A stretch of DNA of 64,000 nt, from NCBI RefSeq assembly GCF_000179235.2, contig NZ_CP039373.1, forward strand, positions 1,767,860-1,831,859, written 5' to 3'. The notes below the pieces were generated by a model. The model saw only the letters and a list, made by a program, of their open reading frames with translations, was not told the origin of the DNA and did not search any database. This document shows positions 1 to 64,000 of the stretch, one piece after another (position 1 is the stretch's first letter; each line of letters opens with the position of its first letter). This DNA comes from Synechococcus sp. CB0101 (GTDB taxonomy: Bacteria > Cyanobacteriota > Cyanobacteriia > PCC-6307 > Cyanobiaceae). The position numbers and the translations under genes were made by a program.

Positions 1-1194
1 ATGGCTGTGCTGTATCGCACCAATGCCCAAAGCCGTGCGATGGAGGAGTCGCTGGTGCGCTGGGGCATCCCTTATGTGGTGGTGGGCGGACTGCGCTTTT
101 ATGACCGGCGTGAAATCAAGGACATCCTTGGCTATTTGAAGTTGCTGGTGAATCCGGCCGATACGGTGAGCCTGTTGCGAGTTCTCAATACGCCCAAGCG
201 TGGGATTGGCAAGACCACGATTGAACGTCTGAGTGATGCTTCCAATCAGCTTGGGATCCCCCTCTGGGATGTGGTGAGTGATCCAGAGGCTGTGCGCTCC
301 TTGGGGGGGCGTTCGGCGAAGGGCCTACTGCAATTCAGTGAGCTGATTCGTTCGTTGCAAGCCCGTGCAGAAACGGCGCCGCCTTCGGAGTTGGTGCAAG
401 TGGTGATGGAGCAGAGCGGTTATGTGGCTGAGTTGATTGCAGCTGGTACGGACGAGGCTGAAGATCGACGCCGCAATCTCAATGAATTGGTGAATGCTGC
501 TCTTCAGTATCAGGAGGAAAACGAGGAGGGGTCGCTTGATGATTTCCTCGCCTCTGCCGCCCTTGCCAGTGATGCCGATAGCAAAGACACGGAGCAGGAC
601 CGCGTCACGTTGATGACCTTGCATGCCAGTAAGGGGCTTGAGTTCCCGGTGGTGTTTCTGGTGGGATTGGAGCAGGGCCTGTTTCCCAGCTACCGCTCGT
701 TGGATGATCCAGCGGCGATGGAAGAAGAGCGGCGCCTTTGTTATGTCGGTATTACCCGCGCCAAGGAACGCTTGTTTTTGTCTCACGCCAGTGAACGGCG
801 GCTGTGGGGCGGGATGCGTGAGCCGGCTGTGCCATCTGTTTTCCTCTCGGAACTTCCAGATGAACTCGTGCAGGGGGATCTTCCCCGCAGTGGCGGGGCA
901 GCTCTGAGGCGTGAGAACCGCTTGGAGCGTCTCACCCGCGTGGATCGGGCTGAGAGTGAGCAGGTTCGATCTGTCGGAGATGCGGCGCAGCCAGCCAATG
1001 CCGTTCGGCGTCGTGGATCCGGTGGCTCCAGCAAGGTTTGGGCCGTGGGTGATCGATTGATGCATAGCTCCTTCGGTGAGGGGCATGTGACCCACCTGTT
1101 CGGTAGTGGTGAAAAGATCTCAATCGCGGTGAAATTTGAGGGCATGGGACCCAAAATCCTGGATCCGCGCTTGGCACCGATTCAGCCCCTATGA
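1..1194 (+). CDS. UvrD/PcrA-type superfamily 1 DNA helicase, 3' part (5' truncated by window edge)
   Basis: This is the C-terminal 397 residues of an ATP-dependent 3'-5' DNA helicase of the UvrD/PcrA/Rep group, which acts in nucleotide excision repair and replication restart. The first visible residues (VLYRTNAQSR) are helicase motif IV. Motif V (TLHASKGLEF, about residues 206-215) and motif VI (CYVGITRAKERLFL, about 247-260) are intact, so the ATPase core continues upstream of the window. The ATG at base 1 is internal, not the start. The last 50 residues form the small basic C-terminal domain seen in PcrA/UvrD (VGDRLMHSSFGEGHV), thought to contact RNA polymerase or DNA. The stop overlaps the ATG of the next gene as ATGA, implying co-transcription. 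UvrD and PcrA cannot be told apart from this part. Confidence 0.93.
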   Translation: MAVLYRTNAQSRAMEESLVRWGIPYVVVGGLRFYDRREIKDILGYLKLLVNPADTVSLLRVLNTPKRGIGKTTIERLSDASNQLGIPLWDVVSDPEAVRSLGGRSAKGLLQFSELIRSLQARAETAPPSELVQVVMEQSGYVAELIAAGTDEAEDRRRNLNELVNAALQYQEENEEGSLDDFLASAALASDADSKDTEQDRVTLMTLHASKGLEFPVVFLVGLEQGLFPSYRSLDDPAAMEEERRLCYVGITRAKERLFLSHASERRLWGGMREPAVPSVFLSELPDELVQGDLPRSGGAALRRENRLERLTRVDRAESEQVRSVGDAAQPANAVRRRGSGGSSKVWAVGDRLMHSSFGEGHVTHLFGSGEKISIAVKFEGMGPKILDPRLAPIQPL

Positions 1195-2288
1195 CCACCT
1201 TGGTGCTGCATATCGGTTCACCAAAAACCGGTTCCTCAGCCATTCAGTCAGCGATTCGGCCGCAGCGTTGGCGCATCCCATCGGATCCGTGGTGCGTGCT
1301 GCCCGCTAACCCCTACGGGAAGCCAGAGCCTGCAGGCTGCATTGCTGCGCTCTACCAGGGGCCCGATGATTTGCCCCGTGTCTGGGCGCAACGACGGCAG
1401 TCGAATCCTGCTCGGTTTGACCGCGATGTAGCTCGTTATCGCCAGTTGCTGGCTCGTCGTCTTCAGCCTCGTTGGCGCCCTCAGCCGCAGGCGGTGTTTC
1501 TGTCCAGCGAATACCTCTGGACCTTCAGTGCTGACTTGATCGACCAGCTGCGCCGCGACGTTTCTGATCTTGGCGTGACCCGTTGTCTTGTGGTTGCTTA
1601 TGTGCGCTCTCCTGTGGCGTTTTATCGCTCTGCACTGCAGCAACACGCCAAGCTGTCGACCAATTTTCGCCGGTTTCGGCCCCAGCGTTGGACCTATCGC
1701 TTTCGCCAGCGCCTGCAGGCATGGCGCAGTGTGTTCGGCGAGGCCTTGATTGTCCGCCCGTTCGATCGGGCTCAGCTGTTTCGCGGTTGTGTTGTGGAGG
1801 ATCTTCGTCACACCATCGGTACACAGCTCGCAGGCTTTGACCGTTTACCGGTTGCACAGGCCTCGAGCGGTGTGAATGAATCCGTGAGCGCTGAGGAGCT
1901 CATCGCTATGCAGGAGTTGATGCAGCGCTACCCGGCTCAATCTCCTGACGGAAGTTTCAGCCGAAGCCGGGTCCTGTGGGCCAATTGGAGACGGCTTGCT
2001 CGCCTGCGTGTGCGCGACCCTGCTGTTGGAACAACGGTTGCGGTGGCTCCGGCTGCGGAGTCGTTGATTCAGTCGCGCCACCAGGCGGATCTCGAATGGT
2101 TGGCTGACACCTTCGGTGTGCGTCTGACCGGACCGGATGCGGCTTCGATGTGTGCTGCTGTTGCGCCTCCAGACGAACGTTGGCCCGAGACTGTGTCCCT
2201 CGCGGAGCTGCTGGATCTCCATGTGCAGGAGCCCTGGCTGGCTGACCTGCGCAGTGAGTTGTCGCGCTGCTCTCTGCCGGCTGACTGA
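1191..2288 (+). CDS. Sulfotransferase-like P-loop protein
   Basis: This 365-residue protein starts LVLHIGSPKTGSSAIQSAI at its N-terminus. That resembles the PAPS-binding P-loop (5'-phosphosulfate loop) of sulfotransferases, with the lysine and Gly-Ser-Ser in place. A second block near residues 130-150 (VVAYVRSPVAFYRSALQQH) resembles the 3'-phosphate-binding R-x-P...S motif. Such proteins move sulfate from PAPS to carbohydrate or lipid acceptors; the acceptor here cannot be read from the sequence. There is no signal peptide or clear transmembrane segment, so it is probably cytoplasmic. The ATG overlaps the upstream helicase stop by 4 bp. A tRNA nucleotidyltransferase and a glycosyltransferase follow. 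A role in decorating a surface glycan is an inference from the nearby sugar genes; it could instead be a divergent P-loop protein of other function. Confidence 0.72.
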   Translation: MTTLVLHIGSPKTGSSAIQSAIRPQRWRIPSDPWCVLPANPYGKPEPAGCIAALYQGPDDLPRVWAQRRQSNPARFDRDVARYRQLLARRLQPRWRPQPQAVFLSSEYLWTFSADLIDQLRRDVSDLGVTRCLVVAYVRSPVAFYRSALQQHAKLSTNFRRFRPQRWTYRFRQRLQAWRSVFGEALIVRPFDRAQLFRGCVVEDLRHTIGTQLAGFDRLPVAQASSGVNESVSAEELIAMQELMQRYPAQSPDGSFSRSRVLWANWRRLARLRVRDPAVGTTVAVAPAAESLIQSRHQADLEWLADTFGVRLTGPDAASMCAAVAPPDERWPETVSLAELLDLHVQEPWLADLRSELSRCSLPAD

Positions 2289-2294
2289 CGGTTG

Positions 2295-3536
2295 ATGCAG
2301 ATTCCCGACGTGCCAGCTGAATTGCTGACAGCCCTCGTGCAGGCGGCAGAGGGCCGTCGGCTGGCGCTCGTGGGCGGAGCCGTGCGGGATCTGCTGCTGC
2401 ATCATCAGCACCGTGACCCTTGGCGTGGTTTGCCTGACCTGGATTTGGTGGTCGAAGGCCGGGCGTTGGCGTTGGTGGAGCGGTTGCCGGCGCTGCTGCC
2501 GAACGGCAGCAGCTGTGCCTTTCGGGAACATGGCAGTTTTGGCACCGTGGAGGTGGAGCTTCGGCTGGCCAACGGCGACACCTGGTTGCTGGATGTGGCC
2601 TCAGCTCGCCAGGAGAGCTACGCGAGTCCGGGCGAGAACCCGCAGGTTTCCCTCGGCAGCCTTGATGACGATTTGGCGCGGCGCGATTTCAGCGTGAACG
2701 CCATCGCCCTCCTTCTGGGAACGGCGTCCGATGGGGTTGTGCTGCTGGATCCCCACCACGGTCAACAGGATCTGGCCGCACGCCGCTTGCGCTTGTTGCA
2801 TGCCAATAGCCTGGTTGATGATCCCACCCGGCTCTTTCGGGCAGCCCGTTACGCAGCCAGGCTCGGCTTTGAATTGGATCCCAGTGCATTGGAGCAGGCG
2901 CGCCGCGTGCTGCAGGCGTGGCCCTGGGGATGGCGACCTGGATCCCCCCCGCAGCCAGTGCCTCCCGCCTTGGGCACCCGCTTGCGGATGGAGTTGGAGC
3001 TGATGCTTGATCGGGAGCCTTGGCATGAGGCTTTAGATCGCCTCCAGGCCTGGGGTGGACTGGTGTTGCTGGATCCCGGGCTCCAGCGCAATCGCCGCTG
3101 GCCCCTCGCGTTGGGGCGGGCCACCCGCTGGGGTTTGCCGCTGTTGCCCGTGTTGATCGCCTGTGCGGATGACCCTGTCGCATTGGCCCAGCGTCTGCAG
3201 GTGCCTCATCGCCACCAGCGCTGGCTGAAGGGTTTGGTGCAGCTGCGCCGCCATGCCGCTGCGCTGTCTCCCGACCAGATCCGCTTGTGGATGGCGGCCC
3301 AGTGGACTGAGTGGATCGAACATCAGCCGGATGCTGAGCATGTGGTGCCCATGGCTCTTGCCTGTGGTGGGGTGTTCCGCCGGCCGCTCTTGCGCTGGTG
3401 GTTGCTCTGGCGGCATGTGCAACCCGCTACAACGGCTCAGGATTTGTTGGCGTCGGGTCTGCGTCCAGGCCCGGCCATCGGAGAGCGTTTGCGCCAGTTG
3501 CGCGCTGAGCGCTTGCAGGAGTTGGAGTGTCGCTGA
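2295..3536 (+). CDS. tRNA nucleotidyltransferase / poly(A) polymerase family (CCA- or A-adding)
   Basis: A class II tRNA nucleotidyltransferase of 413 residues that adds or repairs the 3' CCA of tRNAs. The N-terminus carries the nucleotidyltransferase signature LVGGAVRDLLL near residue 26, then the metal-binding DLDLVVEG near 48-55. Further on are the RRDFSVNAIAL motif and DDPTRLFRAARYAARLGF, which belongs to the RNA-binding head. Neither tRNA in the window encodes CCA, so such an enzyme is required. Some cyanobacteria may split CC-adding and A-adding activities between two proteins, and this cannot be resolved here. An in-frame TTG lies one codon upstream of the ATG chosen. The gap from the previous stop is 6 bp and the stop overlaps the next ATG by one base. 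Confidence 0.88.
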   Translation: MQIPDVPAELLTALVQAAEGRRLALVGGAVRDLLLHHQHRDPWRGLPDLDLVVEGRALALVERLPALLPNGSSCAFREHGSFGTVEVELRLANGDTWLLDVASARQESYASPGENPQVSLGSLDDDLARRDFSVNAIALLLGTASDGVVLLDPHHGQQDLAARRLRLLHANSLVDDPTRLFRAARYAARLGFELDPSALEQARRVLQAWPWGWRPGSPPQPVPPALGTRLRMELELMLDREPWHEALDRLQAWGGLVLLDPGLQRNRRWPLALGRATRWGLPLLPVLIACADDPVALAQRLQVPHRHQRWLKGLVQLRRHAAALSPDQIRLWMAAQWTEWIEHQPDAEHVVPMALACGGVFRRPLLRWWLLWRHVQPATTAQDLLASGLRPGPAIGERLRQLRAERLQELECR

Positions 3537-4429
3537 TGGCTGCGTCAGAGCCGCTACCCCTGGTTGGCATTGTGGTGCCGGTGTACAACGACTGGCACCG
3601 CCTGCAGCTCTGTCTGCAAGCCCTGGCGCGTCAGAGCTACCCACCAGAGCGGTTGCGGGTTCGTGTTGTGGACAACGGCTCCACCGACTGGCCCTCCCAA
3701 CCGAGCTTCCCGTTGCCTCTGGAGGTGATCGCGCACCGTCACCCCGGCTCCTATGGAGCGCGCAATCAAGCTGCGTTGGGTTGGGATGTGGATGTGCTGG
3801 CCTTCACCGACGCCGATTGCCAGCCCGACCCCGACTGGATCTCCGCTGGCGTGCAGGCCCTGCAGTGGCGCGCTCGGCCGCCACGGCTCGTGGCCGGGCG
3901 GATTGTGCTGGAGCCGCAAGCGCCAGGTCATCCCTCAGCTGGTGAGCAACTGGATCAAATCCTTGGTTTTGATCAGGCGCGCACGGTGCGTCGTGCCGGT
4001 TTTGGCGTCACGGCCAATTTGCTGGTGAGTCAGGCCTGCTTTCAGGATTTCGGAGGCTTCCATCGCCGCACCCACTCCGGCGGTGATCGTGAGTTCTGTC
4101 ATCGCGCTGTGGCGGCTGGTGCCCAACTCCTGTTTGAGGGTGCCGCCGTTGTGCGCCACCCGGCTAGGGATTGGAATGAATTGGTGCGCAAGCAGCGCCG
4201 CATTGTGGGTGGGCGTTTGTCGTTGGCTGGCGATCACTCCTTCGCGCGGCTGAAGGTGCTGGTTCAGTCGCTGCGGCCCTTGGTTTCTGAGAGCGTGCGC
4301 GTTTGCCGCTATCAGCCCCTTGGCTGGCTTCGGCGCGGGTTGCTGCTCAGTTTGGTGTGGAGGCTCAGGTTGGCCGTGCTTGTGGAGTGGCTGCGTTTGC
4401 AGCAGCAGGGCCATGCTCCTTTGCGGTGA
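3536..4429 (+). CDS. Family 2 glycosyltransferase
   Basis: A GT-A-fold inverting glycosyltransferase of 297 residues. The N-terminus GIVVPVYNDWHRLQLCLQAL is the usual nucleotide-sugar-binding beta-alpha start, followed by VVDNGSTD and by the metal-binding region AFTDADCQPD. There is no long hydrophobic tail, but the arginine-rich C-terminus may associate with the membrane. The ATG at 3536 overlaps the preceding stop by one base (TGATG); a GTG at 3527 is an alternative start. Donor and acceptor are unknown. The adjoining O-antigen ligase-like gene and the UDP-sugar genes suggest surface polysaccharide synthesis. Its 3' end overlaps the convergent ligase gene by 65 bp. Confidence 0.88.
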   Translation: MAASEPLPLVGIVVPVYNDWHRLQLCLQALARQSYPPERLRVRVVDNGSTDWPSQPSFPLPLEVIAHRHPGSYGARNQAALGWDVDVLAFTDADCQPDPDWISAGVQALQWRARPPRLVAGRIVLEPQAPGHPSAGEQLDQILGFDQARTVRRAGFGVTANLLVSQACFQDFGGFHRRTHSGGDREFCHRAVAAGAQLLFEGAAVVRHPARDWNELVRKQRRIVGGRLSLAGDHSFARLKVLVQSLRPLVSESVRVCRYQPLGWLRRGLLLSLVWRLRLAVLVEWLRLQQQGHAPLR

Positions 4430-5573
4430 GGGCAGCGAGGCTGAAGCCCGCCAGCACTTGGTTGATCATCATCACCTGCCAGAACGTGAGGCCCAGCGCC
4501 GTGAGTGTGATGTAGATCAGCAGTGGGAGTGAAACAACCATGGTCTTGGCGAGGTGTTGTCTCCAGGCAGCGCGGAAGCCTGCAATGGTCATGCCCACCG
4601 CAACGAGCAGGCCACTCAGTCCTGTTTCCGCGAAGATCTGCGCATAAAAGTTGTGGGCATGCTGGAGACCCTTGCCCTTCTCCATCTTGCGAAGGCTTGG
4701 AATCTCATCAGGTCCGCAGTGCTCCTGCGCAGGTTTTCCAAAGCCCATCCCTAGCCAGAGTCCACGATCTGATTGGCTTGTCGATTGGAACCAGCACTGG
4801 ATGGTCTGGACCCGATTCAGTTCGCCCAGCCGGTAGTCGGTAGCAAGGTTGTAAGTGGTGTCGGCCTTGAAATACCAGCTGTAGATGGCTCCCGATGCCA
4901 GGGCCGTGCACAGCACCCCTGTAATCAGAAGTTGGCGTAGGGTCCAGCGGCGACTGACCAGAATGTCGATCGCGATGGCGAGGATTGGAACGGCCAGAGC
5001 TGCGCGTGATTGGGTGAGGATGACCTCGCTGATGCCCATTGCGATCGCGCCAATGGCAACAGCCCTTGACCAGGGTGACTGCATTTGCCGCAGCCATCCG
5101 TAGGCGATCACCGTGAGCAGGCCGGCGAGAAATCCGAGTTTGTTGATGTTGAAGCCTGTGAAGGACGAGGCCCCCTGGATCATGTCTGGCCCCGCATGCA
5201 GCGAGAGGGCCAGCAGAGGAACAATGCAGCTCGCCATCCAGGCCAGAGCTCGATTCCATTGCTCCCGGGTGCGATGCATGCCGGCGGCGAAACTGAGGGC
5301 CACAATCAAATAGTCAGAGACGCTTCCTGGCCTCAGGTCGCGGTCTTCAATGATCAGTCCTGCATTCACCATCAGCAGGCTGATCAAGATCCAGCGCCAT
5401 GGTTCTTTGTCGCTGCGTTGGAGCAAGCGCAGCGCCAGGTAGATCACCAACAGGCTGTAGCCGGCAAGCCGTTGTCTGGCGCAGATCAGTGCCGTGGCCG
5501 CGGGGAACGCCGCATCGAGCCATGGGTCCAGTGCCGTGAGCCCCCGTTGCAGCAGCGGCTGGATCTTGGTCAT
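4365..5573 (-). CDS. O-antigen ligase / Wzy-type polymerase family membrane protein
   Basis: A polytopic inner-membrane protein of 402 residues with about ten hydrophobic segments and a large periplasmic loop. The Wzy_C signature is visible as HAHNFYAQIFAETGLSGLL in the C-terminal third, with the loop before it containing GLWLGMGFGKPA. Family members ligate or polymerise lipid-linked glycans (O-antigen, exopolysaccharide). The chosen ATG at 5573 overlaps the stop of the upstream galE as ATGA, so the two are probably translationally coupled. An in-frame extension to 5624 lies inside galE and is less likely. The 3' end overlaps the convergent glycosyltransferase gene. Ligase and polymerase roles cannot be separated by sequence reading. 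Confidence 0.84.
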   Translation of the reverse strand: MTKIQPLLQRGLTALDPWLDAAFPAATALICARQRLAGYSLLVIYLALRLLQRSDKEPWRWILISLLMVNAGLIIEDRDLRPGSVSDYLIVALSFAAGMHRTREQWNRALAWMASCIVPLLALSLHAGPDMIQGASSFTGFNINKLGFLAGLLTVIAYGWLRQMQSPWSRAVAIGAIAMGISEVILTQSRAALAVPILAIAIDILVSRRWTLRQLLITGVLCTALASGAIYSWYFKADTTYNLATDYRLGELNRVQTIQCWFQSTSQSDRGLWLGMGFGKPAQEHCGPDEIPSLRKMEKGKGLQHAHNFYAQIFAETGLSGLLVAVGMTIAGFRAAWRQHLAKTMVVSLPLLIYITLTALGLTFWQVMMINQVLAGFSLAALTAKEHGPAAANAATPQARPT

Positions 5574-6616
5574 GCGGAATAACCCTCGGGGTTGCTGTGC
5601 TGCCAGTGCCAACCGTCTTTGCACATGTCGTCGAGGTTGCGCCTGGTTTGCCAGCCCAGCTGTTGTTTGGCTTCAGTGGGGTCGGCCACGGTGATCGCGG
5701 CATCACCGCTGCGCCGTTGTGTGATCACGTAGGGGATGGCATGGCCGCAGGCACGGCCAAAGGCTTCAATCACCTCCAGCACCGAGTGACCCTGCCCGCT
5801 GCCGAGATTGAGCTGCAGCAGCTGATCGCCGCCGCTCAGCAAGGCCTTCAGGGCGGCTAGGTGGCCTTCCGCCAGATCCATCACATGGATGTAGTCCCGC
5901 ACCCCGCTGCCATCAGGGGTGGGCCAGTCGCCACCGAACACCTGCACCTGCTCGCGCCGGCCCACGGCCACCTGGCTGATGAAGGGAAACAGGTTGTTGG
6001 GAATGCCGTTGGGGTCTTCGCCGATGCGGCCACTGGGATGGGCTCCTACCGGGTTGAAGTAACGCAGGGAGGCGATGCGCCAACCCGGCTCGCTGGCGGC
6101 GACATCACGGAGCATCTGCTCTACCGCTGCTTTGGTGTAGCCGTAGGGATTAATCGGTTGGATCGGTGCGCTTTCAGGGATGGGCACCGTCTCGGGGTAG
6201 CCGTAAAGGGTGGCGCTGCTGCTGAACACCAGCGTGCGGCAGCCGTGGGCGGCCATGGCCGCCAGCAGGTGTTGGCTGCCACTCACATTCACATCCCAGT
6301 AGCGAAGCGGCTGCGCCACCGATTCCCCCACGGCTTTGAGGCCAGCGAAGTGAATCACCGCGTCTAGTCCGGCTCCTGTAGAAGCACCCGCTGCAAAGGC
6401 CCGTTCCAGATCGGCGCTGCGGCGGATGTCGCCTTCGATCACCTGCAGGCGGCCCTCGGCCCCTGGTCCCGCCAGCTGCATCACGCGTCGCAGCGCTTCC
6501 GGGGAGCTGTTGGCGTAGTTGTCGAGCACCACCAGCGAATGGCCTGCCTCCAGCAGCACCAGGCAGGTGTGACTGCCGATGAAGCCTGCGCCGCCTGTAA
6601 TCAGTAGACGCGCCAA
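5570..6616 (-). CDS. galE: UDP-glucose 4-epimerase
   Basis: An extended short-chain dehydrogenase that interconverts UDP-glucose and UDP-galactose using bound NAD. The Rossmann motif LLITGGAGFIGSHTCLVLL is at the N-terminus, followed by VVLDNYANSSPEALRRV. Also visible are the catalytic serine region (VFSSSATLYG), the YGYTKAAVEQ Tyr-x3-Lys motif and the RYFNPVGAHPSG substrate region, all typical of bacterial GalE. Family proteins are about 340 residues; the TTG at 6616 gives 348. A longer reading from a TTG at 6676 adds 20 unconserved residues, so the shorter one is preferred. It overlaps the downstream ligase gene by 4 bp and is divergent from hisS. Confidence 0.93.
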   Translation of the reverse strand: MARLLITGGAGFIGSHTCLVLLEAGHSLVVLDNYANSSPEALRRVMQLAGPGAEGRLQVIEGDIRRSADLERAFAAGASTGAGLDAVIHFAGLKAVGESVAQPLRYWDVNVSGSQHLLAAMAAHGCRTLVFSSSATLYGYPETVPIPESAPIQPINPYGYTKAAVEQMLRDVAASEPGWRIASLRYFNPVGAHPSGRIGEDPNGIPNNLFPFISQVAVGRREQVQVFGGDWPTPDGSGVRDYIHVMDLAEGHLAALKALLSGGDQLLQLNLGSGQGHSVLEVIEAFGRACGHAIPYVITQRRSGDAAITVADPTEAKQQLGWQTRRNLDDMCKDGWHWQHSNPEGYSA

Positions 6617-6700
6617 ACCTGCTCGCCGACCCTTTGAAGACTGTGAGGTTAAGGGCAGCTGCCCGCGATCTCGCAAGATGGCTGCAGCGCTAGAGCCGGT

Positions 6701-7963
6701 GTGGACAAACTGCAGAGCCTGCGGGGGATGGTGGATCTACTCCCCCAGTCCGCCCCGCTCTGGCAGCGGATTGAAGCCACGGCCCGCTCTCACTTCGCCC
6801 GCGCGGCGATTGAAGAGATCCGCACACCTGTGCTGGAGGCCACCGAGCTGTTCGCCCGTGGCATCGGTGAAGCCACCGACGTGGTGGGGAAGGAGATGTA
6901 CACCTTCACCGATCGCGGCGAGCGCAGCTGCACGTTGCGGCCCGAGGGCACGGCTTCGGTGGTGCGCGCTGCGATTCAGCACGGCCTGCTGAGCCAGGGG
7001 CCGCAGCGCCTTTGGTATGGCGGGCCGATGTTCCGCTACGAGCGGCCTCAGGCCGGCCGGCAGCGGCAGTTTCACCAGATCGGCCTCGAGATGCTGGGCT
7101 TTGCTGATCCCCGCAGCGATGTGGAAGCCATCGCCGTGGCCTGGGATCTGTTGGCGGACCTAGGCGTGCAGGGGTTGGCCCTTGAGCTCAACTCCTTGGG
7201 CAGCAGCGACGATCGAGCCCGCTACCGCGAGCAGCTGGTGGCTTGGTTGAGCGAGCGCGCCGATCAATTGGACCCGGATTCCCAGGATCGTCTGCAGCGC
7301 AATCCCCTGCGCATCTTGGATTCGAAGAACCCCGATACCCAGGCGCTGTTGACCGATGCGCCCACCCTGGCCGAGGCGTTGAGCCCGGAGAGCCGCGATC
7401 GCTTTGCCCGCGTGACCCATGGCCTCACGCTGCTGGGCATCCCCTTCCAGCTCAATCCACGCCTGGTCCGCGGCCTGGATTACTACAGCCACACCGCGTT
7501 TGAAATCACCTCCACGCAGTTGGGAGCCCAGGCCACCGTGTGTGGCGGTGGTCGTTACGACGGGTTGGTGGAGCAGCTGGGTGGTCCCCCCACCGCGGCC
7601 ATCGGCTGGGCTCTGGGGATGGAGCGCTTGGCGATCTTGCTTGCACAGGCTGGTGCCGCCCCCGCTGCGGCTCCTGAGGTGTACGTGGTGAGCCGCGGCG
7701 AGCAGGCTGAACCCCTTGCTTTGCAGCTGGCCCGGCAGCTGCGCCAAGCCGGCCATGCGGTCGATCTCGATCTCACGGGTGCAGCCTTTGGCAAGCAGTT
7801 CAAGCGGGCGGATCGCACCGGTGCCCGCTGGGCCGTGGTGATCGGCGACAGCGAAGCCGAGGCCGGTGTGGTGCTGTTGAAGGATTTGCGCGGAGCCGCC
7901 GGTGAGGCTTCCGAGCCTGAACAACGGCTCAGCCCCGAGGAGTTGTTGCAGCGCTTCGCTTAG
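6701..7963 (+). CDS. hisS: Histidyl-tRNA synthetase
   Basis: A class II aminoacyl-tRNA synthetase (420 residues) that charges tRNA-His. The start [15 protein letters not shown] from GTG is typical of cyanobacterial HisS. Motif 2 is seen as [21 protein letters not shown], the histidine-specific segments include [15 protein letters not shown] and the GGGRYDGL loop, and motif 3 is [14 protein letters not shown]. The C-terminal 90 residues ([22 protein letters not shown] onward) form the anticodon-binding alpha/beta domain. Length is normal. It is divergent from galE, with about 85 bp between starts, and is followed 15 bp later by the UDP-glucose dehydrogenase gene. Confidence 0.96.
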
Positions 7964-7978
7964 TTTGCCCTCACCGTT

Positions 7979-9424
7979 TTGACTGATCGCGTGACCGGCA
8001 CTGTTCCCGCCATTCGCACGATCTGTTGTATCGGTGCTGGCTATGTGGGCGGGCCCACCATGGCCGTGATTGCCGACCGCTGCCCTGGCATTCAGGTGAC
8101 GGTGGTGGATCTCAACGCCGAGCGCATTGCCGCCTGGAATGACGCCGACCTCAGCCGGTTGCCGGTGTATGAACCCGGTCTCGACGCGGTGGTGGGGCGT
8201 TGCCGGGGTCGCAACCTCTTCTTCAGCACCGAGGTGGAGGCTGCTATCGCTGCCGCCGACATGGTGTTCCTGTCGGTGAACACCCCCACCAAAACGAAAG
8301 GTCTTGGCGCGGGCCAAGCCAGTGATCTGCGCTGGGTGGAGGCCTCGGCCCGTTCGGTGGCGGCCCACGCCCAGGGGCACACGATTGTGGTGGAGAAGAG
8401 CACGTTGCCGGTGCGCACCGCCGCCACCGTGCAGGCCATCCTCCAGGCGGCGCAGGGCGAGGCCGAGGCGGTGCCGGAACACAAAACCTTTTCGGTGCTG
8501 TCCAATCCCGAGTTTTTGGCGGAAGGCACCGCCGTGGCTGATCTCGAGCAGCCCGATCGCGTGTTGATCGGCGGCGATGACCCACAGGCGATCGAGGCTT
8601 TGGCCTCGGTGTATGGCCATTGGGTGCCTAAGGAGCGAATCCTGCGCACCAATCTGTGGAGTAGCGAGCTCTCCAAGCTCACCGCCAATGCCTTTCTGGC
8701 GCAGCGGATCAGCTCGATCAACAGCATCGCTGCCTTCTGTGAATCCACGGGCGCGGATGTGGGTGAAGTGGCCCGAGCGATCGGCACCGACTCACGCATT
8801 GGGCCCAAGTTTTTGAAAGCTGGACCTGGGTTTGGCGGCAGTTGTTTTCAGAAAGACATTCTCAATTTGGTGTATCTCTGCGGTCATTACGGCCTGCATG
8901 AGGTGGCGGCCTATTGGCAGAGCGTGGTCGATCTCAACACCTGGCAGCAGCACCGCATTGCGCGCTTGGTGGTGAACAACCTGTTCGGCACCGTGACGGG
9001 TAAGCGCCTGGCGGTTCTCGGCTTTGCCTTCAAGGCCGATACCAACGACACCCGTGAGGCGCCCGCGATCCGGATCTGCCGCGATCTGCTGGAAGAGGGT
9101 GCCGATCTGGCGATCTACGACCCGAAGGTTGCCCCTGAGCAGATTGCCCGGGATCTGGGTCTCGCACCGAGTGCGGCCAGCTCCGGTCTCTCGGGAGAAG
9201 GCCGTTGGCAGTTGGCGGGATCGGTGGAGGATGCCGTGGGCGGCGCTGATGCAGCTCTGATCCTCACGGAGTGGCAGGCCTTCCGTCAGCTGTCCTGGCC
9301 GGAGCTGGCCCCTCAGATGCGCCAGCCCGCCTGGGTGTTTGACGCTCGCGCTGTGGTGGATCCGGAGCAGGTGCGTGCAGCCGGTTTACGGCTCTGGCGC
9401 GTGGGCGACGGCAAGATCGGTTGA
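7979..9424 (+). CDS. UDP-glucose 6-dehydrogenase, eukaryote-like type
   Basis: Oxidises UDP-glucose to UDP-glucuronate with two NAD+. The N-terminal Rossmann motif [18 protein letters not shown] and [15 protein letters not shown] resemble animal and plant UGDH more than the usual bacterial TuaD/Ugd proteins. The catalytic cysteine sits in [15 protein letters not shown], and the C-terminal UDP-binding domain begins near [17 protein letters not shown]. Length is 481 residues, like the eukaryotic enzymes (about 480-490) and longer than many bacterial ones. The first possible start is a TTG at 7979; a GTG at 7991 is as likely. It is the first of three co-directional genes that form and consume UDP-glucuronate. 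Confidence 0.93.
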
Positions 9425-9440
9425 TCGGAGACCCTCCTTC

Positions 9441-10388
9441 ATGCCCGCCTCGCTGACCCGCAATCTGGTGACCGGTGGTGCCGGCTTTGTGGGCTCCCAC
9501 CTCGTGGACCGGCTAATGGAAGCCGGCGAGGAGGTGATTTGCCTCGATAACTACTTCACCGGGCGCAAGGTCAACGTGGCCCGTTGGATGGGGCATCCGC
9601 GCTTCGAGTTGATCCGCCACGACGTGACCGACCCGATCCTGCTGGAGGTGGACCGGATCTGGCATTTGGCCTGCCCCGCTTCGCCGGTGCACTATCAGCA
9701 CAATCCGATCAAAACGGCGAAAACCAGTTTCCTCGGCACCTACAACATGCTCGGCCTGGCTCGCCGCGTGGGTGCTCGCCTCCTCCTGGCTTCCACCAGT
9801 GAGGTGTACGGCGATCCCGAGGTGCATCCCCAGCCGGAGAGCTACCGGGGCAATGTGAACACGCATGGCATTCGCGCCTGCTACGACGAAGGCAAGCGAG
9901 TGGCTGAAACGCTTTGCTTCGATTACCAGCGCATGCACGGCACGCAGATCCGGATCGCCCGCATCTTCAACACCTATGGGCCGCGGATGTTGCCGGATGA
10001 CGGCCGTGTGGTGAGTAATTTCATCGTGCAGGCGCTGCGTGCCCAGCCCCTCACGCTCTACGGCGATGGCTCGCAGACCCGCTCCTTCTGCTTTGTGGAT
10101 GATCTGGTGGAGGGATTGATTCGCCTGATGAATGGTGAGCACACCGGGCCGATCAATCTCGGCAATCCGGGAGAGTTCACGATTCGCCAGCTCGCTGAAT
10201 TGGTGCGGGATCGCATCAATCCTGGTTTGGAGTTGGTGTGTGAACCCCTGCCCCAGGACGATCCTCTACAGCGCAAGCCGGTGATCGCCTTGGCGCAGCA
10301 ACAACTGGGCTGGCAGCCCACCATTCCTTTGCAGCAGGGTCTGGAGCCCACCATCGCCTACTTCCGCGAGCGATTGGCTGAAGCCTGA
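9441..10388 (+). CDS. UDP-glucuronate decarboxylase (UDP-xylose synthase)
   Basis: An extended SDR enzyme of 315 residues that decarboxylates UDP-glucuronate to UDP-xylose. It shows [46 protein letters not shown], the [16 protein letters not shown] segment and the catalytic Tyr-x3-Lys in RACYDEGKR. All of these are characteristic of the UXS family. The ATG at 9441 has a GGAG element about 10 bases upstream; a longer in-frame reading begins inside the previous gene and is rejected. It sits 16 bp after the UDP-glucose dehydrogenase gene that makes its substrate and 2 bp before a UDP-glucuronate epimerase gene, so the three probably form one operon. Confidence 0.92.
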
Positions 10389-10390
10389 GC

Positions 10391-11425
10391 ATGCAGCGTC
10401 CCATTCTGATTACCGGCGTTGCCGGCTTCATCGGTGCAGCGGTTGCTGAGACGTTGCTTCAGCGCGGCGAGGCGGTGTTGGGGATCGACAACCTCAACAG
10501 CTACTACACCCCTGCTTTGAAGCAGGCCCGGTTGGAGCGCCTCCAGCAGAGGCCTGAAGCTGCGCAGGGCTTCCAGTTCCTGCCCATCGACGTCGACGAC
10601 GCGGCCGCGATGGCGTCGTTGTTCGCCTCCCATCGCCCACGGGCGGTGGTGCATCTGGCGGCGCAGGCGGGGGTTCGCTATTCGCTGGAGAATCCTTCTG
10701 CCTATATCCAGAGCAATCTGGTGGGTTTCGGCCACATCCTGGAGGGGTGCCGGCATCACGGCGTGGAGCATCTGGTGTATGCCTCCAGCAGTTCGGTGTA
10801 TGGCGGCAATCGAGCGATGCCGTTTTCCGAGCAGCACGCGGTGAATCATCCGGTGAGCCTTTATGCGGCCACCAAGAAGGCGAATGAATTGATGGCCCAC
10901 ACCTACAGCCATCTCTATGGCTTGCCCGCCACAGGCCTGCGCTTTTTCACGGTGTATGGCGCCTGGGGCCGGCCCGATATGGCACCGATGTTGTTTGCGC
11001 GCGCCATCCTGGCTGGTGAGCCGATCCGGGTGTTTAACCATGGCCGGATGCAGCGCGACTTCACCTACATCGATGACATCGCAGAAGGCGTGATCCGCTG
11101 CCTCGACAAACCCTCCACCCCTGATCCCCTCTTCGATCCACTGCAGCCCAATCCCGCCACAGCCGCTGTGCCCCATCGGGTGTTCAACATCGGCAATGCC
11201 CAGCCCACGGAGCTGTTGCGTTTCATCGAGGTGCTCGAGCAGGCCCTCGGTCGCCGGGCGATTCAGGATCTGCAGCCGATGCAGCCGGGCGATGTGGTGG
11301 CCACGGCTGCCGATACCTCGGCGCTGGAGGCCTGGGTGGGTTTCCGTCCGTCCACCTCGATTGAGCAGGGCGTTGATGCGTTTGCCCGCTGGTATCGGGA
11401 GGTGGATCGGGAGCTTGTGGCCTGA
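10391..11425 (+). CDS. UDP-glucuronate 4-epimerase
   Basis: An SDR epimerase of 344 residues that converts UDP-glucuronate to UDP-galacturonate. The Rossmann motif ILITGVAGFIGAAVAETL is followed by GIDNLNSYYTPALKQARL, a segment specific to UDP-glucuronate epimerases (GAE, CapI). The catalytic region reads YASSSSVYGGN and LYAATKKANELMAHTY, followed by RFFTVYGAWGRPDMAP and the RDFTYIDDIAEGV motif. It starts 2 bp after the UDP-xylose synthase gene. Together with it, the cell could draw xylose and galacturonate donors from one UDP-glucuronate pool. The product is probably used in surface glycan assembly, which is an inference from context. Confidence 0.91.
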   Translation: MQRPILITGVAGFIGAAVAETLLQRGEAVLGIDNLNSYYTPALKQARLERLQQRPEAAQGFQFLPIDVDDAAAMASLFASHRPRAVVHLAAQAGVRYSLENPSAYIQSNLVGFGHILEGCRHHGVEHLVYASSSSVYGGNRAMPFSEQHAVNHPVSLYAATKKANELMAHTYSHLYGLPATGLRFFTVYGAWGRPDMAPMLFARAILAGEPIRVFNHGRMQRDFTYIDDIAEGVIRCLDKPSTPDPLFDPLQPNPATAAVPHRVFNIGNAQPTELLRFIEVLEQALGRRAIQDLQPMQPGDVVATAADTSALEAWVGFRPSTSIEQGVDAFARWYREVDRELVA

Positions 11426-11473
11426 GCGATTGCAGGCGGCCGCAGTTCGAGCCAGCTCCACGCGCTGAAGCTC

Positions 11474-11499
11474 AAAAAAATAGGGGCCGTGAGGCCCCT
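11474..11499 (-). terminator. Intrinsic terminator of the psbEFLJ operon
   Basis: On the minus strand a perfect 7-bp stem AGGGGCC/GGCCCCT with a 4-base loop (TCAC) is followed by A and a run of seven Ts. It lies about 50 bp beyond the psbJ stop. On the plus strand the A-run precedes the stem, so it would not act efficiently on the epimerase transcript. Confidence 0.85.
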
Positions 11500-11548
11500 G
11501 GATCTTGTGAGGTTTGGCGCGCGGTCTGGTGCGCGAAACCAGTGCTGA

Positions 11549-11749
11549 TCAGGCGGAACCGACGCCGGTGTAGGAGCCGTAGAAGAACAGGCCCACCACG
11601 AAGATCACAGCCATGCCGCCGGCGGTGGCTACGAGCCACAGGGGCAGGGTGCCTTCGGTCCAGCGGGAGCGCCAGGCCACAGCCGGGCGGCCATCAGGGA
11701 GGCGATCGGGAATTCTGCCGTCGGGCAGACCGGATTTCTTGCCGCTCAT
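11549..11749 (-). CDS. psbJ: Photosystem II reaction centre protein J
   Basis: A small single-pass thylakoid protein of photosystem II involved in electron flow and assembly. The transmembrane core [20 protein letters not shown] followed by [11 protein letters not shown] is clear PsbJ. The 66-residue length exceeds the roughly 40 residues of plastid and most beta-cyanobacterial PsbJ, because of an N-terminal hydrophilic extension containing LPDGRIPD and RLPDGRPA, a short internal repeat. It is the last gene of the minus-strand operon, 15 bp after psbL and followed by a strong terminator. Confidence 0.96.
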
Positions 11750-11764
11750 CTCAGATCCTCCTGA

Positions 11765-11884
11765 TCAGTTGAAGAAGTAGCTGGAGAACAGGATCCCGCA
11801 GGTGAACACGAACAGCAGGCCCAGGTAAAGGCTGGTGCGGTTCAGTTCAACCGGCAGGTTGTTCGGGTTGGGATTGCGTTGCAT
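11765..11884 (-). CDS. psbL: Photosystem II reaction centre protein L
   Basis: A 39-residue single-helix photosystem II subunit at the dimer interface, important for QA function. The sequence begins [20 protein letters not shown] and ends [10 protein letters not shown], the conserved PsbL signature. A longer in-frame reading upstream lies inside psbF and is rejected. The ATG is 11 bp after the psbF stop. Confidence 0.97.
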
Positions 11885-11895
11885 GACGTCAGACC

Positions 11896-12033
11896 TCAGC
11901 GACGGATGAACTGCATGGCAGCCAGGGCACCCAGGAAGAACACCGTGGGAATGCCGAGGGCGTGCACGGCAAGCCACCGGACCGTGAAGATCGGGTAGTT
12001 GCGGGGGGTGGTGGAGGCGGTCGACTGAGTCAT
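11896..12033 (-). CDS. psbF: Cytochrome b559 beta subunit
   Basis: A 45-residue subunit of cytochrome b559 in photosystem II. The segment [20 protein letters not shown] holds the conserved haem-ligand histidine, followed by a hydrophobic helix and the invariant C-terminus AAMQFIRR. It pairs with PsbE to coordinate one haem between two histidines. It lies between psbE (3-bp gap) and psbL (11-bp gap) in the standard psbEFLJ order. Confidence 0.97.
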
Positions 12034-12036
12034 GGC

Positions 12037-12285
12037 TTATTTCAGGCGCTGGTCGAGGGAAGCCTTGGCGTCATAGCGCTGGCTCACCACGGGAGCCTTG
12101 AAGTCCTGGGCCTGGAAGTAGGCATCCGGGCGGGGCGTGCCGAAGGCGTCGTAGGCCAGGCCGGTGGACACGAACAAGAAACCCGCCAGGAAAATCGCCG
12201 GCAGGGTCACGGCATGGATCACCCAGTAACGGATGCTCGTGATGATTTCGAAGAACGGGCGTTCACCCGTTGAGCCGGCGGCCAT
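12037..12285 (-). CDS. psbE: Cytochrome b559 alpha subunit
   Basis: An 82-residue subunit of cytochrome b559, essential for photosystem II assembly and for protective secondary electron transfer. The haem-ligand histidine lies in [19 protein letters not shown], and the lumenal tail contains [13 protein letters not shown]. Length is normal for cyanobacterial PsbE. It is first of the four psb genes and lies about 84 bp downstream of ycf48 on the same strand. Confidence 0.97.
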
Positions 12286-12324
12286 GAGCAGCGAGCATTC
12301 AGCTGGGTGATCCTAGGGCTGAGG

Positions 12325-12353
12325 AGGCGGCTGCCGGGATAGGGCTGCCGCCT
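12325..12353 (-). promoter_or_regulatory. Hairpin between ycf48 and psbE
   Basis: The arms AGGCGGCTGCC and GGCTGCCGCCT are complementary except for one central mismatch and enclose a 7-base loop. This gives an 11-position stem in the 84-bp ycf48-psbE spacer. It has no T-run on either strand, so it is not a standard terminator. It could mark an RNA-processing or stability site ahead of psbE, which is inference. Confidence 0.4.
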
Positions 12354-12369
12354 TGGTTACAGAGCGTTG

Positions 12370-13365
12370 TTAGCCCACCCAGCGCAGCAGGGAGCCGCGC
12401 TCGCCGAGCACAAAGCCCTTGCCGTCGTCGAAGAAGGCAATGCGAATGAAGTTGGTGGGTTGCTGGGCGCCAACCGGATCCTTCTGCCAGCTCTTGCCGC
12501 CGTCGCTGCTCACCAGGAGGGTGCCGCTACCGCCACCGGTCCAGATGTCGCCCTGGGGATCCCAGGCCATGTCGAGGTAGCCATAGCCGTTCACGATCGG
12601 CACCACCGGCTTGCTCCACTCATCGGGGGTGTCGGCTTCAGGGCTGAAGCGCAGCTGGGCGCCGCGGGCCAGCATCCACAGGGCGCCGTCGGGCTGGAAG
12701 CCCATGGCCTGCAGGCGTTGGCTGCTCACCCGTTGGTGCGGGGTCCAACGGGGTTCGCCCGGGTTCCAGGTGGCAAAGAAGTTGCCCAGGCTGCTCACAC
12801 TCACGTAACGGCCGTCAGGGCTGCGGCGCAGGTCGCGCACGGCGCCGGCGGCGTCTTCCACCTCGGCTTGCCAGGAGTTGCCGCCGTCGTTGGTGCGGTA
12901 CACCGCGCCCACGTTGGTCGCCAGTTCAGCGCGGTTGCCGCCCTGGGCGGTCACCAGGTAGGGCTCACCCGGGAGCTTGGTGTCGAGGAACAGGCGGCTC
13001 CAGTTCTGGCCGCCATCGGTGCTGTGCAGCAGCAGGCCGGGTTGGCCCACGATCCAGCCCTCATCGCCTGCGAAATCCACGCTGATCAGGCGGAAGTTTT
13101 CCTCTTCCGGCAGATCGAGGGCGCGCTCCTGCCAGGAGCTGCCGCCGTCGTTGGTTTCGAGGATCAGTCGATTGCTACCCACCAGAAAGCCGTGGCGGCT
13201 GTCGGTGAAGGCCAGATCCAGGGGGTTGGATTTGGTGTGGATGTCGACCGGCTGCCAGGGGCTGGCGCTGGCGGCGGGAAGGCCGCTGCTGACGCAGCCG
13301 CTCAGGCCGAGGCTCAGCACCAGCGAGAGCGCCAGGGCGCCGAGTGAGGAGAGGAAACGCGACAT
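12370..13365 (-). CDS. ycf48: Photosystem II assembly factor Ycf48/HCF136
   Basis: A lumenal photosystem II assembly and repair factor that binds pre-D1 and early reaction-centre complexes. The ATG at 13365 gives 331 residues with a lipoprotein signal: [20 protein letters not shown] then SGC, a lipobox whose cysteine is probably lipidated. The rest is a seven-bladed propeller with recurring blade motifs such as [42 protein letters not shown] and [12 protein letters not shown]. It lies 7 bp after the rubredoxin gene and before psbEFLJ, a gene order conserved in cyanobacteria. Confidence 0.95.
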
Positions 13366-13372
13366 GCCGTGC

Positions 13373-13795
13373 TCAGCGCAGGGAGTAGAGGGAGAGGAAG
13401 AAGGCAATGGCCAGCGCGAAGCCGCCGAAGATCAACACATTCTTCTGGCCTGGGGTGAGCTGATTCACGCCAAGGCCATAGCCGAGGTTCTCTTCAAAGC
13501 CACTGGGCTTGTTGCGGGGGCCAATGTCTTTGAAGGCTTTGGTCTGGCTGCGGCACACCGGGCAGCGGAAGCTGGCCGGATCGAGGGCACTGAAGGGTGT
13601 GCCGGGCTCGATCGCCAGTTTCTTGATCCCCTCCGCCGGGTCGTACACGAAGCCACAGCTGCGGCATTCGAACCGGTGTGTATCGGGATCGTCGACGGGG
13701 GCTTCCGGGGCTGCATCGGCAGCAACTGGCGATGCGGCCTCAGGCGCTTCGGGCTCGTTGGCGGGGGCCTGATCCTGGATGGGGTCCTCGCTCAC
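13373..13795 (-). CDS. Membrane-anchored rubredoxin (RubA type)
   Basis: A one-iron electron-transfer protein required for photosystem II and early assembly in phototrophs. The two iron-binding knuckles are [15 protein letters not shown] and [11 protein letters not shown]. The C-terminus has a single transmembrane helix ([17 protein letters not shown]), as in photosynthetic RubA and unlike soluble bacterial rubredoxins. The first 45 residues form an acidic Ala/Pro-rich extension that looks disordered. Start is a GTG at 13795, about 100 bp from the divergent ndhC. It heads the rub-ycf48-psbEFLJ cluster. Confidence 0.93.
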
Positions 13796-13897
13796 GGCGT
13801 GGCAGTGCTGGTGGACCTGACTTTAGGAAGCTGGGCCGGCGACCCAGGCCCGGGGCATGGATGCCAGACTGCCGCCACGGTTGGGCAGTTGGCGCCC

Positions 13898-14260
13898 GTG
13901 TTCGTTCTCTCCGGCTACGACGCCTTTCTGGGCTTCCTGCTGATCGCAGCAGCTGTGCCCGTGTTGGCGCTCGTCACCAACAAGATCGTGTCGCCCAAGT
14001 CGCGCACGGGTGAACGGGATCTCACCTACGAATCGGGCATGGAGCCCATTGGCGGTGCCTGGATCCAGTTCAACATCCGCTACTACATGTTCGCGTTGGT
14101 CTTCGTGATCTTCGACGTGGAGACCGTCTTCCTCTATCCCTGGGCGGTGGCATTCCATCGCCTCGGCCTGCTGGCTTTCATCGAAGCGCTGGTGTTCATC
14201 GCCATCCTGGTGGTGGCCCTGGCCTATGCCTGGCGCAAAGGCGCCCTTGAGTGGAGCTGA
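13898..14260 (+). CDS. ndhC: NAD(P)H-quinone oxidoreductase subunit 3
   Basis: A membrane subunit of the photosynthetic NDH-1 complex, equivalent to NuoA/ND3. The GTG start gives 120 residues, the standard NdhC length ([20 protein letters not shown]). The conserved loop [19 protein letters not shown] and the second and third helices ([32 protein letters not shown]) are intact. Much longer upstream reading frames cross the divergent rubredoxin gene and are rejected. It leads the ndhC-K-J group, with a 6-bp gap to ndhK. Confidence 0.96.
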
Positions 14261-14266
14261 TCTGAG

Positions 14267-15019
14267 ATGACCCCTCCTTCCGCCACCTCCGGCATGGCCG
14301 AGGCCCTCTCCATCGGTGCCCTGCGCGATCAGCGCAGCGCCAGCTGCAACCCCGTAGCTGCCCCGAGCGTCACCTCGGATCTCTCCGAGAACGTGATCCT
14401 CACCACCCTCGATGACCTGCACAACTGGGCGCGCCTCAGCAGCCTCTGGCCGCTGCTCTATGGCACCGCCTGCTGCTTCATCGAGTTCGCTGCCCTGATT
14501 GGCTCCCGCTTCGATTTCGATCGTTTCGGCCTGGTGCCCCGTTCCAGCCCTCGCCAGGCGGATCTGCTGATCGTGGCCGGTACGGTGACCATGAAGATGG
14601 CGCCCGCGCTGGTGCGGCTCTACGAGCAGATGCCGGAGCCCAAATATGTGATCGCCATGGGCGCTTGCACCATCACCGGCGGCATGTTTTCCGCCGACTC
14701 CACCACCGCCGTGCGGGGCGTGGACAAGCTGATCCCCGTCGACCTTTATCTGCCCGGATGCCCTCCGCGGCCTGAGGCGATTTTTGACGCGGTGATCAAG
14801 CTGCGTAAGAAGGTGGGCAATGAAGCCCTTTCCGAGCGGGGCAACCTGATGCCCACCCACCGCTACTGCACGGTGCCCCATCAGATGAAGGCTGTTGAGC
14901 CCATCGTGGATGGCCGCTACCTGCGTGCCGAAACCCAGAAGGCTGCTCTTGCTGCTGCCGCGGGTCTGCCTGTGGCGGCCAGCAGCCCTGCCGCCGTTCC
15001 TGCCTCCAACCCCGCCTGA
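14267..15019 (+). CDS. ndhK: NAD(P)H-quinone oxidoreductase subunit K
   Basis: The peripheral-arm NDH-1 subunit (NuoB-like) that binds the terminal [4Fe-4S] cluster N2 and passes electrons to plastoquinone. Cluster ligands are visible in [21 protein letters not shown] and [15 protein letters not shown]. Length is 250 residues. The N-terminal 45 residues and the Ala/Pro-rich C-terminus are variable extensions typical of cyanobacteria. It lies between ndhC and ndhJ with gaps of 6 and 3 bp. Confidence 0.97.
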
Positions 15020-15022
15020 GCC

Positions 15023-15577
15023 ATGCCTGAGGACACCGCTCAACCCACCCTCACGGCCCCCGAACCCGGCCCGGTGAGCCGCTGGCTGAGCAGCCAGGGT
15101 TTTGAGCATGAGCTGCTCGAGCCGGATCACCTCGGCGTGGAAGTGCTGGGTGTGGAAGCCCCATTCCTGCCGGTCATTGCCGCAGCCTTGAAGGCCTCAG
15201 GCTTTGATTACCTCCAATGCCAGGGCGGCTACGACGAAGGCCCCGGTGGACGACTGGTGAGCTTCTATCACCTGGTGAAGCTGGGCTCCTTGGCGGATCA
15301 GTGCCATGCCAGCCAGCACCTGGCCGCCGAGCTGAAGCCCGAAGAGGTGCGCCTCAAGGTGTTTCTGCCCCGCGACGGCGCGCTGTCGATCCCCAGCCTC
15401 TATGGCCTGTTCCGCGGTGCTGATTGGCAGGAGCGTGAAACCTTCGACATGTTCGGCATCAGCTTCGAAGGTCACCCCCATCCGAAGCGGCTGCTGATGC
15501 CCGAAGACTGGAAGGGTTTCCCGCTGCGTAAGGACTACGTCCAGCCTGATTTCTACGAAATGCAGGACGCCTACTGA
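15023..15577 (+). CDS. ndhJ: NAD(P)H-quinone oxidoreductase subunit J
   Basis: The peripheral-arm NDH-1 subunit equivalent to NuoC (30-kDa), 184 residues. Conserved blocks are [19 protein letters not shown]-type (here [20 protein letters not shown]), [19 protein letters not shown] and [20 protein letters not shown]. It follows ndhK by 3 bp. The 3' end overlaps the convergent YvcK-like gene by 7 bp. Confidence 0.96.
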
Positions 15578-16995
15578 GTCAGGGCGTTACGGCCGTCTTG
15601 CTTCTGGCGTTTGAAGAAGCGCATCACCGCCACCCCGACACTGCGAGGGTCGTGGCGGAGCGTTGACGACGGCCTGGCTCCCTGCATCGGCGCCAACATC
15701 ACGTCATAGCCCTGGCTGCGCAGACGGCGGGTGTTGCAGGTCACCGGTTCTGCGCCGCGCTGGCGGTAGTGGTGCACCAGTGGGGAATCGCCCAGATCTT
15801 CCTGGGCCAGTACCGCATTGAACAGGCGCTGCTGGATCCCCAGGCTGGCGAGCTGCGCCTCAATCGCCCGTAGGTGGCCTTCCACATCGAGACCATCGGT
15901 TTCACCCGGCTGGGTCATCAGGTTGCAGATGTAGAGGCGGGGTGCCTTGCTGCGGCTGATGGCATTCACCAGCTCGGGCACCAGCAGGTTGGGCAGCAAG
16001 GAGGTGTAGAGGCTGCCTGGACCGAGCACGATCAGATCGGCACTGGCGATCGCTTCGAGGGCGCGGGGCAGAGCTGGCGGCCGCTCTGGTGTGCACCCCA
16101 GGCGCACGATCGGGCTGGTGGCATGGCCGATTTGGGATTCCCCCTCGATGCGGCGGCCGTCTTCCAATTCAGCCCAGAGACGCACATCGGCATTGGTGGC
16201 CGGCACCACCGTGCCCTGCACGGCGAGCACGCGGCTGCTGGCGGTGATCGCCGATTCCAGGCTGCCGGTGATCGCCGTGAGGGCGGAGAGGAAGAGGTTG
16301 CCGAAGCTGTGACCCTCCAGGCCGGTGCCGGCGCGGAAGCGGTACTGGAATAGCCGCGTGAGCAGCGGCTCCTCCGTGGCAAGGGCCGCCAGGCAGTTGC
16401 GGATATCGCCGGGGGGCAGCACCCCGAGCTCGCGGCGCAGCACGCCCGAGCTGCCGCCGTCGTCGGCCACGGTGACGATCGCCGTGAGGTTGCTGCTGTA
16501 GCGCTTCAGGCCGCTGAGCAGGGTGGAAAGGCCAGTGCCGCCACCGATGGCCACGATCGAAGGGCCGCGGTTGAGCCGCCGCTTGGCCGCCAGGGCATCC
16601 ACCAGAAGGGTGTCTTTCTCCGGAGCAAGCGCCTTTTGAATCGTGCCGAAGCTGCGGCTTTGGCCCAGCCAGATCAGGCCGCCGCCCACGAGCAACACCA
16701 GCGGGCCGGTGATCTCCCGCGGCAGGATCTGGGTGACGTTTTGCAGCGACCAGCGGATCGCCTGCAACAACCAATAAATCGGTTGCAGATCGGCCCACAC
16801 AGCCGCGCCAAGGAGCGCCAGCAGCAGGCCGATTCCCGACGTGAGCATCCAGCGCTTCACCACCAGCCCCGGCTGCAGCCAGCGAGCTGCCCGGCGGGAG
16901 CGACTCACCAGATCCTGCTGGCGCAAGTCACCACGTCCCACCCAGCTGGGCCTGGGTCTGTTGCGATGGCTGCTGCGTGGGATTCGAGCGCGCAT
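15571..16995 (-). CDS. YvcK/CofD-like protein (gluconeogenesis factor family)
   Basis: A protein of the YvcK branch of the CofD superfamily, which binds UDP-sugars and, in Bacillus and related bacteria, influences cell shape and growth on gluconeogenic carbon sources. The signature [20 protein letters not shown] is followed by [18 protein letters not shown] and [12 protein letters not shown]. Upstream of these, about 150 residues include two hydrophobic segments ([32 protein letters not shown]), so this form is membrane-anchored, as in other cyanobacteria. The ATG at 16995 gives 474 residues; an in-frame reading to 17202 crosses the divergent ABC gene and is rejected. No 2-phospho-L-lactate transferase role is implied. 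Confidence 0.88.
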
Positions 16996-17065
16996 CACCC
17001 CAGGAGAGTGCTGGAACTGTACGGAGAAACCGCCAAGATGGCCCGGTTGCCTGTGTGAGTGTTCC

Positions 17066-17845
17066 GTGCCTGCACCCGTGGTGGAGATGCGCGACGTGAG
17101 CGTGCGCTGGGGCAACAAGAGTGTGCTCAGTGACGTGGATCTGCAGCTGCAGCCGGGAGAGCGGCTCGCCGTGGTGGGCCCCTCTGGTGCGGGCAAGTCC
17201 ACGATCCTGCGCTTGCTGGCCGGTTTGCTGTTGCCGAGTAGCGGTGAGCTGACGATTCACGGCATCCCGCAGACCTACCTGCGCCTGGATCAGCGCCATC
17301 CGCCGGATGTGCGCTTGGTGTTTCAGAACCCAGCACTGCTGGCTTCCCTCACGGTGCGCGAAAACGTGGGGTTCCTGTTGGATCGCTTCAGTCGCCTGCA
17401 GGAGCCGGAGATACGCGAGCGGGTTGGCAGGGCCCTGGATGCGGTAGGCCTGGCCGGCACCGAAGACCTCTATCCCGGCGAACTCAGCGGCGGTATGCAG
17501 AAGCGGGTGAGCTTTGCGCGGGCGGTGATCGACGACCCGAGCCAGCCCGATGGCACCGTGCCGATCCTGCTGTTTGACGAACCCACCGCAGGACTAGATC
17601 CGGTGGCCTGTACCCGCATTGAGGATCTGATCGTGCAGACCACCAACCTGGCGCGCGGCACCTCGGTGGTGGTGAGCCATGTGATGAGCACGATCTTGCG
17701 GGCGGCGGATCGCGTGGTGTTGCTCTACGACGGCTTATTCCGCTGGGAGGGATCCGTGGCCGACTTTCAGACCACCACGAATCCCTATGTGCTTCAGTTC
17801 CGCACCGCTAGTCTCAGCGGACCGATGCAGCCGGCGGAGCTCTGA
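17066..17845 (+). CDS. ABC transporter ATP-binding protein, MlaF/TGD3-like
   Basis: The ATPase of an MCE-type lipid transporter (MlaFEDB in Gram-negative bacteria, TGD1-2-3 in chloroplasts). It has Walker A GPSGAGKST, signature LSGGMQKRVSFARAV, Walker B ILLFDEPTAGLDP and the switch histidine in VVVSHVMSTI. The GTG at 17066 gives 259 residues (MPAPVVEMRDVSVRWGN); an ATG at 17087 is an alternative. The neighbouring gene, 5 bp downstream, encodes the MCE substrate-binding protein. The membrane permease (MlaE/TGD1) is not in the window, so it must be encoded elsewhere. Confidence 0.9.
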   Translation: MPAPVVEMRDVSVRWGNKSVLSDVDLQLQPGERLAVVGPSGAGKSTILRLLAGLLLPSSGELTIHGIPQTYLRLDQRHPPDVRLVFQNPALLASLTVRENVGFLLDRFSRLQEPEIRERVGRALDAVGLAGTEDLYPGELSGGMQKRVSFARAVIDDPSQPDGTVPILLFDEPTAGLDPVACTRIEDLIVQTTNLARGTSVVVSHVMSTILRAADRVVLLYDGLFRWEGSVADFQTTTNPYVLQFRTASLSGPMQPAEL

Positions 17846-17850
17846 GATCC

Positions 17851-18759
17851 ATGCGCCGCAGTGTGCGAGAAGCGATTGTCGGCTTCACCTTGATCGGCGC
17901 GATCGCCGGAACCGGGTTGTTCTGGTTGTGGTTGCGGGGAGTGTCGGTGGCCAGCCGCACTTGGCATTTTCGGGTGAATTTCGCCGATGCCTCCGGTCTT
18001 GCGGAGCGTTCCGCCGTGACCTACCGCGGCGTGTTGGTGGGCAGCGTGGACAAGCTCACCACCACTTCGGCGGCCGTGGTGGCTGATCTCGAAATCAATG
18101 ACACCTCCCTGCAGCTGCCATTGCCGCTGGTCGCCCAGGTGCAGGAAGCGTCGCTGTTGGGTGGTGACGCCGTGGTGGCCCTGATTGCTCCCAGTCGCCA
18201 ATTGCCGGCGGGCACTCCGGGGCCGACCGCGGCTGATTGCAACCGCAAGCTCACCGTGTGCTCTGGTGCCACCCTCAACGGCGTGAATGCCGCCAGCATC
18301 TCCAGCCTCACCGTGACGATGCAGAAGCTGCTGGAGCAAGTGGATCGCGAAAATCTGGTGCCGGAACTGGCGAAAACCACCCGCAGTTTCGACACCACGG
18401 CCAAGGAAGCCACCAAGTTCATGGAGGACGGCCAGCAGCTGATCAAGGATCTCGAGGCGGCTGTGAAGAGCGCTCAGCCCACCATCGACAACCTCAACGC
18501 CTCTACGGCCAACATCCGCAACTTCACGCGTGCGCTCGACAACCCGAAGACGGTGTCGGAGCTGAAGAACACGGTGACCAACGCTGAGAAACTCACCGAG
18601 CGCTGGAACGAGGTGGGCGGTGATGTGGAAAAACTCACCGCCGATAAGCGCTTCATGGATGGCCTCCGCAGCGTGGGCATTGGCCTCGGCAAGTTCTTCG
18701 ACGAGCTCTACCCAGCCCAGACCGGCAGAGACACACCAGCGGGATCTAGACCCCGCTGA
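17851..18759 (+). CDS. MCE-domain (MlaD/TGD2-like) lipid transport protein
   Basis: A 302-residue protein anchored by one N-terminal helix ([20 protein letters not shown]) and exposed to the periplasm. The MCE domain runs about residues 35-115 and includes [21 protein letters not shown], a typical MCE start. A long alpha-helical, Thr/Lys/Glu-rich segment follows (about 150-290) and probably forms the tube or stalk. It most likely binds glycerolipids carried between envelope membranes, as MlaD and TGD2 do. It is co-transcribed with the ATPase upstream. The 3' end overlaps the convergent chlD gene by 14 bp. Confidence 0.89.
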
Positions 18760-20869
18760 TCGCCTCCATCGCGATCGCGGCAATCGCCTGATCGCTGGCC
18801 TTGGGCAGTTGCACGTATTTGCCACCGGCGGCATCGGCCAGGTCTTTGCCCATGCCGCTGCCAATGAACTTGCGCTCGGTGTCGATCACCAGCAGCTTGA
18901 TGCCTAAGGCGCGGTAGCGGCTGGCTACCTGTTTCACCTCTTCTTTGAGGTCTACCGGCTCTTCCCCCTCGAGCTCGGGCTGGCCGAGGGAGCGGCTGAG
19001 GGGTACGTTGCCGCGGCCATCGGTGATCGCCACCACCACCACCTGGCCGAGATCGCCGGTGGCCAGGGCATTGGCGCCCACGCGAGCCGCCTGGGAGAGG
19101 CCATGGGCTAGCGGTGAACCACCGCCGCAGGGCATTGATTCGAGCCGGCGACGGGCGGCGGTGATCGAGCGGGTGGGGGGCAGCAGCACTTCGGCTGCTT
19201 CGCCGCGGAAGGGGATGAGCGCCACTTCATCGCGGTTTTCGTAAGCCTCGGTGAGCAATCGGATCACGGCGCCCTTGGCGCTCTGCATGCGGTTGAGGGC
19301 CATCGAGCCGCTGGCATCCACCAGGAAGATCACCAGGGCACCGGCCTTGCGCTGCAGCTGCTTGGCACGCAGGTCGCCGTCTTCCACCACCACCTTGCGG
19401 TGCGGTTCGCGTTCACGACGGGTTTTCTGATATGGGGCTGCTGCCCGCAGCGTGGCATCCACAGCGATCCTCTTCACCGGGCCGCGGGGCAGCATCGGTT
19501 TCACGTAGCGGCCGCGCGAATCGCTGAACACAACGGCGCGGCTGCCGCTGCCACCGCTCTTGGCTTTGCCGGCGTTGAACAGCAGCAGATCCGGATCGAT
19601 CGCGGTGGCCTCGGGATCGAGCAGAAACTCTTCGGGGATTGAAGGTGGCGCCTGATCCTCGGGGGTCTCCTCTTCGTCTTGGTTGTCGTCGTCGGGTTCG
19701 TCGGGCTCTTGTTCGTTCTCGGGCTGCTCGGGTTCCTCCGGCGGCTGTTCGCCCTGCGGCGGGGGTGGCGGCGGGGGCTCCATGGGCTGATCGGGATCCT
19801 GTGGTGGCAACTGCAGGGCCCGCGGGGCGATCACCAGGCGCACGGCCACCTGCAGATCGTCGGCTTCCACGCGGTCGCGGCCGCTGAGGGCGGCATGGGC
19901 GCGGGCAACGCGCACGGCGTAGAGCTCGCTGCGGTGGCCTTCCACGCCGCCCCGCAGGGCCTCATTCACCAGGTAAGCGATCTGCTCACGGCTGATCTGC
20001 ACATCTGGCAACCATTGGCGCGCCAGCAGCAGTTGGGTGGCGAGGGCGTCGGTGTCCTCCTGGAAGCGCTGGCTGAAGGCTTGGCTGGATTCCGCGTGGC
20101 CCATGGCGCTGCGGGCGATCTCCACCCGCTGCTCCAGCTCCAGCACCTGATTGGCGGAGAGGGCAATGGCAAAGCGATCGAGCAGGTGATCGCGTACGGC
20201 CCCTTCTTCGGGGTTGTAGGTGGCAATCAAAAGGCAGCGGCAGGGGTGGGAGAGGCTCAGCCCCTCACGCTCAATTCGGTTTTCGCCGCTGCTCACCGCC
20301 GCCAGCAGCAGGTTGGTGATGTTGTCGTCGAGCAGGTTGAGCTCGTCGACGTAGAGCACACCCCGGTGCGCTTCCGCGAGCAGGCCCGGCTGAAACACCG
20401 CCTGGCCGCTGGCCAGGGAGGCGGTCACGTCCACCGAGCCCACGAGGCGGTCTTCGGTGATGCCGAGCGGCACCTGCACGAAGGGGGCCGGGATCACCTT
20501 GGTGGGCAGCAGCGCGGCTGTGTCGTCGCCGCTCGGATCCGCACCGAGTTCAGTGAGGCGGCGGCGGGTGGGTTCGTCCCAGTCGTCGGGGCGCTGGGGG
20601 TCGATGTTGAGGGCCGCCGGTGCTGGTTGGCCGGGGGTTGGGCTGCCCAGATCGAGCACGTCGATGGGCGGGAGCAGCGCGTGTAGGCCGCGGGCAAGCA
20701 CCGATTTGCCTGTGCCTCGGCCACCGGCGATCACCACACCGCCCAGGCCCGGATCCACCGCTGCGAGCAGCAGCGCCAGCTTCAGGGTGCCGTGGCCGGT
20801 GATGGCGGCCAGGGGGAAGGCCCGCTGAGCGGCATCATTCGCTGGCTCGGGACGGGCGCTTGCAAGCAT
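18746..20869 (-). CDS. chlD: Magnesium chelatase subunit ChlD
   Basis: A subunit of Mg-chelatase, which inserts Mg2+ into protoporphyrin IX at the first committed step of chlorophyll synthesis. The 707 residues comprise an N-terminal AAA+ domain ([21 protein letters not shown], then [17 protein letters not shown]), a proline-rich and acidic linker at roughly residues 355-410 with a run of prolines and many Glu/Asp, and a C-terminal von Willebrand A domain with the MIDAS motif [11 protein letters not shown]. Length and architecture match cyanobacterial ChlD. Its ATG overlaps the ATG of the divergent membrane-protein gene within a single CATG. Confidence 0.96.
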
Positions 20870-22481
20870 GGACGGGCGCGACGCACCAAAGGTGGCGACA
20901 AGTCTCTCTGATCAGGTCGGCGCCTGGCGTTGGCGGACCCGAATTGGGCAGGGACTGATTTGTTTTGCCGCCGTGGCTTTGGTGGTGCTGCTGGCGGATT
21001 GCTTCGATACGAATGAGGCCGACAAGTTGCCGCTGGCACTGCAGCGGGTCCGGCCTGATTTTTTGCCGGCTGATTGGTATCTCAATCAGCCCCAACCACA
21101 CCAGTGGCTGTTCCTCGACCTGGCGGGGCGCCTGCTCGATGGCCTCGGGTTCGTAGCCGGGTCCCTGGTGATCCGCCTGGCCGGCTACGCCCTCTGGTGC
21201 TGGGGCGTTGTGGAGCTGGCCATCGAGCTAGGGCTGGCATTGCCCTGGTTGCTGGCGGCCCTGGCCCTGTGGCTGCCGCGTCAGGCGATGGTGGCTGGTG
21301 AGTGGGTATTGGGATCGGCGGAACCCAAAACCTTTGCCTATGGCTTGCTGCTGCTGGCGTTTGTGAGCTGGCGGCGGGGCCGATCGGGTTGGGGTGGATT
21401 GCAGGCGGGCCTGGCCTGCTCGGCCCATGTGCTCGTGGGTGGTTATGGAGCGATCACGTTGGGTGCCCTGGCCTGGATCCGATCTCCTCAGCACCGCTGG
21501 CGTTGGTGGCTGGCGTTGGCTGGTGCACTGCTGGGTGCCTTTGCGCTCTACCAACCTGTGCTGGGTCGGCTGACGGAACTGGCGGCCTCCATGCCGGATC
21601 AGGCCCAGAGTTTCAGTGCTGATTGGCTGTACGTGGCGTTCCGCCATCCGCACCATCTGATGCCCGCCAGCTGGCGGGCCGGTTGGTTTGGGGTGGTTGT
21701 GGTGTTGCTGGGTTGGGGCTGGTTGGGCCGCTGGCTGGATCGTGGCGCTGATCTGAGGCTTCCCGCCGCTGATCTGGAGGCCTGCCGTGAGTTGTGGCTG
21801 TGGTCGGCCCTGGCGCTGGTGCCCTTTGGCCTGGGTTTGCTGGTGAGCCTGGTGGATCCCGATGGCTTGTTGATTCAGCTCTATCCCTTCCGCTTCGCCG
21901 ACACGCTGGTGCCGCTGGCCTTGGTGTTGGTGTTGGCCCGTGCTCTGCAGACGCTGGTGCCGTTGCCGGGTCGGCTGGTTGCCGTTGGCCTTCCGGTGCT
22001 GCTGGGGGTGGCTGCGGTGCTCTCCACCCATGGCTCGGTGCTTCGCCCTTGGCAGGCCTATGCCCTGCCCGCCGATAAAGCAGAGGTTTATGCGGCGTTG
22101 ATAGCCCGCACCCCTCAAGGCGGGCGGGTGTTGACACCGCCTGGTGGGTTCTCGGATCTGGCCCTGCGAACCCGCCGCGCTCAGGTGGTGCAATTCCGCC
22201 AGGTTCCCGGCTCGATGCGTTTGCTGGGTGAGTGGTCGAACCGGCTGGCGGAGTTGTCGGGCGGCGAGGCGGTGTTGCGAGCAGGACCGGGCGGGGCGGC
22301 GGCTGAGCGGCGGTTGGTGGAGGCCTACAGCCAGCTCCAGCCCGAGCAGCTGGCCGCCCTGGCGCGCGGCTATGGCGTGGTGGCTGTGGTGACCCGCGAG
22401 GGTCAGGCGGGGCCCCCGGGGTGGCAGCGGGCTGTGCAGGCTTCGCCGTGGTGGCTTTGGCTGCCGGGATCACCAACGTGA
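20868..22481 (+). CDS. Polytopic membrane protein of unknown function
   Basis: A 537-residue integral membrane protein with about nine or ten hydrophobic segments, starting with [17 protein letters not shown]. It ends in a soluble domain of about 120 residues containing [19 protein letters not shown] and [16 protein letters not shown]. The layout (membrane region, then a domain whose first block resembles a sugar- or phosphate-handling loop) recalls the DUF6798-type proteins of cyanobacteria and some membrane glycosyltransferases, but no catalytic motif is certain. The ATG at 20868 overlaps the chlD start in CATG; a GTG at 20892 is an alternative that would free a little promoter space. The stop overlaps the folK start as GTGA. 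It is probably envelope-related. Confidence 0.8.
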
Positions 22482-23026
22482 TCGAGCCTCTTGACAGCAG
22501 GGGTGCCGCCCTGGTGATTGGTCTGGGCGCCAATCTGCCCAGCCCGGCTGGCGAACCCAGCGAGACGCTGAGGGCTGTTCGCCCTCAGCTCGAGAGCTTG
22601 CTGTCGACCTGGGCGGGTGATGCATGCCTGCTGCACTGGTCGCCGCTGGTGCGCACCGCTCCGGTGGGCGGTCCTCCCGGTCAGCCGGATTACGTGAATG
22701 CTGCGTTGGTGGTTCGTCTGGTGCGGCTGCCGAGCCACTCCGCTGCCCTCGAGCTCCTGCAGGGGTTGCAGCAACTCGAGCTCGCCTTTGGCCGGCAACG
22801 GCTGGAGCATTGGGGCCCGCGCAGCCTGGATCTCGATCTGCTGTGGTGGGGTGATCTCAGGGTGGAGGAGCTTGAACTTCAGCTCCCTCATCCCCGCTGG
22901 CACCAGCGCGCCTTCGTGCTGGCGCCACTGCTGGCGATCGAGCGCAAAACGCCGTTCCCGCTGCCAACGGGCTACCCGCCCCTAGCCGCTTTGCTGGAGG
23001 CCACCCAGTCTCACTCAGCCGATTAG
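22478..23026 (+). CDS. folK: 6-hydroxymethyl-7,8-dihydropterin pyrophosphokinase
   Basis: Transfers pyrophosphate from ATP to 6-hydroxymethyl-dihydropterin in folate biosynthesis. Signature blocks are VIGLGANLPSPAGEP, VRTAPVGGPPGQPDYVNAAL, LELAFGRQRLEHWGPRSLDL with DLDLLWWGD (metal-binding aspartates), and LPHPRWHQRAFVLAPL. The GTG at 22478 overlaps the upstream stop (GTGA) and gives 182 residues, normal for the family. A reading starting at 22421 lies inside the upstream gene. Confidence 0.94.
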   Translation: MIEPLDSRGAALVIGLGANLPSPAGEPSETLRAVRPQLESLLSTWAGDACLLHWSPLVRTAPVGGPPGQPDYVNAALVVRLVRLPSHSAALELLQGLQQLELAFGRQRLEHWGPRSLDLDLLWWGDLRVEELELQLPHPRWHQRAFVLAPLLAIERKTPFPLPTGYPPLAALLEATQSHSAD

Positions 23027-23030
23027 TCGG

Positions 23031-23429
23031 TCACCAGATCACGGGCACGCCGTGGCCGCGCAGGGCTAGATCGCTGCTCACCAGACTCAGTCCTTCGCTT
23101 TGCGCCTGGGCCAGCAGACATCGGTCCGCAGCATCCGGTTGGGGGTGTTTGCCGCGCGTGTGCCACTGACCCGCCAGCAGGCTGTGTTGCGCGTGGATGG
23201 CCAGGATTGCAAAGCCCTCATCCAGTACCAGTTGGGGGAGCTCCCAAACCACGGGAGCTAGCTCTGGCAACTCCCCGTTCTCCACCGCGCGGCTGAGCTC
23301 CCAAAGGGTGGCTGCACTCACGACCACCGGCTGATCCAGTGCTTGCAGCAACGCCTGCACCTTGGAGGAGAGCAGTGCAGGGCAGCACCACCACCACAGC
23401 AGAACGTGGCTATCGAGTAGAAGCTTCAT
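23031..23429 (-). CDS. PIN-domain toxin (VapC-like RNase)
   Basis: A 132-residue PIN-fold protein, the probable toxin of a type II toxin-antitoxin pair; such toxins are Mg2+-dependent RNases. Acidic residues expected in the active site are visible: Asp6 in MKLLLDSHVLLWW, the glutamate in SAATLWELSRAVENG, the aspartates in PQPDAADRCLLAQA and the late aspartate in LVSSDLALRG. The sequence is typical of the PIN proteins paired with Phd/YefM antitoxins. Its ATG overlaps the antitoxin stop (ATGA), so translation is coupled. The 3' end lies 4 bp from the convergent folK stop. Confidence 0.9.
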   Translation of the reverse strand: MKLLLDSHVLLWWWCCPALLSSKVQALLQALDQPVVVSAATLWELSRAVENGELPELAPVVWELPQLVLDEGFAILAIHAQHSLLAGQWHTRGKHPQPDAADRCLLAQAQSEGLSLVSSDLALRGHGVPVIW

Positions 23430-23650
23430 CGGCGCAACAGCACGCGTGGATCCCGCAGCGGGCCGAGCGGCCGTAAGCGACCTGGTTGTCGTTGAGGCGG
23501 CTGCGCTGGCCGGGGCAGCGGAAGCAGCTGAGCCCAGGGCTCCCCATATTTCGTGAGGACGAATCGTTCACCGGCGTGAGCGCGATCCATCAGCTCCGCC
23601 AGGCCTTGCCGCGCGGCATGGGCGTTGATGCGCTGGGCTGGGGTGTTCAT
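23426..23650 (-). CDS. Phd/YefM-type antitoxin
   Basis: A 74-residue antitoxin that would bind the operon's operator through its N-terminal half and neutralise the PIN toxin with its C-terminal tail. The Phd/YefM core is RINAHAARQGLAELMDRAHA followed by GERFVLTKYGEPWAQLLPL. The tail from about residue 46 is unusually rich in proline and arginine and is probably disordered until toxin-bound. The ATG at 23650 is preceded by GGTGTT-like tandem repeats (seen on the plus strand). A long inverted repeat 28-73 bp upstream is a likely operator. A longer reading to 24121 is antisense to the Nudix gene and is rejected. Confidence 0.88.
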   Translation of the reverse strand: MNTPAQRINAHAARQGLAELMDRAHAGERFVLTKYGEPWAQLLPLPRPAQPPQRQPGRLRPLGPLRDPRVLLRR

Positions 23651-23677
23651 GGTGTTTGGTGTTGGTGTTGGCGGGTG

Positions 23678-23723
23678 TCCATGGGTGGGCCCACCGTCTG
23701 GGAGATGTGGTCCCACCCATGGA
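23678..23723. promoter_or_regulatory. 17-bp inverted repeat upstream of the toxin-antitoxin pair (candidate operator)
   Basis: The arms TCCATGGGTGGGCCCAC (23678-23694) and GTGGTCCCACCCATGGA (23707-23723) are reverse complements except at one position, with a 12-base spacer. They lie 28-73 bp upstream of the antitoxin ATG and over 120 bp from the Nudix start. Type II antitoxins usually repress through palindromes in this position. The absence of a T-run argues against a terminator. Confidence 0.6.
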
Positions 23724-23846
23724 GAGCGATGGCTGACGCCATGGCTTCTGCCACTCGCCGTTAACGGCAGTGTTCCCAGCACTGCCACGCCGCTGCCCAG
23801 CCGCCCCTGCGAAGCTGGCGGGCAACACCGCATCGCCGCTGCTGCC

Positions 23847-24410
23847 ATGGCGCCCCTGCCCGCTCCGGAACCCGCGCGCCATCTGGAGACCACCGCCAGC
23901 CTCGATGCTCGCAAGCTGCGTTTTGAGATCAACCGCGTGCAGCTGCCCATGGGCGTGGAGGGCAGCTTTGGCGTGATCAAGCACCCCGGCGCCTCCCTGG
24001 CCGTGCCGGTGCTCGCCGATGGCCGGGTGGTGGTGCTGCGCCAATACCGCTTTGCGGTGGCCACGCGCTTGCTGGAGTTCCCCGCCGGCACCCTGGATCC
24101 GGGCGAAACACCCCTCTCCACGATGCAGCGGGAACTGCAGGAAGAAGCCGGCTACAGCGCCACCCGCTGGGATGCGCTCGGGGCGATGCTGCCCTGCCCC
24201 GGCTATTCCGATGAGGTGATTCACCTCTTCCTGGCCCGCGATCTCACGGAGCTGAGCGATCGCCCTGCCGGCGACGACGACGAAGACCTCGAGGTGGTGT
24301 TGATGACGCCGGCTGAGCTCGATGCCGCCATCGCCAGCGGCGATGAATATCTCGATGGCAAGAGCGTTACCGCCTGGTTCCGGGCCAAGCAGCTGCTCGA
24401 GCTGGCATGA
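23847..24410 (+). CDS. Nudix hydrolase, ADP-ribose pyrophosphatase-like
   Basis: A 187-residue Nudix enzyme probably cleaving ADP-ribose or a similar nucleoside-diphosphate sugar. The Nudix box is complete: GTLDPGETPLSTMQRELQEE followed by AGY, fitting G-x5-E-x7-REL-x-EE-x-G. The upstream context (VLADGRVVVLRQYRFAVATRL then LEFPAGTLD) is typical of the ADP-ribose pyrophosphatase subgroup. The ATG at 23847 starts MAPLPAPEPARHLET; longer frames extend into the antitoxin operator region. Its stop overlaps the ATG of the photolyase gene (ATGA). Confidence 0.9.
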   Translation: MAPLPAPEPARHLETTASLDARKLRFEINRVQLPMGVEGSFGVIKHPGASLAVPVLADGRVVVLRQYRFAVATRLLEFPAGTLDPGETPLSTMQRELQEEAGYSATRWDALGAMLPCPGYSDEVIHLFLARDLTELSDRPAGDDDEDLEVVLMTPAELDAAIASGDEYLDGKSVTAWFRAKQLLELA

Positions 24411-25939
24411 GCGCGGAACGCTGGCTGTTCTGGCATCGGCGCGACCTGCGCCTCGCCGACAACCTGGGCTTGGCCACCGCCGCTGCCGCCACTCCCGCGG
24501 TGACCGGCGTGTTTGTGCTCGATCCAGCCATCCTCGGCGCTCCGGATATGGCGCCGGCGCGGGTGTGGTTCCTGCTCGAGAGCCTGAGGGAGCTGCAGCA
24601 GAGCTGGCGCGAGGCCGGCAGCCGACTGTTCGTGCTCGAAGGGGATCCGGAGCAGGTGCTGCCCCAGTTGGCGGAAGCCTTAGCGGCGCCGGTTGTGGCC
24701 TGGAACCGGGATGTGGAGCCCTACGGCCGTGCCCGTGATCGGCGCGTGGCGGCGGCGTTGCAGGCCGCCGGCCGCAAGGTGCTCGTGGATTGGGATCAGC
24801 TGCTGGTGGCGCCGGAGGCGCTGAAAACCGGCGGCGGCGATCCCTATCGCGTCTATGGCCCCTTCCTGCGCAACTGGCGCGGCCAGGTGGAGCGCAAGGC
24901 AGCGGCGGGTTCCGCTCTCAGCGGTGGCGTGGAGCCCGTGGCAGCGCCGGCTGGCCTGGTGGATCTGGATCCAGAGGCCTTGCCGGAACCGCGCTCAGCG
25001 CTGTGGGCGCAGCTGCCGCTGCGCGACAGCCTCCCCACGCTGGAGGAGCTAAGCCAAGCGTTTGACGGGGGTGACTTGTGCCCATGCCGGCCTGGAGAGG
25101 CCGCCGCTTTGGTGCAACTGCAGGCCTTCTGTGATGGCGGTGGTGCATCCAGCAGCCGCATTCCGTTGTTCGCCTACGAGCCCGGCCGCAACATGCCGGG
25201 TGAGGCCGGCACCTCAGGGTTGAGTGCGGCGCTCAAGTTCGGCACCCTGAGCCCGCGCCAGGCCTGGGCCGCGGCGCAGCAAGCCCGCCAGGTGGCGGAA
25301 GCCTTGGGCGGCGCTGAAGAAGCCATCGCCTCGATCGGAGTGTGGGAGCAGGAACTGGCCTGGCGCGAGTTTTATCAACAGGCGCTGTTCCATTTCCCTG
25401 AGTTGGCGGAGGGGCCCTACCGGCCCCAGTGGCGGCAGTTCCCCTGGGACAACCACCAGGGCCATTACGAAGCCTGGTGCGAGGGCCTCACGGGCATGCC
25501 GATCATCGATGCAGCCATGCGCCAGCTCAACGAGAGCGGTTGGATGCACAATCGTTGCCGCATGATCGTGGCCTCCTATCTGGTGAAGGATCTGATCTGC
25601 GACTGGCGCTGGGGCGAGACCGCCTTCATGCAGCGTCTGGTGGATGGGGATCTAGCTGCCAACAACGGCGGCTGGCAGTGGAGCGCCAGCAGTGGCATGG
25701 ACCCGAAGCCGCTGCGCATCTTCAACCCCGCCACCCAGGCCAGCAAGTTTGATCCCACGGGCGCCTACATCCGCCATTGGCTGCCAGAGCTGCGCCATGT
25801 GAACACCAAAGACCTGCTCAGCGGCGAGATCGCACCGATGGAGCGCCGCGGCTATCCAGCCCAGGTGGTGAGCCACAAGAAGCAGCAGGCGCGCTTTAAG
25901 GCGCTCTACGCCTCCTTGCCGAAACCGGGCGCCGCTTAG
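24407..25939 (+). CDS. phrA: Deoxyribodipyrimidine photolyase
   Basis: A class I FAD photolyase (510 residues) that uses light to repair cyclobutane pyrimidine dimers. The N-terminal alpha/beta antenna domain starts LFWHRRDLRLADNLGLATAA. The catalytic FAD domain includes WEQELAWREFYQQALFHFP, GLTGMPIIDAAMRQLNESGW, MHNRCRMIVASYLVKDLICD and DGDLAANNGGWQWSASSGMD, with the Trp residues of the electron-transfer chain. Length is normal. It begins inside the Nudix stop codon, and its own stop overlaps the convergent aminotransferase gene by 4 bp. Confidence 0.95.
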   Translation: MSAERWLFWHRRDLRLADNLGLATAAAATPAVTGVFVLDPAILGAPDMAPARVWFLLESLRELQQSWREAGSRLFVLEGDPEQVLPQLAEALAAPVVAWNRDVEPYGRARDRRVAAALQAAGRKVLVDWDQLLVAPEALKTGGGDPYRVYGPFLRNWRGQVERKAAAGSALSGGVEPVAAPAGLVDLDPEALPEPRSALWAQLPLRDSLPTLEELSQAFDGGDLCPCRPGEAAALVQLQAFCDGGGASSSRIPLFAYEPGRNMPGEAGTSGLSAALKFGTLSPRQAWAAAQQARQVAEALGGAEEAIASIGVWEQELAWREFYQQALFHFPELAEGPYRPQWRQFPWDNHQGHYEAWCEGLTGMPIIDAAMRQLNESGWMHNRCRMIVASYLVKDLICDWRWGETAFMQRLVDGDLAANNGGWQWSASSGMDPKPLRIFNPATQASKFDPTGAYIRHWLPELRHVNTKDLLSGEIAPMERRGYPAQVVSHKKQQARFKALYASLPKPGAA

Positions 25940-27159
25940 GCGGCTACGGCTGTTGCGGGAGTGCCGCCGGCCTTTGCTGCGGCGCAAAGCCCTCGCAGCT
26001 CCTCGATCACCTGTTGCTGCTGCACGCTGCTGAGCTCTGGGAAGATCGGCAGGCTGAGCACTTCTGAACAGAGCCGCTCGGTGACCGGCAGGGAGCCGGG
26101 CTCGTAGCCCAGGTGGGCATAGGCCGGTTGGCGGTGGATGGGAATCGGGTAGTAAATGATCGTGGTCACCCCGGCTTCCTGGAGCTGGTGCTTGAGCCAG
26201 TCGCGGCAGCAGGCTTCTGGCAGGCCGAAGCTGGCGCTGTCTGAAGACGGTGTGCAGCTCTGGTTGCAGGCGGGGGTGGGGTTACAGGCGGGCACGCGCA
26301 CCACGAACTGGTTCCAGCTGTGGCCGTCTGGTCCGGCTTCCGGCAGCTGGATCGTGCCGGCCTCGGTGAGTTGGCTGCGGTAGCGGGCGGCGATGCTGCG
26401 GCGCAGATCGATCCAGCGCTCCAGATGCGGCAGCTTCACGTTGAGCACCGCGGCCTGGATGGCATCAAGGCGGCTGTTGTAGCCGAGCTCGGTGTGTAGG
26501 TAGCGGCGAGGCATGCCGTGTACGGCCAACTCGCGCATGCGCTGGGCCAGGGCGTCGTCGTGGCAGGTGACGGCGCCGCCATCGCCGGCGCCCCCCAGAT
26601 TCTTGGTGGGGAAGAAGCTGAAGCAGCCCACATCGCCCCAGCTGCCCACGGGCTTGCCGGCCCAGCTGGCGCCGCTGGCCTGGGCGCAGTCTTCCACCAC
26701 CTGTAAGCCATGGCGCGCGGCGATGGCGCAGACGCGCTCCATATCCACCGGGCGGCCGAATAAGTGCACCGGCAGCAGCACCTTGGTGGCGGGGGTGATC
26801 GCGGCCTCGAGCTGCTCGAGGTTGATTAGGTAGGAGCTCTCCTCCACATCCACGAACACCGGCGTGGCGCCCACGGCGCTGATCGCTTCGGCGGTGGCGA
26901 AGAAGCTGAACGAGCAGGTAATCACTTCATCGCCGGGTCCCACGCCCAGGCCGCGCAGGGCCAGGATCAGCGCGTCGGTGCCGCTGTTGCAGCCCACGGC
27001 GTGGGAGGTGCCCACCGCTTTGGCAAAGGCTTGTTCGAAGGCGGCGATCACGCCTCCACCGATGTATTGGCCGCTGCGCAACACCTGCAGAACGGCGGCA
27101 TCAAGCTGCTCGCCCAGCGCATCGAGCTGCTCGGTGAGGCTGAAAGGGGGCACCTGCAT
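25936..27159 (-). CDS. DegT/DnrJ/EryC1/StrS-family aminotransferase
   Basis: A PLP-dependent sugar aminotransferase (407 residues) of the kind that places an amino group on nucleotide-linked keto-sugars. The PLP lysine is in FFPTKNLGGAGDGGA (about residue 186), with upstream signature CNSGTDALILALRGLGVGPGDE, FVDVEESSYLINLEQ and VVEDCAQASGASW. The C-terminal YYPIPIHRQPAY block is intact. An unusual cysteine-rich insertion sits at about residues 291-318 (ACNPTPACNQSC then TPSSDS). The ATG at 27159 is chosen because the extension to 27231 overlaps the thioredoxin-like gene. The product may feed surface glycan synthesis; the exact sugar is unknown. Confidence 0.9.
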   Translation of the reverse strand: MQVPPFSLTEQLDALGEQLDAAVLQVLRSGQYIGGGVIAAFEQAFAKAVGTSHAVGCNSGTDALILALRGLGVGPGDEVITCSFSFFATAEAISAVGATPVFVDVEESSYLINLEQLEAAITPATKVLLPVHLFGRPVDMERVCAIAARHGLQVVEDCAQASGASWAGKPVGSWGDVGCFSFFPTKNLGGAGDGGAVTCHDDALAQRMRELAVHGMPRRYLHTELGYNSRLDAIQAAVLNVKLPHLERWIDLRRSIAARYRSQLTEAGTIQLPEAGPDGHSWNQFVVRVPACNPTPACNQSCTPSSDSASFGLPEACCRDWLKHQLQEAGVTTIIYYPIPIHRQPAYAHLGYEPGSLPVTERLCSEVLSLPIFPELSSVQQQQVIEELRGLCAAAKAGGTPATAVAA

Positions 27160-27197
27160 GAAGGCAACCTTAAGACGCCTGTTCGGATCCCCGATCC

Positions 27198-27788
27198 TCA
27201 AGCCCCCTCGGGATGCCACTTGATGTTGCAACCGATCGAGGGTTGCTGTTCGGCGCTGACGGGCTGGCCGGCCAGGAGGGCATCGAGGGCAGCGCGCAGC
27301 GTGCGCCCATCCAGCGGTTCGGCGTTGCCGGGGCGGCTGTCATCCAGTTGGCCGCGGTAGGCCAACTGATGCGCGCCATCAAACAAGAAGAGGTCTGGGG
27401 TGCAGGCGGCATGGAACGCCTTCGCCACGGCCTGGCTGGCATCAAACAGATAAGGGAAGCGCCAGCCGTTGCGTTGGGCCTGCTCCCGCAGCCCCTCGGG
27501 TCCGTCCTGGGGATGAGTGATCGTGCTGTTGCTCGAGATGGCCAAGATCTGGACTTGGTTGCCGTAATCGCGCTCCAGCCGGCTCAGTTCCGGCTCGATG
27601 TGCTTCACGAAGGGGCAGTGGGCGCAGAGAAACAGCACCAGCACCGGCTGGGCCGTTAGGACGTTGCTGTTCCAGGGTTCACCGCTGTCGCCGCTGCCCA
27701 CGGTGCCCTGGGCGCCCCAGATCTGCTCGAGGGTGAAGGCTGGCAGCGCTGTGCCGAGCGGCAGCATCGTGGAGGGGGTCAGCACCAT
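27198..27788 (-). CDS. Thioredoxin-like / peroxiredoxin-fold protein
   Basis: A 196-residue thioredoxin-fold protein with an AhpC/TSA-like core. It has LPAFTLEQIWG near the N-terminus and the redox centre VLVLFLCAHCPFVKHIEPEL, whose C-A-H-C motif resembles a thioredoxin active site. CTPDLFLFDGAHQLAYRGQLDD follows, with the cis-proline region. There is no signal peptide, so it is probably cytoplasmic. The substrate is unknown; reduction of disulfides or peroxide removal are both possible. It lies 38 bp downstream of nothing related on its own strand and is divergent from a lipoprotein gene. Confidence 0.85.
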   Translation of the reverse strand: MVLTPSTMLPLGTALPAFTLEQIWGAQGTVGSGDSGEPWNSNVLTAQPVLVLFLCAHCPFVKHIEPELSRLERDYGNQVQILAISSNSTITHPQDGPEGLREQAQRNGWRFPYLFDASQAVAKAFHAACTPDLFLFDGAHQLAYRGQLDDSRPGNAEPLDGRTLRAALDALLAGQPVSAEQQPSIGCNIKWHPEGA

Positions 27789-27828
27789 GGCAGCGGCTCT
27801 GGCGGAGTTGGGGCAGGATGCGCCGATT

Positions 27829-28383
27829 GTGTCTCGGCTGGCCTTGCTTCGATCCGCGCTGCATCGCCCTCGCTGCTGGAGTGGCCTTCTGCTTGCCGCC
27901 GCCCTGGTGGGCTGTGTGCCGGCCCATCGCAGCGCCAGCTGGGCGCTCTATCCCCTGCAGCGCAACCAGCCCCACGACGGCCTGGCGGTGGTGAGCCAGC
28001 CCGACGGATACGGCCTGCATATCTGGCTGGAAACCGACACGAGTCAGCAGGGCGTGTGTAAGCCCCGCTGGCTGGTGGATCCGGCCCGGTTGTTCAACGG
28101 CAATGGCAGCGCTCCTTTCAGTTCAGGCCTGGCCACCCGCGCGGAATTTTTTGAGGCGGTGGCTCGCAAGGATGTGCAACGGGCGCTGAAGAGCGAACTG
28201 GAGGCCCTGTGCAAGCAGCGGGCGCCGCGGGCTCAGTGGCAGTGGACCGAACCGCCCCGCAAGCCCGCTGATGTGAAGGTGCAGACTTTCCCCTTGGTGG
28301 AAGAGCAGGACCTGCTGCCCTCCCCCTATGAGGTGCGCCAGCAGGAAGAGGAGCTGATGAACGGGGCTCCACCGGCTTCCTGA
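27829..28383 (+). CDS. Putative lipoprotein, conserved hypothetical
   Basis: An exported protein of 184 residues with a lipoprotein-type signal: basic N-region then SGLLLAAALVGC, where the cysteine would be lipidated. After it come YPLQRNQPHDGLAVVSQPDG and a lysine-rich region ending PSPYEVRQQEEELMNGAPPAS. No catalytic family is recognised. The GTG at 27829 places the signal sequence properly; an ATG at 27787, which overlaps the divergent thioredoxin-like ATG in a CATG, would give 14 extra residues ahead of it. Function is unknown. Confidence 0.66.
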   Translation: MSRLALLRSALHRPRCWSGLLLAAALVGCVPAHRSASWALYPLQRNQPHDGLAVVSQPDGYGLHIWLETDTSQQGVCKPRWLVDPARLFNGNGSAPFSSGLATRAEFFEAVARKDVQRALKSELEALCKQRAPRAQWQWTEPPRKPADVKVQTFPLVEEQDLLPSPYEVRQQEEELMNGAPPAS

Positions 28384-28395
28384 GCCGCCGTGTCC

Positions 28396-28869
28396 CTACT
28401 GCTGCGGGCTCCAGTCGGCCCAGACCTCCCGTTCGGCGCGGCGCCAATAGCGGCTGAAGCGCCCCAGATCCACCCGGTCTTCTAGCGCCACAAAGGGCCG
28501 GGGCTCCAGCACCTGCACCGGGAGCTCCTGCTCCAGGGCTGCGCAGATCGCCGCCACCCGAGGGTCGGTGCCAGCGCTGGTGACGATGCCGTCGGCGCCG
28601 TGGGCCCGTGCGAAGGCGAGCACCTCGGTGGCCACATCGCCCTTGCGCAGGCTCACCGGCAGCTCCAGCAGGCACTCGTAGAGGAAGCCGATGCGCTTGA
28701 GGCTCACCGGTTGAGCTGCCGGCGCGGCGGGGTCGCCGGTGGTGGGGCTGCGGCCCGCCAGGAGTTCTGTGTCGAACACGAATACCGCTGGCCGGTCGGG
28801 GTGGGCCTGCAGGGCGGGATTGGAGGGGCCCAGGGCTTCGCCGTGAATCCAGAGGATGGGGTTCTGCAT
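28396..28869 (-). CDS. Photolyase-like N-terminal (Rossmann) domain protein
   Basis: A 157-residue protein that matches only the alpha/beta antenna-domain part of DNA photolyases: PILWIHGEALGPSNPALQAH, VFVFDTEL, RIGFLYECLLELPVSLRKGD and EVLAFARAHGADGIVTSAGT. No FAD domain is attached. It lies 6 bp after the gene for the FAD domain on the same strand, so the two halves of a photolyase-like protein are encoded as adjacent genes in reversed order. It may form a heterodimer with its neighbour; this is inference. The TGA is only 13 bp from the convergent lipoprotein stop. Confidence 0.78.
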   Translation of the reverse strand: MQNPILWIHGEALGPSNPALQAHPDRPAVFVFDTELLAGRSPTTGDPAAPAAQPVSLKRIGFLYECLLELPVSLRKGDVATEVLAFARAHGADGIVTSAGTDPRVAAICAALEQELPVQVLEPRPFVALEDRVDLGRFSRYWRRAEREVWADWSPQQ

Positions 28870-28875
28870 CGGGGT

Positions 28876-29808
28876 TTATCGGCGACGGCTGGGGCGGCTC
28901 AGGGCGGCGTTGCCACCGGAGGGCCGCGGGTTGCTGCGTTGGTGGTTGTTGCTCTCCACCGCGCGCACGCTCGGCATTGCTTTGAACAGCTCGGCCTCCA
29001 GCTGCTCGTAGCTGGCATCGAAGGGGCAGCCCTGCTCGCTCAGGGGACAGCGGCGGCAGTAGCTGCCATGGCTGTAGCGCTCGAGGTTGGAGCGATTGAA
29101 GAAGTAGGGCTTGTGGCTGAAGCTGCTGGCCACCCACTGCCAGCTGAGGTTGTTGCTGGCGGGGTCGCCATCGAGCAGGTGGCGCAGAAACCATTGGGCG
29201 CCGGCCTGCCAGCGGATGCGGCGCCAGTGCACCAGATAGGCCGCCAGCCACATGCGGGCGTGGTTGTGCAGCCAGCCCGTGCTGTGGAGCTCGGTGATGA
29301 AGCCATCCATGCAGGCCAGCCCGGTGCGGCCTTCGGCGATGTCGCCGGGGAGCTCAGGGCTGTAAGCGCCGGGATGGTGGCCGGTTTTGAGCTCTTCTTG
29401 ATCGCGCCAGATCCCATGGCCCAGCTGATGCCAGAGGCGCTGCCAGTAGTCGCGCCAGCCGAGCTCATTGATCAGCTTTTCGCCGTCCGTGCGGGAGCGC
29501 AGCTTCGCGAACACGGCATCGCGCACCTCCGCCAGGCTCAGTGCCCCTTGGCGGATGTAGGGCGAAAGGCGGGTCACCGGGCCATCGAGGAAGTTGCGCC
29601 CCTTGGCGTAGCGGGCCGGCTGGATGCGGCTCAGCAGTTGCTCGGCCTGGTGGCGGCCGCCCCGAAAGGGGCTGAGGCTGCCCTCGGCTCCTGGGAAGAG
29701 GCGTTGCAGCTCGGCTGCAAGCGCCTGGCGGCTCTCGAACTGGCGCGGCAGCTCCCCTGGCTGCTCGGGCCAGCTGAGCGGTGCGCCGCTAAGGGAATCG
29801 GTGGCCAC
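28876..29808 (-). CDS. FAD-binding-domain photolyase/cryptochrome-like protein without antenna domain
   Basis: A 310-residue protein resembling the C-terminal catalytic domain of photolyases: AYSPELPGDIAEGRTGLACM, HSTGWLHNHARMWLAAYLVH, LDGDPASNNLSWQWVASSFS and KPYFFNRSNLERYS. The FAD-pocket residues and the Asn-Asn around the flavin are present. Four cysteines sit at about residues 166, 251, 254 and 261 (in GLACM, YCRRCPLSEQGCPF), a pattern that could coordinate metal or an Fe-S cluster. The GTG at 29808 is chosen; an ATG at 29898 overlapping the fabI ATG is possible. The partner gene for the Rossmann domain follows by 6 bp. Substrate (DNA repair or signalling) is unknown. Confidence 0.8.
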   Translation of the reverse strand: MATDSLSGAPLSWPEQPGELPRQFESRQALAAELQRLFPGAEGSLSPFRGGRHQAEQLLSRIQPARYAKGRNFLDGPVTRLSPYIRQGALSLAEVRDAVFAKLRSRTDGEKLINELGWRDYWQRLWHQLGHGIWRDQEELKTGHHPGAYSPELPGDIAEGRTGLACMDGFITELHSTGWLHNHARMWLAAYLVHWRRIRWQAGAQWFLRHLLDGDPASNNLSWQWVASSFSHKPYFFNRSNLERYSHGSYCRRCPLSEQGCPFDASYEQLEAELFKAMPSVRAVESNNHQRSNPRPSGGNAALSRPSRRR

Positions 29809-29896
29809 GGGGTGGAGCAATCCAGGCGCCGATCCTGCCGCTTGGGGCCGGTGGCCGTGGCTGGGGGAGAATCCCCCGATCGCAAGCGCCCGATCC

Positions 29897-30679
29897 ATGC
29901 TCCTCGACCTGCGCGGCAAGAAGGCCCTCGTCACCGGCATCGCTAACAACAAGTCGATTGCCTGGGGCATCGCCCAGCAGCTGCATGCCGCCGGCGCTGA
30001 GCTGGGGGTGACCTATCTCCCCGATGAGAAGGGCCGCTTTGAAGGCAAGGTGCGCGACCTCACCGCTCCCCTGGCCCCCACCCTGTTCGAGCCCCTCAAC
30101 GTGCAGGACCCGGCTCAGATCGAGGCCGTGTTCAACCGGGTTAAGGAGCACTGGGGCTCCATCGATGTGCTCGTGCATTGCCTGGCCTATGCCGGCAAAG
30201 ACGAGCTGGTGGGCGATTACTCCAACATCTCCCCGGAAGGCTTTGGCCGCGCGCTCGAGGTGAGCGCCTACTCGTTGGCGCCTCTCTGCCGCTACGCCAA
30301 GCCCCTGTTCAACGAGGGCGCCAGCGTGATCACCCTCAGCTACCTCGGGGCTGAGCGCGCGATCCCCAACTACAACGTGATGGGCGTGGCGAAGGCGGCC
30401 CTGGAGGCCTCCGTGCGTTATCTGGCCGCTGAACTAGGTGCCGAGAAGCAGGTGCGCGTGAACGCCATTAGCGCTGGCCCGATCCGCACCCTGGCCAGCT
30501 CGGCCATCGGCGGCATCCTCGACATGATCCACAACGTGGAGGAAAAGGCTCCGCTGCACCGCACCGTGACCCAAGACGAAGTGGGCGGTACCGCGGCCTT
30601 CCTGGCCAGCCCCCTTTCCAGCGGCATCACCGGCCAGGTGATCTATGTGGACGCGGGCTACTGCATCACCGGCATGTGA
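29897..30679 (+). CDS. fabI: Enoyl-[acyl-carrier-protein] reductase (NADH)
   Basis: The last reductive step of each fatty-acid elongation cycle. It is an SDR of 260 residues: [20 protein letters not shown] (NAD-binding), [40 protein letters not shown] with the Tyr-x6-Lys pair, and [19 protein letters not shown]. All are FabI hallmarks. Length is normal. It is divergent from the photolyase-like gene and followed by hisB. Confidence 0.96.
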
Positions 30680-30694
30680 GCGGCACACTGATTC

Positions 30695-30700
30695 AGGAGG
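30695..30700 (+). promoter_or_regulatory. Strong Shine-Dalgarno of hisB
   Basis: AGGAGG sits 8 bases before the ATG at 30709. Most genes here lack such an element, so it is decisive for choosing this start over the upstream GTG at 30676 that overlaps the fabI stop. Confidence 0.75.
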
Positions 30701-30708
30701 GCATCGTT

Positions 30709-31311
30709 ATGCGCACAGGCGACATCCACCGCGTCACCGGCGAAACCGATGTGCGCGTCAAGGTCAACCTCGATGGCAGCGGCAGCTGCACGGTGAGCAC
30801 CGGTGTGCCGTTCCTGGATCACATGCTCCATCAGATCAGCAGCCACGGGCTGATCGATCTGGAGATCAACGCCGTGGGTGACACCCACATCGACGATCAC
30901 CACACCAATGAAGATGTGGGCATCGCCGTGGGTCAGGCCTTGGCGCAGGCGTTGGGAGACCGGCGCGGGATCCATCGCTTCGGGCACTTTCTGGCGCCCC
31001 TCGATGAAGCGTTGGTGCAGGTTGCCCTCGATTGCAGCGGCCGCCCGCACCTGAGCTTCGGCCTGCAGATCCCCGCTCAGAAGATCGGCACTTACGACAC
31101 CGAACTGGTGAAGGAGTTCTTCGTGGCAGTGGTGAACAACTCCGGCCTCACCCTGCACATCCGCCAGCTCGATGGGGTGAATTCGCACCACATCGTGGAG
31201 GCCTGCTTTAAGGCCTTCGCGCGGGCGCTGCGCCAGGCCACCGAAGTGGATCCGCGCCGCGCCGGAGCGGTGCCCAGCAGCAAAGGGGTGCTGGAGCGGG
31301 CTGGGGCCTGA
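30709..31311 (+). CDS. hisB: Imidazoleglycerol-phosphate dehydratase
   Basis: Catalyses the sixth step of histidine synthesis. The protein is monofunctional (200 residues, without the phosphatase domain of enteric HisB). Metal-binding histidine motifs are intact: [38 protein letters not shown] and [19 protein letters not shown]. The ATG follows a consensus Shine-Dalgarno site. It is 29 bp downstream of fabI and probably shares its transcript. Confidence 0.95.
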
Positions 31312-31350
31312 TCCAACCGGCGCAGGGCGCCAGGAAGGGGGCGGTGCATG

Positions 31351-31374
31351 CAGACGGATCTGGGGATCGGTCTG
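31351..31374. repeat. Inverted repeat in the hisB-carotenoid oxygenase spacer
   Basis: The arms CAGACGGATC and GATCGGTCTG are complementary at nine of ten positions around a TGGG loop. They lie 39 bp after the hisB stop. There is no T-run, so a regulator-binding or RNA-structure role is as likely as termination. Nothing else is obvious in the 192-bp spacer apart from a less GC-rich segment before 31490. Confidence 0.4.
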
Positions 31375-31503
31375 CGAGTGGGCTCAGATCCCGTGAGTTG
31401 TGGGTTCACACGTGGATGGTTGCGCGTTTTGGGAATAGGCGCGGCGCCTTAACACTCCGTTACGCGATGATCAAGGTCTGCGTCCGCCCTCGCCGCTGCC
31501 TCG

Positions 31504-32970
31504 ATGACTGCTGCTCCTGCTGCCGCTCCCGCCTACGACCGCGCTGATTGGGCCAGCGCCTTCCGCAATGTGGGCGTGGAGCTCGATGGCGTCACGCTCA
31601 CCGCGGCGCGCGGCACGATCCCGCCGGAGCTCGAGGGCACGCTCTATCGCAATGGGCCGGGCCGGCTGGAGCGCGGCGGCCATTGGGTGCATCACCCCTT
31701 TGATGGCGACGGCATGATCACCGCCCTGCGCTTCGCGGGCGGCCAGGCGGAGCTGCGCAACCGTTTTGTGCGCACGGAGGGTTGGCAGGCTGAGGAAGCG
31801 GCCGACAAATTCCTCTACCGCGGTGTGTTCGGCACCCAGAAACCCGGTGGCATCGCCGCCAATGCCTTCGACCTGCGGCTCAAGAACATCGCCAACACCC
31901 ATGTGGTGCGCCTCGGTGATCAGCTCCTAGCGCTGTGGGAGGCGGCTGAGCCTCATGCCCTCGATCCCGACAGCCTGGAAACCCGGGGCCTCAGCCGCCT
32001 GGATGGCTTGCTGAAAAAGGGCGAGGCCTTCAGCGCCCACCCCCGCTTCGATCCTGGCCATCACGGCGAGCCCCGCATGGTGACCTTCGGCGTGAAGGCG
32101 GGCCCGCGCAGCACGATCCGGTTGATGGAGTTTTCCAGCGCGGGCACGCTGCTGGCCGATAGCAAGCACAGCTTCAAGGGCTTCGCCTTCCTGCACGACT
32201 TCGCCATCACCCCGAATTGGGCGGTGTTCCTCCAGAACGCTGTGGCCTTCAACCCCACCGGCTTCGTGCTGGGCCAGAAGGGTGCAGCGCAGTGTCTTAG
32301 CTCCAAGCCTGGAGAGCAGGGTCAGTTCTGGTTGATCCCCCGCAGTTCAGGCAGCGCCGCTGGCCGTGAGCCGCTCCAGATCGCTGCGCCGGAAGGTTTT
32401 GTGTTCCACCACCTCAATGCGTTTGAAGAGGGCGATGAACTGGTGGTGGATTCGATCTACTACGCCGATTTCCCCTCGATCGGGCCCGACGTGGATTTCC
32501 GCCAGGTGGATTTCGAGAGCATCCCCGAAGGCCAGCTGGTGCGCTGCCGCATCAACCTCACCGAAGGAAGCGTCACGAGCGAGCTGCTTGAGGGCCGCAC
32601 CTGCGAATTTGCGATGGTGAACCCCGCTCGCCAGGGCTTGGATGCTCACGTGAGCTGGATGGCTGTGGCCGAGCGTGAGCGGGGTAACGATCCGCTGCAG
32701 GCGATCAAGAAGCTCGATCTCCGCACTGGCGAAGGCCGGGTGTGGAGCGCCGCACCGCGCGGGTTTGTGAGTGAGCCGGTGATGGTGTCCCGCCCTGGTG
32801 CCACGGCGGAAGACGACGGCTGGGTGCTCTGCCTGGTGTGGAACGGCGCCCGCTGCGCCAGTGATCTGGTGATTCTCGATGCAGCGTCGATGGCGGAGGT
32901 GGCCTTGCTGGAACTGCCCCTGGCGGTGCCCCACGGCCTGCATGGCAGCTGGGCGCCTGCAGCGGCTTGA
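31504..32970 (+). CDS. Carotenoid oxygenase (RPE65/CCD family)
   Basis: A non-haem iron enzyme (488 residues) that cleaves carotenoids or apocarotenoids. It begins YRNGPGRLERGG with WVHHPFDGDGMI, typical of cyanobacterial apocarotenoid oxygenases. The four iron-ligand histidines are seen in FDPGHHGEPRM, FAFLHDFAITPNWAVF, GFVFHHLNAFEEGD and near the C-terminus (VPHGLHGSWAP). There is no signal peptide. The substrate is not determinable; products would be retinal-like or shorter apocarotenoids. The downstream YciI-like gene overlaps its stop by one base. Confidence 0.93.
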   Translation: MTAAPAAAPAYDRADWASAFRNVGVELDGVTLTAARGTIPPELEGTLYRNGPGRLERGGHWVHHPFDGDGMITALRFAGGQAELRNRFVRTEGWQAEEAADKFLYRGVFGTQKPGGIAANAFDLRLKNIANTHVVRLGDQLLALWEAAEPHALDPDSLETRGLSRLDGLLKKGEAFSAHPRFDPGHHGEPRMVTFGVKAGPRSTIRLMEFSSAGTLLADSKHSFKGFAFLHDFAITPNWAVFLQNAVAFNPTGFVLGQKGAAQCLSSKPGEQGQFWLIPRSSGSAAGREPLQIAAPEGFVFHHLNAFEEGDELVVDSIYYADFPSIGPDVDFRQVDFESIPEGQLVRCRINLTEGSVTSELLEGRTCEFAMVNPARQGLDAHVSWMAVAERERGNDPLQAIKKLDLRTGEGRVWSAAPRGFVSEPVMVSRPGATAEDDGWVLCLVWNGARCASDLVILDAASMAEVALLELPLAVPHGLHGSWAPAAA

Positions 32971-33266
32971 TGCCCTGGTTCGTGAAGCAGGAAACCTTCC
33001 TGCGTTCCTATGCCGAGATGAAGCCCCACCTGCAGGCGCATCGCGCCTGGGTGGAGCAGTTGCGTGAGGCGGGGACCGTGCTCAGCAGCGGCTATTTGGT
33101 GGATGGGGTTGGGCAGCCTGGTGGGGGCGGCCTGCTGCTGCTGCAGGCTGCCGACTACGCCGAGGCGGAAGCCTTGGTGCTGCAAGACCCGATGGTGCGC
33201 AGTGGCGGCGTGGACTGGCGGCTGCAGGAATGGCGGCCGTCAGTCGGTGATCTGGGCGTGGGCTGA
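32970..33266 (+). CDS. YciI-like protein
   Basis: A 98-residue protein of the YciI fold (ferredoxin-like dimer). It has HLQAHRAWVEQLREAGTVLS, GGGLLLLQAADYAEAEALVL and DPMVRSGGVDWRLQEW, matching the family's histidine and aspartate-containing segments, the presumed active site. The ATG at 32970 overlaps the carotenoid oxygenase stop (TGATG), so the two are coupled. Function in cyanobacteria is unknown; a link to small-molecule turnover is only context-based. Confidence 0.85.
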   Translation: MPWFVKQETFLRSYAEMKPHLQAHRAWVEQLREAGTVLSSGYLVDGVGQPGGGGLLLLQAADYAEAEALVLQDPMVRSGGVDWRLQEWRPSVGDLGVG

Positions 33267-33373
33267 AGGCTTGTTGGGGTTTGTTCAGTTGCACCTGGTT
33301 GCAGATCGCTGCAAGAGCAGTTGCACGGCTCCGCAGGGCTGCCCTTAGACACAAGGGAGATGCCCAGACACCC

Positions 33374-34054
33374 GTGGTTTCGCTCCGGTTCGCTGCTGTT
33401 GCTCTGAGTGCCCTGCCGCTGGCGGTGCCGGTTCAGGCGCAGCCACTCAGCTGCAACGGCACCCTGCTCCAACTGCAGGTGCAGGAGCAGGGCAGTGCCG
33501 CCTTCGATCGCTTCAGCTTCAACCTGGGCCTCGAGGCCGAAGCCCCCACTAAGGCCGCGGCGCTCGATCAGCTGAATGCCCGCCTGGCAGCGGTGCGCAA
33601 GGCGGTCACGCCCCTGGCCAGTGGCAAGCTCACGATTCCGGCGCCGTCCACCTATCGCAGCGGCGGCGGTAGCGCGGGGCCGCTGCGGGAGCGGGCCAAC
33701 ACCACGGTGTCGGGCACGGTGAGCAAGGCGAATTACAACGCCCTGATCCAGGCGGCTGGCCGGTTGCCCGGCGTGAACCTGCGCGGCTTCACTGCGGAAG
33801 CGGCCAGTGGCAGTGAGGCGCAGCTGCGCACGCGGCTGCTGCGGGAGGCGCTGGCTGACGGCCAGCGGCAGGCGCAGGCCACGGCTGATGCGCTGGGTCT
33901 GCGGCGGGTGCAGCTCCTGCGCATCGACCAACGCGGCGGCGGTTCGATCCGTCCGATGCCTTACGCGATGGCAGCGCGCAGCAGCTTCAATCCCGATGAA
34001 GCTCAGGCTCATCAGAGCAGCGTGAGCCTGGGGTTGGACTACTGCCTGTCTTGA
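33374..34054 (+). CDS. SIMPL-domain (DUF541) exported protein
   Basis: An exported protein of about 226 residues with a signal peptide (RFAAVALSALPLAVPVQAQP, cleavage near the second Ala-x-Ala). The body is the SIMPL/DUF541 fold: LSCNGTLLQLQVQEQGSA, PTKAAALDQLNARLAAVRKA, SGTVSKANYNALIQAAGR and LLREALADGQRQAQATADAL. Members occur in the periplasm or outer envelope and bind partner proteins; none is identified here. The GTG at 33374 sets the signal peptide; an upstream reading to 33281 is less likely. The 3' end overlaps convergent rdgB by 16 bp. Confidence 0.84.
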   Translation: MVSLRFAAVALSALPLAVPVQAQPLSCNGTLLQLQVQEQGSAAFDRFSFNLGLEAEAPTKAAALDQLNARLAAVRKAVTPLASGKLTIPAPSTYRSGGGSAGPLRERANTTVSGTVSKANYNALIQAAGRLPGVNLRGFTAEAASGSEAQLRTRLLREALADGQRQAQATADALGLRRVQLLRIDQRGGGSIRPMPYAMAARSSFNPDEAQAHQSSVSLGLDYCLS

Positions 34055-34641
34055 GCGAGTGCTGCGCGCAGCTGCGGTTTCAAGGCGGCAAACGCTCGGC
34101 CCCGATGTCCTAGTTCAGCCTTCTGGCTATGGGGCATCTCCGCAAAGGTGAACTTGGCTTCGGGCACGAAGAACACAGGGTCGTAGCCGAAGCCGCCCTC
34201 ACCGCGAGGGGCCTCGAGGATCGTGCCGGGGCAGATCCCTTCCACTTCCAACACCACCTCTCCCTCTGGACTGGCCAGGGCAAGGGCAGCCGTGAATTGA
34301 GCGCTGCGAGCTGAAGGTGTTGTCGCTCCTGCGTCGGCTAACTCCTGCAGCAGCCGTTGGATCCGAGCTGTGTCGGTGTCGGCGTAGCGCGCTGAATGCA
34401 CCCCGGGGGCGCCGCCGAGGGCATCCACGCTGAGGCCGGAGTCGTCAGCCAGGGCCCAGCAGCCAGTGGCGCGAGCCACGGCTTCCGCTTTGAGCCGGGC
34501 GTTCTCGGCAAAGGTGCTGCCGGTTTCCTCCACCTCCAGGCCCTCAGGCTGCGGCTGGGCTTCGAGGCCGAGATCAGCCAGGAGTCGCCCGAATTCGCGC
34601 ACTTTGCCGGCGTTGCCGCTGGCGATCACCAGGGTGGTCAT
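34039..34641 (-). CDS. rdgB: XTP/dITP diphosphatase (RdgB/HAM1 type)
   Basis: Hydrolyses non-canonical purine triphosphates (ITP, XTP), keeping them out of nucleic acids. Motifs are LVIASGNAGKVREFGRLL, GSTFAENARLKAEAVARATG with LADDSGLSVDALGGAPGVHS, and GEGGFGYDPVFFVPE ending in HRGRAF. Length is 200 residues, normal. The ATG at 34641 overlaps the stop of the upstream phosphohexomutase gene by one base; the longer reading to 34761 lies inside that gene. Confidence 0.94.
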   Translation of the reverse strand: MTTLVIASGNAGKVREFGRLLADLGLEAQPQPEGLEVEETGSTFAENARLKAEAVARATGCWALADDSGLSVDALGGAPGVHSARYADTDTARIQRLLQELADAGATTPSARSAQFTAALALASPEGEVVLEVEGICPGTILEAPRGEGGFGYDPVFFVPEAKFTFAEMPHSQKAELGHRGRAFAALKPQLRAALAQDRQ

Positions 34642-36110
34642 CAGATCCCCTCCGCCAGTTCGCGGGCCCAGCTGAGTACTTCGGCCACGCGGGCATCGCT
34701 GGGGGCTTCGCAGTAGAGGCGCAGTAAGGGCTCGGTGCCGGAGAAGCGCAGCATCAGCCAATGGCTGGGGCCTAAGCGCAGCTTCACGCCATCGGTGGTG
34801 ATCACCTCCTGCACGGCCGCACCGGCCACCTCGGTAGGTGGTGTAGCGACGAGGAACTGCTCCAGCCGTTGGCGGGTGGCCATGTCGCGCAGGCGTAGAT
34901 CGAGGCGGTCGTAGGCCGCGGCACCGCCGCAGCGCTGCTGCAGCTCGCTCACCCGCTCGCCCAGGGGTTTGCCGCCTTCCACCAGAGCCTCGATCAGCAA
35001 CAGCGCCGCGTAGAGCGCATCGCGTTCGGGCAGGTGGCCGCCGAAGCCCACACCGCCTGATTCCTCGCCGCCCACCAGCACCTCGCTGGCCAGCATCTCG
35101 GCGGCGATGTATTTGAAGCCCACCGCCTTTTCGATCACCGGACGGCCGAGGTCCTCGGCCACCAGCTGCATCAGATCGGAGCCGCTCACCGTTTTGATCA
35201 CGCTGCCCGGCAGACCCTTGGCGCGGGCCAGGTGGTCGATGAACAGGGGCATCAGCAGCTGGGTGCTGCAGAAGCGGCCGTGCTCATCCACCGCGGCGAT
35301 GCGATCGCCATCGCCATCGAACACAATCCCCACCGCTGGCCGCCCGGCCAGGGTGGAGGCACGCACCTCAGCGATCAGCTCCTGCAGGTAAGGAGCCAAG
35401 GGTTCGGGGGGATTGCCGCCGAACAGGGGATCGCGGTTGGAGCGGATCTCACGCAGGTGGTCGCTGGTGGCGGCACCCTCCAGCAGGCGGCTGAGGCCAC
35501 CGGCGGCGGAGCCGTGCATGGGGTCGACGATCACCTGCAGGCCTAGCCGCTCGAGCCCTTCGCTGAGGGCAGCGGTGTTCACCTTCGCCTTCAGGCCCGC
35601 TAGGTAGGTGCCCATGGCGTCGAAGCGCAGCGTGTCGCCGGGGATCGGCACGGTGATGCCACCGGCTTCGAGGCGACGCTCCACCCGCTGCGTGAAGTCC
35701 CCCTCCACGGAGCCGCCGAAGGGGCCTTTGATCTTCAGCCCCAGCCATTCGGGCGGGTTGTGGCTGGCGGTGATCACCAGAGCCCCCAGGGCCTGACGCT
35801 CCACCACCGCCCAGCTGGCGGCGGGGGTGGGGATCGGAGCCTCCGCCAGCACGGGCACCAACTCAGCCCCGCGCACTGCGCTGCAGATGGCTTCAGCCAG
35901 TTCCGGTGCGAGGAACCGGCGGTCATAGCCGATCACGATCTCGCGGCTGTTCAGGCCCTCCGGCGCTGAAAACTCCAGCTCGCGCGCGGCGGCTGCTGCC
36001 ACCGGCAGGAGTCGCTCCACGGTGATGTCCACCCCGAGGATGCCGCGCCAGCCATCGGTGCCGAAGGCGATCGGGCTGGCCTGCAGGGGCAGGGGCTCAG
36101 AAGCAGACAT
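34641..36110 (-). CDS. Phosphoglucomutase/phosphomannomutase-family phosphohexomutase
   Basis: An alpha-D-phosphohexomutase (489 residues) that moves phosphate between C1 and C6 of hexoses. The phosphoserine loop is ITASHNPPEWLGLKIKGPFG, the metal loop FDGDGDRIAAVDE, the sugar-binding loop VGGEESGGVGFGGH (GEESGG), and the C-terminal phosphate-binding loop RFSGTEPLLRLYCEA. The start MSASEPLPLQASPIAFGTDG is at 36110; a reading to 36269 crosses the divergent nuclease gene. Glucose versus mannose specificity is not clear. It could supply the UDP-sugar genes elsewhere in the window. Confidence 0.92.
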   Translation of the reverse strand: MSASEPLPLQASPIAFGTDGWRGILGVDITVERLLPVAAAAARELEFSAPEGLNSREIVIGYDRRFLAPELAEAICSAVRGAELVPVLAEAPIPTPAASWAVVERQALGALVITASHNPPEWLGLKIKGPFGGSVEGDFTQRVERRLEAGGITVPIPGDTLRFDAMGTYLAGLKAKVNTAALSEGLERLGLQVIVDPMHGSAAGGLSRLLEGAATSDHLREIRSNRDPLFGGNPPEPLAPYLQELIAEVRASTLAGRPAVGIVFDGDGDRIAAVDEHGRFCSTQLLMPLFIDHLARAKGLPGSVIKTVSGSDLMQLVAEDLGRPVIEKAVGFKYIAAEMLASEVLVGGEESGGVGFGGHLPERDALYAALLLIEALVEGGKPLGERVSELQQRCGGAAAYDRLDLRLRDMATRQRLEQFLVATPPTEVAGAAVQEVITTDGVKLRLGPSHWLMLRFSGTEPLLRLYCEAPSDARVAEVLSWARELAEGI

Positions 36111-36204
36111 CGGGGCAGGAGCACAGGGCGTTACCGGTGGTGCTAGCAGCCGGCCTGCCCCCCTGCGGGCATCCAGGTGCCGGCAGGCCAGACGGCCACC
36201 TAGC

Positions 36205-37692
36205 GTGAGCCCCGTGGTCACTGAGATCCCGCTCAACGACCGGCTGCTGCGCAGCTGGCTGCGCTGCAAGCGCCGCGCCTGGCTGGATCAGTTCGGCGAC
36301 CCGGATCAACGCCTCTGGACGGCCCATCGCGAGCTGCAGCTTGATGAGCAGCGCCGCAGTTTTTCAACGCTTTTCCCGCAGAAGCCTCAGCGCGGGGAAG
36401 CGGCGGCAGCCGCGGGAGCACCGGCTGTGGTGGGGCTGCGGTTGCGTGGCCAGGCGGGGGGATTGGCAGTCGAGGCGCACCCTCCCCTGCTGCAGCGGGT
36501 GAAGGGCCGGAGCCGTTGGGGTGAGCACGCCTACCGGCCCGTGATCTTTCGCCAAGGGCGCCGCACCACGCGCGAGCACCGTGTGGTGTTGGCGCTCTGG
36601 GGCCGGCTGTTGGAAGGGGAGCAGCAGGCGCCTGTTGCCAACGGGTTGGTGCTCAGTGGAGCGGGTCGGGGCTTGGAGAAGGAAACGCTTGCCCTCAGCG
36701 GCAGCCTGCCCCGCCAGCTCGAGGAAGCCCTGGACCGTTTGGCCGGCGATCTAGCCCGCACCGAGCCACCGCCGCTGGTGGCAGATCGCAAGAAATGCGT
36801 GCTCTGCAGTTGGCGTGGTGCCTGTGATCAGGTGGCGGCCGCCGAGGGGCATCTCAGCGAGGTGAGCGGTATCGGCGCCAAGCGGCGCGAGATGTTGATC
36901 GACCTCGGGGTGGACCGGCTGGAGCGCCTGGCGGCGGCTGAGCCACAGCAGCTGGCCGAGGCACTGCTGGTGCACGGCGAGCAGCACGCCGAGATGGCTG
37001 AGCAGCTGGTCACCCAGGCGCGGGTGCAACGCGATGGGGTGCCGCTGCGGCGGGATCCGGGTGCAGCCCTACCGGAGTTGGCCGAGGCGCCGGGGGTGCT
37101 GATCTACGACATCGAATCCGACCCCGACGCCCGCGACGATTTCCTGCATGGCTTTGTGCCGCTGCCTCGGGATCCGGGCGGCGGCTGGCCCACGGCTGAA
37201 GCGGCCACGGCGGCGCCGTATCACCCGCTGCTGGCACTCCAGGAGCACGGTGAAGCGCGGCTCTGGCAGCGGTTGCAGCGCTTGATGGCTGCCTATCCCG
37301 ACTGGCCCGTGCTCCATTACGGCGAAACCGAGCTGCTCGCTTTGGTGCGTCTGGCCCAGCGCCAGGGGGTCAAGGAGCGCCAGATCGCAGAGCTGCGCAG
37401 CCGACTGATCGATGTGCACCTGCGGCTGCGCCGCCACTGGTGGATGCCCACCAACAGTTATGGCCTCAAGGCCACCGCCAGCTGGCTGGGCTTCCGCTGG
37501 CGGCAGCAGGGGGTGGATGGGGCGCGGGCCTTGCTGTGGTGGCGGCGCTGGCGGCTTGGTGGTGATGGCCCCGATGGCCGCGGCTCCCGCCAAAACCTGC
37601 GCCGGATCTTCCGCTACAACCACGACGATGCTTTGGCCACTTGGGCGGTGGCCCAGTGGCTGCTGGAGCAGGACGAGGCGGCGCAGCCCTGA
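36205..37692 (+). CDS. TM0106-family RecB-like nuclease (putative)
   Basis: A 495-residue protein of the RecB-like/TM0106 family. The N-terminal part starts RLLRSWLRCKRRAWLDQFGD and later has CVLCSWRGACDQV, a cysteine set that resembles the Fe-S cysteines of RecB/AddB/Cas4-type nucleases. A helix-hairpin-helix follows (SEVSGIGAKRREMLIDLGVD). The C-terminal third is RNase H-like, with YDIESDPDARDDFLHGF and YNHDDALATWAV. The GTG at 36205 is one of two close options (36214). The N-terminal catalytic motif looks degenerate (YRPVIFRQGRR where an acidic residue and a lysine are expected), so only the C-terminal domain may be active. It is divergent from the phosphohexomutase gene. Confidence 0.8.
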   Translation: MSPVVTEIPLNDRLLRSWLRCKRRAWLDQFGDPDQRLWTAHRELQLDEQRRSFSTLFPQKPQRGEAAAAAGAPAVVGLRLRGQAGGLAVEAHPPLLQRVKGRSRWGEHAYRPVIFRQGRRTTREHRVVLALWGRLLEGEQQAPVANGLVLSGAGRGLEKETLALSGSLPRQLEEALDRLAGDLARTEPPPLVADRKKCVLCSWRGACDQVAAAEGHLSEVSGIGAKRREMLIDLGVDRLERLAAAEPQQLAEALLVHGEQHAEMAEQLVTQARVQRDGVPLRRDPGAALPELAEAPGVLIYDIESDPDARDDFLHGFVPLPRDPGGGWPTAEAATAAPYHPLLALQEHGEARLWQRLQRLMAAYPDWPVLHYGETELLALVRLAQRQGVKERQIAELRSRLIDVHLRLRRHWWMPTNSYGLKATASWLGFRWRQQGVDGARALLWWRRWRLGGDGPDGRGSRQNLRRIFRYNHDDALATWAVAQWLLEQDEAAQP

Positions 37693-37698
37693 GCAGCT

Positions 37699-38601
37699 TC
37701 AGCCCAGGCCGCCCGCACCCACCGGCGGCGCCATGAACCCCGCTGGAACGCTGATCTCCAGCGGCATCTCGCCAGCAAGAAGCTGCGGCTCCTCCAGGGC
37801 GCCGCGCCGCACCAGGGCCAGTCCCTCCAGGCCATCGGGCCCGGCCAAGGCCGATGTGATCACGCCAGCCCGCTCGCCAGCCTCTGTGGTGAGGCTGGTG
37901 CCAGGGGCACAGGCGGAGACTGCCGCAGAGCCGGCATCGCTGCAGCGCCAATGGCGCAGCTGCTGTTTCACGCCGTCGTAGGTGGCGAGCTTGGCCAGGG
38001 TTTCTTGGCCTACATAGCAGCCCTTGTTGAGGCTCACCCAGGGGGCGAGCCCCAGCTCGAAGGGGTTGGTGGTGTCGTTGAGTTCGCTCGGGGCGGCGGG
38101 GAATCCCTGGCGCAGCCGTTGCTGTTCCGTGGCCTCGGCGCTGAGCTCCGGCAGGGCTTCTAGCCAGGCTGGCAAAGCCTCACCGGGTTGCTGCAGCCAG
38201 GCCGGTTGCTCGGCGCCCGCGCCTAGATCCACGCCAGGGTTCAGCAGCTGCGGGCCAGGCTCACTGGCTGCATCGCCGATCCAGCGCACCAGCGTGGCGG
38301 GCTCGAATGCACCCAGCTTCACCCGGTCTGCGGGGAACAACACCCGATCCAGGGCCTGATGCACCGCCGCGCCATCGCCGTCCAGCACCAGCAGATCGGC
38401 GCCCGTGTCGTCGAGGCGCACCAGCGCCAGGGCGCGCATGCGGCCGGTGGGGCTGATGAGGCAGGTGGGCAGGCAGGCGCCGCTGGGGGCTAGCTCGATC
38501 GCCTGGCTGCTCTGGCCATGCAGGAAGCGCCGGGCATCGGCCCCCTCCAAGCGGATGCAGCTGATCGGGGTGCTCCAGCGGGCTGGGCTGGCGGTGCTCA
38601 T
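37699..38601 (-). CDS. ygfZ: Folate-binding YgfZ/GcvT-like protein
   Basis: A 300-residue member of the YgfZ (IBA57-related) family, which uses tetrahydrofolate and supports Fe-S-dependent enzymes such as MiaB. The signature [20 protein letters not shown] is intact, with the N-terminal [12 protein letters not shown]. It sits 6 bp from the convergent nuclease stop. Its ATG overlaps the stop of pyrE upstream (ATGA), so the two are coupled. Confidence 0.91.
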
Positions 38602-39191
38602 GAGCGGCTGGCTGCCGATACGGCGGCCACCTCTTCAAGGAGGAACAGGCTTTGCAGCTCCAGGCCTGCAGCGGTCATCGCCTCGAGGCCGCCTTCCTGG
38701 CGGTCCACGATCGTGACCACCCGCTTCACTGTGTAACCCGCTTCCCGCAGCTGGTTCACGGCTTTGAGTGATGAGCCGCCGGTGGTCACCACGTCTTCCA
38801 ACACGGTGATGCAGCTGCCGGGTTCGGGCAGGGGGCCTTCCAGCCAGGCGCCGGTGCCATGGCCTTTGGCCTCCTTGCGCACGATCAGCGCATCGAGGGC
38901 GCGGCCGCTCAGGGCTGCTGCCACCGCCACGCCGCTCACCAGGGGATCGGCGCCGAGGGTGAGGCCGGCCACGGCCACGGCATCCGGCTCCACCAGCTCC
39001 AACATCTGGGCTGAGAGCAGCGCTAGCCCTTCGCCGCTCAGGCTCACGGGCTTGCAGTTCACGTAGTGATTGCTGGTGCGGCCCGAGGCCAGGGTGAAGG
39101 TGCCGTGCCGGTAAGCCCGCTCCGCCAGGAGCCGCAACAGCAGCTGGCGTTGCTCAGTGCTGGCCTGGGGAAGGGGTGGCAGCTGGGTCAT
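38598..39191 (-). CDS. pyrE: Orotate phosphoribosyltransferase
   Basis: Makes orotidine 5'-phosphate from orotate and PRPP in pyrimidine synthesis. The PRPP-binding loop is [19 protein letters not shown]. The substrate loop with Lys/Arg is [16 protein letters not shown], and the N-terminus shows [19 protein letters not shown]. It has 197 residues and normal length. It precedes ygfZ on the minus strand and is divergent from the next gene. Confidence 0.95.
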
Positions 39192-39252
39192 GCCTCTGGC
39201 GTCAGGCGGTTGAGCTGTCTAGTTTGCGCCCAGCCTGTGTCGCGGGAGATCA

Positions 39253-39792
39253 ATGGGTCGGGGTGGCGGTGTCGCGCTGGCGGTGGTGCCGGCGCTGTTG
39301 GCGGGTGCATGGCTGCAGCCTGCGGCGGCCGGGCCAGTGGTGTGCACCACCACCCTTGAAGCGCCTCTGGCGGGATCCGGCTCTGCCGGCATGAATGCCT
39401 CCGGGCCGGTGGAGGTGACCCGCTGCGGCCCAGTGGTCACTACCCCGCAACTGGTGGAGCGCCGCTTCTACAGCTACACCTCCCCCTATGCCCGCGGGAT
39501 CGACATCACCCACCAGATCACCGACATCCTCGGGATCGCCATGGGCGGCGGAGACGGCACCAAGGTGATGGGCTTCGGCTTCCCCGATCAAACGATCGTG
39601 TGGGACGGCTCTGCTTTGGAGAACACGTATCAGGTGCTGCTGGAGCAGCAGAGCAACCCGATGCCCTGGCGCACCGCGGATGTGAACAACGGCTTCTGCC
39701 AGGGCCTGCCCCAAGGCAGCTGCAATGCCCAGGCTGCTCCTCCGCCCAGCTGGCCGCAACCCGGCTCGCGGGTGATCCGGGGCCTGTGGTAA
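39253..39792 (+). CDS. Exported protein conserved in picocyanobacteria, function unknown
   Basis: A 179-residue exported protein with a signal peptide (GVALAVVPALLAGAWLQPAAA then GP). Four cysteines are visible in the mature part (VVCTTTLEAP, VTRCGPVVTT, NGFCQGLPQGSC), suggesting disulfides. The core is YTSPYARGIDITHQITDILG and MGFGFPDQTIVWDGSALENT. It resembles a family annotated in marine Synechococcus as Occludin/ELL-like, which carries no real functional meaning. The following tRNA starts 24 bp after its stop. Confidence 0.72.
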   Translation: MGRGGGVALAVVPALLAGAWLQPAAAGPVVCTTTLEAPLAGSGSAGMNASGPVEVTRCGPVVTTPQLVERRFYSYTSPYARGIDITHQITDILGIAMGGGDGTKVMGFGFPDQTIVWDGSALENTYQVLLEQQSNPMPWRTADVNNGFCQGLPQGSCNAQAAPPPSWPQPGSRVIRGLW

Positions 39793-39815
39793 ACCAGCCC
39801 AGCGGTTCGCCGCGT

Positions 39816-39888
39816 GGGGGTCTAGCAATCTGGTGAATGCAGCGGACTCATAATCCGCCTTAGGCGAGTTCGATCCTCGCGACCCCCA
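39816..39888 (+). tRNA. tRNA with CAT anticodon (Met or Ile2)
   Basis: A 73-base cloverleaf. The acceptor stem GGGGGTC pairs with GACCCCC. The D arm is short (GCA/TGC), the anticodon stem GCGGA/TCCGC holds loop CTCATAA, and the T arm is GCGAG/CTCGC with loop TTCGATC. The discriminator is A and CCA is not encoded. The first acceptor pair is G-C, so it is not the initiator. It is either elongator tRNA-Met or the lysidine-dependent tRNA-Ile2. The GCA/TGC D-stem is unusually short. Confidence 0.9.
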
Positions 39889-39959
39889 TTTCTTGAGGCA
39901 CGGAAAAGCCCCTTAGTGTTACCGGGAATTGTGCTTCAGGCATTCGGCCTGGATGGGTG

Positions 39960-40826
39960 ATGGCAACAGATCTCGCGATCAATGTGCTCCGTGCGTCCAA
40001 GGGGCCTGTGGTGCGAGCCGGTGATTTGTTGGGAGTGCTCTATTCCGGGACGTTGGTGAATGGTGAGGGCACCCCGTTTGATGCGAATTACGACTTCGCC
40101 GATTTCGCACCGGTGCCGTCGAGGTCGCTGTTCACCTTCATCTTGGGCAGCGGTCAGGTGATCCAGGGCTGGGATCAGGCTCTCGCCGGCCGTCGATTAG
40201 GCGAGGTGCTCGACCTCACGATCCCAGCCGACCTGGCCTATGGAAATGCAGGCGCACCGCCTTCGATACCACCTGATGCCCCGCTTCGCTTTCGGGTGGA
40301 GCTAGTGGGTGCGATTCCAGATGGTGCGTCCAAGGCGATCTACCCGAGCTACCAAGAGCTTGGGGTTAGCAAAAAAATCGCTGCTCAGGCTGAGAAGCTC
40401 GCGATGAAGATGGATGCCCGCAAGATCGGTGCCGGTACCGATGACTCCCTCGCCGGTGGTGAGACGAAAGATCTGCTGATTGGCTTGAGCGGGAATGATG
40501 TGCTCGAAGGCGGAGCCCAGGCTGATGTGCTGATTGGTGGGCCAGGTGCCAATCGATATGTGTATTCGGCGTTCACTGATTCCCTTCCGAAGCGCGGCAA
40601 ACAGGATCAGATCCTTGGTTTTCAGCGCTCGAGCGACAAAGTTGATCTCTCGGCTTTGAGTGATGCCGTTGTCTATATCGGTAAGAAGCCCTTCAGTCGT
40701 GAGGCCGGTGAGGTTCGCTTTGCTGCTGGATCCCTCCAGCTGGACGCTGATGGCAATGGTCGCGCTGATCTGGAGATTCTGTTGCCAGGGGTCAACCGAT
40801 TCAGCGCCAGCAGCTTGTTGTTCTGA
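39960..40826 (+). CDS. FKBP-type peptidyl-prolyl isomerase fused to RTX repeats and a serralysin-like C-terminus
   Basis: A 288-residue fusion. Residues 1-120 are an FKBP domain with all expected active-site residues: Tyr in GVLYSGTL, Phe-Asp in FDANYDF, Val-Ile and Trp in SGQVIQGWDQALAG, Tyr in ADLAYGNAG and a Phe in APLRFRVELVG. Residues about 166-201 are four nonapeptide RTX calcium-binding repeats (GGETKDLLI, GLSGNDVLE, GGAQADVLI, GGPGANRYV). The rest resembles the M10_C domain of serralysins (GFQRSSDKVDLSAL, QLDADGNGRADLEILLPG). There is no N-terminal signal; export would be by a type I system. A GTG one codon upstream is an alternative start. Confidence 0.85.
   Translation: MATDLAINVLRASKGPVVRAGDLLGVLYSGTLVNGEGTPFDANYDFADFAPVPSRSLFTFILGSGQVIQGWDQALAGRRLGEVLDLTIPADLAYGNAGAPPSIPPDAPLRFRVELVGAIPDGASKAIYPSYQELGVSKKIAAQAEKLAMKMDARKIGAGTDDSLAGGETKDLLIGLSGNDVLEGGAQADVLIGGPGANRYVYSAFTDSLPKRGKQDQILGFQRSSDKVDLSALSDAVVYIGKKPFSREAGEVRFAAGSLQLDADGNGRADLEILLPGVNRFSASSLLF
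40455..40562 (+). repeat. Four RTX nonapeptide repeats
   Basis: Encodes four successive nine-residue units of the form G-G/L-x-x-x-D-x-L/V-x: GGETKDLLI, GLSGNDVLE, GGAQADVLI and GGPGANRYV. Such units wrap calcium in type I secreted proteins. The second half of the last unit has drifted from consensus. Confidence 0.78.
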
Positions 40827-40882
40827 GCAGTGCTTGGCTTGAATCACGCTGGCTTCCTGCACGCCACACCCATCTGAACCCG

Positions 40883-42175
40883 ATGCGATTTCTGGCACCG
40901 GCGGCCCTGCTGCTCCTGCTGGCCTTCTTCGCTGCCTCGGAATTTGCCCTGATCCGGCTGCGGCCCACCCGGGTGCAATTGCTCGAGGCCGATGGCGAAC
41001 GTGGGGCGACGGCTGTTGCTCGGCTCCAGCGGCGGTTGCGGCGAGCGTTGGTCACCACGCAACTGGGGATGACCCTGGCCCTGGTGGCCCTGGGTTGGAC
41101 GGGTCGGGGCCTGGCGGAGCGTTGGGCCACCGGACCCGCCGGTGCCTGGCTGGGGCAGGCCTGGCTCGATGGGGTGCTGTTCCTGGCTCTGGTGGTGCTG
41201 GCCACCCTGCTGGGTGGCCTGGTGCCCAAGGCATGGGTGCTGCATCGCCCCGAAGCCAGCGCCCTGCGCCTGGCGCCGGTGCTCGAGGCGGTGATGCGCA
41301 GCTTGGGTCCACTGCTGGTGGTGCTCGAGCGCTTGGGCAATGGTCTGCTGCGGCTCCTGGGCTTGCCACGCAATTGGGATGAGCTGGTGCCGGCCCTCTC
41401 GGCCGGTGAGCTGGAAACGCTGATCGAATCCAACAGCGTGATCGGCCTGATGCCTGATGAGCGCGACATGCTCGAAGGCCTGTTTTCCCTGCGCGATACC
41501 CAGGTGCGGGAGGTGATGGTGCCCCGCTCCGGCATGGTCACCCTGCCGCTCGAGGTGCGCTTTGCGGAACTGATGGAGGCGGTGCACAGCACCCACCACG
41601 CCCGCTTCCCCGTGATCGGCAGCTCCCTCGACGATGTGCGCGGTCTGCTCGACCTGCGTCGCCTGGCCGAACCGATCGCCAAAGGACTGCTGCGCAGCGA
41701 TTCACCCTTAGCGCCCTATGTCACTCCCGTAACGAAGGTGCAGGAGACCACCCCGCTGGCCGAATTGCTGCCCGTGATCCGCAGCGGCGAACCGCTGCTG
41801 GTGGTGGTGGATGAGCACGGCGGCACCGAAGGCCTGGTGACCATCTCCGATCTCACCAGCGAGATCGTGGGCGATGAGGAAGATCCCGAAAATCCGGAAG
41901 ACGATCTCCAGCAGCTCCAGGAGCACAGCTGGCTGGTGGCCGGTGATCTGGAGATCTATGAGCTCAACCGCGAACTGGGCCTGCAGCTGCCCGAATCCGA
42001 TGAGCACCACACCTTGGCCGGGTTCCTGCTGGAGCGTCTGCAGCACATCCCCGCTCCGGGCGAGAGCCTGCGCTGGAAGGGCCATCAGTTTTTAATCATG
42101 GCGATGGATGGCCCGCGTATCGAGCGGGTGGAGATCACCCGCCGGGCTGTGGAGCTGGAACTTGAGGAAAGCTGA
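40883..42175 (+). CDS. CNNM/CorC-HlyC family protein (DUF21, CBS pair)
   Basis: A 430-residue membrane protein of the CNNM/CorC family, often linked to magnesium or cobalt efflux. The N-terminal DUF21 membrane domain starts LAPAALLLLLAFFAASEFAL and has about four hydrophobic segments, ending near residue 150. A CBS pair follows (LRDTQVREVMVPRSGMVTLP, then VTKVQETTPLAELLPVIRSG). The C-terminal CorC/HlyC domain contains LVVVDEHGGTEGLVTISDL and DEHHTLAGFLLERLQHIP. The old name 'hemolysin' is misleading. It follows the FKBP gene by 56 bp. Confidence 0.92.
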   Translation: MRFLAPAALLLLLAFFAASEFALIRLRPTRVQLLEADGERGATAVARLQRRLRRALVTTQLGMTLALVALGWTGRGLAERWATGPAGAWLGQAWLDGVLFLALVVLATLLGGLVPKAWVLHRPEASALRLAPVLEAVMRSLGPLLVVLERLGNGLLRLLGLPRNWDELVPALSAGELETLIESNSVIGLMPDERDMLEGLFSLRDTQVREVMVPRSGMVTLPLEVRFAELMEAVHSTHHARFPVIGSSLDDVRGLLDLRRLAEPIAKGLLRSDSPLAPYVTPVTKVQETTPLAELLPVIRSGEPLLVVVDEHGGTEGLVTISDLTSEIVGDEEDPENPEDDLQQLQEHSWLVAGDLEIYELNRELGLQLPESDEHHTLAGFLLERLQHIPAPGESLRWKGHQFLIMAMDGPRIERVEITRRAVELELEES

Positions 42176-42210
42176 TCGGCGGCGGCCCGTGGCGGAGCCC
42201 GTTGATCGTC

Positions 42211-42216
42211 GATAAT
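42211..42216 (+). promoter_or_regulatory. Possible -10 element before the Gfo/Idh/MocA oxidoreductase gene
   Basis: GATAAT, matching TATAAT at five of six positions, lies about 25 bp before the ATG in a 64-bp spacer. No acceptable -35 hexamer at proper distance was found, so this is weak. Confidence 0.25.
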
Positions 42217-42239
42217 CGCTGCGTCAGATCGCCAGCGCC

Positions 42240-43232
42240 ATGAAGCCGGTTCGCGTTGGAGTGATCGGAATCGGAAACATGGGCTGGCACCACGCCCGGG
42301 TGCTCAGCCTGCTCCGCGATGCCGAGCTGGTGGGTGTGGCCGACCCTGATCCGGATCGCGGCCGGCTGGCCGTTGAGCAGTTCGGCTGCCGCTGGTTCGC
42401 CAGCTACGAGGAGATGCTGAGCGAGGTGGAGGCGGTGTGCATCGCCGTGCCCACCCTGCTCCACCACCGCGTGGGCATGGCCTGTTTCAACGCGGGCGTG
42501 CACGTGCTGATCGAGAAGCCGATCGCCGCCACCCAGGAGGAGGCCACTGAACTGAGCGCTGCGGCTGATCGGGCCGGCCGGCTGCTGCAGGTGGGCCACA
42601 TCGAGCGCTTCAACCCCGCCTTCCGCGAGCTCGTGAAGGTGGTGGCGAATGAGGACGTGGTGGTGCTGGAGGCCCGACGCCACAGCCCCAACCCGGACCG
42701 CGCCAACGATGTGTCAGTGGTGCTGGATCTGATGATCCACGACATCGACCTAGTGCTCGAAGTGGCCGGTTCCAAGGTGGTGCGCCTCGCCGCCGCCGGT
42801 GGCCGCAGCGCCGAAGGCCCGATCGATTACGTGAACGCCACCCTGGGCTTTGCCAATGGCGTGGTGGCGAGCCTCACGGCCAGCAAGATGGCCCACCGCA
42901 AGATCCGCAGCCTGTCGGCCCACTGCCGTAGCGCCCTGGTGGAGACCGACTTCCTCAACCGCACCCTTCAGATCCACCGCCGCACTCAGCTGTCGTTCAC
43001 GGCTGATCACGGTGAGCTGCTCTATCGCAACGACGGCTTTATCGAAGAGGTGAGCACCTCTCCGGTGGATCCGCTGGTGGCGGAGCTGGAGCACTTCCTT
43101 CAGTGCGTGCGCGGCCTGGAGCAGCCTGCGGTGGATGGCCCCCAGGCCTCCCGCGCCCTGCTGCTGGCCGACCTGATCGAGCAGTGCGTGGAGCAGCCCA
43201 CGCTCTGCATGACCCTGGCGGATCCGATCTAG
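42240..43232 (+). CDS. Gfo/Idh/MocA-family NAD(P)-dependent oxidoreductase
   Basis: A 330-residue dehydrogenase of nucleotide sugars or related sugars. The Rossmann start is RVGVIGIGNMGWHHARVLSL, followed by VLIEKPIAATQEEA (the Glu-Lys-Pro motif). DLMIHDIDLVLEVAG holds the catalytic His-Asp region. Similar proteins are named for UDP-N-acetylglucosamine 3-dehydrogenase (WlbA) or inositol dehydrogenase; the substrate here is unknown. It is followed by the convergent GH15-like gene, overlapping it by 4 bp. Confidence 0.9.
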   Translation: MKPVRVGVIGIGNMGWHHARVLSLLRDAELVGVADPDPDRGRLAVEQFGCRWFASYEEMLSEVEAVCIAVPTLLHHRVGMACFNAGVHVLIEKPIAATQEEATELSAAADRAGRLLQVGHIERFNPAFRELVKVVANEDVVVLEARRHSPNPDRANDVSVVLDLMIHDIDLVLEVAGSKVVRLAAAGGRSAEGPIDYVNATLGFANGVVASLTASKMAHRKIRSLSAHCRSALVETDFLNRTLQIHRRTQLSFTADHGELLYRNDGFIEEVSTSPVDPLVAELEHFLQCVRGLEQPAVDGPQASRALLLADLIEQCVEQPTLCMTLADPI

Positions 43233-46200
43233 GCCGGCTGCAGTTCCGCCAGTTCCTTCAGGGCCAGCAGTTGCCAGCGGCGGCACTGGGCGGGTGATGA
43301 GCGGTAGAAGCTGTCCCAGGCTTCTGCCTTGTGGGTCGGGTAGTCCTCAGGAGCTTGCTCAGGGTGCTGTTGCTGCCAGCCCACCCGCACGGCGTGGCCG
43401 ACCACCACATCCAGAGCCAGATCGTCGTCGAAGCGCACCTGGGGGTTGGCATCCACGAAGGCAATCAGGGTGACCAACGTTTCGATGCAGAGGCGGCGGT
43501 ATTCCGGTGCTTCGATCTTGCTGAGCAGGTGTTCCACGTGGGTGGCGAAGTTGCGCTCGCCCGGCGTCTTCTCCTTGAGCAAGGCGCTTTCGAGCCGGTT
43601 GCGGCGCTCCAGCTTGTCGCCAATCACGAGGCCGCGGCAGTGGTGCAGCAGTTCCCAGATGCCGGGGTGGAAGTTGCGCGGCACGATCTGCAGCGCGCCC
43701 ATGCGTTCGCGGTGTTGGAGCCAGCAGCCGCTCTTGGGGAGCTCCTCCAGTGGATCGGGCGCTTCCCAGCGCACCCGGCCGCTCACATGCAGCTGCTCCT
43801 TGCGCTGCAGGGCTGCCTTGGCGTGTTCCACATCGCGCAACACCTGTTGCAGGCGGCGGCGGATCGCGTGGGGTGGCTCATCACAGAGGGCCTCGAAGGC
43901 TTCGATCGGTGTGAGGTCGCGCTCGCCCGCCAGTTCACTGGTGAGCAACAGCAGCAGTTGGCCAAGCTGCAGGGTGAGGCTGCCGCTGAGCAGGGCCGGT
44001 TTCCGCCGGGCCACGCCATCGAGGGCGAGCAGCAGCTCCTGCTGCAACATCCACTCGCGGCCGTCTTCGCCGCTGTAGCGCTGAATCATCGCCGCGATCG
44101 CCAGGCTGCCCGTGGGCTGGCTGAGCAAGGACTCGCTGGTGTAGTTGCGGCCTACCACCACCTGCTTCTGGCGCACCAGCAGGTCGGTGAGGGCATCTTC
44201 CAGTTGCGGGTGCACCAGACCCAGGGAGCCGGCGCAGCGGCGCACCACGTTCCAATTGGCATCGGCCAGGGCTCGCCGGTAGATCTCCTCCAGCAGCGTC
44301 TGCGGTGTGGCACTGCCGCCGGGGCCGCTGAGCTCGGCCTCCAAGCCGAGGCGATGCACCAGCTGCTCGAGCAATTCCGCCTGCTCCGTGAGCGAGTGGC
44401 TCTGCCAGAGCCGCTCGGTGAGCGCCTCTACCGCCGACTCCTCCAGTTCCTGTTCCTCCGCAGCGGTGAGCGGTTGCTGCTCCGTGCTGGCTTGCAGCAG
44501 AGCGGGCGCGCTTGGCGCTGGACGCGAGCCCTGCGGTGTGGCGTGCTCCGGCAGCTCGGCCCAGCTGGCCTGCTCCATCAGCTCCCGGAGCGGTGCCAGC
44601 TGCACCGCCACGCCGTGCATCAGGCCACTGCGCAGCTGCTCGCCGAGGCGCAGGAAGGAATCGGGGTTCCGCTGGAAGGGGCCTTCCTCCACGGGGATGA
44701 GCAGCAGCGGTGCACCCACGCCACGCCAATGGCGCTGCAGCTGGCTGATCTCGCTCTCCACCGCATCCACCAGCAGCTCGGGATCGTCGGAGAGGTAATA
44801 GGTGCTCTCTTCCAACACCGCCGGCAGAAAGGCCAGCGCTTGGCCGCCCTGGCGATACAGCCGGGCCGTCACCATCGTTTCCATCCGCAGTGGTGGGTGG
44901 CCGCTCAGGCCCAGCCGCGCGTTGGCGCCCACGGCCGCCATCCGCTCACCCAGTTCGGCGGAACTGGCGATCGCCACCTCACCCGGGCGGGTCACCGCCA
45001 GACCAGCCTGCTCGAGGGCAGCAGCAATGTGCTCGCGTGCCGGCACGAAGCTCACCAGCACCTGATCAGCCCCCAGGCTGCAGCCCAGGCGCCGGCCGCT
45101 CGGGTCGAGATCCTCGGGCTGCAGCAGCCCCAGCAACATCAGATCGCCCAACCAGGTGAGGCTCTGGGTCCAGAGCAGCGGCACGTTTTCGTTGGGCACG
45201 CGCGCCTGGCTGCCGGGCTGAAGTCGCTCGGCTTCCACCGCTGCTTTGGGCACCACATAGAGCTCCGGCAGGAGCTCCACCCCATCCACATCCACAGCCA
45301 CTTGGTGCAGCCGCTCACGCCACTGCCAGGCCTCCGTCCAGCGCTCCTCGCAGCAGGCGGTGATCAGCTCATAGGCCAGGAACAGCGGCCACTCGCATTC
45401 GATGTGCTCGAACTGGGCCAGCTCCTCGCGCTCGTAGTGGAGCCGGTTGTGGTCTTCCACCACGGTCTGGTGACCGTCGCGGCGGAAGCGCTTGTAGCCG
45501 TAGGGCCCGCCCAGCTCGTTGCGGATCTTGCGGCGGGTGCGCTCCACCAGCTCGGGATCCTCCACGGCCCAGGCGGGGTAGCCGATCACCGAGAGGCAGG
45601 CCGCATCCACCTCTTTGCTGGCGGATTCCCGCGGCAGCAGGCCGGTGAGGGCGCGGCGCAATCGCACGATCGCGTCGTGGGGGATGTGCAGGCTGCACTG
45701 ACCGTTGCCATGGGGCCCATAGAGATCGAGCCCTTCGAGGGCTTCCAGCGCCGCCTTCACCAAGCCGATCGAGCTGGCGTTGCGTTCGGGCAGGCCGTGA
45801 TTGCCCTTGTCGCCCCGCTCCCAGATGCCGTAGTCGCGCACGCGGTAGGCGCGGGCCACGTAATACACCAGGTTTTGGATGAAATCGCGCTCGTGGCTGG
45901 TCTGCACCACCACCAGTCCCGAGCGGGTCAGCTGGGCGAGTTGCAGCAGAAAGAGGGCCGTGGCATCGAGCTGCAGATGGCCCCAGCCGTCATCCGGCAC
46001 CACCGGTTCGCCGCTGCCGGTGTCGTATTTGGCGTGCAGCGCATCGAGCGGCTGCAGGCTGTGCTTGAAGCGCTCCACCTTCGGGGCCTGGCGCAGCATC
46101 GCGTTGAGCAGGCCGCGCATCAGCTGCAGCACGCGCTGCTCCAGCTCGAACACCCGGGTGCTTGCGCCGCTCAGGCGGCGGTGAGCCAGCGCCAGGCCCC

Positions 46201-46489
46201 ACACGCACTGGATCGAATATACGCAATCGCGCACCCAGGCATCGCCGTAATTGCCATGCACGGTGTGGGCGGTGCTGGCGGGCAACAGGCCGGTGATCGG
46301 GTGCTGGCGCTGGAGCACCACGCGGTTGATCTGGGTATCGAGCTCCTGCAGGCGCTGCCAGGCTTCAGCCGCACTGAGCTGCAGTGGGGCTGCGGGGCTG
46401 GCCGTGGGTGCGCTGCTGAGCATCGTGGGCGCGGCGAAACCGGGCTGCAGCCATAGATTCTCTCGTGTGGCCTCTGCGCTCGATGGCAT
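43229..46489 (-). CDS. GH15-like / phosphorylase kinase alpha-beta-like glycoside hydrolase family protein
   Basis: A very long protein (1086 residues) with a glycoside hydrolase 15/phosphorylase-kinase-type (alpha/alpha)6 barrel in its first half: LPASTAHTVHGNYGDAWVRD, YSIQCVWGLALAHRR and GDKGNHGLPERNASSIGLVK. The second half is alpha-helical and lacks a recognised motif. Family members act on starch, glycogen or other alpha-glucans. It is probably cytoplasmic, having no signal. The ATG at 46489 is likely; an ATG at 46423 would also fit and leave space for promoters of the divergent WecG/TagA gene, whose start is 2 bases away from 46489. Glycogen metabolism is a plausible but unproven role. 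Confidence 0.83.
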   Translation of the reverse strand: MPSSAEATRENLWLQPGFAAPTMLSSAPTASPAAPLQLSAAEAWQRLQELDTQINRVVLQRQHPITGLLPASTAHTVHGNYGDAWVRDCVYSIQCVWGLALAHRRLSGASTRVFELEQRVLQLMRGLLNAMLRQAPKVERFKHSLQPLDALHAKYDTGSGEPVVPDDGWGHLQLDATALFLLQLAQLTRSGLVVVQTSHERDFIQNLVYYVARAYRVRDYGIWERGDKGNHGLPERNASSIGLVKAALEALEGLDLYGPHGNGQCSLHIPHDAIVRLRRALTGLLPRESASKEVDAACLSVIGYPAWAVEDPELVERTRRKIRNELGGPYGYKRFRRDGHQTVVEDHNRLHYEREELAQFEHIECEWPLFLAYELITACCEERWTEAWQWRERLHQVAVDVDGVELLPELYVVPKAAVEAERLQPGSQARVPNENVPLLWTQSLTWLGDLMLLGLLQPEDLDPSGRRLGCSLGADQVLVSFVPAREHIAAALEQAGLAVTRPGEVAIASSAELGERMAAVGANARLGLSGHPPLRMETMVTARLYRQGGQALAFLPAVLEESTYYLSDDPELLVDAVESEISQLQRHWRGVGAPLLLIPVEEGPFQRNPDSFLRLGEQLRSGLMHGVAVQLAPLRELMEQASWAELPEHATPQGSRPAPSAPALLQASTEQQPLTAAEEQELEESAVEALTERLWQSHSLTEQAELLEQLVHRLGLEAELSGPGGSATPQTLLEEIYRRALADANWNVVRRCAGSLGLVHPQLEDALTDLLVRQKQVVVGRNYTSESLLSQPTGSLAIAAMIQRYSGEDGREWMLQQELLLALDGVARRKPALLSGSLTLQLGQLLLLLTSELAGERDLTPIEAFEALCDEPPHAIRRRLQQVLRDVEHAKAALQRKEQLHVSGRVRWEAPDPLEELPKSGCWLQHRERMGALQIVPRNFHPGIWELLHHCRGLVIGDKLERRNRLESALLKEKTPGERNFATHVEHLLSKIEAPEYRRLCIETLVTLIAFVDANPQVRFDDDLALDVVVGHAVRVGWQQQHPEQAPEDYPTHKAEAWDSFYRSSPAQCRRWQLLALKELAELQPA

Positions 46490-46491
46490 CA

Positions 46492-47250
46492 ATGGCGACG
46501 GATGCGTCCCGCACTGGCTTTACGGGCCCTGCTGATCCGCCGTCCTGGACGGTCACATCAGTGCTGGGCGTGCAGGTGGCGGTGAGCAGCAATGTGTTTG
46601 CGGCGGCACTGGAGCTCAAGCAGCGCGGCGGCGGCCAGATCGTGACGCTCAACGCCGAAATGACCATGGCCGCCCGGGCCAATCCGGAGCTCGGCGCTGC
46701 CATCGCCCAGGCCGATCTGGTGATCCCCGATGGGGCGGGTGTGGTGTGGGCTCTCGGGCGCCAGGGCTACCGCGTGCGCCGTAGCCCCGGCATTGAGCTG
46801 GCTCGCCAGCTGTTGGTGTACGCCGCAGCCCACCATTGGCGGGTGGCGCTGGTGGGGGCCAGCCCCGAGGTGATGGAGCGGTTGGTGGAGCGGTTGCAGG
46901 CCGAGATCCCGCAGCTCGATCTGGCCTTCGCCATCCATGGCTATCAAGACCCGGAGCAGTGGCCGGGCATTGAGCAGCAGCTGCAGCAAGCCCGGCCGGA
47001 TCTGGTGTTGGCAGCCCTGGGGGTGCCCCGCCAGGAAACCTGGATCCAGCGGCTTCACGCGGGCCAGCCAGGGCTGTGGATGGGCGTGGGCGGAAGCTTT
47101 GATGTGTGGTCTGGCGCCAAGGAGCGTGCGCCGAAGTGGATGGGCCGGCTGCAGATCGAGTGGCTCTATCGCCTCATTCAGGAGCCCAGCCGCTGGCGGC
47201 GCATGTTGGCCCTGCCTGCGTTTGCTTGGGCGGTGCTGCGGCGCGGCTGA
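46492..47250 (+). CDS. WecG/TagA/CpsF-family glycosyltransferase
   Basis: A cytoplasmic glycosyltransferase of 252 residues that usually adds a ManNAc-type sugar to an undecaprenyl-linked acceptor. The family core reads VLGVQVAVSSNVFAAAL, IVTLNAEMTMAARANPELGA, LVIPDGAGVVWALGRQGYRV and LVLAALGVPRQETWIQ, then MGVGGSFDVWSGAKERAPKW with REPxR-like SRWRRM. The ATG at 46492 is the most likely start; upstream and downstream alternatives exist (46483, GTG 46561). Together with the UDP-sugar and ligase genes it points to envelope polysaccharide synthesis. Confidence 0.86.
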   Translation: MATDASRTGFTGPADPPSWTVTSVLGVQVAVSSNVFAAALELKQRGGGQIVTLNAEMTMAARANPELGAAIAQADLVIPDGAGVVWALGRQGYRVRRSPGIELARQLLVYAAAHHWRVALVGASPEVMERLVERLQAEIPQLDLAFAIHGYQDPEQWPGIEQQLQQARPDLVLAALGVPRQETWIQRLHAGQPGLWMGVGGSFDVWSGAKERAPKWMGRLQIEWLYRLIQEPSRWRRMLALPAFAWAVLRRG

Positions 47251-47280
47251 TTCAGGGCCGTTGCTCAGACCTAGTCAGCA

Positions 47281-47310
47281 AAAAGCGGTGGGAGCCTGGC
47301 CCCCACCGCC
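47281..47310 (-). terminator. Intrinsic terminator downstream of psbK
   Basis: On the minus strand GCGGTGGG and CCCACCGC form a perfect 8-bp stem (9-base loop), followed directly by five Ts and then GCTG. It lies 54 bp beyond the psbK stop. Confidence 0.8.
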
Positions 47311-47364
47311 GCCTCTTGAATTGCCGAGATCTGTTCTCAGCGGTTCAGAATCAAGTTGCTGGCT

Positions 47365-47508
47365 TCAGCGGAAGCCCACCGAGGCCTGCCACACGAAGGC
47401 CAGCAGCAGGAAGAACAGGGGAATGATCGGCAGGATGTCCACCAGTGGCGCGAAGGCCTGATAGGCCTCGGGCAGCTGGGCCAGGGTCTGCAGGGCGTAG
47501 GCGGCCAT
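47365..47508 (-). CDS. psbK: Photosystem II reaction centre protein K
   Basis: A 47-residue single-helix photosystem II subunit at the periphery of the core, near CP43. It has a short N-terminal prepeptide ([19 protein letters not shown]) that is processed in cyanobacteria. The mature [18 protein letters not shown] and VWQASVGFR carry the conserved PsbK signature. It is 30 bp downstream of tgt on the same strand, a linkage conserved in marine Synechococcus, and ends in a terminator. Confidence 0.96.
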
Positions 47509-47538
47509 CCCGGAATGTTCGTTGGCTAGAGGCGGACG

Positions 47539-48687
47539 CTACCACGTGTGTGCGGCTGGGGAGTCGGGTTCCCAGGGAGCGAAATCCTCTGAAAAACAAC
47601 CGTCGCGAATCGCTTGGGCCATGGCGCTGCTGAAGCGCACCAGCTGGGTGATGTTGTGCAGGCTCAGCAGGATCTTGCCCAGCAGTTCATCGGTCTTGAT
47701 CAGGTGGTGCAGGTAGGCGCGGCTGTGCGTTGTGCAGGCCGGGCACGAGCAGCTCGGATCGAGGGGGGTGTGGTCGTGGCGGAAGCGGGCGTTTTTGAGG
47801 TTCCAGCGTTCGCCGCCTACCAGCGCGGCGCCATGGCGGCCCAATCGGGTGGGCAGCACGCAATCGAACACATCGAAGCCATTGGCCACGGCGATCGCCA
47901 TCTCCGGCAAGGTGCCCACCCCCATGAGGTAGTGGGGTTTGTCGTCTGGGAGGAGCGGCCCAACCTGGCGCACGATCCGGTGCATCTCCTCGGCTGGCTC
48001 ACCCACGCTCACGCCGCCCACGGCGATGCCCGGCAGCCCCATCGAGCTCACCACCCGCGCTGACTCTTCGCGCAGATGCGGGAAGCAGCCTCCCTGCACG
48101 ATGCCGAACAGGGCCTGATCGCTTTTGGTGTGGCTGCTGATGCAGCGCTCCAGCCAGGCATGGGTGCGGCGGCAGGCGGAGGCCACCTCGCTTTCGGTGG
48201 CGGGATAGGGCGGGCACTGATCGAAGGCCATCGCCACATCGGCGCCCAGGGTCATCTGGATCGCCATCGAGCGCTCGGGGGTGAGGTCGATGCGGGCGCC
48301 GTCGCGGGGTGAGCGGAACACCACGCCCCGATCGTTGATCGTGTTGATGTCGCCCAGGCTGAACACCTGGAAGCCGCCTGAGTCGGTGAGCATCGGGCCG
48401 CCCCAGGCCATGAAGCGGTGCAGGCCGCCGCCGTCGGCCACGATCTGCTCGCCGGGCTGCAGGTGCAGGTGGAAGGTGTTGGAGAGCACCATCTCGGCGC
48501 CGGTGGCCTTGAGCTGGGCGGGTGTCACGCCCTTCACCGTGGCCAGGGTTCCCACCGGCATGAACCGTGGTGTGTTCACCACCCCATGGGGGGTGTGAAA
48601 GCAGCCGCAGCGGGCGCGGGTGTTCGGGCAGTGGGCCGTGATCTCGAACGCGAACACCAGCGAGGCAGCAGGATTGGCTGATCCCAT
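47539..48687 (-). CDS. tgt: Queuine tRNA-ribosyltransferase (TGT)
   Basis: Exchanges guanine for preQ1 at position 34 of tRNAs with GUN anticodons. The key aspartates are in [16 protein letters not shown] (substrate recognition) and [18 protein letters not shown] (nucleophile). The zinc site is [20 protein letters not shown] with the distal histidine. Length is 382 residues, normal. It precedes psbK on the minus strand and is divergent from cobS. Confidence 0.96.
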
Positions 48688-48698
48688 CGTTGCTGGCC

Positions 48699-49472
48699 GT
48701 GGCCAAGGCCCCGTTTCGCGCCGCCTGGCTGGGGGATCTGGCCGGGGCTTGGATCTTCTACAGCGTGCTGCCGCTGCCGCCGGGGATCACGCCGCGCTTT
48801 GAGCGCATCGCCCGCTTCGCCCCCTGGATCGCCCTGGCGATCGGCGGGTTGGCGGCGGGGCTCTGGCAGCTGCTCAGCCCCGCCGGCTTGATCGCGCAAG
48901 TGGCGTTGGTGCTGGCCCTGGGCAGTTGGCTGAGCGGCGGGCTGCATCTCGATGGGGTGATGGACACCGCGGATGGCCTGGCGGCTGGTCCGCAGCGCCG
49001 GCTCGAGGCGATGGACGACAGCCGGGTGGGGGCCAGTGGCGTGCAAGCCCTGCTGCAGCTGTTGTTGGTGCGCATTGCTGGGTTGGCCCTGCTGGCGGCA
49101 GCGGCCCCCTGGGCCTTGCTGTGGGCGGAAGTGTGGGGGCGGATCGCGCCGCTCGTGGCGATGCAGGCGTTCCCCTATCTGCGTGAGCCCTCCAAGGGAA
49201 CCGCTGCCTTCCATCGCGCCCATTGGCGCGGCTGGTGGCTGGAGCTGTTGCCGTCGGCGTTGGTGCTCGGGGCGCTCACGGCCCTGGCTCATCCACCGTT
49301 TGGCTGGTTGGGTTGGCTGGGGTTGATCCCCGCGCTGTTGGTGCCGCTGGAGCTGGGGCGGCGCCTCGGCGGCCACAGCGGCGATAGCTATGGCGCTTGT
49401 GTGGAGTGGACCGTGAGCTGGAGCCTGTTGCTGATGGGCCTGATCAGCTGGCGTTTGGCAGCGGCAGCCTGA
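48699..49472 (+). CDS. cobS: Adenosylcobinamide-GDP ribazoletransferase (cobalamin synthase)
   Basis: Joins adenosylcobinamide-GDP and alpha-ribazole in the last steps of B12 (here pseudocobalamin-type) synthesis; an integral membrane enzyme. The signature [20 protein letters not shown] is intact, followed by [20 protein letters not shown]. Several hydrophobic helices follow. The GTG at 48699 gives 257 residues; a TTG at 48690 is an alternative. It is 11 bp from the divergent tgt ATG. The 3' end overlaps the convergent histidine kinase gene by 29 bp. Confidence 0.94.
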
Positions 49473-50556
49473 GCACGAATGCGTTGCCCGCCTCGGGCAG
49501 TTCGGGGTCGAGCCGGCTGGCTGGCACCACCAGCTCCAAGTTGCCCCCAAGCTCGCGAGCCAAGTCGCGAGCCAGGGCCAGGCCCAGGCCGCTGCCGGGT
49601 AACGCGGCTCCGTTGCTGCCTCGTACCCCTTTGGCAAAGATCTGTTCACGCTCCTCGCTGGGAATCAGCGGGCCGCTGTCCCAAATGCTCAGTTCCAGCT
49701 GCTCACCTGCCTGGCAGTGCAAGCCGATCGCGCCCCCGCTGCGGCTGTAGCGGAAGGCGTTCTCGAGCAGGTTGGCCACGATTTCGCCCAAGGCACTGGC
49801 ATCGCCGTGCCAGCTAGGCAGATCGTTAGGAGCATTCCAACTGCGCCCCTGCAGGTTGGCGGTGGCGGCGGCGCGTTCCAGCAACGGCCGCAGGATCTGC
49901 TCAAGACTTTCTGATTCCCCTTGGCTGAGGCCAGCTGGCAGCAGCAGCGGCGGGTTGCTGCGCTCGCTGCTGATCAGGGCCGGTGCCTCGGTGAGGTGGT
50001 CGATGGCTTCCACATAGCGACTGATTTGGCGTTGCTCCCCCAGCAGGCTGTCCACCAGTGGGAGGTTGCGGGCATCTCCATCGAGCCGGCGGCGCAGCAA
50101 TTGGCCAAAGGTTCGGAGCGCGGCCAATGGGTTGCGCAGCTGATGCAAGAGCAGCCGCAGTTGGTCATCCCGATCGCTCAGTTCACGCCCGAGCCGCTGC
50201 TGCTCCAGATCCAGACGCAGTGCTTCGGTGAGACAGCGGGCTGTGGCCTCCAATCGCTCACTCAGGCTGTTGGGCCAGGGCCAGCGATCGGCATCCACGC
50301 GTAGGGCACCCAGCAGCATCGTGTCGTCGCGCAGCGCTAGCCAGCGGCGGCCGGTCTCCGCCGGCACAGTGCGGTCTTGGCCAGTGCGCTCGCTCAGGGC
50401 CAGGGACTGGGGCCAATGGCCGATCGCCACCAAGGAGGGTTGGCCACCCGGCTCGGGCACGGCCACATACACCACCAGGGCCAGCAGATCGGGCCGATCC
50501 GTGAATTGGGCCAGCTGCTGCTCGAGCAGCGCCAGAAACCGCTTGGAGACCTGCAT
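49444..50556 (-). CDS. Sensor histidine kinase
   Basis: A soluble 370-residue histidine kinase. Residues 1-125 form an N-terminal sensor domain without transmembrane segment, perhaps GAF-like. The dimerisation/H-box at about residue 138 reads LLLHQLRNPLAALRTFGQLL, with Gln and Asn replacing the more usual Glu and Thr. The catalytic domain has N-box GEIVANLLENAFRYS, then DSGP, EQIFAKGVRG and GSGLGLALARDLA. A similar HQLRNPL box is found in some cyanobacterial kinases related to Hik2/CSK, but assignment is tentative. No response regulator is beside it. The 3' end overlaps cobS by 29 bp. Confidence 0.88.
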   Translation of the reverse strand: MQVSKRFLALLEQQLAQFTDRPDLLALVVYVAVPEPGGQPSLVAIGHWPQSLALSERTGQDRTVPAETGRRWLALRDDTMLLGALRVDADRWPWPNSLSERLEATARCLTEALRLDLEQQRLGRELSDRDDQLRLLLHQLRNPLAALRTFGQLLRRRLDGDARNLPLVDSLLGEQRQISRYVEAIDHLTEAPALISSERSNPPLLLPAGLSQGESESLEQILRPLLERAAATANLQGRSWNAPNDLPSWHGDASALGEIVANLLENAFRYSRSGGAIGLHCQAGEQLELSIWDSGPLIPSEEREQIFAKGVRGSNGAALPGSGLGLALARDLARELGGNLELVVPASRLDPELPEAGNAFVLRLPLPNAS

Positions 50557-50899
50557 CTGAGCGGGAACTGGGATGGGATCGGGGCCGCTCAGGGGACGGG
50601 CCCAGCAGAAATTTTGCCGACCGTGTTCGAAATCTGGGAAAAAGTCTTAAGATTCTCGGTATCGACCAATACCTCGCAGCCCGGGCGCGGGCGGCGCGGC
50701 GATCGGCCTTCCCGGTCTTGTTGCATCTCTGTGCAAACAAGGCTACAGCAGTGGATGTTGCGTCCTCTGCTGATGGGAGCGGTGCCGTCGTGCCGCCCAC
50801 CCGGCTTGCAGGTGTATGGGCGTTGCCGAGGCCTCCGGCTCATCGCTGCCGGCCCTCATCGTCCGTCTCCATTCACCCTGCCCTCACGGGCTTAGCTCC
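50557..50899. other. 343-bp intergenic region between the histidine kinase and the DUF3155 gene
   Basis: No ORF with family support was seen. It holds an AT-richer island at about 50607-50672 in an otherwise GC-rich region, including AAAAGTCTTAAGATTC, where TAAGAT could be a weak -10. Both flanking genes point outward, so divergent promoters are expected here. A small RNA cannot be excluded by reading alone. Confidence 0.45.
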
Positions 50900-51271
50900 A
50901 TGTCCAAGAAGCGCAAGCGCATCAGTCGTCGTCGCCTGGCCGGTCAGCGGGTTCTGGCTCACGTGGCCACCCACAACCTGGAAACCGGCGAGTACAAGCC
51001 TGTGACCGCCGCACGTCGCTACATCGCTGAGAGCAGCATCGTGCCTCCCGCGATCCTGAACGTGCGTCGTAACGAGCACACCACCGATCGTTTTTTCTGG
51101 GGCGAGAAGGGCCTGTTCAGCGCTCAGTACGCCGAAGAGAACCACTTCCTCTTCCCCTCCCTGCGCGAGATCGTCGACCGCATCGGCGAAGACACCCTGT
51201 TCGCCGGTCTGGAAGCCATGGCTGCCGACGACTGGGAAGAGATGGAGGAGTACGAATACGCCTTCGTTTGA
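50900..51271 (+). CDS. DUF3155 protein (cyanobacterial conserved)
   Basis: A 123-residue protein of the DUF3155 family, widely found in cyanobacteria and of unknown function. It begins SKKRKRISRRRLAGQRVLAH, has the conserved block NVRRNEHTTDRFFWGEKGLF and ENHFLFPSLREIVDRIG, and ends in an acidic tail (WEEMEEYEYAF). The basic N-terminus could bind nucleic acid, which is inference. It is expressed from the long upstream spacer and ends in a strong terminator. Confidence 0.92.
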   Translation: MSKKRKRISRRRLAGQRVLAHVATHNLETGEYKPVTAARRYIAESSIVPPAILNVRRNEHTTDRFFWGEKGLFSAQYAEENHFLFPSLREIVDRIGEDTLFAGLEAMAADDWEEMEEYEYAFV

Positions 51272-51315
51272 TCGGTGTTGTTCACCGCTTTAGCGATCGT
51301 GCGTTTGCGCTTCAG

Positions 51316-51342
51316 CCGGTCCTGAGGGACCGGCTTTTTTCA
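51316..51342 (+). terminator. Intrinsic terminator of the DUF3155 gene
   Basis: The arms AGCCGGTCC and GGACCGGCT form a perfect 9-bp stem with loop TGAG, directly followed by TTTTT. It lies 45 bp past the stop. Confidence 0.88.
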
Positions 51343-51368
51343 TGGCTGCGGTTGATCCCTGCCGCGGA

Positions 51369-51980
51369 TCACGGTTGAACGCTCAGCTGCTGGCGAACGA
51401 AGGCGCCGATCGGCGGTAAGACCGCTGCATCGATGGTGTGGCCGCCTGCAAACGCCAGGAGCTCTGCGCTGTTCCCGGCTGCCTGCAGACGTTCCAGCAC
51501 CGCTTCGCTGGCGGCAAATGGCACCACGGGGTCTTCGCGGCCATGGCTCAGCAGTGCCGGCGCCACGCCGGCTCCGGGCGCCCATCCCTCATGGGGATAG
51601 CCGCTGCAGGCCACGATCCCCGCCAGCGGCAGGCTGCTGCCCACATCCAAGGCCATGGCGCCGCCCTGGGAAAACCCGAGCAGCACCGTGCGCGTCAGAG
51701 GCACACTGTTCGCCAGGTCTTCTAGCCGAAGCCGCAGCGCCTCCCGGGCGGCCGGCAGCTGGCTCCAATCGATCGGCTGCAGGCCGTACCACTGGCGGCC
51801 GCTGCCGTAGGGATGCGGTTCCGGGGCCCGCAGCGCCACCACGCTCACCTCGGGTCCCACCAGCAGCGAACCCAGATCGAGCAGGTCGTCGGCATCGGCA
51901 CCCCAGCCGTGCAACAGCACCAGGCGCTGTTGGGCATCGCTGGGGCCGAGCTGCAGGGCATCGGAGCTGGAGCCAGTCAT
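51369..51980 (-). CDS. Alpha/beta-hydrolase, phospholipase/carboxylesterase type
   Basis: A 203-residue serine hydrolase of the carboxylesterase 2 family. The oxyanion region is [15 protein letters not shown], the nucleophile serine sits in [15 protein letters not shown], and acid and base residues are in [14 protein letters not shown] and [12 protein letters not shown]. It starts at the ATG 51980; the reading to 52046 overlaps purH upstream. The substrate is unknown (small esters or lysolipids). It is divergent from purH. Confidence 0.89.
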
Positions 51981-52035
51981 GGGAGGGGTGCGCAGCTGCT
52001 GCGTAGGTTGGACCTTCTGCCTCCACTCAACAGCC

Positions 52036-53601
52036 ATGGCGCCCACGGCCCTGCTCAGCGTGTCGAATAAGGACGGCCTGGTGCCCCTGGCTGAAGGACT
52101 GCTGGCCGCCGGCTACCAGCTGATTTCCAGTGGCGGCACGGCCGCGGCGCTGGCGGCGGCAGGTCTGCCCGTCACCAAAGTGGCCGAGCACACCGGCGCT
52201 CCTGAAATCCTCGGCGGCCGGGTGAAAACGCTGCACCCCCGCATCCACGGCGGCATCCTGGCCAAGCGCTCCGAACCCTCACACCAGGCCGATCTGGAGG
52301 CCCAGGGCATCGCCACGATTGATGTGGTGGTGGTGAACCTTTATCCCTTCCGCGAAACCATCGCCCGCCCGGATGTGAGCTGGGATCTGGCGATCGAAAA
52401 CATCGACATCGGTGGCCCGGCCATGGTGCGTGCCGCCGCCAAAAACCACGCCGATGTGGCGGTGCTCACCAGCCCCAGCCAATACCCCGCTTTCCTGGAG
52501 GCCCTGGCCGCCGGAGCGCTCAGCGAGGCCCTGCGCCGCCGGCTCGCCCTCGAGGCCTACAGCCACACCGCCGACTACGACACCGCCATCAGCGCCTGGC
52601 TTGCCAGCCAGCTCAGCCAGGAGGAAGCCACGGCTGAGCAGCTCACGCTCAATCTGCCCGCTCGCCAGAGCCTGCGCTACGGGGAAAACCCCCACCAGAA
52701 CGCCACCTGGTACGCCCAGCCCGGCGCTGGCCTCGGCGCCGGCGAGCAGCTGCAGGGCAAGGAGCTCAGCTACAACAACATCCTCGATCTCGAAGCCGCG
52801 CTCGCCACGGTGCGGGAGTTTGGCTACGGCGGCCAGCCCGCGGGCGGCAACCCCTTCCAGCCGGCAGCGGTGGTGGTGAAGCACACCAATCCCTGCGGTG
52901 TGGCCACCGGCAGCGGCAGCGCCAACGCTCTGGAGCGGGCCCTCGACGCCGATCGCGTGTCGGCCTTCGGCGGCATCGTGGCCATCAACGGCCCGGTGGA
53001 TGCGGCGACCGCCGGCCATCTCACCAGTCTGTTCCTCGAGTGCGTGGTGGCACCGGTGTTTGAGCCAGCCGCCCGCGAGCTGCTGGCGGCCAAGGCCAAC
53101 CTGCGCTTGCTGGAGCTCGATCCCGCGGCGATCGCGCGCGCTAGCCGTCAGCAGTTGCGCAGCGTGCTGGGTGGCGTGCTCGTGCAGGAGCTCGATGACC
53201 AGCCGGTGGATGAAAGCGTGTGGCAGGTGGTGAGCCAGCGCCAGCCCACTGCTCAGGAGCTGGAGGATCTGCGCTTTGCCTGGCGTTTGGTGCGCCATGT
53301 GCGCTCCAACGCGATCACTGTGGCCAAAGATGGCCAGAGCCTCGGGATCGGTGCCGGCCAGATGAACCGCGTGGGCTCAGCCCGCATCGCGCTGGACACG
53401 GCTGCCGCGAAGGCCAAAGGTGCGGTGCTCGCCAGCGATGGGTTCTTCCCCTTCGATGACACCGTGCGTCTGGCGGCCGAGCACGGCATCACCGCCGTGA
53501 TTCAGCCCGGCGGCAGCGTGCGCGACGCCGATTCGATCGCCGCCTGCGATGAGCTGGGCCTGGCGATGGTGACCACGGGCCGCCGCCATTTCCTGCACTG
53601 A
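52036..53601 (+). CDS. purH: Bifunctional AICAR formyltransferase/IMP cyclohydrolase
   Basis: Catalyses the last two steps of purine synthesis. The N-terminal IMP cyclohydrolase domain starts [20 protein letters not shown] and includes [19 protein letters not shown]. The C-terminal transformylase has [45 protein letters not shown] and the conserved [18 protein letters not shown]. Length is 521 residues, normal. The ATG at 52036 follows the divergent hydrolase start by 55 bp. Confidence 0.96.
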
Positions 53602-53639
53602 ATTAGTTTCGCCCCAACTCGCTGATCCGGCCCCCGTCC

Positions 53640-54104
53640 ATGCCCGAGAGCCTCGCGTTCAATCTCAACTTTCTGCATCCCCTGGCGATGTGGGCGCTGT
53701 TGGCCCTGAGCGGCTACGCGATGTTTCTGGGCATCAAGGCCAAGAAAACCCGCACCGCTGACGCCGAAACCCGCAAGACCCTGATCAAAGGGCAATTCGC
53801 CAAGCGCCATTACCTCTATGGCAGTGCCGTGCTGGCGGTGATGGTGCTCGGCACCTTCGGTGGCATGGCCGTCACCTACCTCAACAACGGCAAGCTGTTC
53901 GTGGGGCCCCACCTGCTGGTGGGCATCGCCATGACCACCGGGCTTGCGCTGGCTGCAGCCCTTTCGCCGCTGATGCAGCAGGGCAACCTGATCGCCCGCA
54001 AGATTCATGTGGGTCTGAACATGGGCGTGTTCACCCTGTTCCTCTGGCAGGCCGTGACCGGCATGCAGATCGTGACCAAGATCTGGGAGAACCGCCCCGC
54101 CTGA
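53640..54104 (+). CDS. DUF4079 membrane protein
   Basis: A 154-residue membrane protein of the DUF4079 family, restricted to cyanobacteria and plastid-bearing organisms. It shows about four hydrophobic segments (LHPLAMWALLALSGYAMFLG, YGSAVLAVMVLGTFGGMAV, a third in GIAMTTGLALAAALSPL and a fourth in HVGLNMGVFTLFLWQAVTG). Histidines at HPLAMW and HVGLNM suggest haem binding like related b-type cytochromes, but this is not shown. It is 38 bp after purH. Function is unknown. Confidence 0.84.
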   Translation: MPESLAFNLNFLHPLAMWALLALSGYAMFLGIKAKKTRTADAETRKTLIKGQFAKRHYLYGSAVLAVMVLGTFGGMAVTYLNNGKLFVGPHLLVGIAMTTGLALAAALSPLMQQGNLIARKIHVGLNMGVFTLFLWQAVTGMQIVTKIWENRPA

Positions 54105-54116
54105 AGTGGCGGAGGT

Positions 54117-54746
54117 TCAGAACTGGGCCCGCCGCCGCGGCGGGCACTCCAGGTTGTGGGTGGCGTGGAAGTCTTCCTGCACTTTCCAGGTGAGTTTGCG
54201 GGAGATCTGGCGCACGATCTGACGCAGCAGATGATCGCCGCTGCTCTGCACAAGAGACTCCGGCAGCAGGCCGATCACCGACGGCAGCTTGATCCACACG
54301 CTCAGGTCCAGCTCCCAGCGCACTTCGGTGAGCGGTGCGTCGGCTGATTGCTCTTCCAGCCGCAGAGCCGCGTTGAATTCCACGTCGTAGAGGTCGCGCA
54401 GGCCCGGTTGGAACTGCTCGGCTGGCACGGTGCAGATCCGATACACCCCGGCGCTTTGGGGCAGGAGCTCCAAACCAATGGTGGGCTCCACCTCGAAGCC
54501 GAAGTTGCCGAAGCGGCCGAGGGTGAGCACGTAGCCGTTACTCCCCAGGGCGTTCACCTGCATCGGCGCGGCGCAGCGGCGGAACCAGCCCTCGTGGCGA
54601 TCGAGATAAGCCCCCACCAGCTGGGCCGGAGCCCGCATCTCCATGAGGTCGGCGAACTGGCTGCTGTAACAGCGCACCCGGCTGTCGTCGCTGTGACGCA
54701 GCGATGACTGCAGCACCTCGCTGGTTTCAGGCAGGGGGTTGGTCAC
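54117..54746 (-). CDS. DUF1997 protein (cyanobacterial conserved)
   Basis: A soluble protein of about 209 residues in the DUF1997 family, found in cyanobacteria and chloroplast-bearing organisms. Conserved parts are LDRHEGWFRRCAAPMQVNAL, LTLGRFGNFGFEVEPTIGLE, the LDLSVWIKLPSVIGLLP and the C-terminal LVQSSGDHLLRQIVRQISRK. The start is uncertain; GTG 54746 is used, while a TTG at 54803 would add 19 residues. It is convergent with DUF4079, with 12 bp between stops. Function is unknown. Confidence 0.82.
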   Translation of the reverse strand: MTNPLPETSEVLQSSLRHSDDSRVRCYSSQFADLMEMRAPAQLVGAYLDRHEGWFRRCAAPMQVNALGSNGYVLTLGRFGNFGFEVEPTIGLELLPQSAGVYRICTVPAEQFQPGLRDLYDVEFNAALRLEEQSADAPLTEVRWELDLSVWIKLPSVIGLLPESLVQSSGDHLLRQIVRQISRKLTWKVQEDFHATHNLECPPRRRAQF

Positions 54747-54850
54747 CGATGAGATCAACGCGGTCGGTTCTCCCCGGGCCTGAACCTGTGAATGTTGAAT
54801 CAATGTAAAGCCCGGCTGCGGCCCGGTTTGCAGTCGCTGTGACAGCCCGA

Positions 54851-56047
54851 TCAGGCGTCGGCCAGATCGATCAGGCGGCTGATCACGTCTTCCACCACCC
54901 GATCCGGTGTGGAGGCGCCGGAGGTGATGCCCACCCGCAGGGTGCCCTCAGGCAGGAAGGGCTCCACCACCTCCAGATCGCCCCCCAGGGGCTTGTGCTC
55001 AATCCGATTGCCCGGGCCGATCCGCTCGGGCGTATCGATGTGGAAGGAGCGGATGCCGCGGCTCACGGCAATTTCCTGCAGGTGGGTGGTGTTGGAAGAG
55101 TTGTATCCACCGATCACCACCATCAGATCGAGGGGCTCGTCCACCAGGGCGAACATCGCGTCCTGACGCTCCTGGGTGGCATCGCAGATCGTGTTGAACG
55201 CCACGAAATGGTCGTTGAGCTCCACCGGGCCGAAGCGCTGCAGCATCGTGCGCTCGAACATCCGGCCGATTTCCTCGGTTTCGCTTTTGAGCATCGTGGT
55301 CTGGTTGGCCACGCCCACGCGGCTGAGGTCGCGGTCGGGATCAAAGCCAGGGGAGCAGGCCTTGGCGAAGCGAGCCATGAAGCTGTCGCGGTCGCCCTTG
55401 CCGAGGATGTAGTCGCACACCAGCTGTGCTTCCGCCAGATCCAGCACCACCAGATAGGTGCCCGCAAAGGAGCTGGTGGCCAGCGTTTCCTCGTGCTTCA
55501 CCTTGCCGTGAATGATCGAGGTGATCGCGTGTTTCTTGTGCTTCTCCACGGTGTTCCACACCTTGGAGACCCACGGACAGGTGGTGTCCACGATGTGGCA
55601 GCCGCGCTCGTTGAGCAGCTGCATCTCCTGCACCGTGGCGCCGAAGGCCGGCAGGATCACCACATCGCCGCTGGCCACGTTGGAGAAGTCCTTCACGCCG
55701 CCATCCACGGGGATGAACAGCACATTCATCTCCCGCAGGTGATCGTTCACTGAGGGGTTGTGGATGATCTCGTTGGTGATCCAGATCCGCTCGGTGGGGT
55801 AGTGGCGGCGGGTTTCGTAGGCCATCGCCACCGCGCGCTCCACACCCCAGCAAAAGCCAAAGGCTTCGGCCAGCTTCACGCTGAGGCGGCCGTGCTGCAG
55901 CTGGTAGCCGTTCTCCCGCAGGCTCGCGATCAGATTGCTCTGGTAGGCCTGCTCCAGGCTGCCCGCCACTTCCTCGCCCAGGCCGAAGCCGCGGCGGTTG
56001 TAGCGATCCGAATGGTGCAGGGATCGCTTGAACGCGCGGGTATCCAC
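54851..56047 (-). CDS. ispH: 4-hydroxy-3-methylbut-2-enyl diphosphate reductase
   Basis: The last enzyme of the MEP isoprenoid pathway, with a [4Fe-4S] cluster. The three cluster cysteines are in [38 protein letters not shown] and [20 protein letters not shown]. The extended N-terminus ([20 protein letters not shown]) is the cyanobacterial and plastid type. The GTG at 56047 gives 398 residues and fits homologs; a TTG at 56071 is the alternative. IPP and DMAPP from this step feed carotenoids, phytol and quinones. Confidence 0.95.
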
Positions 56048-56088
56048 GGCAGCGGGCACGGGGGTAACCAACTCTATGGGGCCTGGCC

Positions 56089-56859
56089 TCAGCTCTGGCG
56101 CTGCACCGGCACCACCCCCAGCCAGCGCACGGCTTCGCGATCGAAGCCGTAGCGGCAGGGCAGCACCTCCACGCCGGCATCGAGGGCCTGGCGGAAGAGC
56201 TCGCCGTAGCGCGGGTCAGCGCTGTCGCCCGGGGCGAAGCGGCTAACATCGGCGCGGCTCAGGCAGGGCACCAGCACGGCGCGGGCCTCAGGCAGCGCGC
56301 CCATCAGTTCTTCGAGGTGCTTCTGGCCCCGTTCGGTCACGGTGTCAGGGAAGAGGGCCAGATCGCCATCGGTCCAGGTGGTGTTTTTCACCTCCACATA
56401 GATCGGGCGTGGATCGGCCGCACCCTCCGCCGGGGTGAGCAGCAAATCAATGCGGCTGCGGCGGTTGGCGCCATAGGCCACTTCGGCGCGGATGCCTGCG
56501 ATCGGCCCCAGCCAGGGCTCCAGGCAGCCGGCTTCGATCGTGGCGCGCACCAAGCGGTTGGGCAGCGCCGTGTTGATGCCCACCCATACCGCTTCGCCAT
56601 CGGCGCCCGGCACCTGGGCTTGCTCCCAGGTCCAGGCCAGCTTGCGGGTGGGTGAGGGGGCATGGCGCAGCCGCACGCGCCCGCCCACGTGCAGCACCCC
56701 GGTCATCGGCCCTGTGTTGGCGCAGTGGGCGGTCACCACCTCGCCGTTATCAAGCTCCACATCGGCGAGGAAGCGCTTGTAGCGCTTCAGCAGCACGCCC
56801 TCCTGCAGAGGTTCCAGCGTCAACACGGGCTGGGCTTCAGGGGCTGCTGCAATCGCCAT
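56089..56859 (-). CDS. sfsA: Sugar fermentation stimulation protein A homolog
   Basis: A 256-residue SfsA-family protein. The conserved parts are [64 protein letters not shown] and YVEVKNTTW (the nuclease-like catalytic region), then [17 protein letters not shown]. SfsA proteins are DNA-binding or RNase H-like; the in vivo role is unclear. The ATG at 56859 is selected since the reading to 56958 overlaps the divergent murJ. Confidence 0.93.
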
Positions 56860-56918
56860 CACGACAAGGCTTCTTCTGCAGGCAAGAATCGCCCGAGTTG
56901 GGCCCAAAGCCGCACCGG

Positions 56919-58586
56919 ATGAGCGAATCGCCGAGCCCATCGCCCAGCCCAGCCCCACCAGCAGCCCGCTCCCTGCGGCGGATTGCCCTGATCGTGGCGG
57001 TGGCCACCGCCCTAAGCAAGCTGGCGGGTCTGGTGCGGCAACAGGCGATTGCGGCGGCCTTCGGGGTGGGTGCCGCCTACGACGCCTACAACTACGCCTA
57101 TGTGCTGCCGGGCTTTCTGCTGATCCTGCTGGGCGGGATCAACGGCCCCTTCCACAGCGCCATGGTGAGCGCCCTCTCGCGCCGGCCGCGGGAGGAAGGG
57201 GCCCATGTGCTCGCCGCGATCAACACGCTGGTGGGGGCTGCTCTGATCGGGGTGACGCTGCTGTTGTTCGTGGCCGCCGACCCGCTGATCGATCTGGTGG
57301 GCCCGGGCCTCGATGCCGAGCGCCATGCCATCGCGGTGCTGGAGCTGCGCTGGATGGCGCCGATGGCGCTCTTCGCCGGCCTGATCGGCCTGGGTTTCGG
57401 CGCCCTCAATGCGGCGGATGAGTTCTGGCTGCCCTCGGTGAGCCCGCTGCTCTCGAGTGTGGCGGTGATCGCCGGCCTGGGGATCCTCTGGTTGCACCTG
57501 GGCTCTTCCATCGCCTTGCCGGAATACGCCTTCTTGGGGGGCGCCGTGCTGGCGGGCACCACGCTGCTGGGGGCGGTGTTCCAGTGGCTGATTCAGCTGC
57601 CGGCCCTGGCCCGCCAGGGGCTGCACAAATTCCAGCTGGTGTGGGATTGGAAGCACCCCGGCGTGCAGGAGGTGCTGCGGGTGATGGGGCCCGCCACCCT
57701 CTCCTCGGGCATGTTGCAGATCAATGTGTTCACTGATCTGTTTTTCGCCTCCGGCATCGTGGGGGCGGCTGCGGGCCTGGGCTACGCCAACCTGCTGGTG
57801 CAGACGCCCCTGGGCCTGCTCTCCAATGCCCTGCTCGTGCCGCTGTTGCCGGTGTTTGCGCGGCTCACGGCGCCAGGGGATCGCCCTGAGCTGATCAGCC
57901 GCATCCGCCAGGGCTTGATGCTCTCCAATGCCTCGATGCTGCCGCTGGGGGCGTTGATGGTGGCCCTGGCGGGCCCGATCGTGGCGCTGGTCTATGAGCG
58001 CGGTGCCTTCAACGCCAGCGCCGCCGCGCTGGTGGGTGGGTTGCTGATGGCCTACGGCGTGGGGATGCCGGCCTACCTGGGCCGCGATGTGCTGGTGCGG
58101 GTCTTCTATGCCCTTGGCGATGGCACCACCCCCTTCCGCTTTTCGATGGCGGGCATCGGTCTCAATGCCCTCTTCGACTGGGTGCTGGTGGGTGGCCCCA
58201 CCCCCTGGGGGTTGCAACTGCCGGCGCTGAATTTCGGCGCTCCCGGGCTGGTATTGGCCACCGTGGGCGTGAATCTGATCACCTGCCTGGGGTTGTTGCT
58301 GGCGTTGCAACGCCGCTTGGGTGGCTTGCCCCTTGCGGCCTGGGCGCGCGACAGCCTGCTGCTGCTGCTGGCGGCGTTGCTGGCTGGCGGTCTGAGCTTT
58401 GGCTTGTCGGTGGTGATCGCCTGGCCCACCGACCTGATCGGCTTGGTCTTGCAGTGCGGTCTCTGCGCGGCGGCCGGGTTGTTGCTCTACGGGCTGATTG
58501 CCAGCTGGGCCGGTGTGCCGGAGGCGACGCAGATCAGCCGTCAGCTGGCAGGTCAACTCACGCGCCGACTGCCATTGAAGCGTTGA
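56919..58586 (+). CDS. murJ: Lipid II flippase MurJ
   Basis: Moves lipid II across the inner membrane for peptidoglycan assembly. It is a polytopic protein of 555 residues with about 14 hydrophobic segments: ATALSKLAGLVRQQAIAAAF near the start, then YNYAYVLPGFLLILLGGING. Later blocks include LGYANLLVQTPLGLLSNALL and VALVYERGAFNASAAALVG. A short Ser/Pro-rich cytoplasmic N-terminus precedes. Length is slightly over the usual 510-530. It starts at the ATG 56919, 59 bp from the divergent sfsA. Confidence 0.92.
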   Translation: MSESPSPSPSPAPPAARSLRRIALIVAVATALSKLAGLVRQQAIAAAFGVGAAYDAYNYAYVLPGFLLILLGGINGPFHSAMVSALSRRPREEGAHVLAAINTLVGAALIGVTLLLFVAADPLIDLVGPGLDAERHAIAVLELRWMAPMALFAGLIGLGFGALNAADEFWLPSVSPLLSSVAVIAGLGILWLHLGSSIALPEYAFLGGAVLAGTTLLGAVFQWLIQLPALARQGLHKFQLVWDWKHPGVQEVLRVMGPATLSSGMLQINVFTDLFFASGIVGAAAGLGYANLLVQTPLGLLSNALLVPLLPVFARLTAPGDRPELISRIRQGLMLSNASMLPLGALMVALAGPIVALVYERGAFNASAAALVGGLLMAYGVGMPAYLGRDVLVRVFYALGDGTTPFRFSMAGIGLNALFDWVLVGGPTPWGLQLPALNFGAPGLVLATVGVNLITCLGLLLALQRRLGGLPLAAWARDSLLLLLAALLAGGLSFGLSVVIAWPTDLIGLVLQCGLCAAAGLLLYGLIASWAGVPEATQISRQLAGQLTRRLPLKR

Positions 58587-58624
58587 AGGATTGAGTGGAG
58601 CGCTGGATCAGCGGTCGCAGCGCT

Positions 58625-58879
58625 TCAGAGCTCCACCACGCGCTCTTCGCGCACGTGGATCGGCACTTCCAGGTGGCTGCGGCCCACCATCGCCGGGCCA
58701 TGCACGGAGTAGATGCGGGCTTCGATGCCGAAGTCTCGGAAGGCGGTTTCCATCTCCTGCATCAGCGCCTTCTCCACCTGCGCCTCGGCGTCCACCACCT
58801 TGCCGATCAGGCGGCTGCCCAGCGGGCCGATGCGCTGGCGAACAACCTCTCGGGCGTTGGTGACCTCGATGACCAGCAC
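58625..58879 (-). CDS. Small conserved hypothetical protein
   Basis: An 84-residue protein from a GTG start. It contains VTNAREVVRQRIGPLGSRLI, EKALMQEMETAFRDFGIEAR and SVHGPAMVGRSHLEVPIHVR. No family was recognised. It has a mixed alpha/beta look with conserved-looking acidic and glycine residues. It lies between murJ (convergent) and a DUF3181 gene (24 bp upstream on the same strand), so these two are probably in one transcript. Confidence 0.68.
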   Translation of the reverse strand: MLVIEVTNAREVVRQRIGPLGSRLIGKVVDAEAQVEKALMQEMETAFRDFGIEARIYSVHGPAMVGRSHLEVPIHVREERVVEL

Positions 58880-58903
58880 AGGGCCGCAGCGGGATGCGCA
58901 ACC

Positions 58904-59191
58904 CTAACCGTGATTCGCGAGTAGATCCTCGAGATCCTGCAGCTGGCCGGCCGGGACAAGCCGCGCCAGCGGCAGCTTGCTGCTGCCGCCACCGATGGGC
59001 ACCTGCACCGCCTCGAGGGCCTGCCGTGCACACACGCCGGCGCCTTGATCCAGGCGTGCCGCACATTCGATGGCCAGGGCTTCAGCCACGCCGGCATCAC
59101 CCAGGTAGAGGTGCCATCCGCCGATCTGGATGTAGAGCCGATCGGCGATTTCCAATTGCAGATCGCGGATCTCGCTGGCGGAAAGGGTCAT
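58904..59191 (-). CDS. DUF3181 protein (cyanobacterial conserved)
   Basis: A 95-residue protein of the DUF3181 family, found in cyanobacteria. The core is SASEIRDLQLEIADRLYIQI with GGWHLYLGDAGVAEALAIEC, and PIGGGSSKLPLARLVPAGQL at the end. Function is unknown. It starts at an ATG and ends 24 bp before the 58625 gene. Confidence 0.84.
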   Translation of the reverse strand: MTLSASEIRDLQLEIADRLYIQIGGWHLYLGDAGVAEALAIECAARLDQGAGVCARQALEAVQVPIGGGSSKLPLARLVPAGQLQDLEDLLANHG

Positions 59192-59213
59192 CGCGGCCTG
59201 GTGCGGGGTGCCC

Positions 59214-59453
59214 TCAGGATGGCGTCTGCGGCCGCCTGGCGACCACGCTGATCAACTGCACCACCAGCAGCAGCGCCCAGGCTTCCGTGAGCCAGGCCAG
59301 ATGGTTGAACGGGTGGCGCATGTTCTGCACGAACCAGAGGCCGCTGTTGAGCGCCGCAAACACCATCGCGTGCAGCACCAGATTCACGATCCGGTTGAAG
59401 TGCCGGTAGGTGGGGTCTTCGGGGTTGGCGGGTCCGTACCAGCGGATCGGCAT
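59214..59453 (-). CDS. Small two-helix membrane protein
   Basis: A 79-residue hypothetical membrane protein, with two hydrophobic segments: RIVNLVLHAMVFAALNSGLW and WLTEAWALLLVVQLISVVAR. Conserved-looking parts are MPIRWYGPANPEDPTYRHFN and VQNMRHPFNHLAW. It resembles small 2TM proteins found in cyanobacteria. It is the upstream member of the minus-strand trio, 22 bp before DUF3181. Function is unknown. Confidence 0.74.
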   Translation of the reverse strand: MPIRWYGPANPEDPTYRHFNRIVNLVLHAMVFAALNSGLWFVQNMRHPFNHLAWLTEAWALLLVVQLISVVARRPQTPS

Positions 59454-59522
59454 CAGGGTTCGGGGAGGGGGTCTGTTGACGGGTGGGCCCTCGGTATGGG
59501 CACAATGTCAGGGCAGGCGAAG

Positions 59523-59596
59523 GCGCTTGTAGCTCAGCGGATTAGAGCATCTGACTACGGATCAGAGGGTCGGGAGTTCGAATCTCTCCAGGCGCG
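59523..59596 (+). tRNA. tRNA-Arg (anticodon ACG)
   Basis: A 74-base cloverleaf. Acceptor GCGCTTG pairs with CAGGCGC (one G-T). The D arm is GCTC/GAGC with an AGCGGATTA loop, anticodon stem TCTGA/TCAGA with loop CTACGGA (anticodon ACG), and T arm GGGAG/CTCTC. Discriminator G; CCA is not encoded. The A34 should be edited to inosine. Confidence 0.96.
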
Positions 59597-59610
59597 CCTT
59601 TCATCACCAC

Positions 59611-59637
59611 ACCGCTCCTTTGGGGGCGGTTTTTTAT
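59611..59637 (+). terminator. Intrinsic terminator after tRNA-Arg
   Basis: The arms ACCGCTCC and GGGGCGGT form an 8-bp stem (one T-G pair) with loop TTTG, followed by TTTTTATT. It lies 14 bp past the tRNA. Confidence 0.88.
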
Positions 59638-59730
59638 TGCCGATTCAGCGACGCGCCTTGCGCGGGCGGCTTTGGGCGCTGAGTGCTGCGGTTTCTTACG
59701 ATCGAAGCCACTCAAACCCCCTGATCTGCC

Positions 59731-61020
59731 ATGGCGGAGTCCACCGGAGCAGCCGTCAACCAGTCGCTGACGGCCGGTGATCCCGCGATCGCAGCGCTGA
59801 TCGGTCAGGAGCTGAACCGACAGCAGACCCACCTCGAGCTGATTGCCTCCGAGAACTTCGCCTCCCGGGCCGTGATGGAGGCTCAGGGCTCGGTGCTCAC
59901 CAACAAGTACGCCGAAGGCCTGCCCTCCAAGCGCTACTACGGCGGCTGCGAGCACGTGGATGCCATCGAGGAGCTGGCGATCGAGCGCGCCAAGGAGCTG
60001 TTCGGTGCCGCCTGGGCCAACGTGCAGCCCCACAGCGGTGCCCAGGCCAACTTCGCCGTGTTCCTGGCGCTGCTGCAGCCCGGCGACACGATCATGGGCA
60101 TGGACCTCAGCCATGGCGGTCACCTCACCCACGGTTCGCCCGTGAACGTGAGTGGCAAGTGGTTCAAGGTTGTGCAGTACGGCGTCGACCCCGAGACGCA
60201 GCAGCTCAACTTCGACACCATCCGCCAGCTGGCGCTGGAGCACAAGCCGAAGCTGATCGTGTGCGGCTACTCCGCCTATCCCCGCACCATCAACTTCGAG
60301 GCCTTCCGCGCCATCGCCGATCAGGTGGGTGCCTACCTGCTGGCCGATATGGCCCACATCGCCGGTCTGGTGGCTGCTGGCGTGCACCCCAACCCGGTGC
60401 CCGTCTGCGATGTGGTGACCACCACCACTCACAAAACCCTGCGCGGCCCCCGCGGTGGTCTGATCCTCTGCCGCGATGCTGAATTCGCCAAGCAGTTCGA
60501 CAAGGCGGTGTTCCCTGGCAGCCAGGGCGGCCCCCTGGAGCATGTGATCGCCGCCAAGGCCGTGGCTTTCGGCGAAGCCCTGCAGCCCAGCTTCAAGGCC
60601 TACGCCCAACAGTTGGTGGCCAATGCCCAGGCCCTGGCCGCCCGCATCCAGGAACGTGGCATCGCTGTGGTGAGTGGCGGCACCGACAACCACATCGTGC
60701 TGCTCGATCTGCGCGGCATCGGCATGACCGGCAAGGTGGCCGATCTGCTGGTGAGCGATGTGCACATCACCGCTAACAAGAACACGGTTCCCTTCGATCC
60801 CCAGTCACCCTTCGTCACCAGCGGTCTGCGTTTGGGCACCGCCGCCTGCACCACCCGCGGCTTCGATGAAGCGGCCTTCCGCGAGGTGGCCGATGTGATC
60901 GCCGATCGCCTGCTGAATCCCGAAGACGCCGCCATTGAGCAGCGTTGCCGCGAGCGCGTGGCGGCCCTGTGTGAGCGTTTCCCGCTCTATGCCGAAGCAC
61001 GCGAGCTGCAGCCCGCCTGA
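59731..61020 (+). CDS. glyA: Serine hydroxymethyltransferase
   Basis: PLP enzyme (429 residues) that interconverts serine and glycine while charging tetrahydrofolate; also part of photorespiratory metabolism. The start [20 protein letters not shown] is typical. The catalytic region [20 protein letters not shown] contains the PLP lysine in THKT. Substrate motifs are [21 protein letters not shown] and [14 protein letters not shown]. An N-terminal extension of about 20 residues is a cyanobacterial feature. It follows the tRNA-Arg terminator by 93 bp. Confidence 0.97.
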
Positions 61021-61085
61021 ACGGCGCTTAAGCTCCGCTCGGAAGGCCCTGTTCAGGCCCCACATCCGACCGCGCACCGCCCTCG

Positions 61086-62183
61086 ATGATCTCCAGCCGG
61101 CCGGATCTCGCCGCTGTTCTGGCGTTCGGCATGGCGGCGGTGTGCACCGCCCTGCTGGTGCCCATCGTGCGCCGCGCCGGATTGCGCTGGGGCCTGATTG
61201 ATCAGCCCGATTCCCGCAAGCAGCACACCACGCCAATGGTGCGCCTGGGGGGCGTGGGCATCGTCGGCGGCTTTGTGATCGCCCTGGCCCTGATCTGGTG
61301 GATGGGTGGCTTTGTGGAGCTGCCGGCTCAGCGCGACAGCCAGATATGGACCACCCTCGCCGGGGCCCTCTGCTTTTTTGTGATCGGCCTGGCCGATGAC
61401 CTCTTTGCGTTGCCGCCATTGCCCCGGCTCGGCGGGCAGGTGGTGGTGGCAATGGTGGTGTGGAGCCAAGGAGTGCAGATCGGTGCCATCGATCTGCCGC
61501 TTCACCTGTTCGGCGGGCCGCCCGGTGCCATCCCCCTGCCTGATGGCTTGAGCCTGCTGGCGACGGTGATCTGGCTGGTGGGCATCACCAATGCGATCAA
61601 CTGGCTGGATGGCCTCGATGGCCTGGCCGCTGGCGTGAGCGGCATCGCCGCAGTGGGTTTGCTCTCGGTGAGCTACAGCCTGAATCAGCCTGCCCCGGGG
61701 CTTCTGGCGGCAGCCCTGGCCGGTAGCTGCCTCGGTTTTCTGCGCCACAACTTCAACCCCGCCCGCATCTTCATGGGCGATGGCGGCTCCTACTTCCTGG
61801 GCTTTGCCCTGGCGGCGATCAGCATCGTGGGCCCGGCTAAGGGGCTCACCACGGTGAGCTTGCTGCTGCCGCTGTTGATCTTGTCGCTGCCGCTGGCGGA
61901 TATGTCGGCCGTGATCATGGGGCGCCTCAGCCAGGGCCATTCCCCCTTCTATCCCGATCGTCGCCACCTGCACCACCGGTTGCTGCGGGCCGGCTTCAGC
62001 CATCGCCGCACCGTGGTGCTGATCTATGCCTTCACCCAGTGGCTGGCGGCGTTGGCCTTGGTGCTGGCCAACGCGGAGCTGCGCTTTCTTTGGCTGGGCC
62101 TGGCCACGGCGGTGCTGATCGTGGTGGTGACCGCGGCTCGCCGCAGCCTCAACCGCGAACAACTCGCCGGCGATGACGGCTGA
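61086..62183 (+). CDS. MraY/WecA-family undecaprenyl-phosphate sugar phosphotransferase
   Basis: A polytopic membrane transferase of 365 residues with about 11 hydrophobic segments. Loops carry the usual family residues: [38 protein letters not shown], the [18 protein letters not shown] loop (Asp-rich catalytic motif) and [18 protein letters not shown], with [14 protein letters not shown]. The histidine-rich loop is typical of WecA-type enzymes rather than MraY. It would load GlcNAc-phosphate or a similar sugar phosphate onto undecaprenyl phosphate, starting surface glycan synthesis. Its 3' end overlaps cinA by 11 bp. Confidence 0.91.
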
Positions 62184-63420
62184 GATTCTCTGTATCGGCA
62201 CCGAGCTGCTGCTGGGCAACATCACCAACGGCAACGCCCGCTGGATCGCTGAGCAGCTCGCCGCGCTGGGCATTCCCCACCACCGCCAGCTGGTGGTGGG
62301 CGATAACCGCGAGCGCCTGATCAGCGAGTTGCAGGCCGCGGCTGGGCGTTGCCGCGTGCTGATCACCACCGGTGGCCTGGGCCCCACGCCCGACGACCTC
62401 ACCACCGAGGCGATCGCTGCTGCCTTCGGGGCGCCCTTGGTGGAGCATCCCCAGGTGTGGGCCGAGATCCAGGCCCGCCTCGCGGCCCGCGGCCGCCCTT
62501 GCGCCGCCAGCAATCGCCGTCAGGCCTATCTGCCCGAGGGGGCTGAACTGCTCCCCAACCCCACCGGCACTGCGCCAGGGATGATCTGGAGCCCGCGGCC
62601 CGGCTTCACGATCCTCACCTTCCCCGGGGTGCCCAGCGAGATGCGGGCGATGTGGCAGGCCACGGCCGCTCCCTGGCTCCAGGCGGCGGGCCTGGCGGAG
62701 GGGGTGTTTGCCAGCCGCATGCTGCGCTTCTGGGGTGTGGGCGAGTCGAACCTGGCCGAACAGATGGCAGACCTTTTGGAGGGCTCCAATCCCACCGTTG
62801 CCCCTTACGCCGGTGCCGGTGAGGTGAAGCTGCGGATCACGGCGCGGGCTCATTCCACGGCTGAGGCTGAGGCCTTGCTGGCGCCGGTGGCGGCGGAGAT
62901 CCGCGCCCGCGCTGGCAACGCCTGCTTCGGGGCCGATCACGACAGCCTTGCTTCGGTGGTGTTGGAGCTGCTGCGCCAGCGCGGCCAGACCCTGGCGGTG
63001 GCCGAGAGTTGTACAGGAGGTGGCCTGGGGGCTGCCCTGGCTGCGGTGCCGGGCGCTTCCGATGTGTGGGTCGGTGGTGTGATCGCCTACGCCAACAGCG
63101 TGAAGCAAGGGCTCTTGGGGGTGCCGGCTGAGCTGCTGCAAGCTCACGGTGCCGTGAGCGATCCGGTGGCCCAGGCCATGGCGGAAGGAGCGCGTCGCGC
63201 CACCGGGGCCGATTGGGCGTTGGCGATCACGGGCGTGGCCGGGCCCGGTGGCGGCAGCGATGCAAAACCCGTCGGCTTGGTGCACCTGGCCGTGGCTGGC
63301 CCGGATGGTTGTAGCAGTGAGGGTTTGCGCTTTGGCGCGAGCCGGGGGAGGGCGTGGATCCAAACGCTGGCGGCTGGGGAAGCCCTCAACCGGCTGCGGC
63401 TGCGGATGCTCGAGGGCTGA
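62173..63420 (+). CDS. cinA: CinA-like protein (competence/damage-inducible; NMN amidase domain)
   Basis: A two-domain protein of 415 residues. The N-terminal MoCF-biosynthesis-like domain starts [20 protein letters not shown], with [19 protein letters not shown]. The C-terminal CinA domain begins near [20 protein letters not shown] and includes [19 protein letters not shown], the NMN deamidase region, and [17 protein letters not shown]. It recycles NMN and hydrolyses ADP-ribose-type compounds. The start ATG lies inside the end of the upstream membrane transferase gene (11-bp overlap). Confidence 0.94.
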
Positions 63421-63475
63421 GCGGAGCGGTATCGCTCTCCGCCCTAGGCTCGCGGGCTGCGTTGGTGGATGCGCC

Positions 63476-64000
63476 GTGAGCTCCGGCACCCTTTACGACA
63501 AGGTCTGGGATCTGCATCAGGTGGCCCAGCTGCCCGGTGGTTCCACTCAGCTGTTCATCGGCCTGCACCTGATCCATGAGGTGACAAGCCCGCAGGCCTT
63601 TGCTGGCTTGAAGGACCTGGGCCTGAGCGTGCGTCACCCCGAGCGCACGGTGGCCACGGTGGATCACATCGTGCCCACCACCTCCCAGGCACGGCCCTTC
63701 GCCGACCCGCTGGCCGAGGAGATGCTCGCCACGCTTGAGGCCAACTGCGCTGAGCACGGCATCACCCTGCATGGCCTCGGCAGTGGCCGTCAGGGCATCG
63801 TGCACGTGATCGCCCCTGAGTTGGGCCTCACCCAGCCGGGCATGACCGTCGCCTGCGGCGACTCCCACACCTCCACCCACGGTGCCTTTGGTGCGATCGC
63901 ATTCGGCATCGGCACCAGCCAGGTGCGCGACGTGCTCGCCAGCCAGAGCCTGGCCATGGGCAAGCTCAAGGTGCGCCGCATCTGGGTGGATGGGCAGCTG
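63476..64000 (+). CDS. leuC: 3-isopropylmalate dehydratase large subunit, 5' part (truncated by window edge)
   Basis: The first 175 residues of LeuC, the aconitase-family enzyme of leucine synthesis that isomerises 2- to 3-isopropylmalate. The GTG at 63476 starts [16 protein letters not shown]. Substrate and cluster-domain blocks are [51 protein letters not shown] and [20 protein letters not shown]. The Fe-S cysteines occur beyond the window end. It starts 55 bp after cinA. Confidence 0.95.

Follow-up and report, generated by a model that had tools for sequence, protein, structure and literature searches.

Gene Organization of the Locus

The window, a 64,000-nucleotide stretch of the Synechococcus sp. 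CB0101 genome, carries two adjacent minus-strand genes that together resemble a photolyase with its domains in reversed order. The first (28876..29808) has a GTG start and encodes a 310-aa FAD/catalytic protein. The second (28396..28869) has an ATG start and encodes a 157-aa alpha/beta antenna-like protein. The two genes correspond to Phr4/Phr5, which Haney et al. (2022; PMC9426592) described from picocyanobacteria as a "reversed" photolyase. A literature search found no paper on Phr4/Phr5 later than 2022. The preliminary description of the locus, a FAD-only gene followed by an antenna-like gene, is confirmed by a PF03441 match in Phr4, by PF00875 matches in relatives of Phr5, and by the predicted fold of the latter. 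The 6-bp gap that it reported is also correct, as the junction (28870..28878, minus strand) consists of a TAA stop and the spacer ACCCCG. Across Cyanobacteriota, both genes have counterparts of 45-95% identity, a degree of conservation far beyond chance. A search for a promoter or terminator at the pair found none.

A full-length photolyase, likewise recognized in the preliminary description, lies on the plus strand (24407..25939). This 510-aa protein contains PF00875 and PF03441, is nearest to the 8-HDF-type class I model (1e-195), and represents the phr3 type. In Synechococcus RS9916, phr3 is likewise found near phr4/phr5 (PMC9426592). A NUDIX hydrolase-like ORF (23625-24410) overlaps the start of the photolyase gene by 4 nt, which resembles a nudix-photolyase operon of Prochlorococcus MED4 mentioned in PMC9649867. 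The complement of the genome matches that described by Haney et al., with a Phr1-like gene (L173), a PhrB-type Phr2 with four cysteines (L174), Phr3, and Phr4/5.

The FAD-Domain Protein Phr4

In a Pfam profile search, the sole domain match of Phr4 is PF03441 (E = 1.9e-24), and the protein lacks an N-terminal alpha/beta domain. An orthologue in a same-genus genome is 93% identical, and a GTG or TTG start is kept in relatives (L073-L079). In a tree of FAD domains, Phr4 lies among picocyanobacterial sequences, beside those of Vulcanococcus and the same genus, and it groups with short photolyase-like (SPL)/NewPHL proteins. Rooting this tree on class I photolyase proved to be a long-branch artefact, and its deep order was therefore left unused.

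The residues of the FAD and CPD pockets are conserved. W118, H181, N182, R185, W200, D213, D215, N219, W223, and W225 are present in 104/104 aligned Phr4 sequences, and E115 is kept in 98/104. Four cysteines are nearly as constant. C166 (GLACMD; codon at 29311..29313, minus strand) is Cys in 102/104 sequences, and the clustered C251, C254, and C261 (CRRC...GC; codons within 29026..29058, minus strand) are conserved in 101-102/104. The clustered motif corresponds, in the alignment, to the Fe-S cysteines of L174, the PhrB-type protein from the same genome. This pattern suggests that the four cysteines of Phr4 likely hold an Fe-S cluster of the [4Fe-4S] type.

Variants of these motifs occur in distant relatives. 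Two acidobacterial proteins (L182/L183, genomes G553 and G526) have DGN at the FAD site in place of the near-universal DGD. In genome G308, a tandem Phr4-Phr5 pair (L098, 1178-2419) combines a Phr4 lacking all four cysteines with a Phr5 that is about 25% identical; judged by its residues, it is an Fe-S-free version of the two-gene enzyme. Phage matches to Phr4 are photolyase-type proteins of 28-32% identity, mostly unannotated, and no Phr5 copy was confirmed on viral contigs.

The Antenna-Like Protein Phr5

Taken alone, Phr5 of the window has a PF00875 match that falls short of the cut-off (E = 0.0099). The domain is found in 11 of 13 close Phr5 relatives (best E = 2e-4), and over roughly its first 103 residues a Phr5 profile is colinear with the class I antenna domain of the protein encoded at 24407-25939 (hhalign E = 8e-6). 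An AlphaFold2 model of Phr5 (pLDDT 85, pTM 0.75) has its best fold matches, tied at Z scores of 11.4-11.8, in the antenna domains of CryB, PhrB, and the T. thermophilus photolyase. Universal stress protein (Usp) folds rank next, at Z 9-10. The assignment of Phr5 to the photolyase/cryptochrome antenna domains is thus weak from one sequence and becomes firm once its relatives and the predicted fold are considered.

Arg59 of Phr5 is invariant (105/105 sequences) and presumably aligns with the arginine that contacts 8-HDF in class I enzymes. In those enzymes, an Arg forms the 8-HDF salt bridge (PMC9178010). The genome encodes CofG- and CofH-like proteins whose scores fall slightly under the curated cut-offs (203 vs. 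213 bits and 351 vs. 374). It is plausible from these sequence features that Phr5 carries 8-HDF. E. coli makes no 8-HDF (PMC9178010); if Phr5 does carry this pigment, its absence from E. coli could explain the weak effect of light on phr4/phr5 in that host.

One Chain or Two

In the window, phr4 and phr5 share a reading frame because TAA plus 6 nt makes 9 nt, and one in-frame stop parts them, a detail absent from the preliminary description. Genome G045 has the same arrangement. A Shine-Dalgarno sequence was looked for at the phr5 start of this window and none was found. Haney et al. suggested a frameshift for the 7-bp spacer of their strains (PMC9426592). A programmed frameshift or stop-codon read-through would join the two products into a single Phr6-like protein, a reading favored by the in-frame arrangement in these two genomes and by the existence of natural phr4-phr5 fusions. 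Comparison of 44 unique picocyanobacterial junctions argues strongly against it. With one odd exception, gaps lie between -7 and +30; three stop codons are used, and frames 2, 0, and 1 occur 22, 12, and 10 times. Since spacer, stop codon, and frame all vary, even among close relatives, a conserved recoding signal cannot exist. A Shine-Dalgarno-like motif precedes phr5 in 13 of the 44 junctions and is good in several (e.g., TAAGCAGGAG...ATG), and in 22 genomes the two genes are not linked at all. A single recoded chain is therefore extremely improbable. Specifically, a conserved frameshift or 7-bp spacer is ruled out by the differing frames and gaps, and in-frame read-through in this genome would be possible by position alone, frame 0 (12/44) being at about the share expected by chance. 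Phr4 and Phr5 would instead be translated separately, probably in a coupled manner, with the Phr5 start 6 nt past the Phr4 stop. In this lineage, separate genes are found more often than any other arrangement, and a "split" pair is therefore not necessarily the product of a single gene that broke.

Co-occurrence, Linkage, and Fusion

Among 386 cyanobacterial genomes surveyed (Phr4 threshold E ≤ 1e-45), Phr4 is found in 82, Phr5 in 83, and both in 81 (Fisher p = 4e-80, a value that ignores shared ancestry). The exceptions comprise a contig edge (G046), a Phr5 remnant without Phr4 (L102 in G428), and a single-chain NewPHL-like protein (G126). Linkage is far more variable. The genes are in tandem in 55 of the 81 genomes with both, 0.9-1.9 kb apart in 4, and unlinked in 22, where they lie either on one contig at distances of 26 kb to 4.9 Mb (12 genomes) or on different contigs (10 genomes). 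The FAD-domain tree implies 13 or more switches of the pair between the tandem, unlinked, and fused states. In two genomes (L130 and L117; G122 and G174), 1.6-1.8 kb of repeat-rich sequence lies between phr4 and phr5, and such spacers may show how tandem pairs separate in Nostocaceae-like genomes. In genome G351, the whole pair is present a second time in truncated form (L100).

The association extends to two further phyla. Among 199 Acidobacteriota genomes, all four with Phr5 also have Phr4, and the genes are far apart in three. Three further acidobacterial genomes have a Phr4 match (E ≤ 1e-40) without Phr5. Two of these matches (L188, L190) are single-chain NewPHL-type proteins without the four cysteines, and the third lies within a 416-aa frame. 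In Deinococcus, the pair is plasmid-borne (L194 and L193/L195). It is fused in the two species examined and split, with a 4-nt overlap, on a plasmid of Deinococcus sp. QL22. Natural fusions also occur in Cyanobium-like genomes, again in the order Phr4 then Phr5. As read from these sequences, same-order fusions arose separately at least twice, in picocyanobacteria and in Deinococcus.

Genes that are inherited together without being linked, and that have fused more than once, are a classic sign of partners in one complex, and cooperation of the two proteins in trans is the reading that best fits the sequence data. The preliminary description took the tight spacing of the genes as a sign of joint function. 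Spacing turns out not to be the key evidence, as co-occurrence holds without linkage. It also regarded unlinked homologs as grounds for rejecting a partnership. Unlinked homologs do exist, in 22 cyanobacterial and three acidobacterial genomes, yet the two genes are always present together there, which supports a joint function rather than undermining it.

Alternatively, Phr5 may not be a subunit of Phr4, and both proteins may merely serve the same stress, with Phr5 acting, for example, as a Usp-like nucleotide binder. The Usp scores of the Phr5 model and the many genomes with unlinked genes are compatible with this proposal. So is the poor interface model: an AlphaFold2 prediction of a phr4-phr5 read-through fusion, made as a stand-in for the complex, had low confidence (pLDDT 60, pTM 0.39), showed no interpretable interface, and was set aside. 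Such independence would not account for the near-perfect co-occurrence of the genes or for their fusion, in one and the same order, on two or more separate occasions. In addition, the homology of Phr5 is specific to PF00875 and includes the presumed 8-HDF arginine position. Two independent stress proteins are thus very unlikely.

Lesion Specificity

Haney et al. proposed a heterodimer or a programmed frameshift for Phr4/Phr5, plus (6-4) activity, a prediction that rested mainly on the cysteines and on effects of UV-C stronger than those of UV-B (PMC9426592). The four cysteines do occur as in PhrB and CryB, the phenotype is biased toward UV-C, and the antenna domains of PhrB and CryB are among the top structural matches of Phr5. 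The lesion-site motif H181-N182-H-A-R-M186 (codons at 29251..29268, minus strand) counts against this prediction. N182 (104/104 Phr4 sequences) and M186 (97/104) stand at the positions of PhrB His366 and Leu370, and both are the CPD counterparts of these residues. His366 is essential for (6-4) repair by PhrB, and substitution with the CPD counterparts gave zero repair for His366Asn and reduced repair for Leu370Met (PMC4619345). The PhrB-type protein L174, which already provides the genome with a protein bearing the His-His pair and four cysteines, has His and Leu at these positions. Moreover, an Fe-S cluster is no marker of (6-4) activity, given that CPD repair is ascribed to the class of Fe-S SPL proteins (Xu et al., 2021, as reported in PMC9649867). 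One SPL gene, SephrC, is present in S. elongatus (PMC9178010). NewPHLs, which are the closest relatives built as one chain and have the HN..RM motif in common with Phr4, repair CPDs in single strands (PMC13274461).

Overall, a (6-4) photolyase is unlikely, and the published prediction looks wrong when judged by these residues. The Asn/Met pocket, the description of Fe-S SPLs as CPD enzymes, and the single-strand CPD repair by NewPHLs make CPD repair, perhaps of single-stranded DNA, the better prediction. The residue evidence offers a sharp, checkable correction to the (6-4) assignment.

Proposed Function

Phr4 and Phr5 are probably the subunits of one light-driven, two-chain photolyase composed of a CPD-type catalytic protein and an antenna-type protein. 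This reading draws on domain content, residues of FAD, Fe-S, and CPD type, near-strict co-occurrence, and fusions, all taken from sequence, and on the predicted fold of Phr5. From these we infer physical binding, the pigment, specificity for CPDs (perhaps in single-stranded DNA), and light dependence. Phr4 would be the catalytic chain, with FAD, probably a [4Fe-4S] cluster on the four cysteines, and a CPD lesion pocket. Phr5, a separate protein with an alpha/beta domain of antenna type, would bind to Phr4 in trans, sit over the FAD site, and pass light energy to it. Its role may be to hold a pigment that harvests light, 8-HDF for example, or only to shield the flavin. The reduced FAD would then split the CPD, and the Fe-S cluster could serve as a structural or redox contact, as in PhrB.

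Experimental data bear on this proposal from both sides. A phr4 insertion mutant is UV-C sensitive (Haney et al., 2022; PMC9426592). Counting against light-dependent repair, light made no significant difference to how well phr4/phr5 protect E. coli from UV-C (PMC9426592). This result, along with the presence of a full-length photolyase in the same genome, would also suit a cryptochrome-like photoreceptor or another signalling protein in place of a repair enzyme. Such a role is hardly probable, as Phr4 retains the residues of the lesion pocket and the FAD site and the proximal Trp residues (W118, N182, W200, W223, and W225, 104/104), the phr4 mutant has a UV-C phenotype, and Phr4 clusters with NewPHL-type photolyases. 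The preliminary description had suggested either a heterodimeric photoreceptor or a heterodimeric repair enzyme. Of these, two-subunit repair is best supported by the sequences, and the photoreceptor is disfavored by the intact FAD and CPD-lesion residues and the UV-C sensitivity.

A more far-reaching and quite unlikely scenario is that separate genes were the original state. A catalytic Fe-S flavoprotein and a free antenna or cover protein would later have been fused independently in either order, giving rise to the NewPHL type (catalytic domain first) and the canonical photolyases (antenna first), with the cyanobacterial pair as a living remnant. The literature searched contains no report that phr4 and phr5 are co-inherited without linkage or occur in two further phyla, no rejection of the frameshift, and no mention of a CPD-type pocket.

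Comparison With Known Systems

The closest described relatives are Phr4/Phr5 and the fused Phr6 of marine Synechococcus and Cyanobium (PMC9426592), with which the present pair has in common two genes, the reversed order, four cysteines, and proximity to phr3. The strains of Haney et al. have a 7-bp G-C spacer with a frameshift, whereas the spacer here is 6 bp and in frame; this feature varies family-wide and is not defining. Their prediction of (6-4) activity differs from the CPD specificity that the lesion-site residues argue for here.

SPL proteins such as SephrC of S. elongatus (PMC9178010) resemble Phr4 in that no alpha/beta domain precedes the FAD domain. Some also have four cysteines, and the sequence of SPLs is CPD-type, as is that of Phr4 (E115, W118, N182, M186, and W225). 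SPLs have been put forward as the ancestors of photolyases and cryptochromes for want of an antenna domain. In published descriptions they have no alpha/beta domain, whereas here a separate protein supplies one. If the cyanobacterial, acidobacterial, and deinococcal members always use a separately encoded antenna, these proteins do have an antenna after all, and its function could be tested by omitting one subunit.

NewPHLs, reportedly described by Emmerich et al. in 2020 and said to include Prochlorococcus Phr7, have the catalytic domain first, a second domain at the C-terminus, the HN..RM motif, and a FAD domain 30-40% identical to that of Phr4. They are single chains, a state found for Phr4/Phr5 only in fused relatives, and in those read here the four cysteines of Phr4 are missing. 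In hhalign, Phr5 matches the NewPHL-type C-termini of L188/L190 (probability 90, E = 1.7e-6) but gains no support for a match to the C-terminal domain of Prochlorococcus Phr7.

The FeS-BCP or prokaryotic (6-4) photolyases (PhrB, CryB, and SePhrB) have a cysteine pattern, LxCxD ... CxxC ... CPF, similar to that of Phr4, and an antenna domain that resembles Phr5 in fold. Unlike the two-gene enzyme, they are single chains with a PF04244 antenna first and the catalytic His366, where Phr4 has Asn. The Pfam search found no PF04244 (DPRP) match in Phr4 or Phr5, and the PF04244 gene of this genome lies elsewhere. Finally, the neighboring class I CPD photolyase (24407-25939) has a FAD domain 38% identical to Phr4 over 131 aa, common lesion residues, and a homologous antenna. 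Unlike Phr4/Phr5, it is one chain with the antenna first and no Fe-S cysteines.
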